35,214 bases of DNA from Bacteroidales bacterium (GTDB taxonomy: Bacteria > Bacteroidota > Bacteroidia > Bacteroidales > JAIPAP01), in NCBI GenBank assembly GCA_021740045.1, contig JAIPAP010000042.1, positions 1 to 35,214 on the forward strand, read 5' to 3'. The notes under the pieces are model-generated. The model was not told the DNA's origin and made no database searches. It saw nothing but the letters and a program-made list of their open reading frames with translations. Of this stretch, positions 1 through 35,214 are shown one piece after another; positions within the stretch are counted from its first letter, which is position 1; every line of letters begins with the position of its first letter. The position numbers and the translations under genes were made by a program.

Positions 1-547
1 CCGTAATGGTATAGGGAGTTTCAATAGGGGACTGTCCAAGTTCCACCAGCTTAGTGAAAAGCTCGTCCACATTGGTGGGATTAAAATTACCGGCCAGCAC
101 CAGGTTACGGGTCATCCAGTTGTTTTCACGCCTCACAGGGTGAAGGTTTTCAGGATCGTTTCCTCCAAAAGTGCCGTATCGCAGATGCCCCATAAAAAGC
201 TCACCGGTAAACGGGCGGTTATGCTTTAACCAGTTGACATCTTTCACTCGCTCGGGGTGCTTTTCCTGCAACTCTTCCACCCAGTTGTATATCTGCTTGA
301 ATATGTCATCAATAGCCGATTCGGCATTAGAACGCAGGCGATGAATATATTTTTTACCCGGTGGCAGGTCGAATTTCAGGTTGGCTATACCGGCGCCATC
401 CTGCCCCCGGTTATGTTGTTTTTCCATCAATAAATGCAGCTTGTTAAGGCCGTATAAGGATGTCCCGTACTTTGCCAGGTAATATTCCAATGGCTTCAGT
501 AAGCGCACCATCGCTATTCCACATTCATGTTTTATTAATTCACTCAT
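1..547 (-). CDS. PurF-like amidophosphoribosyltransferase, N-terminal part (cut by window edge)
   Basis: The frame is open from the ATG at 547 to the window edge, giving the first 181 or so residues. It shows a class II (Ntn) glutamine amidotransferase domain: a short leader (MSELIKHE) ahead of the likely nucleophile Cys9 in ECGIA, then RGQDGAG, GHLRYGTFG and AGNFN, which match the conserved PurF blocks HRGQ, GHxRYxT and NGN. In the family this domain releases ammonia from glutamine to make phosphoribosylamine, the first step of purine synthesis. An 8-residue leader before the Cys resembles the cleaved propeptide of Bacillus PurF. The spacing and wording (LKPLEYYLAKYGTSLYGLNKL) fit the longer Bacteroidota paralogue of PurF rather than the classical enzyme. 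The PRTase domain lies outside the window, so PurF activity is inferred. It is divergent from the GNAT gene. Confidence 0.75.
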   Translation of the reverse strand, partial: MSELIKHECGIAMVRLLKPLEYYLAKYGTSLYGLNKLHLLMEKQHNRGQDGAGIANLKFDLPPGKKYIHRLRSNAESAIDDIFKQIYNWVEELQEKHPERVKDVNWLKHNRPFTGELFMGHLRYGTFGGNDPENLHPVRRENNWMTRNLVLAGNFNPTNVDELFTKLVELGQSPIETPYTIT

Positions 548-574
548 TGGCGGATTTTGAAATCATTAGTTCAT

Positions 575-582
575 TAACTTTG
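575..582 (+). promoter_or_regulatory. Putative -7 box for the GNAT gene
   Basis: TAACTTTG matches TAnnTTTG and lies about 50 nt before the GNAT start. A TTTG at 556-559 could be the -33 element, but the 15-nt spacing is short of the usual 19 or so. Confidence 0.4.
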
Positions 583-617
583 CTCATCTATAACTCATAC
601 AAGTTTAAAAACTTATA

Positions 618-625
618 CAAAAGTA
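618..625 (-). promoter_or_regulatory. Putative -7 box for the PurF-like gene
   Basis: On the minus strand this reads TACTTTTG, a match to the Bacteroidota -7 consensus TAnnTTTG, about 70 nt upstream of the start at 547. No convincing -33 TTTG was found. It faces the rightward box at 575-582, so the two leaders would overlap. Confidence 0.35.
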
Positions 626-634
626 TGGATTTCT

Positions 635-1096
635 ATGTTGAAGGAAAAAATTAAGATTATGGAGGCTTTGCCGGATGAATGGAAGGTGATTACTGATTTT
701 CAGCAAAAAATGGCCCTGGAAACGGAAAATATATCATTGGATGCCGAAACGGTTAAAAAGGGCGTGCAACAGGTTTTTACTGATCATTCAAAAGGAAGGT
801 ATTACCTGGCAAAACATGATGGTGAAGTTGTTGCCTCAATGCTGACTACTTTCGAGTGGAGCGATTGGCGCAACGGAACCGTATTATGGTTACAATCGGT
901 TTATGTGTTGCCAGATTACCGTAAAAAGGGCATTTTCCGGATGATGTATCATCATATTAAACAAAAGGTGGAAAATACGGAAAGCCTTGTGGGGATAAGG
1001 CTATATGTGGATAAAACCAATAAGGTAGCTCAAAAAGTTTATGAGAGCCTTGGTATGAGCGGCGATCATTATCAATTATTCGAGTGGATGCCATAA
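635..1096 (+). CDS. GNAT family N-acetyltransferase
   Basis: A 153-residue single-domain protein of typical GNAT size. The central block VLWLQSVYVLPDYRKKGIFRMMY (here split as LWLQSVYVLP and DYRKKGIFRMM) has the beta4 strand followed by the acetyl-CoA pyrophosphate loop of the R/Q-x-x-G-x-G/A type (RKKGIF). Further on, GIRLYVDKTNKVAQKVYESLGM is the usual beta5/alpha4 region with the Asn and Tyr found in many GNATs. The family moves an acetyl group from acetyl-CoA to an amine; the substrate cannot be told. The ATG at 635 was kept because residues 6-20 form the first beta strand and helix; an ATG at 659 would remove that strand. It is a monocistronic gene between divergent and downstream promoters. 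Confidence 0.85.
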   Translation: MLKEKIKIMEALPDEWKVITDFQQKMALETENISLDAETVKKGVQQVFTDHSKGRYYLAKHDGEVVASMLTTFEWSDWRNGTVLWLQSVYVLPDYRKKGIFRMMYHHIKQKVENTESLVGIRLYVDKTNKVAQKVYESLGMSGDHYQLFEWMP

Positions 1097-1160
1097 GATC
1101 ATACAGGCTTCAGTGTTTATAAACTATCCTTTATATGTAAACCAAGAAATATGAAAACCT

Positions 1161-1168
1161 TATTTTTG
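1161..1168 (+). promoter_or_regulatory. Putative -7 box for the C69 dipeptidase
   Basis: TATTTTTG matches TAnnTTTG exactly and is 29 nt before the ATG at 1198, leaving a short leader of about 22 nt. No clear -33 element. Confidence 0.5.
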
Positions 1169-1197
1169 CTTTTAAACACTAATATAAAATTATATCG

Positions 1198-2835
1198 ATG
1201 AAAAAGCTAAGTACTTATTTAACAGCGGTTATATTAACCCTGGGCTTGATGAACCTTGGAAACGCAAGCGCCCAGGATAAAAGCGATTGGAAGGGTGGCG
1301 TGCCCGAAGGTTGTACGTCAATTACTGTAGGTAAAAAGGCTTCGGCCGACGGTTCGGTTATGACATCCCATACCGATGATAGCCACCGCACCCGTTCATG
1401 GATGGACATTGAGCAGGCTCAGGACCATAAAGACGGTGAGATGACACCTATGTATAAACGGACCTCAACCGATGAACATGCCATGCCGGCTTATAAGCAC
1501 ACCAAAATCGGGCAAATCCCGGAGATAGAACATACCTATCAATACATCAACACGGCTTATCCCAGCATGAACGAGCATCAATTGGCTATTGGCGAGTCTA
1601 CCTTTGGTGGGCGCGACACCTTGCAATCCGATGCAGGTCTTATCGATTGCCAGCGCTTGGCTATGTTGATGCTTGAGCGCTGCACCACGGCTCGCGAAGC
1701 TATTACCATGGCCGATGAGCTTACTAAAAAATATGGCTGGCGCGATTATGGGGAATGCCTTACCATTGCTGATCCTCAGGAAGTATGGCATTTCGAGATA
1801 GTAGGGCCCGGAAAAGGTGAAGTTGGCGCTATATGGGCTGCCCAGTGTGTCCCCGACGACCATATTGCCGTAAATGCCAATGCCAGTACCATCAAAGAGA
1901 TCAACCTGGATGATCCCGATCATTTTATGGCTTCGGATAATGTGTTTGATGTGGCCGAAAAATATGGCTGGTGGAACGAAGGAGAAGATTTTCGCTTCTG
2001 CTACGCTTATGCGCCCGATAGCCGCAAGTCGGTGGCTGCCCGTCGCCGTGAGTGGCGTGTTTTCGACTTACTGGCGCCCTCAAAGAACTTCAATGCCACC
2101 TCCGAAAATTATCCCTTCTCGGTTAAGCCCGATAAAAAGGTGAAAGTCCAGGATATGATCGATGCTTTCAGCGATTATTACCAGGGAACACCTTATGACA
2201 TGCGCCGGACGCTCACCGTGGAAAATGAAGAAGGTGAACAGGTGATTTCACCGCTTGCCAATCCGTTTATGCCCTATGATCAACTGGAACTTGATAATAT
2301 ACGCGGATCATGGTTTCATGTAGATGATGAATCAGGTCATATCCGCTTTTTAGGCGAGCGCACCATTGCCCGCTGGTATACTATGTATGGCACCATTACA
2401 CAGTCGCGCGATTGGTTACCCGATGAAATTGGTGGCGTAGTATGGCTGGCCCAGGATAATATCGCCTCTTCCATTTATATTCCGGTATACAGCAATGTAA
2501 CCCATCTGCCCGAATCCTACTCAACTCCCGGCCGGATCAATGGTTATACACCCAAATCAGCCTGGTGGGCCTTTAACCGCCTGGGAACACTCACCGCCCA
2601 GCGCTGGGGTGATATGATCATAGATGTGCGTGAAGTATGGAACCCCATGCAAACCGAATTGCTTGAAAAACAAAAGGAAGTGGAGGCCAAAGCCTTGGAT
2701 ATGTATAAGGAAAAAAATCCTAAAAAGACCATTAAATACCTTACCGGATATACCAATGATTGGGGTAACAAAGTGGTGAAGGAAGCGCTTGATCTGGGAG
2801 ATTTGCTTTGGACAAAGTATGATGAGAAATTCTAG
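1198..2835 (+). CDS. Secreted C69 family dipeptidase (PepD-like)
   Basis: 545 residues. Residues 1-25 are a Sec signal peptide ending in ASA, so the mature protein should start at Gln26 and be periplasmic or extracellular. After it comes GCTSITVGKKASADGSVMTSHTD; Cys39 is the predicted N-terminal-nucleophile catalytic residue of peptidase family C69, as in Lactobacillus dipeptidase A. In the family the Cys is usually freed by propeptide cleavage, here at about 38/39. The central CLTIADPQEVWHFEIVGPG block and the GTPYDMR motif near residue 335 are typical C69 features. The expected reaction is hydrolysis of dipeptides, which fits a peptide-scavenging heterotroph. The length is usual for Bacteroidota members. 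It is a single gene followed by a strong hairpin terminator that it shares with purA. Confidence 0.9.
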   Translation: MKKLSTYLTAVILTLGLMNLGNASAQDKSDWKGGVPEGCTSITVGKKASADGSVMTSHTDDSHRTRSWMDIEQAQDHKDGEMTPMYKRTSTDEHAMPAYKHTKIGQIPEIEHTYQYINTAYPSMNEHQLAIGESTFGGRDTLQSDAGLIDCQRLAMLMLERCTTAREAITMADELTKKYGWRDYGECLTIADPQEVWHFEIVGPGKGEVGAIWAAQCVPDDHIAVNANASTIKEINLDDPDHFMASDNVFDVAEKYGWWNEGEDFRFCYAYAPDSRKSVAARRREWRVFDLLAPSKNFNATSENYPFSVKPDKKVKVQDMIDAFSDYYQGTPYDMRRTLTVENEEGEQVISPLANPFMPYDQLELDNIRGSWFHVDDESGHIRFLGERTIARWYTMYGTITQSRDWLPDEIGGVVWLAQDNIASSIYIPVYSNVTHLPESYSTPGRINGYTPKSAWWAFNRLGTLTAQRWGDMIIDVREVWNPMQTELLEKQKEVEAKALDMYKEKNPKKTIKYLTGYTNDWGNKVVKEALDLGDLLWTKYDEKF

Positions 2836-2865
2836 CGTATAAATTTTCCGGGAAACTACTTCAAT

Positions 2866-2903
2866 AAAAACTGCACAATGATCTTAATCGTTGTGCAGTT
2901 TTT
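2866..2903. terminator. Bidirectional hairpin terminator between the dipeptidase gene and purA
   Basis: AAAAACTGCACAA at 2866-2878 pairs perfectly with TTGTGCAGTTTTT at 2891-2903, and the 12-nt loop can itself pair GAT with ATC. An A run on the left and a T run on the right make it usable for both convergent genes. Confidence 0.85.
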
Positions 2904-2994
2904 TATGGCCGGTACACTGTAAATTTTGCTGGTATTTGAGCCCATTCGCCAACCCCTCAAACCGTCAGGAGGCAGCAATAGATAAGTTCAGCCT

Positions 2995-4290
<1,296 letters not shown>

Positions 4291-4300
4291 TTACGTTTTA

Positions 4301-4801
4301 TTAATTCTTGCTGGTGCTGTGCTTGCGATCTTTCGTGGTATTCGAATCGTTCTCATGATCTTTGCACCGACCGTAAAACGTAAGAGAATGGTGGGTTATT
4401 TCCACGTTTAACAACTTTTCAACCGATCGCTGTATCTCTTGCAGACGGGGATCACAAAATTCCATGATCTCACCGTTATCGAGACATATAAAATGATCAT
4501 GTTGCTTAAACTTATAAGATCGCTCAAACTGAGCACAATTGTTACCAAACTGATGCTTGGTGACCAGGTTGCAATTGAGCAACAGATCGATGGTGTTATA
4601 TAAGGTTGCTCGGCTTACCCTGTATTTGTTGTTTTTCATCCTGATGTACAGGGTTTCAATATCAAAGTGGCCGTCGGTTGAGTAAATTTCTTTTAAAATA
4701 GTGTAACGTTCCGGTGTCTTCCTATGGCCGTGTGTTTCGAGATATTCCGTAAAAATATTCTTTACGGTTTCGAACGTTATTTTATCATTATTGTCTTTCA
4801 T
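4301..4801 (-). CDS. Fur family metalloregulator, with altered zinc-ligand Cys pairs
   Basis: 166 residues from the ATG at 4801. The open frame extends 34 codons further (to 4903), but that extension is hydrophobic and overlaps the promoter box at 4838-4845, so the internal start is preferred. A winged helix at about residues 20-85 ([15 protein letters not shown], then [14 protein letters not shown]) is the DNA-reading part. The dimerisation and metal domain has His45 (GHFD), [15 protein letters not shown] at 101-115 and [14 protein letters not shown] near 137-149. Both CxxC pairs that bind structural zinc in many Fur/PerR proteins are reduced to C106-x-x-N109 and C146-x-x-H149. Whether it senses iron, peroxide or zinc is open. 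It lies between relA/spoT and purA. Confidence 0.9.
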
Positions 4802-4837
4802 AGAGTTATTCTCCGTATTTTTACCATGTAAAAATAA

Positions 4838-4845
4838 CAAAAATA
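4838..4845 (-). promoter_or_regulatory. Putative -7 box for fur-purA
   Basis: On the minus strand this reads TATTTTTG, a full match to TAnnTTTG, 37 nt before the ATG at 4801. It lies inside the upstream extension of the open frame, which argues against the longer Fur start. Confidence 0.55.
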
Positions 4846-4930
4846 CTACAATTATTATTATTTGGTATAAATAAAAATAAAATCCGCATTTGGTAGCTTT
4901 CACAGAAGAATTGATCGAATAAATAGTATT

Positions 4931-7183
4931 TTAGGCCAGTGATGCTGAAATTTTATTGATCCGGCTTACCTTTTTAATGTCCTTAATTTTTTTCAAGTCC
5001 AAGATAAGGTGATGCAGTTGCTTCGTGTCCTGAACATATAACATTATATCTACATCCGAAATGCCGCTTTTACTTTCGTAACGGAAGTTCTGGATGCTGA
5101 GCTGATGTTGTTGGGTGATAATACGAGATAGTTCATGGATAAGGTTCATTTTTTCGAAACCGGAAATTTTAAGACCGGTTAAAAAGGTGGCAATTCCTTC
5201 GTTCGACCACCGGGCTTTAATAATGCGGTTTCCGAAACGAGAGCCGAGCTGAATGGCTTCGGGGCAGTTGGTGCGGTGAATGATGATCTTATTATTGGGC
5301 GATATAAAGCCAATGGCTTCATCTCCGGGGATCGGGTTGCAACAGGCGGCAATTTCGTTTTTGGTGGTACTGAAATCGCCATTCAGAACCAAGGCATCGG
5401 TTTTTTCTTTCGGTTCCTGATTGTTATTGGATGCTTGTGCTTTGCGCTGGGAATTTAGTCTTGGCATGCGGGGTTTACGGATGTAGTTGAGAAGTCCGCT
5501 TTTTTCATGCTGCTGGCAACAGTTTTTAACTTCCTTTACCCCAATCTCACCTATCGACACCTTGTAATACAGGTCTATCCTGCTGTAGATCTTATAGGTC
5601 CGCTGAAATTTGCTCAGGTTAGTTTTATTGAAATCAAGGTTAAGGGCCTTAAAGATCCCTTCCAGTTTTTTCCTGCCACTATCGTAGTGTTCGCGTTTGG
5701 CTTCTTTTATGGCTTCTTTTATGAGCGATTTAGCACGGGCAGTAACCACATTATCAAGCCATTCTTCCTTGGGAACTTGTTTTTTGGAGGTAATGATCTC
5801 CACCTGGTCGCCATTTTTCAATTCATAGTTGAGCGGCACAAGCCTATGGTTTACTTTAGCCCCTATGCATTGGTTACCGATCTCGGAATGGATGCTGTAG
5901 CCGAAATCGAGTGCGGTTGATTTGGCCGGTAAGGTTTTAAGATCGCCTTTGGGGGTAAATACGAAAATCTCGTCCGAAAACAGGTTCAGCTTAAATTCAT
6001 CCAGGAAATTGATCGCATCCGGATCGGGTGAATCAAGCAATTGTTTAATGCGGTTAAGCCAGCGGTCGAGGCTGTTGGTGTTATTCGATTTTTCTTTGTA
6101 TTTCCAGTGCGCGGCATAACCTTTTTCGGCCACCTCATTCATACGCTCGGAGCGGATCTGTACTTCCACCCAACGTCCTTGGTGACTCATAACGGTGGTA
6201 TGCAAAGCTTCGTAACCATTGGCTTTGGGTGTCGACATCCAGTCGCGCAATCGATCCTGCCGGGGGCTGTAATGATCGGTGATGATGGAATATACTCGCC
6301 AGCAATCCACCTTTTCAAAAGCCATAGGGGTGTCAATGATGATCCTTACGGCAAAAAGATCATATACTTCCTCAAAAGGGATCTCCTTTTGATTCATTTT
6401 ATTCCAGATGGAAGCAATGGATTTTTCGCGGTCGAGGATGCGGTATTTAAAGCCTTTCTCATCAAGCTCTTTTTTAACCGGTGTTATAAACTCCCGCACA
6501 AATTGCTTACGTTCACTTACCGATTCAATTAGCTTGCGTGAGATGTTTTCATAAACTTCCGGCTCGGTGTATTTGAGGGCTAAATCTTCGAGCTCGCTCT
6601 TCATGTTGTAAAGGCCAAGCCGGTGGGCCAGGGGAGCATATAGATAAGTGGTTTCCGCAGCTATTTTCAATTGCTTCTCCGCCTTCATCGAGGAAAGGGT
6701 GCGCATGTTATGCAGGCGGTCGGCAAGCTTAATCAGGATCACCCGAACATCATCGGAAAGGGTTAACAACAGCCTCCTGAAATTGGCTGCCTGCGCAGAA
6801 GGCTCCTTCTGATCGAAAATTCCGATCTCGTTGATCTTGGTCAACCCATCGATAATACGGGCAATTTGACCGCCAAACAAGCCGCGGATATCCTCGAGGG
6901 TGTATTCCGAATCTTCTACCACATCGTGAAGAACAGCACATATTACCGAGGTTTCATCCAGCCCGATTTCGCCGGCCACGATCTGGGCCACTTCCATGGG
7001 GTGGTATATATACGGCTCGCCACTGCGCCTTCGTGCACCTTTGTGGGCATCGAGGGCAATATTAAGCGACCTGCGGAGTAAATGCTTGTGGTCATGCCCC
7101 TCGTTCAGGTTCATGGTGCGAAGCAAGTACCGGTAACGGCTTAATATCTCGCGGCGTTCTATGGTATTATCAAACTTATACAT
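4931..7183 (-). CDS. Bifunctional (p)ppGpp synthetase/hydrolase (RelA/SpoT, Rel)
   Basis: 750 residues from the ATG at 7183. The frame continues to an ATG at 7222, but that codon lies in the likely -7 box, so the shorter start is chosen. The hydrolase domain is intact: YIYHPMEVA with His61, HDVVED at 86-91 and KLADRLHNMRT near 152-162. The synthetase domain runs from about 240 to 375 with YDLFAVRIIID, RLRDWMSTPKANGYEALHTTV and VEVQIRSERM. The RLRD loop at 311-314 is the basic R-x-K/R-D form found in bifunctional Rel/SpoT enzymes, not the acidic ExDD of monofunctional RelA. A TGS domain at about 391-455 (FTPKGDLKTLP, FGYSIHSEIG) and a C-terminal ACT domain follow. It makes and degrades the starvation alarmone and sits upstream of fur-purA, which has its own promoter. 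Confidence 0.96.
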   Translation of the reverse strand: MYKFDNTIERREILSRYRYLLRTMNLNEGHDHKHLLRRSLNIALDAHKGARRRSGEPYIYHPMEVAQIVAGEIGLDETSVICAVLHDVVEDSEYTLEDIRGLFGGQIARIIDGLTKINEIGIFDQKEPSAQAANFRRLLLTLSDDVRVILIKLADRLHNMRTLSSMKAEKQLKIAAETTYLYAPLAHRLGLYNMKSELEDLALKYTEPEVYENISRKLIESVSERKQFVREFITPVKKELDEKGFKYRILDREKSIASIWNKMNQKEIPFEEVYDLFAVRIIIDTPMAFEKVDCWRVYSIITDHYSPRQDRLRDWMSTPKANGYEALHTTVMSHQGRWVEVQIRSERMNEVAEKGYAAHWKYKEKSNNTNSLDRWLNRIKQLLDSPDPDAINFLDEFKLNLFSDEIFVFTPKGDLKTLPAKSTALDFGYSIHSEIGNQCIGAKVNHRLVPLNYELKNGDQVEIITSKKQVPKEEWLDNVVTARAKSLIKEAIKEAKREHYDSGRKKLEGIFKALNLDFNKTNLSKFQRTYKIYSRIDLYYKVSIGEIGVKEVKNCCQQHEKSGLLNYIRKPRMPRLNSQRKAQASNNNQEPKEKTDALVLNGDFSTTKNEIAACCNPIPGDEAIGFISPNNKIIIHRTNCPEAIQLGSRFGNRIIKARWSNEGIATFLTGLKISGFEKMNLIHELSRIITQQHQLSIQNFRYESKSGISDVDIMLYVQDTKQLHHLILDLKKIKDIKKVSRINKISASLA

Positions 7184-7219
7184 GGTATCCCCCGGCGTAA
7201 AAATCTCTTTCAGCAATAA

Positions 7220-7248
7220 CAAAATTATAGTAAAATTTATTATGGCAA
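7220..7248 (-). promoter_or_regulatory. Putative promoter of the Rel gene
   Basis: On the minus strand a TTG (complement of 7246-7248) lies 18 nt before TAATTTTG (complement of 7220-7227), a good Bacteroidota -33/-7 pair. Transcription would begin near 7213, which makes the ATG at 7222 impossible and supports the start at 7183. Confidence 0.55.
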
Positions 7249-7438
7249 TGTCCTAAAACAATCAAACAGACGTCCGAATCCGCTTATTCATACTACTATT
7301 GGATGGAGCTACTATCGGTGAAGTTGGCAAAAAGCAATAAACAGTTGAAGATGAAGATGAAACAGGATAGCCCATTGCCCACCCTTTCAAATCAAAATTT
7401 CCTTCCCCCTCCCTGCACCATATTCCTTCAACTATTGT

Positions 7439-7446
7439 TACTTTTG
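7439..7446 (+). promoter_or_regulatory. Putative -7 box for the large T9SS-type surface protein
   Basis: TACTTTTG matches TAnnTTTG. Transcription should start near 7452, after the ATG at 7449, so translation more likely begins at the ATG at 7476. Confidence 0.45.
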
Positions 7447-7475
7447 ATATGAATTTACACAAGCCCGCTATAGTG

Positions 7476-10106
7476 ATGTTTAGAAGATTGTTACCGATAG
7501 TGATGATTATGATGCTACATTTTGCCGTGCAGGCCACGCATGAGCGGGCGGGTGAGATCACTTATAAGCATATTAAAGATCTTACTTACAAGGTAACCAT
7601 TACCACCTATACCTTTGCTCCCAGTCCGGCCGACCGTTGTGAGCTGGAAATTGAATGGGGCGATGGCGAAAGCAGCATATTGCCACGTACCAATGGCCCT
7701 CCCGGAAATACCCCGGGCGGGCAATTTTGCGAACATACGGGCGAGCTCCTTTCAACCGATATGCGTAAAAATATTTATGAAGGCACCCATACCTTTCCGG
7801 CGCCGGGCACTTATACTATTTCAATGGAAGATCCCAACCGCAATGCCGGTATCCTGAATATTCCCAATTCGGTGTATGTGCCCTTTTACATCGAGTCTGA
7901 ATTGGTGATCAATCCTTTTTTGGGCCCGAATAACTCTCCCGACCTGTTGATCCCCCCTATCGATCAGGCTTGTGTGGATGAGCTTTTCCTGCATAATCCC
8001 GGCGCCTACGATCCCGATGGGGATAGCCTGTCGTTTGAGTTTATCGATTGTAAAGGCTCGGATGGACAACCTATCCCCGGCTACACTTTGCCGCCGGCCT
8101 CCAATGAATTTACCCTCGATTCGGTCACCGGCAATCTGTTTTGGGATGCACCTACCATGCAGGGAGAATACAATGTAGCTTTCAGGATTGTGGAATGGCG
8201 CGATGGGACCAAGATCGGCTCGGTTACACGGGACATGCAGATACAGGTTTCCTCTTGCGATAACAATGCCCCGGAACTTACCACCATAACCGACACCTGC
8301 GTGAGGGTGGGGGATACCCTTCGTTTTGATGTAACGGCCTTTGACCCGGATACCAATCGCGTAGAGCTGACCGCCGCCGGTGGTCCATTGGTACTCGAGG
8401 ATAATCCGGCTCAATTCGAGCAGCCCATCGATTCCATCGGGCAGGTGACGTCTACCTTTACATGGGCACCGGGGTGCTCCAATGTGCGCAACCGGGCCTA
8501 CCAAGTGTTTTTTAAAGCCAAGGACCAGGAAAATATGGTCAATCTCATCGATCTGCATACCACCACCATCAGGGTAATTGGTCCGCCACCCGAAAACCTG
8601 GTGGCGGTAACGGAGGCCAATTCCATACAACTGTCATGGGATCAGTCGGACTGCCCCAATGTTAGAAAGTACCGTATTTACCGTAAAAACGATGTTTCGG
8701 GCTTTGAGCCGGGATATTGCCAGAAAGGCATTCCACCTGCCGAAGGTTTTCAGATGATTAAAGTGATCGAAGACCCTGATGTGACTTCTTTTATCGATGA
8801 TAATAACGGTAACGGGCTGGTGCGCGGCATACAATATTGTTACCGCATTACCGGCGTTTTTCCCGATGGCGCCGAAAGCTATGCCTCCCAAGAAGTATGT
8901 GCTCACCTCGACCGCGATCTGCCCATCATTACCAATGCCAGTGTGCGAAACACCCATCCGCAAAACGGTTCTGTGTATGTGGCCTGGTCGAAGCCGGATG
9001 AGCTCAATTATGAACAAACACCGGGGCCTTTCCAGTACCGCTTGCTTCGCGCTCCCGATGATGATCCCGGCAATTTCACCCGCATTGCCACGCTGGACGG
9101 GATTAATGATACCATTTACATCGATACCAATTTGAACACCCGCGATAAGTCGTATTATTACCAGGTGGATTTTTACAACAACACCCCCGGCAACGTGTTC
9201 TTTATCGGTACTTCGGAGGTGGCGCGCTCCACATGGCTCGAGATAGCATCCGGCGATAATGAGCTGAACCTGAGCTGGACCAATGAGGTGCCCTGGGTGA
9301 ATGAATCCTTTGTGATCTATCGTCAAGATCCCGGCTCTGCAACCTTCGATTCGGTTGGCATTGCCTATGAACCGGCCTATAAGGACAGCGGCCTGATGAA
9401 CCGGCAGGAGTACTGTTACAAGGCTAAAGCCGTGGGCAATTATACCGATCCGGCTATCAACCGGACCTTGACCAACAACTCCCAGGAAAAATGCGGGGTT
9501 CCCCTCGATAATGAACCTCCCTGTCCGCCGGAGCTAACGGTGACCACCAATTGTGAGTTTGTGGAGAATGTGCTTACATGGACCAATCCCAATAACTATT
9601 GCGCCGACGATGTGATGAAATACCATATATTTTACCGGTCAACCGAGGATAGTGATATGATTGTTCCCCTGGATTCCACCCTTAGCGCAACCGAAACATC
9701 CTATACACACGGGAATTTAGAATCCATATCAGGTTGCTATTATGTAATTGCACTTGATTCGGTAAACAATGCAAGCGAACCCAGCAATACGGTTTGCGTC
9801 AGCATCGACAGTTGCTCGGTGTACCGCCTGCCCAATGCCTTCACGCCTAACGGCGACCAGCATAACGATTATTTTAAACCTTTCCCTTATACCTCTGTCG
9901 ACCGTATCGACCTGCGTATCTTCAACCGCTGGGGGCAGGTTGTTTATAAAACCACCAACCCCGACATCAACTGGGACGGCAAAAACCAAAACACCAACAA
10001 CGACGTTAGCGACGGCACCTACTTTTATATTTGCGATGTATACGAGATCACCCTGCAAGGGCAACGAAAACGGACATTGCAGGGGTCGATTACGATTATC
10101 AGGTGA
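7476..10106 (+). CDS. Secreted multidomain protein with C-terminal gliding-motility/T9SS type B sorting domain
   Basis: 876 residues from the ATG at 7476; a start at 7449 would add nine residues but sits on the predicted transcription start. Residues 1-20 are a signal peptide (FRRLLPIVMIMMLHFAVQA). Next is a PKD-like domain starting THERAGEITYKHI, with an EWGDGES motif and many Asp-rich loops. Cadherin- or Ig-like repeats follow (PGAYDPDGDSLSFEFID, FDPDTNRVEL), then several fibronectin type III-like repeats with the pattern LSWDQS...YRIYRK, VAWSKP, LSWTNEV and LTWTNP. The last 94 residues or so (YRLPNAFTPNGDQHNDYF, IFNRWGQVVY, WDGK, DGTYFY) are the CHU_C domain that targets proteins to the type IX secretion system. 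It should be exported to or across the cell surface, perhaps as an adhesin; the ligand is unknown. It is monocistronic. Confidence 0.9.
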   Translation: MFRRLLPIVMIMMLHFAVQATHERAGEITYKHIKDLTYKVTITTYTFAPSPADRCELEIEWGDGESSILPRTNGPPGNTPGGQFCEHTGELLSTDMRKNIYEGTHTFPAPGTYTISMEDPNRNAGILNIPNSVYVPFYIESELVINPFLGPNNSPDLLIPPIDQACVDELFLHNPGAYDPDGDSLSFEFIDCKGSDGQPIPGYTLPPASNEFTLDSVTGNLFWDAPTMQGEYNVAFRIVEWRDGTKIGSVTRDMQIQVSSCDNNAPELTTITDTCVRVGDTLRFDVTAFDPDTNRVELTAAGGPLVLEDNPAQFEQPIDSIGQVTSTFTWAPGCSNVRNRAYQVFFKAKDQENMVNLIDLHTTTIRVIGPPPENLVAVTEANSIQLSWDQSDCPNVRKYRIYRKNDVSGFEPGYCQKGIPPAEGFQMIKVIEDPDVTSFIDDNNGNGLVRGIQYCYRITGVFPDGAESYASQEVCAHLDRDLPIITNASVRNTHPQNGSVYVAWSKPDELNYEQTPGPFQYRLLRAPDDDPGNFTRIATLDGINDTIYIDTNLNTRDKSYYYQVDFYNNTPGNVFFIGTSEVARSTWLEIASGDNELNLSWTNEVPWVNESFVIYRQDPGSATFDSVGIAYEPAYKDSGLMNRQEYCYKAKAVGNYTDPAINRTLTNNSQEKCGVPLDNEPPCPPELTVTTNCEFVENVLTWTNPNNYCADDVMKYHIFYRSTEDSDMIVPLDSTLSATETSYTHGNLESISGCYYVIALDSVNNASEPSNTVCVSIDSCSVYRLPNAFTPNGDQHNDYFKPFPYTSVDRIDLRIFNRWGQVVYKTTNPDINWDGKNQNTNNDVSDGTYFYICDVYEITLQGQRKRTLQGSITIIR

Positions 10107-10233
10107 GCGGGTTGAAAGTTTCAGATTTAAGAGCGAGCCGATCCTAAAAAGCCTTATAGCCCCAAGACTCTCTGAAGGTAATTTTTTTCAAACTGCTGAT
10201 ATTTAGACCGCATTCATGATTTAATAAAATGAA

Positions 10234-10265
10234 TTTGCATTTCTTTATAACTTACCCTACTTTTA
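10234..10265 (+). promoter_or_regulatory. Putative promoter for the MORN/TonB-like gene pair
   Basis: TTTG at 10234-10237, a 20-nt spacer, then TACTTTTA at 10258-10265, which differs from TAnnTTTG only in its last base. The ATG is 34 nt further on. No other feature was seen in the 193-nt gap after the preceding gene. Confidence 0.4.
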
Positions 10266-10299
10266 TCAAACGTTAAATTATTCAAATTAAAAGTTTAAA

Positions 10300-11046
10300 A
10301 TGAAAGTACTTGCAGTTGTTCCACTCCTATGCTTATTTATTGCATTACAAGGTTTTGGGCAGGATACAACCCGCTTTTATTTTGATGAGAATTGGCAACC
10401 GGAGAAAAAAACCAAAAGAGCCGTATTCATAAAAGAAGAGATTGGATTGACGGATAGTTTTAAGATCCGTTTTCTTCACTCGGAAAACGGACTATTGTAT
10501 GAAGGCAATTACAGTTCGCTTCATCCCGAAATTGAGCACGGTGAGTTCAAGCATTTGAATGACTGGGGACGGGTGATCGAAAAAGGTCATTTTACCCATG
10601 GCCGTCCTGATGGCATTTGGCTGGCCTTTGATCCTAAAACCAACACTTATGATACGCTTGATTATGCACGTGTTAGGAAAGTCCTTAAGAAATGGGCTAT
10701 TGAAAAGGCATACGTCAAACCAAATGTTATCGTTGAAAACCCTCCTTCATTTCCTGCCCCGAAAACATCTGCGGCTAAAAAATATGATAGTTTTTCGGAA
10801 TATGTAGATGATGAAAAGCATTACTCTACTATGGCCCGAAAGAAAGGTATCAGGGGTACGGTGCCTGTAAGCTTTATAGTGGGGATAGATGGCAAGATAT
10901 ATGACATTGAACTACAAAACAGCCACTCCAAATACCTTGACCTGGAAGCTGCCCGTGTGATTATTAATTCACCACCCTGGGAACTGGCAAGGCAAAAGGG
11001 AGAAGACCAGCCTGTACAACTTATACTATTCGTCGATTTTTATTAA
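10300..11046 (+). CDS. Secreted protein with MORN-like repeats and TonB C-terminal-like domain (paralogue 1)
   Basis: 248 residues. Residues 1-20 form a signal peptide ending in GFGQ, so the protein should be periplasmic or outer-membrane-associated, not anchored by an uncleaved TonB-type helix. Residues 60-110 contain MORN-variant-like units (GLLYEGNYSS, EHGEFKHLNDWGRVIEKGHF, GRPDGIWLAF). The C-terminal 85 residues (ARKKGIRGTVPVSFIVGIDGKIYDIEL, then EAARVIINSPPW) match the pattern of the TonB C-terminal domain in energy transducers. No exbB/exbD or TonB-dependent receptor is near and no proline-rich linker is present, so a true energy-transducing role is doubtful. It is followed after 41 nt by a close paralogue and is probably co-transcribed with it. 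Function unknown. Confidence 0.75.
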   Translation: MKVLAVVPLLCLFIALQGFGQDTTRFYFDENWQPEKKTKRAVFIKEEIGLTDSFKIRFLHSENGLLYEGNYSSLHPEIEHGEFKHLNDWGRVIEKGHFTHGRPDGIWLAFDPKTNTYDTLDYARVRKVLKKWAIEKAYVKPNVIVENPPSFPAPKTSAAKKYDSFSEYVDDEKHYSTMARKKGIRGTVPVSFIVGIDGKIYDIELQNSHSKYLDLEAARVIINSPPWELARQKGEDQPVQLILFVDFY

Positions 11047-11087
11047 AGTCATATTATTAATAAACTTATAAATCATAACATCGCGAT

Positions 11088-11843
11088 ATGAAATCTCTAG
11101 CACTTATTCTGATCATATGCAGCTTCAACTCGATTGGGGTAAATGCACAAGACACCACTTATTTTTATTATGGTGCTGGCATGGGTCAGACAACCAGACA
11201 AACAGCTATTTATATAAGGGAAGAGATCAAACTTGAGGAGGATAAAGGTTACATAATCAGGTTGATCAGCAATTCCACCGGCTTAATCTATGAAGGTGAG
11301 TTCAGTTCCATATCTCCTGATATTGAGCACGGAGAGGTAAAACATTATTCCAATAACGGAACCCTGGTAGAAATAGGCTATTTTAACAACGGCTATCCTG
11401 ACAGCCTTTGGAGGGTATATAATCCCCAAACCCAACGTGTCGACACTATTGAATACTCAAAAATAAAGGGTTTGATTGAGGATGGAGCCTTGGGAACGAC
11501 TTATCCTATGGTATACGACCATGTAGGTAAATTTCCAAGCTTTCCCGATCTGGAAGACCCATCATTGAAAAAGAACTATAAGGATTTTAATGACTATATT
11601 GCCAAAGAGCATTATTTTCCGGTTATGGGCCGGCGAATGGGGATGAGTGGATTAGTGCATCTCACTTTCACCATTGGACCTGAAGGGGATCTTCATGATA
11701 TTCAAACCGCAACCGACCAATCGCCTTATCTATACTTTGAAGCCGTTCGCATTCTGGCTAATTCACCGCGTTGGATACCCGGGGAAGATAGAGGTAGAAA
11801 GGTACCTGTATCCATGCAACAGACCATTACTTTTGGACAATAA
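11088..11843 (+). CDS. Secreted protein with MORN-like repeats and TonB C-terminal-like domain (paralogue 2)
   Basis: 251 residues, collinear along its whole length with the preceding gene: both begin with a signal peptide followed by QDTT-x-F-Y, share IREEIKL/IKEEIGL, GLIYEGEFSS, DIEHGEVKHY, SFPDLEDPSLKKNYKDFNDYI and a final TonB C-like block (MGMSGLVHLTFTIGPEGDLHDI, EAVRILANSPRW). This shows a tandem duplication that has diverged considerably. Signal peptide cleavage is expected at NAQ, about residue 21. Function is not known; the pair may be periplasmic scaffold or partner proteins. Downstream the sequence passes directly into the repeat-rich region starting near 11.9 kb. Confidence 0.72.
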   Translation: MKSLALILIICSFNSIGVNAQDTTYFYYGAGMGQTTRQTAIYIREEIKLEEDKGYIIRLISNSTGLIYEGEFSSISPDIEHGEVKHYSNNGTLVEIGYFNNGYPDSLWRVYNPQTQRVDTIEYSKIKGLIEDGALGTTYPMVYDHVGKFPSFPDLEDPSLKKNYKDFNDYIAKEHYFPVMGRRMGMSGLVHLTFTIGPEGDLHDIQTATDQSPYLYFEAVRILANSPRWIPGEDRGRKVPVSMQQTITFGQ

Positions 11844-11897
11844 TGTAAAATAAAGAGGTGATGAATAAATATAAAAAGTGGTTATGAATGGGAAAAT

Positions 11898-11991
11898 GAG
11901 TTTAAAGTTGAAAGTATAAAGTTGAGCAGGCCGCAAAACCTTGCTCCACGCTATTCGCTCTGTGCTTAGCGCTTTGCGCTTTGCTCCCGGC
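11898..11991 (+). repeat. Heptamer repeat module, copy 1
   Basis: GAG is followed by 7-nt units TTTAAAG, TTGAAAG and TATAAAG (11901-11921), then after a short spacer by seven GC-rich 7-nt units of the GCTCTAY type (GCTCCAC, GCTATTC, GCTCTGT, GCTTAGC, GCTTTGC twice, TCCCGGC) at 11943-11991. This copy lacks the CCGGG-GAGCTACGAAGCC link present in copies 2 and 3. No coding function is evident. Confidence 0.7.
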
Positions 11992-11994
11992 ATT

Positions 11995-12106
11995 GAGTTT
12001 AAAGTTGAACGTTTAAAGTTCCCGGGCAGCGAGCTACGAAGCCACTCCATGCTCCAAGCTCTCTGCTCTATGCCCTACGCTCTAAGCCCTTCGCTTTGCG
12101 CTACGC
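11995..12106 (+). repeat. Heptamer repeat module, copy 2
   Basis: A 49-nt stretch (11995-12043: TTTAAAG-type heptamers, then CCCGGGCAGCGAGCTACG and AAGCC) matches 12501-12549 at all but three bases. It is followed by nine GCTCTAY-type heptamers at 12044-12106 that are related to, but not the same as, those of the other copies. Confidence 0.8.
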
Positions 12107-12160
12107 AATCTATTTTCTAACTTCTATCTTCTACTTTCTTCAAAGGGGAGAGACCATCTG

Positions 12161-12286
12161 AATCCCGATTAAGTGCTTGTAATCATTCCGCTATCGCGTA
12201 ATGATACAATCACTAGCTCGGGATTAGCCACTCTAAATCCGTTTATCGGCTCGTGCCTCGCCTTCAATCGGATTAAGACTGGCTAA
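12161..12286. repeat. Double-hairpin cassette, unit 1 (hairpins A and B)
   Basis: Hairpin A (12161-12225) has 30-nt arms with outer pair AATCCCGA/TCGGGATT, an extra unpaired A at 12181 and a TATC tetraloop at 12192-12195. Hairpin B (12224-12286) has 18-nt arms (TTAGCCA...TGGCTAA outside, AATCCG/CGGATT inside) with an A-A mismatch (12235 with 12275) and a 27-nt loop that contains CGGC-tcgt-GCC. The unit is homologous to the next one. It may be a mobile REP/MITE-like element or a structured RNA; the sequence does not decide. Confidence 0.75.
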
Positions 12287-12405
12287 ATTCCCCGATTAAG
12301 GAACTGTAATTATTCCGTTATCACGGAACAAAACAGTTCCTAAACCGGGATTGCTTCAAGTAAATCAGTAAATTCGGCAAAGCCTCCTTCTGATTAACTT
12401 GAAGC
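12286..12405. repeat. Double-hairpin cassette, unit 2 (hairpins C and D)
   Basis: Hairpin C (12286-12352) corresponds to A: same CCGATTAAG entry, same unpaired A (12308), same TATC loop (12319-12322) and same GGGATT end, but much of the stem differs, with AGGAACTGT pairing to ACAGTTCCT. Hairpin D (12353-12405) corresponds to B: GCTTCAAGTAAATCAG pairs with CTGATTAACTTGAAGC, leaving the same A-A mismatch (12362 with 12396), and the loop holds CGGC-aaa-GCC. Pairing is kept while the bases changed. Confidence 0.75.
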
Positions 12406-12500
12406 AAAATGATCGACTGCGGTCGCATCCGCCAAATCTGCCGGTAGATGGAGAGGGTGGGCTGTCAGCAGGTACTTGGGATTTTTATGAAGGGGGAAGT

Positions 12501-12615
12501 GAGTTTAAAGTTGAAAGTTTAAAGTTACCGGGTAGCGAGCTACGAAGCCTTTGCTCCATGCACCTTGCCCCGTGCTCCATGCTCTGCGCTCTACGCTCTA
12601 CGCTCTTTGCTGCTC
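12501..12615 (+). repeat. Heptamer repeat module, copy 3
   Basis: 12501-12549 repeats the 49-nt stretch of copy 2 with three differences. Nine 7-nt units of the GCTCTAC type follow at 12553-12615. The module ends about 30 nt before the flavodoxin remnant. The stretch 12406-12500 between cassette and module shows no gene. Confidence 0.8.
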
Positions 12616-12645
12616 AATTTTTTGCTAACTACTCAACTTGTTCTT

Positions 12646-12924
12646 AAAGTCGTCGCTTTCGATACCCGCATTCATTTGGACAGCGTAAAATCCAAAGCCC
12701 TTAAGTTTGTGGTAAACACAGGAGGTTATGCCGCCAAACCAATTGCCAGCCTGCTAAAGAAAAAAGGCGGGGGCTTGATTAAGCCTCCCGAAGGCTTTTT
12801 TGTAATGAATGAACAGGGGCCCTTGGGAGATCATGAAATTGAATGGGCAACAGCTTGGGGGAAGGAAATTGCTCTATGTATTAATAAGCTGCACAAAACA
12901 ACCCAAAGAGAAAACAATGAATAG
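12646..12924 (+). pseudogene. C-terminal remnant of a flavodoxin-like gene
   Basis: A 92-codon stretch reads KVVAFDTRIHLDSVKSKALKF..., then GGYAAKPIASLLKKKGG, PPEGFFVMNEQGPLGDHEIE and WATAWGKEI. This resembles the last half of flavodoxin-domain proteins, in which an EGFxVxxxxGPL-x-x-x-EIERA-x-WG block closes the fold. The N-terminal half with the FMN phosphate loop is absent. The open frame continues upstream to an ATG at 12565, but that part is the translated heptamer tract and is not protein-like. The gene appears truncated where module 3 begins. The family assignment is from pattern only. Confidence 0.6.
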
Positions 12925-12938
12925 CAGTTAATTTTTGT

Positions 12939-12946
12939 TATTTTTG
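12939..12946 (+). promoter_or_regulatory. Putative -7 box for the orphan antitoxin
   Basis: TATTTTTG matches TAnnTTTG, 25 nt before the ATG at 12972. No clear -33 box. Confidence 0.45.
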
Positions 12947-12971
12947 TATTGCAACCCAAATAGATATAATT

Positions 12972-13139
12972 ATGGTAACTATAATAAGAAAGGGGTCTTC
13001 AAAAGAGGAGATCAGAAAGCGGATCGATAAAGCAATTGCCAAGAAGCAGAAAAAAAATATAATGCAATATGCCGGTAAGCTTAAGATAAAAATCGATCCT
13101 TTGGAATATCAAAAAAAGATAAGGGATGAGTGGAGATAA
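12972..13139 (+). CDS. Small antitoxin-like protein (partner of PIN/VapC toxins)
   Basis: 55 residues: starts MVTIIRKGSSKEEIRKRIDK, is highly basic in the middle and ends KIDPLEYQKKIRDEWR. This is the pattern of short Bacteroidota antitoxins (xxIxKGxxKEEIxKxL...DPLxIQKxLRDEW) that precede PIN-domain toxins. The stop overlaps an ATG in the next frame, as expected for a toxin-antitoxin operon, but that second gene is broken. It would bind and neutralise a VapC-like RNase and regulate its own promoter; with the toxin dead here it may only act on other toxins or simply be decaying. The family name is an inference from sequence pattern. Confidence 0.6.
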   Translation: MVTIIRKGSSKEEIRKRIDKAIAKKQKKNIMQYAGKLKIKIDPLEYQKKIRDEWR

Positions 13140-13176
13140 GCTTCTTGTGGATATAATTGGAATTGATATATTATGA
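13126..13176 (+). pseudogene. Remnant of a PIN-domain (VapC-like) toxin start
   Basis: The ATG at 13126 overlaps the antitoxin stop. It encodes MSGDKLLVDIIGIDIL and stops after 16 codons. MSGDKLLVD is the usual first strand of Bacteroidota PIN toxins, which continues as D-T-N with the catalytic Asp; here the continuation is lost. No clear remainder of the domain was found before 13319. Confidence 0.5.
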
Positions 13177-13318
13177 AATGTAAGGTTTAGCTTGGCTTTG
13201 GAATCGGAAAGTAAACCTGTAGGATAAAGTATAAAAGAATTAAGGTATACCCAATAGATCAATTATTTTTTTATTTTTATAGCCTTATTTCGTTAACTGA
13301 CATTGAAACCTTCACATC

Positions 13319-13402
13319 ATGAAAAAACAAGCACTTATACTCATTGCTTTACTTGCTTTTTCCAACATCCCAACAACAGGGAGAAAGAGACTATTATCCT
13401 GA
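13319..13402 (+). pseudogene. Decayed ORF with a signal peptide
   Basis: 27 codons begin MKKQALILIALLAFSNIP, a clear signal peptide, and then end at TGA. Another frame (encoding QQQGERE) picks up just after the hydrophobic stretch, which suggests a frameshifted or deleted secreted-protein gene. Nothing else is recognisable before the BCCT gene. Confidence 0.4.
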
Positions 13403-13477
13403 CGGATTAAACATGTTACCTTTCGCATATGTTATAAAATTCTATACAGTCATTTTGAAGGTATTAATTGATCATTT

Positions 13478-15139
13478 ATGGAAGAAGAGAAAAAGACCAA
13501 TCCCGACAGCGAAGCGCACCTGAAAAGCACCAACAAATATTTTGATGTGGACGGGCCGGTGTTCTGGCCGGCAGCCGTGTTAATTATCATTTTCATATCC
13601 GTAACACTGATCATTGGGGAGCCGATGGATAAGGTATTTGTGGTGATACAAGACAACATCTCCGATTATGGGGGATGGTTTTTTGTGTTGGCGGTGAATT
13701 TTTTCCTGGTGTTTGTCATTTATATTGCCTTTAGCAAATTTGGAAAAATACGCTTGGGCGGTGATAAAGCCCGGCCGGAGTTTTCAATGGGGGCTTGGTT
13801 TGCCATGCTGTTCAGCGCCGGTATGGGTATCGGTATCTTGTTCTGGAGTGTGGGGGAACCCATGAACCACTTCATCAATCCCCCGCAGGGAGAGGCCGGC
13901 ACCGTTGAAGCGGCAAGGCTGTCAATGGAAACTACCTTTTTGCACTGGGGATTACATGCATGGGGCATTTATGCATTAGTGGGCATGGCGCTGGCCTTTT
14001 TTACCTTTAATAAGAAGTTGCCCCTTACCATTAGCTCGGTGTTTTATCCTTTATTAGGCGATAGAGTTCATGGTCCTTGGGGTAAAGTGATCAATGTGCT
14101 GGCGGTAGTGGCCACCTTGTTTGGGTTGGCTACTTCACTTGGGCTTGGTGTGCAGCAGGTGAGTGCAGGCCTGGCCCATCTGTTCGGCCTTACCGATAAT
14201 ACCACCACACAGGTCATCCTGATCACCCTGATCACTTTTGCCGCTACCGGTTCGGTTGTGGCAGGATTGAGTGGCGGTGTAAAGCGGCTCAGTCAGCTAA
14301 ACATATACCTGGGCGCAATTTTCCTTTTATTTATTATGATCGTGGGGCCCACGCTGTTTATCCTCGATTCGTTTGTGCAAAATATGGGAAGCTATATGCA
14401 ACACTTCTTCCAGTTATCCACCTGGACGGAAACCTATCAGCAATCCGACTGGCAGAATAACTGGACGGTTTTTTACTGGGCCTGGTGGATTAGCTGGTCG
14501 CCGTTTGTGGGGATGTTTATTGCGCGTATCTCCCGCGGGCGAACGCTTAAGGAATTTGTGCTGGGTGTATTAATAGTACCCACTATCATCACCTTCCTGT
14601 GGCTTTCGGCTTTTGGCGGTAGCGCCATGTTTTTGGAAATTAATGCCCTGGCCGATGTTGCCGGTGCCGTTACCGAAAATGTAGCCACTTCGCTGTATGT
14701 GCTGCTTGAGCAGTTCCCGCTTTCAATAGTCACTTCTTTTGTAGGCGTGGTGTTGATCACCAGTTTTTTTGTCACCTCCTCCGACTCGGGTTCATTAGTG
14801 GTTGATTCACTCACAGCAGGTGGTAAGCTGGATGCCCCGGTACCCCAACGAATTTTCTGGGCGATGACCGAGGGAGCCGTAGCAGCCGTATTGCTCATCG
14901 GGGGTGGACTGGGAGCGCTGCAAACAGCGGCCATTTCCACAGGATTGCCCTTTGCAATATTGCTCATCATTCTTACAACCAGTTTATTAAAGGGATTAAG
15001 AGAAGAGCATGATGATATGATGAAAGTGGAACGCGACAAAGAACGAAAACAATACCGGGAAACCATCACCCGTATGATAAAGCGACGTGATAAAGGAACT
15101 CACGATGCCCCGGAAGGGGGAACGGAAGATAAAGTATAA
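13478..15139 (+). CDS. BCCT family osmoprotectant transporter (betaine/choline/carnitine)
   Basis: 553 residues with about 12 membrane segments; N- and C-terminal tails are charged and cytoplasmic, the latter ending in a Lys/Glu-rich helix. Diagnostic blocks are GEPMDKVF after TM1, the glycine stretch SAGMGIGILFWSVGEP (TM3, substrate and coupling-ion region) and WTVFYWAWWISWSPFVGMFIARISRGRT (TM8, with the Trp residues of the betaine cage). The GMGIG form is that of Na+- or H+-coupled betaine/choline carriers rather than the CaiT exchanger form. It should import a quaternary amine for osmoprotection. It is first in an operon with a universal stress protein 28 nt downstream and a betaine-binding lipoprotein. 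The exact substrate is not certain. Confidence 0.93.
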   Translation: MEEEKKTNPDSEAHLKSTNKYFDVDGPVFWPAAVLIIIFISVTLIIGEPMDKVFVVIQDNISDYGGWFFVLAVNFFLVFVIYIAFSKFGKIRLGGDKARPEFSMGAWFAMLFSAGMGIGILFWSVGEPMNHFINPPQGEAGTVEAARLSMETTFLHWGLHAWGIYALVGMALAFFTFNKKLPLTISSVFYPLLGDRVHGPWGKVINVLAVVATLFGLATSLGLGVQQVSAGLAHLFGLTDNTTTQVILITLITFAATGSVVAGLSGGVKRLSQLNIYLGAIFLLFIMIVGPTLFILDSFVQNMGSYMQHFFQLSTWTETYQQSDWQNNWTVFYWAWWISWSPFVGMFIARISRGRTLKEFVLGVLIVPTIITFLWLSAFGGSAMFLEINALADVAGAVTENVATSLYVLLEQFPLSIVTSFVGVVLITSFFVTSSDSGSLVVDSLTAGGKLDAPVPQRIFWAMTEGAVAAVLLIGGGLGALQTAAISTGLPFAILLIILTTSLLKGLREEHDDMMKVERDKERKQYRETITRMIKRRDKGTHDAPEGGTEDKV

Positions 15140-15167
15140 TAATTCATTAACTTTGAAAAACAGTACC

Positions 15168-16103
15168 ATGTATCAACTAGATCATATATTGGTTTGCCTC
15201 GATTTGAGCGAAATGGATGACTTCCTCATCCGTTACGGGAATTTTTTGGCCGAAAAATTCAAGCCCAAAAGCATAACCTTCATGCATGTAATGCGGACTT
15301 ACGATATTCCCAAGGAAATACTCTCCACTTTGCCCGATCTGGATGCTCCATTGAGTGAAATTGTAAGGGAGGATATAAAGGAAAAGATCGACCTTTTGTT
15401 TAATCACCAGGAAAATGTTGAAACAAAAGTAGAGGTACAAGAGGGCGCTACCACTGAGACCATCGTTCATTACAGTCAGAAAAACCCCATTACCCTTACC
15501 CTTATGGGCAAAAAGCTCGGTTACAAAGGACGGGGCAGTGTTGTTAGGAAAGTGCTTAGTGTTAGTCCATCATCTGTTTTGCTTATTAGTGAAACTTCAC
15601 CGCATAAGATTGAAAATGTGCTGGTGCGAATGGATTTTAGCAGGATGGCGGGCATGGCCCTGAAAATGGCCTTACGCCTTCAGGAACTGACCCAGGCAAA
15701 AATTTTCTGCCATCATGTATACAAACTACCCTTGGAATACTTCCCCCAATATTCACGATCAAAGCAGGAGGAAGAAAAGCTCCGGCAAATGGTGAAAAAC
15801 CACAGTGAGAAGGAATACAAAAAATTCATGAAAAGGCTCAAGCTCGATCCCGGGCGAATACCTTGTACCTCAACCCTTGATACTGAAAACGAGGAAGCCC
15901 ATATTTTATATACTAAAGCCTTGAATATGGGAGCCGACCTGGTTATCATAGGCTCCAAGGTTAAATCGGAGCTAACCGATGTGATCCTTGACAATACCTC
16001 GGAGGAATTGGCCGGAGCTGAAAAGAATATTCCGGTGTTTGTGGTGAAAGATCGCAAGCAAACCATGGGATTCCTGAAAACAATGTTTGACCTAAGAACC
16101 TAG
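15168..16103 (+). CDS. Tandem universal stress protein (two UspA domains)
   Basis: 311 residues from the ATG at 15168; a longer frame from 15087 overlaps the BCCT gene and its extra 27 residues do not look like Usp. Domain 1 (1-145) starts YQLDHILVCLDLSEMDDFLIRYGNFLAEKF and has a partial nucleotide-binding pattern LMGKKLGYKGRGSVVRKVL...SSVLLIS. Domain 2 (147-300) starts IENVLVRMDFSRMAGMALKMAL and ends VIIGSKVKSELTDVILDNTSEELAG...IPVFVV. Usp proteins are cytoplasmic, often ATP-binding. A Usp next to an osmolyte transporter recalls TeaD beside the ectoine TRAP transporter of Halomonas, where it tunes uptake; the same role here is inference. The following gene begins 2 nt after its stop. A TAACTTTG box at 15148-15155 could give an internal promoter. 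Confidence 0.85.
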   Translation: MYQLDHILVCLDLSEMDDFLIRYGNFLAEKFKPKSITFMHVMRTYDIPKEILSTLPDLDAPLSEIVREDIKEKIDLLFNHQENVETKVEVQEGATTETIVHYSQKNPITLTLMGKKLGYKGRGSVVRKVLSVSPSSVLLISETSPHKIENVLVRMDFSRMAGMALKMALRLQELTQAKIFCHHVYKLPLEYFPQYSRSKQEEEKLRQMVKNHSEKEYKKFMKRLKLDPGRIPCTSTLDTENEEAHILYTKALNMGADLVIIGSKVKSELTDVILDNTSEELAGAEKNIPVFVVKDRKQTMGFLKTMFDLRT

Positions 16104-16105
16104 TT

Positions 16106-16990
16106 ATGAAACAAAACAAAATTATCATTATACTGGCAATGAGCATATCAGCCTTTTTAGCGGGCTCATGTAATACGGATGTTGTTGATAAGGAAGAGCA
16201 GCGAACCTTAAGGATGGTGTATACCGACTGGTCGGAAAGTGTGGCCTTGAGCTATTTATCCAGTTACCTGCTTGAGGAAAAGTTGGGTTATGAGGTTACC
16301 ATGAAGCTTACCGATGTGAAATCGGTTTACCGGGAGTTGGGCGAAGGAAAAGCCGATGTGTTTACCGATGCCTGGCTGCCTAGAACACATAAGCGATATT
16401 ATGAGGACTATTCCGGGGAAATTGAACTCCTTGGGATCACTTATCCCGAAGCACGTACCGGTTTGGTAGTTCCTGAATACAGCGATTTGCAAAAAGTTTC
16501 CGATCTTAAAAACTATCCCCACCCGGTTATTGGTATCGATACCGGCGCCGGTGTGATGCATAAAACGCGCGCTGCCATTAAAAAGTACAAGCTCAATGTT
16601 AAGCTGCTAAACCTTTCGGAAGAGAAGATGCTGGAGCATTTGCAGGATTCTATAAAACGCAGGAAAGAAGTGGTGGTTACCGGTTGGGAACCCCATTGGA
16701 TTTTCGCCCGTTATGATGTAAGGTTCCTTGAAGACCCGGATAATATTTTTGGTGAAAAAGAAAAGATCTATACTGTAGCGCATAAGGATTTGAAAAATAT
16801 TCACCCCCACGCAGCCCGGTTCTTCGAGCGCATGCAACTGTCCGAAAAGCAACTCAACAGCTTGGTTTATCAATTGCAACTCAACAGCGAAGATCCCATT
16901 AAAGGCGTGAAAGCATGGATTGGACAAAATGAATATGTAGTAAACCAATGGCTGAAAGATCTTGCCCCTGAGCGGAAGAAAATTATGTAG
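16106..16990 (+). CDS. Glycine betaine-binding lipoprotein (OpuAC/ProX-like), without ABC partners
   Basis: 294 residues. The signal peptide ends in a lipobox, LAGSC, with Cys22 as the lipidated residue followed by Asn-Thr-Asp, so it should be a membrane-anchored periplasmic protein. The mature part has OpuAC features: MVYTDWSESVALSYLSSYLLEEKLGY, then GKADVFTDAWLPRTH and VVTGWEPHWIFARYDVRFLEDP, which supply the Trp and Tyr residues used in the aromatic cage for quaternary ammonium groups. No OpuAA ATPase or OpuAB permease is nearby; instead it ends an operon headed by a BCCT carrier. BCCT carriers are not known to need a binding protein, so it may serve a distant ABC system, concentrate substrate for the BCCT protein or act as a sensor. 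Confidence 0.9.
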   Translation: MKQNKIIIILAMSISAFLAGSCNTDVVDKEEQRTLRMVYTDWSESVALSYLSSYLLEEKLGYEVTMKLTDVKSVYRELGEGKADVFTDAWLPRTHKRYYEDYSGEIELLGITYPEARTGLVVPEYSDLQKVSDLKNYPHPVIGIDTGAGVMHKTRAAIKKYKLNVKLLNLSEEKMLEHLQDSIKRRKEVVVTGWEPHWIFARYDVRFLEDPDNIFGEKEKIYTVAHKDLKNIHPHAARFFERMQLSEKQLNSLVYQLQLNSEDPIKGVKAWIGQNEYVVNQWLKDLAPERKKIM

Positions 16991-17105
16991 GATAACTGGT
17001 TGTCATTCTCCAGGTGTGAACGATCGAACATACAGACCGATACTTTTGCTTGGCGGTATATAGGGTAAAGAAGATATAATTTAACATTAAAAAAGACGCT
17101 TAGTG

Positions 17106-17135
17106 TTGTGTGTGATATAAAATTAACTATCTTTG
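17106..17135 (+). promoter_or_regulatory. Promoter of the RRM/cold-shock operon
   Basis: TTG at 17106-17108, a 19-nt spacer, then TATCTTTG at 17128-17135: the best -33/-7 pair in the window. It predicts a start near 17142 and thus a leader of about 245 nt. Confidence 0.65.
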
Positions 17136-17141
17136 CAAAAA

Positions 17142-17385
17142 TTTCGGATTTGAAATTTGGCTCTTTTTTATATACTATAGCATCAATTTTATAGTTATCA
17201 AAACAAGCTGCTTATTTCAATGATGAAATTGGAGCGTTTAATAACAGGCTTGATGATAGTTACGTTTGTACAGATACATACCTTGTTTTGACCTTTCACC
17301 CGTGAAATTTCGAATAAGTAAGAATCTTGGCAACAAAACACGCAGCCATGTTATTGAGTAATTTGACAATTTAAATTTTATAACA
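17142..17385 (+). promoter_or_regulatory. Long 5' leader with several small hairpins, upstream of the RRM gene
   Basis: No ORF. Small stems seen are CTATA/TATAG (17175-17179 with 17190-17194), ATTTCA-atga-TGAAAT (17214-17229) and TTTCA-cccg-TGAAA (17294-17307). A long AU-rich leader before an RNA-binding/cold-shock gene suggests post-transcriptional or temperature control, but no known riboswitch or cold box was recognised. The stretch 16991-17105 before the promoter shows nothing further. Confidence 0.45.
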
Positions 17386-17646
17386 ATGAACATTTACGTA
17401 GGAAACCTTAATTACAAGGTTAATGAAGATGACCTCGCAGGTATCTTCGAAGAGTACGGAACAGTAAGTTCCGCAAAAGTTATTACTGATAAATTCAGTG
17501 GTAAAAGCAAAGGTTTTGGTTTTGTAACCATGGAAGACCAAGATGAAGCAAAAAAGGCCATGGAAGAGTTAAACGGTGCTACATTTGAAGACCGTGAACT
17601 GGTGGTAAATGAAGCCCGCCCAAAAAAGAACAACTATAACAACTAA
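17386..17646 (+). CDS. RRM-domain RNA-binding protein
   Basis: 86 residues made almost wholly of one RNA recognition motif. RNP2 is NIYVGNL (2-8) and RNP1 is KGFGFVTM (42-49), both with the aromatic residues that stack on RNA bases. The C-terminal tail after residue 78 is short and basic (ARPKKNNYNN). Small RRM proteins of this kind are common in Bacteroidota and Cyanobacteria and act as global RNA-binding factors; the targets are unknown here. The gene has a long leader and is followed after 12 nt by a cold-shock protein gene, so the two are co-transcribed. A weak AT-rich stretch precedes the ATG with no Shine-Dalgarno, as usual in the phylum. Confidence 0.95.
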   Translation: MNIYVGNLNYKVNEDDLAGIFEEYGTVSSAKVITDKFSGKSKGFGFVTMEDQDEAKKAMEELNGATFEDRELVVNEARPKKNNYNN

Positions 17647-17658
17647 GAGAGCATTATC

Positions 17659-17859
17659 ATGACAAAAGGAAAAATAAAATGGTATAATGAAGCCAAGGGA
17701 TATGGTTTTATTGTATCGGAAGAAGGAGAAGACATATTCTTGCACCGCACAGGTTTGAGAAATCCCCACGACGTGCTCGAAACCGATGATAAAGTTGAGT
17801 TCGAACTTAAAGAAGGCGAAAAAGGCCTAATGGCAGTAGATGTAAAGCCGGCTTTCTAA
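17659..17859 (+). CDS. Cold-shock protein (CspA family)
   Basis: 66 residues, the standard size of CspA-like proteins. It starts TKGKIKWYNEAKGYGFIVSEEGEDIFLHRTGL, with RNP1 KGYGFI (13-18) and RNP2 DIFLH (25-29), and ends VEFELKEGEKGLMAVDVKPAF. It should bind single-stranded RNA or DNA and melt RNA structure. It is second in the two-gene operon with the RRM protein and is followed by a strong hairpin at 17890-17928. Confidence 0.96.
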   Translation: MTKGKIKWYNEAKGYGFIVSEEGEDIFLHRTGLRNPHDVLETDDKVEFELKEGEKGLMAVDVKPAF

Positions 17860-17889
17860 AGATTTGATCTCGTTCAATAGTCAAAAATG

Positions 17890-17928
17890 AAATACCCATT
17901 CCTTGCATTAACGGAGGAATGGGTATTT
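17890..17928 (+). terminator. Hairpin terminator of the RRM-csp operon
   Basis: AAATACCCATTCCT (17890-17903) pairs perfectly with AGGAATGGGTATTT (17915-17928) around an 11-nt loop; a T-rich but interrupted stretch follows. Confidence 0.75.
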
Positions 17929-17959
17929 GTGTCTTTATGGGCCTTAAGTTGGCTAATGG

Positions 17960-17993
17960 GTACCTTTATTCGGCTTCCGGACCTAAAAGGTAC
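17960..17993 (+). other. Hairpin upstream of the basic CSD gene
   Basis: GTACCTTT (17960-17967) pairs with AAAGGTAC (17986-17993), with an inner CGG/CCG pair (17971-17973 with 17977-17979). It could be part of a leader or a second terminator. A palindrome GTTTAATTAAAC follows at 18015-18026. Confidence 0.35.
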
Positions 17994-18034
17994 ACTAGTG
18001 AGAAATAATACATTGTTTAATTAAACCAGAATAA

Positions 18035-18484
18035 ATGGGAAGATCGCAGGAAACCAATAACAAGAAAGAAATAAGGAATAAAAAGGAAAAGAAGCGTAAA
18101 GAAAAGGAAAGGCGCCGTCAGGCTCGCAAGGGCGAAGGCAAAAGCAGCCTGGACGATATGATCGCCTACGTGGATGAACAAGGTAACATCTCGTCTACAC
18201 CCCCCGACCCCGATCAAAAAGAAGAGATCGACCCCGAAGATATTCAAATAGGAGCAGCCAACCGCAATGATAACCAGCAGGATGATCCGGAAAAGCACGG
18301 AACAGTCATCTTTTTTAATGATGAGAAAGGTTTCGGGTTCATCAAAGATACGGCTTCCGGCAAGGATGTTTTTGTGCATATTAACAATGTACAGGGCGAT
18401 ATAAAGGAAGGTAATGCCGTTTCCTTTGAGGTGGAAAAAGGACCCAAAGGGCTGAATGCCGTCAATGTTAAGCTGGTAAAGTAA
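18035..18484 (+). CDS. Cold-shock-domain protein with long basic N-terminal region
   Basis: 149 residues. Residues 1-35 are almost all Lys, Arg and Glu (KKEIRNKKEKKRKEKERRRQ), probably a helical RNA-contacting or ribosome-contacting tail. Residues 36-85 are acidic and likely disordered, with the conserved LDDMIAYVDEQGNISSTPPD segment. The CSD occupies 88-149 with RNP1 KGFGFI (98-103) and RNP2 DVFVH (111-115). This three-part layout is characteristic of a Bacteroidota CSD family. It lies 20 nt before a DEAD-box helicase gene and probably shares its transcript, so an RNA chaperone and helicase would be made together. Confidence 0.92.
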   Translation: MGRSQETNNKKEIRNKKEKKRKEKERRRQARKGEGKSSLDDMIAYVDEQGNISSTPPDPDQKEEIDPEDIQIGAANRNDNQQDDPEKHGTVIFFNDEKGFGFIKDTASGKDVFVHINNVQGDIKEGNAVSFEVEKGPKGLNAVNVKLVK

Positions 18485-18504
18485 CAAAATTCATATATAA
18501 CAAG

Positions 18505-20208
18505 ATGTCACAATTTATTGAATTGGGCTTTTCGCCCGATTTGCTCAAGGGAATACAATCTCTTGGATTCGAAAATCCTACTCCTGTACAGGAGCAGGTA
18601 ATACCCGAGATATTCGGAAACAAAAATGATTTGATCGGGTTGGCCCAAACCGGAACCGGTAAAACGGCCGCTTTTGGACTTCCTTTGATCGAACAGGTAG
18701 ACTTGAACCAGAATACTACGCAAGTATTGATTTTAGCTCCCACCAGGGAATTATGCATACAAATTGCCAGTGATCTCGAACAGTACGCACATTATTTTAC
18801 CGGGCTTAAGATCGTGCCGGTATACGGAGGCGCCAGCATCGAAAGCCAGCTAAAGGCGCTTAAAAAGGGCGCTCAAATTGTTGTGGGCACACCGGGGCGC
18901 ACCCTGGACATGATCAAACGCAAAGCCGCCAATATAGGTAATATCAATACGGTAGTGCTCGACGAAGCCGATGAAATGCTTAATATGGGCTTCAGGGAGG
19001 AACTGGATAATATTTTGCAAACCACGCCCGCAGGCAAAAGGACATTGCTCTTTTCGGCTACCATGTCGAAGGAAGTGGCACGCATCTCGAAAAACTACCT
19101 GAAGAACCCGGTAAAGATTACCATTGGTAAGCAAAATTCAGGCGCCGAGAACATCCGCCACATTTATTACCAGGTGCATGCCCGCGATCGTTATTACGCA
19201 CTTAAGCGTGTAGCCGACATTAACCCCGACATATACGGATTGGTTTTTTGCCGCACCCGCATGGAAACCAAAGAAGTGGCCGACAAACTGATCAAGGATG
19301 GCTATAATGCCGATGCCCTTCACGGCGACCTTTCGCAGGCTCAGCGCGATTATGTGATGAATCGCTTCAGGAACCGCACCATTCAGATGCTGGTAGCTAC
19401 AGATGTAGCTGCAAGAGGCCTGGATGTGAATGATATTTCACATGTGATCAATTATAACCTTCCGGATGAGCTTGATATATACACCCACCGCAGTGGCCGT
19501 ACAGGACGTGCCGAAAAGTCGGGGATTTCAATTTCATTGGTGAACTATCATGAGGTAAGAAAGATAGCGCAGATCGAGAAGATCATTGGGAAAAAGTGCG
19601 AGAAGCATCCCGTTCCCTCCGGAGAGGAAATTTGCCAAAAGCAACTCTTCAATCTTATCGACCGCATGGAAAATGCTACGGTAGACGAGGAACAAATTGC
19701 TCCGTTTATGGACACTGTTAACAAAAAGTTGGAGTGGCTGAGCAAGGAAGAGATCATCAAGCACTTCGTATCGCTGGAATTCAACCGCTTTTTGGATTAT
19801 TATAAAAATGCCCCCGACCTTAACAAAAAAGCCAACAGCAGTAGAGCCAAGGCCGAAAAGGTAGGCAGTTCGGGCAGGAATGAAAGCCGGAATGTAAGAG
19901 GCAAAAAGAACAGCCATGAAAGCTTTACCCGTTTCTTTATCAATATTGGTAAAAAAGACGGCATTGCCCCCAAGAACATCATCGGCATGATCAATGATAA
20001 CACCCACGACAGGGATATCAACATAGGAGACATTGATATAAAAGACAGCTTTTCCTTTTTTGAAACAGGCGAATCGCATACCGGCAAAATCCTAAAGGCT
20101 TTCAAAAAGGAACAATTCCAAGGCCGCCAATTGCAGGTGGAAGTTGCCGAGGAACGGAAGAAAGGCAAAAAGGATAAGAAAGAAAAGCGGAAAAAGAAGC
20201 GGGCGTAA
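18505..20208 (+). CDS. DEAD-box RNA helicase with DbpA-type C-terminal RNA-binding domain
   Basis: 567 residues. Helicase motifs occur in order: Q motif (FENPTPVQEQ, 22-31), AQTGTGKT (47-54), PTREL (79-83), TPGR (129-132), DEAD (153-156), SAT (near 180), ARGLD and HRSGRTGR (near 327-334). After a linker rich in Lys and Arg, residues of about 470-545 (TRFFINIGKKDGIAPKNIIGMI, IGDIDIKDSFSFFET) form the RRM-like DbpA C-terminal domain that binds structured RNA, in E. coli DbpA the 23S rRNA. The last 25 residues or so are a Lys-rich tail. It is the last gene of a cluster of RNA chaperones and would be expected to act in ribosome assembly or cold-induced RNA unwinding. Confidence 0.95.
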   Translation: MSQFIELGFSPDLLKGIQSLGFENPTPVQEQVIPEIFGNKNDLIGLAQTGTGKTAAFGLPLIEQVDLNQNTTQVLILAPTRELCIQIASDLEQYAHYFTGLKIVPVYGGASIESQLKALKKGAQIVVGTPGRTLDMIKRKAANIGNINTVVLDEADEMLNMGFREELDNILQTTPAGKRTLLFSATMSKEVARISKNYLKNPVKITIGKQNSGAENIRHIYYQVHARDRYYALKRVADINPDIYGLVFCRTRMETKEVADKLIKDGYNADALHGDLSQAQRDYVMNRFRNRTIQMLVATDVAARGLDVNDISHVINYNLPDELDIYTHRSGRTGRAEKSGISISLVNYHEVRKIAQIEKIIGKKCEKHPVPSGEEICQKQLFNLIDRMENATVDEEQIAPFMDTVNKKLEWLSKEEIIKHFVSLEFNRFLDYYKNAPDLNKKANSSRAKAEKVGSSGRNESRNVRGKKNSHESFTRFFINIGKKDGIAPKNIIGMINDNTHDRDINIGDIDIKDSFSFFETGESHTGKILKAFKKEQFQGRQLQVEVAEERKKGKKDKKEKRKKKRA

Positions 20209-20314
20209 GTACGATTCAAAACCTGTGATCAATTTACCGGGAATGCAGTGGATGTTCAGTCAATGCTTCCCGGAACTTTTCGTAAACACTCAATGAGTTG
20301 CTATAGATTTTCGT

Positions 20315-20322
20315 TATATTTG
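20315..20322 (+). promoter_or_regulatory. Putative -7 box of the toxin-antitoxin operon
   Basis: TATATTTG matches TAnnTTTG, 16 nt before the antitoxin ATG at 20338; this also argues against the longer frame starting at 20248. Confidence 0.5.
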
Positions 20323-20337
20323 TGTAAAACAACAATT

Positions 20338-20547
20338 ATGGCTACTTATACCATCAGCATAGACGAGAACAGCGAAAAGGCAAAGACCTTTCTTAAGTTT
20401 CTGGAAGATTACGCCAGGGATCATGGCTTTGTGGAGATAGAGAAAGTGCCAAACCGGACTACCCTGGAAGCTATGTTAGAAATTGAACAAGGTAAAACAT
20501 TTAAAGCAAAGGATGTGGATGACCTGTTCAATCAACTTGAGGAATGA
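20338..20547 (+). CDS. Antitoxin of a YafQ-type toxin-antitoxin pair
   Basis: 69 residues from the ATG at 20338; the frame can be read from 20248, but the extra residues overlap the promoter box and are not conserved-looking. The sequence starts MATYTISIDENSEKAKTFLKFLEDYA and ends with an acidic tail KAKDVDDLFNQLEE, the part that normally wraps the toxin. The N-terminal beta strand is of the kind used by RelB/DinJ-like proteins, though no clear ribbon-helix-helix motif was seen. Its TGA overlaps the toxin start (ATGA at 20544-20547), giving translational coupling. It probably represses its own promoter together with the toxin. Confidence 0.75.
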   Translation: MATYTISIDENSEKAKTFLKFLEDYARDHGFVEIEKVPNRTTLEAMLEIEQGKTFKAKDVDDLFNQLEE

Positions 20548-20819
20548 ATTACACAGCTGAATATAGTAGTGCTTTCAAAAAAGACTATAAAAGAATAGTT
20601 AAGCGTGGCTATGATATTGAGTTGCTTAAAAAAGTGATAAGTTTATTGCTTGAAAATGGTACATTACCTTCCAGATACCGGCCTCACACTCTTAAAGGAC
20701 CTTTCAAGGGATATATGGAATGTCATATTTTATCTGATTGGCTACTAGTCTGGAAGATAGACTATGATAATAAATCCATAAAATTTGCCCGTACCGGCAC
20801 GCATTCAGATTTATTTTAA
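20544..20819 (+). CDS. YafQ family mRNA interferase toxin
   Basis: 91 residues, the usual size of the RelE/YafQ fold. The residues that match the catalytic set of E. coli YafQ (His50, His63, Asp67 and His87) are present as His48 (PHTL), His61 and Asp65 (ECHILSDW) and His87 (GTHSDLF). The C-terminal GTHSDLF is diagnostic of YafQ. The family cuts mRNA in the ribosomal A site. Basic N-terminal helices (FKKDYKRIVKRG) fit rRNA/mRNA binding. The pair appears intact, unlike the broken system at 12.97-13.18 kb. Confidence 0.9.
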   Translation: MNYTAEYSSAFKKDYKRIVKRGYDIELLKKVISLLLENGTLPSRYRPHTLKGPFKGYMECHILSDWLLVWKIDYDNKSIKFARTGTHSDLF

Positions 20820-20856
20820 GATTTATTGATGTGACGCTAACAATAATAAAAACATG

Positions 20857-20889
20857 CAGCCCAGGTTTTTGAAATGGAAGCCCGGGCTG
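20857..20889 (+). terminator. Possible weak terminator after the toxin gene
   Basis: CAGCCC (20857-20862) pairs with GGGCTG (20884-20889) across a 21-nt loop; no T run follows, so the role is uncertain. Confidence 0.3.
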
Positions 20890-20990
20890 AATAATTACAT
20901 CCTTATAAATGATTTTACCACGTAGAAATCATTGTAAGTTCTAATTTTCTAATATGCCTTCGGCCGGTTGCATGTATAAACATCTTTTAT

Positions 20991-21023
20991 ATACATTTTT
21001 AAAGTTGGACTTTAAAAATGTAT
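20991..21023. other. Perfect 14-bp hairpin in a 520-nt gene-free stretch
   Basis: ATACATTTTTAAAG (20991-21004) pairs perfectly with CTTTAAAAATGTAT (21010-21023) around TTGGA. The surrounding region (20820-21289) contains no ORF that looks like a protein on either strand. An upstream TGTATA (20973-20978) could pair with TATACA within the left arm as an alternative fold. Confidence 0.5.
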
Positions 21024-21289
21024 AGGGATTTGATATTTTAGAAGGATAAGCGACAAAGCAAGTCAGGGATATCTTGTTTATGCAGGTAAACGATCCTTTG
21101 AAAGCCAAATGTATAGGGTATGCCATTTTCGAGAAACTCACAAGATATTTATTTGATGGCTCATATTGCCACGGACAACAGATTTTCTAAATGGCAATTT
21201 CCTGTTTTGTTTGCGATGTCAACGCTAATAGAAGCTCTAATTTTTGGCTTAGATAAAATCAGTGATCGGTTTAACCACCTTGAAAAAAC

Positions 21290-21310
21290 AAGGAGCCCGC
21301 AGGCTCCTTT
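21290..21310. terminator. Terminator of the GAPDH gene, bidirectional
   Basis: AAGGAGCC (21290-21297) pairs with GGCTCCTT (21302-21309); a run of A lies to the left and of T to the right. On the minus strand it sits 31 nt after the GAPDH stop. Confidence 0.8.
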
Positions 21311-21340
21311 TTCATTTTTATCTCAAAAAAGATTATTTTC

Positions 21341-22351
21341 TTACGCTCCCATTGATTTCCTTACCAGGTCGACTACGCGGTAGGAATATCCCCACTCGTT
21401 GTCGTACCATGAAAGCACCTTAACGGTTTTGCCGTATGACATAGTGCTTTGGGCATCGAAAATAGAAGAACTTGGGTTTTTGATCACATCCACCGATACA
21501 ATGGGGTCTTCGGTATATTCGAGTATGCCTTTCATGGGTCCTTCGGCAGCTTCTTTCATGGCTGCATTGATCTCTTCAATTGAGGCTTCTTTTTCGAGGT
21601 TGGCCACAAAATCAACCAGTGAACCGGTTGGTGTGGGAACGCGAATGGCCATACCGTCGAGTTTTCCGTTCAGTTCGGGGATCACTTTACCCACGGCTTT
21701 TGCAGCGCCGGTAGTGGTGGGTATCTGCGAAACGGCTGCCGAACGGGCTCGGCGCAAGTCGGAATGCGGAGCATCCAGAATACGCTGGTCATTGGTATAA
21801 GAGTGGATGGTGGTCATAAACCCATTCACAATACCGAATTTATCGTTCAATACCTTGGCAACCGGCGCCAGGCAGTTGGTAGTACAGCTTGCATTGGAGA
21901 TGCACTCATCGCTATCCTTCAGGTCCTCGTCATTCACGCCCAGAACGATCATGTTATCGATCTTATCTTTGGCCGGAACGGTAAGGAGAACCTTCTTGGC
22001 ACCGTTTTTCAAATGGTCGCCGTAACCGCCTTTATCACTCTCGCGCTTGCGGAAAATGCCGGTCGACTCAACAACCACATCGGGGGTTTCGGGCCATTTA
22101 ATATTGATCGGGCTCTTTTCTGCTAAAACTCTTACTTTGCTTCCGTTTACGATGAGGTTTTCATCATCAAAGGAAACTTCACCGTCGAATTTGCCCTGCG
22201 TCGAGTCGTATTTGAGCAGGTGTGCCAGTGTTTTGGTATCGGTAAGATCGTTAACACCAATTACTTCAATGTCAGGTTCATTCAAGGCAATCTTGAATAC
22301 ATTTCTTCCAATTCTTCCAAACCCGTTGATTGCTAATTTTACTTTTGCCAT
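21341..22351 (-). CDS. gapA: Glyceraldehyde-3-phosphate dehydrogenase, type I
   Basis: 336 residues. NGFGRIGR (9-16) is the NAD-binding Rossmann turn; GVNDLTD places an Asn-Asp at 34-35, the pattern of NAD-using glycolytic enzymes. The active-site nucleophile is Cys156 in SNASCTTNCLAPV, and His183 in TTIHSYTNDQ is its partner. DLRRARSAA and GSLVDF, and WYDNEWGYSYRVVDL near the end, are also diagnostic. It oxidises glyceraldehyde-3-phosphate to 1,3-bisphosphoglycerate in glycolysis. The gene is single, with its own terminator. The upstream 22352-22500 stretch must hold its promoter, but no clear TAnnTTTG with a -33 box was identified. Confidence 0.98.
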   Translation of the reverse strand: MAKVKLAINGFGRIGRNVFKIALNEPDIEVIGVNDLTDTKTLAHLLKYDSTQGKFDGEVSFDDENLIVNGSKVRVLAEKSPINIKWPETPDVVVESTGIFRKRESDKGGYGDHLKNGAKKVLLTVPAKDKIDNMIVLGVNDEDLKDSDECISNASCTTNCLAPVAKVLNDKFGIVNGFMTTIHSYTNDQRILDAPHSDLRRARSAAVSQIPTTTGAAKAVGKVIPELNGKLDGMAIRVPTPTGSLVDFVANLEKEASIEEINAAMKEAAEGPMKGILEYTEDPIVSVDVIKNPSSSIFDAQSTMSYGKTVKVLSWYDNEWGYSYRVVDLVRKSMGA

Positions 22352-22590
22352 AAGCCTGATTTTTAAGTTTTAAATTATCTATATCATTCACAAAGCGTTC
22401 AAACGAACAATTCCATAACGAATTTATATCAAAAATGTTAATTCTTTATTAAATTTTATTGTTAAATGTTTGTAACCCGCTTGCAACATGAGATAAACAT
22501 CGGGCCGGAAAATCAGCAGTGAGTGTATACAATTTAAAATCTATCTATGAGCCGAGTCTAAAAAATTCTCCAACCTTCAATCTTCTTCCA

Positions 22591-22690
22591 TCCCTAAGTC
22601 CCTCAGCCCCTCAATCTCTCAGTCACTTAGTCTCTCAGCCTCTTAGTCTCTAAAGTCTCTCAGCCTCTCAGTCTCAAAAGTCTCTCCGTC
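22591..22690. repeat. Degenerate octamer tandem repeat (TCTCTCAG type)
   Basis: Twelve units of 8-9 nt (for example TCCCTAAG, TCCCTCAG, TCTCTCAG, TCACTTAG, CCTCTTAG, TCTCTAAAG, CCTCTCAG) fill 100 nt of the 419-nt gap between the divergent GAPDH and lepA genes. One strand is almost pure pyrimidine apart from the AG that closes each unit. It is not coding on either strand. No function is apparent. Confidence 0.85.
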
Positions 22691-22756
22691 AAAATACCAT
22701 GCTCTGCAACAATTACCTCTTTTTATAGTTGCATACTATTGGATTGGTATAAATCG

Positions 22757-22764
22757 TATTTTTG
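22757..22764 (+). promoter_or_regulatory. Putative -7 box of lepA
   Basis: TATTTTTG matches TAnnTTTG and ends only 6 nt before the ATG at 22771, predicting a leaderless or nearly leaderless mRNA. Confidence 0.45.
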
Positions 22765-22770
22765 CGCTTT

Positions 22771-24561
22771 ATGAAGAATAACACTCGAAACTTCTGTATT
22801 ATAGCCCATATCGACCACGGTAAGAGCACCCTGGCCGACCGCATGCTTGAGCTTACCAAGACGGTCACCGAGCGGGAGTTGCAAAACCAAACCCTCGATG
22901 ATATGGACCTGGAGCGTGAGCGTGGTATTACCATTAAAAGCCACGCCATCCAGATGAATTATGATTACAAGGGCGAAACCTACCGGTTGAACCTTATCGA
23001 TACACCCGGACACGTTGATTTTTCTTACGAGGTGTCCCGTTCCATTAAAGCCTGTGAAGGGGCTTTGCTTATTGTTGATGCCACACAGGGCATACAGGCC
23101 CAAACTATTTCAAACCTTTATCTGGCCATCGATCAAGATTTGGAAGTGATCCCGGTTTTGAACAAGATGGATCTGGAAAACGCCATGCCCGAGGAGGTGA
23201 AAGATCAGATCATTGACCTGATCGGTTGTGAGGAAGAAGATATCATTGAAGCCAGTGGCAAAACCGGCATAGGTGTGGAGGAGATCCTTCACTCCATTAT
23301 CGAAAAAATTCCGGCGCCCAAAGGTGATATTGAAGCGCCCTTGCAGGCACTGATCTTCGACTCGGTTTATAATTCCTACCGTGGTGTTATAGCTTACTTC
23401 AGAATATTTAACGGCAAGATAAGCAAAGGCGATCATGTGAAGTTTGTAAACACCGGTCACGAATATGAGGCCGATGAGATCGGGGTGCTTAAACTGAAGC
23501 CACTCGAGCAAAAAGAGCTATGGGCCGGTAATGTGGGTTACATTATTTCAGGGATCAAAACTTCCAGCGAGGTGAAGGTTGGTGATACCATAACCCATGT
23601 TGAAAAGCCATGTAGTAAAGCTGTGGCTGGTTTTGAGGTGGTGAAACCCATGGTGTTTGCCGGTGTTTATCCCGTGAATGCCGATGATTATGAGGAGTTG
23701 CGGGCTTCTATGGAAAAACTGCAATTGAATGATGCCTCCCTGACTTATGAACCCGAAGCATCACAGGCATTAGGTTTTGGCTTCCGTTGCGGTTTCCTGG
23801 GTATGCTTCATATGGAGATCATACAGGAGCGCCTCGACCGTGAATTCGACATGGATGTGATCACTACGGTACCCAACGTTTCCTATCATGTATATACCAC
23901 TGATGGGGAATTTGAAGAGGTCCATAATCCCCTGGGTTTACCCGAGCCATCAACCATCGACCGTATTGAAGAGCCTTACATTTCGGCACAGATCATTTCC
24001 AAGGCCGATTATGTGGGGCAGATCATGAAACTGTGCATTGATAAGCGCGGTGAACTTAAAAACCAGGTATACCTCACCAGCAACCGGGTGGAGATCACCT
24101 TTGAAATGCCCCTGGCCGAAATTGTATTCGATTTTTATGACCGCTTGAAAAGCATTTCACGAGGTTACGCTTCCTTCGACTATCACACTACCGGTTACCG
24201 CAAAGCCGATTTGGTACGACTCGATATTTTGCTGAACGGTGAAACGGTGGATGCCCTGTCATCATTAATCCATCGTGAAAACGCCTATGACTTCGGACGC
24301 CGGATTTGCGTAAAGCTCAAGGAACTTATTCCCCGCCAGCAATTTGATGTGGCCATTCAGGCTGCCATTGGGGCCAAGATCATTGCCCGTGAAACCGTTA
24401 AAGCCTTGCGCAAGGATGTAACCGCCAAATGCTACGGCGGTGATATCACCCGTAAGCGGAAACTCCTGGAAAAGCAAAAGAAAGGTAAACGCCGCATGCG
24501 ACAGGTGGGCAATGTGGAAATTCCGCAGTCGGCATTCTTAGCAGTGCTAAAGTTGGACTAA
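22771..24561 (+). CDS. lepA: Elongation factor 4 (LepA)
   Basis: 596 residues from the ATG at 22771; an in-frame TTG at 22762 is part of the -7 box and is rejected. G motifs of translational GTPases are present: G1 [10 protein letters not shown]2 region [12 protein letters not shown]3 [13 protein letters not shown]4 NKMDL. The ordering after the G domain (domain II, then III and V, then the LepA-specific C-terminal domain with [25 protein letters not shown]) is that of LepA and not EF-G, which has an extra domain IV. It acts on the ribosome, where it has been linked to back-translocation and to 30S assembly. It is monocistronic; an intergenic stretch of about 150 nt follows. Confidence 0.98.
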
Positions 24562-24658
24562 GAACCATCAAATATCCTCTAAATCGCCACCTTGAAGATA
24601 TAAAAGCCTCCTTAGTGGTTTGTTGAATCCTAAAAATATTTCGATCCGAAAATTTTTA

Positions 24659-24684
24659 TGTAACTTTCTGCTATCAAATTCGTC
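24659..24684 (+). promoter_or_regulatory. Putative ECF-type promoter upstream of the sigma factor gene
   Basis: TGTAAC (24659-24664), 16 nt, CGTC (24681-24684), 29 nt before the ATG. The AAC and CGT cores are typical of ECF promoters, and the same pair occurs before the head-GIN gene at 26461-26487. It suggests that the sigma factor drives its own operon. Confidence 0.5.
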
Positions 24685-24713
24685 GAACGGATACAAAAAC
24701 GACCGGCCATACT

Positions 24714-25199
24714 ATGACGACAGCTGAATATAATCAGTGTGTAGATGATCATGCGGATGGTGTTTACCGCTTTGTGTTGAAGAACATCAAGGATGAAGAC
24801 CGCGCACGTGATATTGTGCAGGAGGCCTTTGTGCGGATGTGGGAAAAAGCGGAAACCATCAGCGCCGAAAAATCCCGGTCGTATTTGTTTACCACCGCCT
24901 ATCATACCATGATCGACACCATTAGAAGGGAAAAGAAGCAAACGGATTTTGAGAGCGTGAATGAAGGGGAGTATTCAACCGATAATGAGTTTTCCGATCT
25001 GAAGGAGGTGTTGAACGAGGCGGTGGGTAAGTTGCCCGAAATACAACGCTCGGTGTTGTTGCTCCGCGATTACGAGGGCTACAGCTACCAAGAAATAGGG
25101 GAGATCACCGGGTTGAATGAATCGCAAGTGAAGGTTTACATTTACCGGGCAAGGGTTTTTATAAAAAAATATATAGGAAGTTTGGATACGGTTATTTAA
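24714..25199 (+). CDS. ECF RNA polymerase sigma factor
   Basis: 161 residues, with sigma region 2 (about 5-70: VYRFVLKNIKDEDRARDIVQEAFVRMWEK, the DIVQEAFVRMW part being the -10 recognition and core-binding helix) and region 4 (about 105-158: KLPEIQRSVLLLRDYEGYSYQEIGEITGL, SQVKVYIYRARVFIKK, a helix-turn-helix for the -35 box). Regions 1 and 3 are missing, as in all ECF factors. It is followed after 6 nt by a single-span membrane protein likely to be its anti-sigma factor. The motif before it is shared with the third gene of the cluster, which fits autoregulation. The inducing signal is unknown. Confidence 0.93.
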   Translation: MTTAEYNQCVDDHADGVYRFVLKNIKDEDRARDIVQEAFVRMWEKAETISAEKSRSYLFTTAYHTMIDTIRREKKQTDFESVNEGEYSTDNEFSDLKEVLNEAVGKLPEIQRSVLLLRDYEGYSYQEIGEITGLNESQVKVYIYRARVFIKKYIGSLDTVI

Positions 25200-25205
25200 C
25201 GGGCT

Positions 25206-26333
25206 ATGAATATCACACGTAATAATTACGAAATAGTGTTTATCGATTACCTCGATGGTAAGCTTTCATCGGAGGAAGAGGCTCGTTTGCATCAATTCCT
25301 GAATGAAAACCCCGACCTTAAAGAGGAACTCGACCTGATAAAAGAAGTTCAACTTGAGCCTGATCAAAAGATTAGTTATCCTGCTAAGGAAGATCTTAAA
25401 CATATAGAAGTGATTCCGGTTGGGCGGATCAATGAAAGCAATTATGATGAATATTTTGTCGCCTACCTCGAGGGCGATCTGGATTATAGCCAAGAACGTA
25501 ACATAAGGTTATTTCTCGAGAAAAACCCGGCACTGCAAAAAGCTTTTGAAACATACGAAAACACCAGGCTTGAACCTGATTATGAGATTGTTTATCCGGA
25601 TAAGCGTAAGCTGAAGAAGCCGGTTGTTGTGTCAATTAGGAAGAAGTTGTATTGGGCCGCTTCGGCAGCTGCAGCTATTCTGTTAATGCTGGGTTTTTGG
25701 TTTACTTATAATCCCGGATATGATACTTCTACCGGTGCTCAACAGCAAATAGCAACCGCTATTGAAGTCCCCAAAGACCAGCCTGTCAAGGAAGTTGATC
25801 CGGTAAAGCCGCAAGCCCTGCGAATTAGCCCGGTAGAGGAAAAAACATATTCGATCATGGAATCGAAAGCTGCTCAAAATGATCAATCCCTGTCTTTGGG
25901 AAGAGAGGAACAGGAAATAGGTCCCGTAAATAGCCTGTCAGGAAGTGAGTTGGTTGTGAATGAGCAACCCGAATTACCCGGTGCCTTAACTTACCGTGTT
26001 GAATATCTTCCGATGTTCCGCGATATGCAACTGGCCTGGAAGATGACTGATCGAGAAGAAAGAAATAAAAAGGATTTCCATTTGGTGGATCATCTGTTGG
26101 CAGCCGTTAAGAACATATTTACGAGCAAAGATGTTCCTGTAATCGATGAACCTGTTCGCATCGACCTGTGGACACTTGCTGACGTGGGCGTAAACGGCTT
26201 CAGCAAAATGACCAATTCCGATCTACGCCTCGAAACTCAAAAGAACGAACAAGGCAAGGTGGTGTCCTACCGCCTGATGAGCGATGATTTGGTGATTGCC
26301 CGCAGCAGGAAGGATAAAGAACGGGAAGACTAG
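25206..26333 (+). CDS. Probable anti-sigma factor, single membrane span, duplicated cytoplasmic domain
   Basis: 375 residues. The cytoplasmic part has two copies of a roughly 59-residue unit: residues 7-65 (NYEIVFIDYLDGKLSSEEEARL...) and 79-137 (NYDEYFVAYLEGDLDYSQERNI...). Both hold the pattern N-Y-x(4)-F-x-x-Y-L-[DE]-G-x-L-x(5)-E, the start of zinc-less anti-sigma domains found in Bacteroidota, and both end LEPD-x-x-I-x-YP-x-K/D. A membrane helix lies at about 149-167, after which 200 residues are exported. The outer part has no recognised domain. The place right after an ECF sigma gene supports the role, which is otherwise inferred. A single unit would be usual; the duplication is uncommon. 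Confidence 0.75.
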   Translation: MNITRNNYEIVFIDYLDGKLSSEEEARLHQFLNENPDLKEELDLIKEVQLEPDQKISYPAKEDLKHIEVIPVGRINESNYDEYFVAYLEGDLDYSQERNIRLFLEKNPALQKAFETYENTRLEPDYEIVYPDKRKLKKPVVVSIRKKLYWAASAAAAILLMLGFWFTYNPGYDTSTGAQQQIATAIEVPKDQPVKEVDPVKPQALRISPVEEKTYSIMESKAAQNDQSLSLGREEQEIGPVNSLSGSELVVNEQPELPGALTYRVEYLPMFRDMQLAWKMTDREERNKKDFHLVDHLLAAVKNIFTSKDVPVIDEPVRIDLWTLADVGVNGFSKMTNSDLRLETQKNEQGKVVSYRLMSDDLVIARSRKDKERED

Positions 26334-26460
26334 ATTAGCGGTTGATCTCAGGATAAATCAAATTGCCTTCATTTCCGTCTGTTTTATCGATTGTTGATTA
26401 TTCAAAAATAAAGATTTATGTTGCAATCTCGTTTAGTTAAGTAAATTTTGTCATCTGCTT

Positions 26461-26487
26461 TGTAACAAAAAATGAAGCCGTTCCGTC
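26461..26487 (+). promoter_or_regulatory. Putative ECF-type promoter upstream of the head-GIN gene
   Basis: TGTAAC (26461-26466), 17 nt, CGTC (26484-26487, continuing GTA), 33 nt before the ATG. It is the same arrangement as at 24659-24684. The rest of the gap 26334-26460 shows nothing else. Confidence 0.5.
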
Positions 26488-26520
26488 GTATGATCAGTTA
26501 ATGACTAAAATACAAGAACT

Positions 26521-28071
26521 ATGAAAGCGATAAGATTTTTGACCGGTATGTTGGTTGTTTCCCTGTTAATTGGGGGAACAGCAACATTTGCACAAAATGG
26601 GGATAAGGAAGTGGTAACCATAGAACGCCGGGTTGCTTTTTTTAACCAAATAGATGTAGGCGGCGCATTTACTGTATTCATTACCCAAGGGGATGAAATA
26701 TCAGTAAAAGTGGAAACGGATAAAAACCTGCAGGATAAAGTTATTACCGAAGTAGAAAATAACACCCTAACCATTGGTTCCAAATCACTGCATAATCCCA
26801 CCGAACTGACCATTTATATTACGTTTACCGAACTTGAGCGTCTCGATGCGCATGGTGCCAGCACTCTAAAAGGGGATTCGCCCATCAAGGGTGAAGAATT
26901 CGAACTTATAGCCAGTGGCGCTTCCAATGTAAACATGGTTTTGGAGGTGGAGGAGTTGAATTCGGAAGTAGCAGGCACAGCTTATGTTGAGCTTGATGGC
27001 ACTGCCAAAACCCATGAGGCGGAGGTGTCAGGAGCCTCTACCTTGAATGCCCTTAACTTGGTTACCCAGGAAACCGAGATCAATGTGAGCGGAGTGGCTC
27101 ATGCAAAAGTAACAGCCCGCGAGCGCCTCGAAGGTGAAACCGCTGGTTCGGCTACACTCACCTATTATGACGAACCGGTAATTAAGAAGATCAACAAGAA
27201 GGGGGAGTTTGAGCTTGAGTTTAATGACTTTGATAACCTCGATAAATTACGCCACCTGGATATCTCCACCAAAACTTATGGTGACTCCACCAAGGTGAAA
27301 GTGGGGAATATCGAAGTGAAAGTATACGGCGATGAGGAACGCACCGAAGTGCAAGTTGGAAGCTCACGTCTCACCGTGGATGAAGAAGGAAATGTGGATT
27401 TCGACCGGAAAAAGAAGAAACGTCATGAGTTTGATGGTCATTGGGCAGGATTTGAATTGGGTGTGAATGGATACCTGAACCCCGACAATGAATTGGATCT
27501 TCCCGCCGAGTATGAATATTTGGATTTGCGCATGGAAAAATCCATCAATGTGGGGATCAATTTTTTCGAACAGAATTTTAATCTTATCCGCAATCACTTT
27601 GGTATGATAACAGGCTTAGGACTGGAATACAACAATTATCGCTTCGATAGTGATGTTAAGCTGCTTGATTCGGATGCAGGAATTATTCGTGATTTTGATT
27701 TTGCAACCGATGAAGAAATTAGTCACAATAAAAGTAAATTGGTGGCTACCTACCTTAACCTGCCCATTTTGCTCGAATATCAAACCAACCGCCATAGCGA
27801 TGCCAGCAGTTTTCACCTCACAGCAGGTATGATTAGTGGTGTTCGTATTGGCACACATACAAAACTTGTTTATAATAGAAATGGTGATCGTAACAAAGAT
27901 AAAGACCGCAGTGATTTCCATTTGAATCCGTTCAAATTTGCGGCCACAGCGCGCTTGGGATGGGGTAAGCTGAATCTTTATGCCAATTATTCACTTACAC
28001 CGCTTTTTAAGGACGATAAAGGACCGGAGCTTTATCCTTTTGCCTTGGGGATTAGCCTTATTGGCTGGTAA
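26521..28071 (+). CDS. Head-GIN (DUF2807) domain protein fused to an outer-membrane beta-barrel-like domain
   Basis: 516 residues. The signal peptide is residues 1-24 (cut after TFA). Residues of about 30-215 are a right-handed beta helix of the head-GIN/DUF2807 type: FNQIDVGGAFTVFITQGDEISVKVETD, LDAHGASTLKGD, IASGASNVNMVLEVEELNSEVAGTAYVELDG and VSGASTLNA show the repeated SGAS/AGTA turns. A charged linker (DRKKKKRHEFDGHW, near 295-308) leads to about 205 residues with alternating polar/hydrophobic strands (GLGLEYNNYRFDSDVK, ATYLNLPILLEYQTN, GMISGVRIGTHTKLVYNRN) that look like a beta barrel, ending in a polar/aromatic C-terminus. It would sit in the outer membrane. The shared promoter motif suggests it belongs to the sigma factor's regulon. 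Function unknown. Confidence 0.8.
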   Translation: MKAIRFLTGMLVVSLLIGGTATFAQNGDKEVVTIERRVAFFNQIDVGGAFTVFITQGDEISVKVETDKNLQDKVITEVENNTLTIGSKSLHNPTELTIYITFTELERLDAHGASTLKGDSPIKGEEFELIASGASNVNMVLEVEELNSEVAGTAYVELDGTAKTHEAEVSGASTLNALNLVTQETEINVSGVAHAKVTARERLEGETAGSATLTYYDEPVIKKINKKGEFELEFNDFDNLDKLRHLDISTKTYGDSTKVKVGNIEVKVYGDEERTEVQVGSSRLTVDEEGNVDFDRKKKKRHEFDGHWAGFELGVNGYLNPDNELDLPAEYEYLDLRMEKSINVGINFFEQNFNLIRNHFGMITGLGLEYNNYRFDSDVKLLDSDAGIIRDFDFATDEEISHNKSKLVATYLNLPILLEYQTNRHSDASSFHLTAGMISGVRIGTHTKLVYNRNGDRNKDKDRSDFHLNPFKFAATARLGWGKLNLYANYSLTPLFKDDKGPELYPFALGISLIGW

Positions 28072-28166
28072 TATTTTTACATATAGGTGAGTTGGCGCTG
28101 CCCATAGAAAGGGGGTTTGGTTCACAAATCCCCTGCTGACAAGACTTGAATTAGATACTAATATAG

Positions 28167-28196
28167 AATGCCGTCCGTTTATAGGATGGCATTTTA
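28167..28196 (+). terminator. Terminator after the head-GIN gene
   Basis: AATGCCGTCC (28167-28176) pairs with GGATGGCATT (28184-28193), one wobble pair, 7-nt loop, followed by TTATTT. Confidence 0.7.
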
Positions 28197-28213
28197 TTTA
28201 AGATAAATGCAGA

Positions 28214-28221
28214 TATTTTTG
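28214..28221 (+). promoter_or_regulatory. Putative -7 box of the yebC-like gene
   Basis: TATTTTTG matches TAnnTTTG, 41 nt before the ATG at 28263. Confidence 0.5.
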
Positions 28222-28262
28222 TATTTTAGCTCATTAAATTAGTTAACATAACAAGTTGAAAT

Positions 28263-29009
28263 ATGTCAGGACATAATAAATGGTCAACCATTAAGCGTAA
28301 GAAAGGCGCGATGGACGCTAAGCGATCAAAGATATTTTCGAAGATCATTAAGGATATTAGTGTGGCCGTGAAGGAAGGTGGAAGTGATCCGGAAGCTAAT
28401 CCAGCGCTCAGGTTGGCGATCAATAATGCCAAAGGGGCCAATATGCCCAAGGATAATGTCGAAAGGGCTATTAATAAGGCCTCTTCCAAAGATGCTGCCG
28501 ATTTCCACGAAGTGACCTATGAAGGCTATGCCCCACATGGTGTAGGCATTTTTATAGAATGTACCACCGATAATTTGCAGCGCACCGTTAGTTCCATCCG
28601 TTCTTATTTCAACAAGTACAACGGTAGCCTGGGTAAAAACGGCTCGCTAAGTTTCCTCTTCGACCGCAAGGGCGTATTTACCGTTCCTCAAAACGACCTT
28701 GATGAAGAAGAATTTGAGATGGAAGTGATTGATGCCGGCGCCGAAGATATTTCGCTGGATGATGGGGTGTTCACCATAACTACCTCCATGGAGGATTTCG
28801 GGCCCATGCTTAAAAAACTGGAAGCTTTGGGTGTTGAGACCCAACGTGCCGAATTGCAGCGTATCCCTAAAAATACTGTTAAGCTCAATAAAGAAAACGC
28901 CAAAACCGTCCTTAAGCTCATCGAAACCATCGAAGATGACGATGATGTTTCCAACGTATTCCACAACCTCGAACTTACCGATGAATTGATGGAAGAGTTG
29001 CAGCAGTAG
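28263..29009 (+). CDS. YebC/PmpR family regulator or translation factor
   Basis: 248 residues, the usual length. The N-terminus SGHNKWSTIKRKKGAMDAKRSKIFSKIIKDI and the block NPALRLAINNAKGANMPKDNVERAI are signature YebC sequences; YEGYAPHGVGIFIECTTDN and the acidic C-terminal part follow. The family contains proteins described as DNA-binding regulators and, more recently, members that help ribosomes through proline stretches; the sequence cannot decide between these. The gene is monocistronic and is convergent with the RND efflux operon. A perfect 12-nt palindrome (GTATCCGGATAC, 29050-29061) lies between them. Confidence 0.96.
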   Translation: MSGHNKWSTIKRKKGAMDAKRSKIFSKIIKDISVAVKEGGSDPEANPALRLAINNAKGANMPKDNVERAINKASSKDAADFHEVTYEGYAPHGVGIFIECTTDNLQRTVSSIRSYFNKYNGSLGKNGSLSFLFDRKGVFTVPQNDLDEEEFEMEVIDAGAEDISLDDGVFTITTSMEDFGPMLKKLEALGVETQRAELQRIPKNTVKLNKENAKTVLKLIETIEDDDDVSNVFHNLELTDELMEELQQ

Positions 29010-29076
29010 GCTACAAAATATAGTAAATATTGCTTGAAATGCAAAATCCGTATCCGGATACTATGTCCTGATAACC

Positions 29077-32000
29077 CTATTTACGCTTTACCATGGCAAC
29101 AATGTCTTCAAGTATCATATAAAGACTGGGTACAATGATCAGGATAATGGACGTAGCGAATATTATACCGAAGCCCAGCGAAATAGCCATGGGGATCAGG
29201 TAGGTTGCCTGCCGTGAAGTTTCAAGAATAATTGGCGTAAGACCTCCAAAAGTAGTCAAGGTAGTAAGAATGATCGGTCTGAACCTGCGGAGTCCTGCAT
29301 CATGAATGGCCTGGAAAATAGGTTTCTCCCGGCGTTGTTTATTGGCATAATCGATCATAATGAGGGAATCGTTTACAACAACCCCTGAGAGGGCGATCAC
29401 ACCCATGAGGCTGATAAGGGAAAGATCATAGCCCAGCAAAATGTGTCCGATTACTGCTCCTACAATGCCAAAAGGAATGGCAGCCATAACGATAAGGGGT
29501 TGAATGTAGCTGCTGAAAGCCACTGCCAGCAAAGCATAAATTACCAACATAGCCAGCGCAAATCCACCCCATAGCACTTGTGTTGATTCGCGCATTTCAG
29601 CCTGGGTGCCCTGGAAACTCCAGGTGATCCCCGGGTAATCAGCACGTAATTGTGGAAGAACGCCCTGCTGTAGTGATTCCAGCACACGGGTCATGGCATT
29701 GGGCGGCTCCACATCCATGCCTACGGTAATCACACGGCGGCCATCGCGCCGGTTTATGGACGTGAAGGCTTCTCCTTCTGTTACTTCAACCACATCCATC
29801 AGGGGAACCTCAATACCATCAGGCGTTCGAATACGTAAGTCTTCCAGGTGGTGAACGTCTTTCCGTTGTTCGCGGGGTAGCTTTACCCTTACCTCAATCT
29901 CATTGGTTCCACGCAGTTGACGCATGGCCAGCGCTCCGTAGAAGGCATCACGCAACTGCTGTCCCACAACCGAAGGCGTTAATCCCAGGTTGCGGCCCTC
30001 AGTACGAAGCTTAAAGTCGAATTGTGCCTTGCCCTTGTTATAATTATCGTTCACATCGCGGGTGGCTTCGAAAGATTGGGCTTGCTTGAAAAAGGCCTGG
30101 CTGGCTTTTTCGAGCACGCCTATGTCGGAATGACTGATGTCAACACTAATATCCTGTTGCCAGCCACCGGGCCCCCGTTCAGCTTCAAAGGTGATCTGAT
30201 CAACGCCTTCAATATCGCCGATCTCATCACGCCAAAGCTCGATAACCTGTTGGGCCGTCATATCACGCTTATCCGGTGGCTTCATTACAATTTCAACATC
30301 GATAAAGCTTTGGCCCCGCACATTGGTCTTAACACCATCGGCAACTTTGTACAGGTCGTTTTCATCAAACATCCGGCGTGTGGATTTGGTGATCTCTTTG
30401 GCAACTTTGGCAGCCTGATCTGTGGTAGTTCCTACCGGTAAAGTAACGCCGGCTTCAATCTCATCGGCAGCCACCTCAGGCATCATGATAATCCCCATAT
30501 GATCGCTATAACCATAACTTCCTACTATTAGCAATAGAGCAAGCGCTACACTTAGCGTGATGTACCTGTTTTTAAGGGTATATTCGAGAAAAGGCTTGTA
30601 TCGTTTGTCGATAAACCACTGAAAAACCCGGGCAAATGCTTGTTGTCCTCTTTTAATGTAATCTCCTAACCGGAAAAAGGTTTTTTTGGAAACATGTCCA
30701 AGATGGGCCGGCAAAATAAACAGGGCTTCAAAAAGGGAAACCGCCAATACTGTGATCACCACAGCAGGTAGCGGCCACCAGAATTTACCGGTGGTCCCTG
30801 GAATGAATAGTAAAGGGATAAAAGCAATAATGTTGGTGAGGATGCTAAAGATAACCGGTCGTGAAATATCCCTGGCACCCTTAATGGCAGCATCCAAATA
30901 ACCCATGCCTCTTTGCCGGTATTCATAAACATTTTCGCCCACCACAATGGCATCGTCAACCACAATACCCAGTACTACCAGGAAACCAAACATGGAGATC
31001 ATGTTAATGCTCAAACCGATGGCGGGCAGGAATACCAATCCCCCCACAAAAGAAATCGCCATCCCCATCATGACCCAAAAAGCCAGGCGGTATTCCAGGA
31101 ACAAAGCCAAAATAACCAATACGATCACGATGGCCAGCAAGCCGTTTTCGGTCAGAAGTGAAAGGCGTTCACGGTAATCATCGGCACGGTTGCTATCAAT
31201 ACGGTAATTTACACCCGGTGGTAAAGTAGCGCCAAAATCCTTAAGATTATACTGCACTGCCTCGGCTATTTCCAGGGGCGATTGCTCACCTATGCGGTAT
31301 ATTTGCAGACTTACCGAAGGTTGTTCATTAAATTGACCGTGAAACCCGGTTTCTTCAAATCCATCGGTGATCTCTGCCAGGTCGGTCAGGGTAACCGTTG
31401 AACCGGAGGTCGAAGAAATGATATCGATGTTGCCAAATTCTTCGGCCCACTGTTTGCGTTCCTTCATTCGCAGCAAAATCTCCCCACTGGCTGTTTCCAC
31501 TGAACCGGCCGGTATATCCTCGCTGGAGCGGGCAATAATGGCAGATACTTCGCCTAGCGTGAGCCCGTATTCGCGAAGCTTATGCCTGGGGATCTCAATA
31601 TGGGTGACGTATTCCGGTACATTTCCGATCTCTACCTGTGTAATTTCTTCGCTGCTTAGGAGGCGGTCGCGGAGCCTTTCGGCCAGTTTACGCAGAGTCC
31701 AGATATCGACATTCCCATAAAGCCCAATATCCATCACATCGCGCTGTCGCGATTGAAGGCGGACTTCCGGTTCCTCAATATCATCCGGGAAGGTTCGTAT
31801 GCGGTTTACCGCCTGGTCGATGTCCTGGAATGATTTCATACGGTTGGTGCCGGCTACCAGTTCAATGGAAATCTGGCCCATGCCTTCATAAGCCGTGGAA
31901 CTCACTTCTTTGATTCCTTGCACGCCACGGATGGCCTCTTCAACAGGTAATAAAATGCCTTTTTCAACCTCGGCGGGAGCAGCTCCCGGGTAAACCACGC

Positions 32001-32184
32001 TTACTTCCACAATATCCAGTTGAAATTGCGGAAACACTTCCTTCTGGATGTTGTACATTGTCCAGATACCGCCACCGATAAGGATCAGCATTAATAAATT
32101 GGCGGCAATAGGGTTTTGTGCCATATAGGCAATAGCGCCCTTTTTGGAATTTCCATTATCCGTATTTGATGAAGAACCGTTCAT
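29077..32184 (-). CDS. RND efflux pump, inner-membrane subunit (AcrB/HAE1-like)
   Basis: 1035 residues with the RND layout: TM1 ([18 protein letters not shown]), a large periplasmic loop, TM2-6, TM7, a second loop and TM8-12. TM4 has the proton-relay acidic pair in [18 protein letters not shown]. The TM10 region reads [20 protein letters not shown], with Asn at the place where AcrB has the relay Lys940, as in several RND subfamilies. It has the duplicated fold of the family and exports drugs, bile acids or similar compounds using the proton gradient; the substrate is unknown. Its ATG follows the adaptor stop directly (no gap), so translation is coupled. It is the last of three genes; no strong terminator was seen beyond it. 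Confidence 0.96.
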
Positions 32185-33438
32185 TTATAGCGCACCTCCG
32201 GAAGATTTGGTTCCACCTTGATTTGCTTTTGTCGTGTCGGATTCCAATCTTAGTGGCGCGCCGTCGACTACTGTGGAGAGATTGGTGGTAACAACACTGT
32301 CATTTTCAGTGAGTCCTGAGGTGAGGTAGGCATATTTTCTATCCCTGAAGATTACATTTATATCATTGATGCGAAGCTTTTTATCTTTCATCACCCATAC
32401 TGTTTCATCTTTACGGATATAATCACGGTCAATCCGTATTACATCTTTAAGCTCTTCGGCCTGGATGCTGGTTTCTACAAAGGAACCCAACATCATTTTG
32501 GGTTTGCCTTCCAGTTGCGGTTTACGGACCAATGGATCGGGTACAGTTACCAAAACCCTTGCCAACCGCGTTCGATCTTCGAGTGTTCCCACCAGCTTAT
32601 ACAAATAACCGGTTCGATATTCACCTTCTGACCAAGCAGTCCGATTTTTGATCTTTACCTTGGAACCCTTTTCTTGTTCTTCATCCGGAAATGAAAGCCA
32701 GCGCAGATGCGAAACTGGAACAGTAGCAGCTACCCAATAATTATCCATTCCCACCAGACGTCCCAAGCTGTTGCCGGGCGCTACCTGGGAACCTATATTT
32801 ACATTGCGGCTGAGGATATGCGCGTTAAAAGGGGCTTTTATGGTTGTTCGTTGCAGCTCTAGTTTGGCCTGTTCCAGCGAGGCTTTTGCGGCTTCAACCC
32901 TTGAATGTGCAGCGCTAAGTTGTGGTTTGCGCAGTACCAGCGCTTTGTTTTCTTCGGTAAGCTCTTCATCAACAAGTTTGTAATCCTGTCTGGCCACATT
33001 TTGCCGGCCTTCTTCGAGCTTAAGGTCGGCTATGGCTTGCTGTAAATCACTTTTGCTGAGCTTTAGGGCATTTTCATAATCCGCCGGGTCTATTTGTAAT
33101 AATGTTTCTCCTTTCATGACAAATCCACCGGGGGTGAACCGGGGTGAACGATCAATGACCTCTCCGCTAATCCTTGGGCTTAAGATGATATCCTGGGCAG
33201 GTTCAACAGTACCGGTGGCTATAATGGTAGGCTGGAAATCTCCACGCTTTACCCGGATAACGTCCACGAGCATTGCGGTTTTTTTGGTAGCTCCTGCACG
33301 CATAGCGGCAGGCTCGGTAAGGAAGATGATCACGGTAACCACACTACCTATAAACAGCACAACAAAACTGATCAGCAGTGTGGTTTTCCAGCTTAGCTGC
33401 CCTTTATTTGCACTCGAATTATTTTGGTTTGCTGCCAT
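32185..33438 (-). CDS. RND efflux periplasmic adaptor (membrane fusion protein)
   Basis: 417 residues. A membrane anchor lies at about 21-41 (LLISFVVLFIGSVVTVIIF) with a positive inside flank; no lipobox is present. The domains are in the usual order: first half of the lipoyl/barrel-sandwich hybrid (GTVEPAQDIILSPRISGEVI...), a coiled-coil hairpin with long Leu/Glu/Lys stretches (about 120-190), the second lipoyl half (LELQRTTIKAPFNAHILSRNVNIGSQVAPG) and a beta barrel. The end has a Thr/Ser/Gly-rich tail. It connects the pump with the outer-membrane factor. It starts 23 nt after the end of the outer-membrane factor gene. Confidence 0.94.
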   Translation of the reverse strand: MAANQNNSSANKGQLSWKTTLLISFVVLFIGSVVTVIIFLTEPAAMRAGATKKTAMLVDVIRVKRGDFQPTIIATGTVEPAQDIILSPRISGEVIDRSPRFTPGGFVMKGETLLQIDPADYENALKLSKSDLQQAIADLKLEEGRQNVARQDYKLVDEELTEENKALVLRKPQLSAAHSRVEAAKASLEQAKLELQRTTIKAPFNAHILSRNVNIGSQVAPGNSLGRLVGMDNYWVAATVPVSHLRWLSFPDEEQEKGSKVKIKNRTAWSEGEYRTGYLYKLVGTLEDRTRLARVLVTVPDPLVRKPQLEGKPKMMLGSFVETSIQAEELKDVIRIDRDYIRKDETVWVMKDKKLRINDINVIFRDRKYAYLTSGLTENDSVVTTNLSTVVDGAPLRLESDTTKANQGGTKSSGGAL

Positions 33439-33461
33439 GATAAACTATCTGATTTGTTACG

Positions 33462-34871
33462 TTAACCTTCATTCACTGTTTCCCTGTTTGTCGGAAAGCC
33501 CCCGGCCAGTGCCCTGTATAGGGCAATACGGTATTCCAGTAATGCCAATCTTGCCGAAAGTACATTCCGTTGCAATTGTTGTTCTTCATCCAGCGCCGTC
33601 AGTACATCGAGGTAATCGGCTATGCCATTAAAATATTCTACCCTGAGCTGCTCATAAGCCTTCCGTGAAAGAGCCAATTGCTTCTTAAGGCTTTGGAGGC
33701 TTTCCCTTTGCTTCTTTTCTCGCACTAATGCATCTTCCACTTCTCGAAATGCCGATAAAACGGCCTGTCCATATTGATAAAGTTGTTGTTTCTTAACGGC
33801 TTGGTTGCGGTCCACCTCTGCGCTTAGCCTCCCTCCATAAATTAGCGGGGCCAGTAAATTACCGGCAACGGAATAAGCCCAATCTCTGAAAAGGTTATCG
33901 GCATTTTGGGCTGCCGTGGAAACCGAAGCAGATAAAGAGAGCCGTGGGTATTGGTCGCTGATTGCTGCCGCCAGATCGCGGTCGGCAGCTTTTAACAGGT
34001 TATAGGCACTTTGCACATCGGGGCGGCGGCGAATAAGTTCCACAGGAATACCTGTTTCAGGCAAGGGTGGAAGTTGTGGCAAACTGTCATGCGCAAATTC
34101 GAGGGTTTGCTGAGGTGGCTTTCCCAGCAATACCGCCAGTTGATGTTCAAGTGTCTTAACCCTGGCCTCAGCATAGGACCTTTGTTCCCGGGTGGCTTCA
34201 AGCAGCTGGCGTTGCCGCATAATATCCACGCTTCGCACCTGCCCGCTGCCGAAACGCTCTTTAATGAGGCTGAGGACCTTTTCATTGGTTTCAATTTGCT
34301 TGACAACAATATCCAATTGATGCCGGGCTTCGGAGAGTTGATACCATGTGCGCACAATTTCTGCCGAAAGTGATAATGCTGCCGTTTGATAATCGGTGTA
34401 AGTGGTGTTGGCACGGTATTGTTCTGCTTCAACACGCGAATTGATCCGTCCCCAAAGATCGACTTCGTATTCGGCGGATAAACCCAGCCGGAAGCTATTA
34501 TTATCGGCAAATTCGTAAATTGACCGGCTCATTTCCGACCGGGCGGAAGCATCCACTGCCGGAAATAGATTAGCGTTTTCGCGCCTTACCACAGCCTGGG
34601 CCGCTTTAAGTCGCTGCCAAGCTGTTTTTAAATTAAAATTCGCCGAAAATGCCGTATCCACTAAATCATTTAATCTTTGATCGTCGAATACCGTCCACCA
34701 TCTATCGGGAACCTCGGCTGTGCCCGAATAAGAAAAGCTCTGTGTCGAATCCAGCGGCAGGGTGGAAGTTTTTGTTTTAGGAGAACATCCTACCATCATT
34801 GTAAACAAAAATACCAGCATAACAATAAAGACACCCGGTAGCGAGCGAATTATCCTTTGTTCTGTTTTCAT
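33462..34871 (-). CDS. Outer-membrane efflux lipoprotein (TolC/NodT-like)
   Basis: About 469 residues from the ATG at 34871 ([10 protein letters not shown]...). The frame begins at 34925 with an in-frame ATG at 34877 as well, but the longer starts would put 17-18 extra residues before an otherwise normal lipoprotein signal ([13 protein letters not shown], lipidated Cys at residue 29 of the short form). Two repeated coiled-coil halves carry the family pattern: [39 protein letters not shown], then [18 protein letters not shown] and [21 protein letters not shown]. It forms the trimeric outer-membrane channel. It is the first gene of the efflux operon. Confidence 0.92.
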
Positions 34872-35056
34872 GCTCATGATCTTACGTGAATGCTGCAAAC
34901 CTTTGTCCTCCATTGAAAACTTCATTGTTCAGCCTTGTGATACATACTAACAAAACCGATAGGAATGAAGTTCATTTGTTCTATTGGATACAAAGAACTT
35001 TACATTTAGGAATAGATGATGATCTCTTTTGATCATTATTTATACTGATGAGTAAT

Positions 35057-35064
35057 TAACTTTG
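35057..35064 (+). promoter_or_regulatory. Possible rightward -7 box near the right edge
   Basis: TAACTTTG matches TAnnTTTG, but no ORF follows inside the window and the -33 spacing is poor. It may serve a gene beyond the edge, or be chance. In the gene-free 34926-35214 stretch no leftward promoter for the efflux operon could be fixed. Confidence 0.25.
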
Positions 35065-35101
35065 AAAAAATGGTATTGCAGTATTGATATAAAAAACAAA
35101 T

Positions 35102-35138
35102 GCTTTAAATATTAAGATAAATTTCAAATATTTAAAGC
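35102..35138. other. AT-rich hairpin in the edge intergenic region
   Basis: GCTTTAAATAT (35102-35112) pairs perfectly with ATATTTAAAGC (35128-35138) over a 15-nt loop. It may be an operator for the efflux operon or part of a leader; no regulator gene is in view. Confidence 0.35.
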
Positions 35139-35214
35139 GTCCTCAACAATCACAAAATAATCACACATAAAATTAGTTTTCACCTATAAAGGTAATGATG
35201 TAAAAACCAAAAAT

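Follow-up and report, generated by a model that had tools for sequence, protein, structure and literature searches.

Tandem diverged hairpin modules in a Bacteroidales genome and their relation to a MITE superfamily with a conserved, strand-specific internal hairpin

The window analysed here is a stretch of 35,214 nucleotides from a Bacteroidales bacterium (contig JAIPAP010000042.1), in which a TonB-family gene (ending at 11843) and a BCCT transporter gene (starting at 13478) flank an array of hairpins at positions 12161–12408. On the minus strand the array folds to −122.5 kcal/mol, where shuffled versions average −63.3 (z −11.9), and on the plus strand to −101.7 kcal/mol (z −11.5), with none of 200 shuffles as low on either strand. 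Four consecutive hairpins, A to D, lie where a preliminary description made from the sequence alone had placed them, and each of them, folded alone, is better than all of its own shuffles. That description was given for the plus strand; hairpins do form on both strands, but the minus strand has the better fold and is the one conserved in the family described below, and the strand assignment is corrected here accordingly.

All four hairpins are therefore described on the minus strand, those of the A and C type being named hp2 and those of the B and D type hp1 after the corresponding hairpins of the MITE copies. Hairpin A (12161–12226; AATCCCGA...CGGGATT) has a GATA loop and a kept T bulge (fold z −6.9), while hairpin B (12224–12286; TTAGCC...GGCTAA) contains a kept T-T mismatch (fold z −6.2). 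Hairpin C (12287–12353; fold z −9.5) is a diverged copy of A, and hairpin D (12351–12408; fold z −6.5), which contains an inverted repeat of 94% over 18 nt, is a diverged copy of B. The gap-free alignment of A with C over 63 columns shows two-sided changes in 5 pairs, one-sided changes in 3 and no change in 14, and 4 mismatches of A are paired in C, where only two had been counted before. With the partners slid, about 40% of the A/C cells are paired as compared to 92% in the true register; the shuffle control is weak with two rows (19/500). Between B and D, 8 pairs carry two-sided changes with pairing kept, and the mismatch shared by the two (12235/12275 and 12362/12396), already recognized in the preliminary description, is A-A on the plus strand and T-T on the minus strand. 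Most differences between the two tandem units leave the pairing intact.

Read 5' to 3' on the minus strand, D and then C form a first hp1-hp2 module (12288–12408), and B and then A form a second one (12161–12286) at a distance of 127 bp, the two being visible as a direct repeat of 73% over 62 nt with a spacing of 127. This order matches the hp1-hp2 order of the MITE copies. The hp2 hairpins of the window are closed by CCCG/CGGG, where the MITE copies continue into their right TIR, and neither a family TIR nor a target duplication was found flanking 12161–12408, so that the window copy itself lacks the ends of a MITE. Its assignment to the family rests on hp2 homology (covariance model R2 scores A at 72.9 bits, E 1.4e-11, and C at 79.2 bits, E 6.4e-13) and on the hp1-hp2 order. 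Since the hp1-hp2 unit is present twice and TIRs and target duplication are missing, the segment is probably a tandem pair of diverged modules that is now either an immobile fossil or a composite. The fold has probably remained under selection while both modules diverged.

The surroundings of the array contain further repeats and small reading frames. Imperfect direct repeats (GAGTTTAAAGTTGAAAGTTTAAAGTT...GCGAGCTACGAAGCC; 91% over 55 nt, 506 bp apart) lie on either side of it at 11882–12043 and 12485–12549, as do degenerate short-period repeats of the CTCTGCTCTACGCTC type at 11939–12109 and 12556–12618. An ORF at 12565–12924, which has no Pfam match, resembles a truncated flavodoxin-type gene in its C-terminal part (KFVVNTGGYAAKPIASLLKKKGGG...) and is possibly a gene remnant, and a lysine-rich ORF of 55 aa at 12972–13139 (MVTIIRKGSSKEEIRKRIDKAIAKKQKKN...) may be a small gene.

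A covariance model of the two units and a wider search with it had been proposed in the preliminary description as the way to check the array. Model R1, for which A and C were the only input, matched both source copies, two further places in the same genome (C82, E 5.4e-8; C75, E 1.2e-7), six sites in genome G024 and one each in G042 and G191; matches in G176 and G140 were too weak in score to count. Used as a BLAST query, the C75 copy identified 29 places in its own genome at E < 1e-10, and the G024 copy gave many matches in G024 and G042. An own-genome BLAST match at C72, which is without hairpins, was set aside as chance. Model R2, built from ten hp2 sequences and applied with a cut-off of E up to 0.01, detected hp2 in 48 of the 393 genomes sampled from the order, often in several copies per genome. 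An exact-pattern search of named genomes returned 66 stretches. Most are from Bacteroidales (Marinilabilia, Anaerophaga, Draconibacterium, Salinivirgaceae, Prolixibacteraceae), a distribution that by itself points to a Bacteroidales origin of the window, and a few come from Ignavibacteria and other Bacteroidota; some stretches in other phyla, few in number, had no surrounding element and appear chance-like. No family match was found among the viral contigs, plasmids and phages searched. The copies lie between ORFs in 55 of 59 cases, confirming the intergenic placement that was to be checked, and the orientation of the flanking genes is mixed without clear bias.

None of the elements corresponds to an Rfam family: the window gave no match at the gathering score, and the three matches obtained for 12 family loci belong to a riboswitch, an SRP RNA and Flavo-1, none of them being one of the elements. 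The literature searched, with ISfinder and subscription papers outside its scope, describes other MITEs of Bacteroidota, and the hp2 family was not found in it. The hp2 MITE family is large and apparently undescribed, and it seems to lack annotation in the genomes of Bacteroidales.

The standard member is a dispersed element of 142–232 bp without a transposase gene, bounded by TIRs that begin with CCYRARTT and, outside these, mostly by a 5-bp AT-rich target duplication; as a family these elements have the features of MITEs. Every member follows one plan, in which a left hairpin (hp1), where the left TIR pairs with an inverted copy of itself close by, is followed by the central hp2 and then by the right TIR, which usually lies inside a third small hairpin. 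The central hairpin is the homologue of A and C of the window and reads AAYCCCGAYTTAG..., an internal UU bulge and ...TTAATCG. Copies in the genome of the window are 141–191 bp long, run from CCTAAGTTGAGCGATTT to AATCGCTCAATTTGGG and have the TIRs CCTAAGTTGAGCGATT / AATCGCTCAATTTGGG; other organisms have CCYRARTT-type ends. In G024 and G042 the TIRs differ (CCGAGATTAGTCAATAG / CCCAAATTCGTCAATTGA) and the plan is identical.

Nearly all full-length copies of the own genome have exact or 4/5 duplications of 5 bp, chance pairing of the flanks being far lower, and the duplicated sequence varies from copy to copy (TAACA, ATATA, TAATA, TTCTA, TGAAA, TTTAA, TTTTA, TTTTT, TAATT, TGATA, TTAGA, TATTA). 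L072, L080, L087 and L096 match at 4/5, and L076 and L073 do not match. Full elements with exact duplications (TTAAA, TTTAA, ATTAA, ATAAT) and the same structure are common in other organisms. We classify the repeat as a superfamily of MITEs in Bacteroidales and related groups rather than as a REP/RAYT system. Minimal forms occur in the own genome, one of 46 bp with the duplication TGATA (L103) and others of about 31 bp (L099, L111). Many own copies contain nested small palindromes (TCCCGAAGGTTTTCGGGA, CCCCGATGTTTCGGGGCAGGC, CCCGACTAATCGGG). In L082, L083, L084, L087 and L092 the internal points at which such palindromes (for example TCCCGAAGGTTTTCGGGA and CCCCGATGTTTCGGGGCAGGC) have been inserted or exchanged are fixed, which suggests a second, smaller repeat inside the first. 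In G213 two near-identical copies lie 271 bp apart.

Covariation in hp2 is very strong. In a set of 92 distinct hp2 copies the paired share of cells is 94.3%, as compared to 71.8% when shuffled and 40–49% when slid, and two-sided changes occur at 20 of the 23 pairs, a level reached by none of 500 shuffles. An absence of further copies and of covariation in a larger alignment had been named in the preliminary description as what would refute it; both are present. Since R2 served as the model to which the sequences were aligned, the alignment leans towards the R2 structure and may favour G-U pairs, a limit that applies also to the comparison in which G-U exceeds A-C by 39 to 7 (25 sequences to 4; sign p 5e-5; 55 representatives below 80% identity). 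The excess of G-U far above A-C indicates that one particular strand is folded, the one with AAYCCCG at its 5' side, which is the minus strand in the window; the selected strand acts either as RNA or as one specific DNA strand. The internal UU bulge is present in 46/55 and 53/55 representatives. Dozens of species have kept one and the same fold of the central hairpin, a sign that the folded strand is still being recognised.

Not every hp2 is part of a complete MITE. Copies that lack TIRs or are closed occur at G191 L125, at G246 L135 and L234, in the second copy of Marinilabilia rubra L189 and in the window array. At Marinilabilia rubra L189 (3609–3781) no more than 40 bp separate a full MITE from the closed hp2 without TIRs that comes after it, and this is the nearest parallel to the array of the window.

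Variable target duplications together with TIRs are hallmarks of a DDE-type transposase, while Y1 enzymes make no target duplication. The preliminary description had taken the repeat for a REP/MITE-like element mobilised by a Y1-type transposase, or alternatively for a structured RNA. A MITE-like repeat with a selected folded single strand is what we find; mobilisation by Y1 is unsupported, because the family has TIRs and 5-bp duplications of variable sequence and because the strongest hairpins at the Y1 genes are unrelated. The check for RAYT/IS200-like genes that had been proposed shows four Y1_Tnp genes in the genome. Of the hairpins in their vicinity the strongest are short and have no relation to hp2, and the shared hairpins and absence of target duplication that mark a REP/RAYT system were not found.

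The source of a DDE transposase was sought in several ways. IS1380, considered as a partner on the basis of ISEcp1 ends and the 5-bp duplications, was rejected as PF13701 is absent from the genome of the window, G024 and G042. When the DDE_Tnp_1 genes in eight genomes were compared with the family by their TIRs, a single IS982 copy, in the MITE-rich genome G393, came near; this element is about 1.07 kb long with ends ACCTGAGTTCGATTAAT, and the likeness of its ends (ACCTGAGTTCGA) to those of the family (CCTAAGTT/CCTGAGTT) extends over 8–9 bases only. The IS982 gene was detected neither in the genome of the window nor in most of the family-bearing genomes tested, and IS982 therefore remains only a lead as mobiliser. 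Neither the own genome nor G213, a genome in a single contig, nor the 8-kb loci yielded an autonomous element with the full family TIR. Solo left and right ends in the own genome, considered as ends of such an element, all turned out to be truncated copies or minimal forms of palindromic type, and TIR pairs 0.5–5 kb apart in family loci were only neighbouring MITE-like copies.

We consider it probable that the window carries tandem diverged modules of the Bacteroidales MITE superfamily, that a DDE transposase supplied in trans would move the element through its TIRs, and that a second partner would read hp2 as a single strand, either in the element transcript or in one specific DNA strand. The ends are generally regarded as all that a MITE requires, and a conserved internal hairpin is not in itself needed by a MITE moved via a TIR-reading transposase, which counts against this explanation, as do the missing autonomous element and the lack of TIRs and target duplication at the window array. 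The ends vary by species while the internal hairpin is fixed on one strand, suggesting that MITEs of this kind pass through a further step of recognition, or that they spread a host function. As different TIR pairs carry the same strand-specific hp2 with its fixed bulge in dozens of Bacteroidales lineages, the recogniser may be other than the TIR-reading transposase, and hp2 might be a mobile structured module in its own right, read as RNA or as one DNA strand by a conserved protein (or RNA) of host or transposon, which copies like the array of the window would carry without TIRs; we advance this tentatively. With its many natural variants, hp2 offers a concrete RNA or DNA structure for finding the binding partner.

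The strand-specific excess of G-U and the conserved UU bulge would also suit a host structured RNA, in which hp2 and the window array would be a functional non-coding RNA or mRNA-end structure captured or spread by MITEs, and the hp2 copies without a surrounding MITE, including that of the window, point in the same direction. No Rfam family matches, and the copies are dispersed, multi-copy and not oriented to flanking genes, unlike cis-regulatory RNA, which makes this reading unlikely. The hairpins might also be passive palindromes, maintained without function by arm-against-arm correction through template switching: such correction can produce two-sided changes, and nested palindromes have been inserted or exchanged within own-genome copies. 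Correction would, however, tend to erase mismatches, whereas different species retain the UU bulge along with further unpaired positions, and no strand asymmetry of G-U and A-C is expected from it, so that we regard this as improbable. A REP/RAYT-type repeat, whose Y1 transposase would recognise the hairpin on one DNA strand, seems to us highly improbable. The substrates of IS200/IS605 are strand-specific hairpins with unpaired bases in the stem, which hp2 resembles, and Y1_Tnp genes are present, but variable 5-bp duplications and TIRs are not products of Y1 transposition and the strongest hairpins around the four Y1 genes are short and unrelated.

Comparison with known small repeats places the superfamily, on the preferred reading as MITEs moved in trans, beside several described systems without coinciding with any of them. 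IS982-derived MITEs are similarly short, non-coding elements of Bacteroidota, mostly intergenic in the case of MITECca01 of Cardinium, an example that IS982 spawns MITEs in this group (PMC9769881), and P. gingivalis MITE239 has a printed TIR ACGTGAGTTCGA that resembles the IS982 ends of G393 and G213, which are near ACCTGAGTT (PMC4596501). Their TIRs agree with those of the hp2 family over about the first 8–9 bases only, and no conserved internal hairpin is described for them in the relevant parts of these reports (PMC9769881, PMC4596501). The BrickBuilt MITE of Porphyromonas gingivalis is likewise a modular, intergenic element of Bacteroidales, but as described it has a core of 23-nt tandem repeats, an IS5-like TIR GAGACCTTTGCA and a range of one species group (PMC4596501). 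Pneumococcal BOX elements share the modular plan of small repeats with strong single-strand structure, variable module number and no transposase of their own; they belong to another phylum, no shared sequence is known (boxA, boxB and boxC being compared by architecture only), and the part of the BOX report concerned gives no cross-species covariation of a core hairpin (PMC3049150).

Among the many-copy extragenic palindromes, REP/BIME elements with RAYTs are alike in their number and placement; the hp2 family is longer, has TIRs and 5-bp duplications, and has no link to the Y1 genes of its genome. Strong short palindromes lie near three of these Y1 genes (GGTGCGCTGCACC, CAAGGGGCTACAGCCCCTTG and GGCACGCGTTTGCAACGCGTGCC; loci L021, L023 and L024), which together with their palindromes are likely separate REP/RAYT systems.
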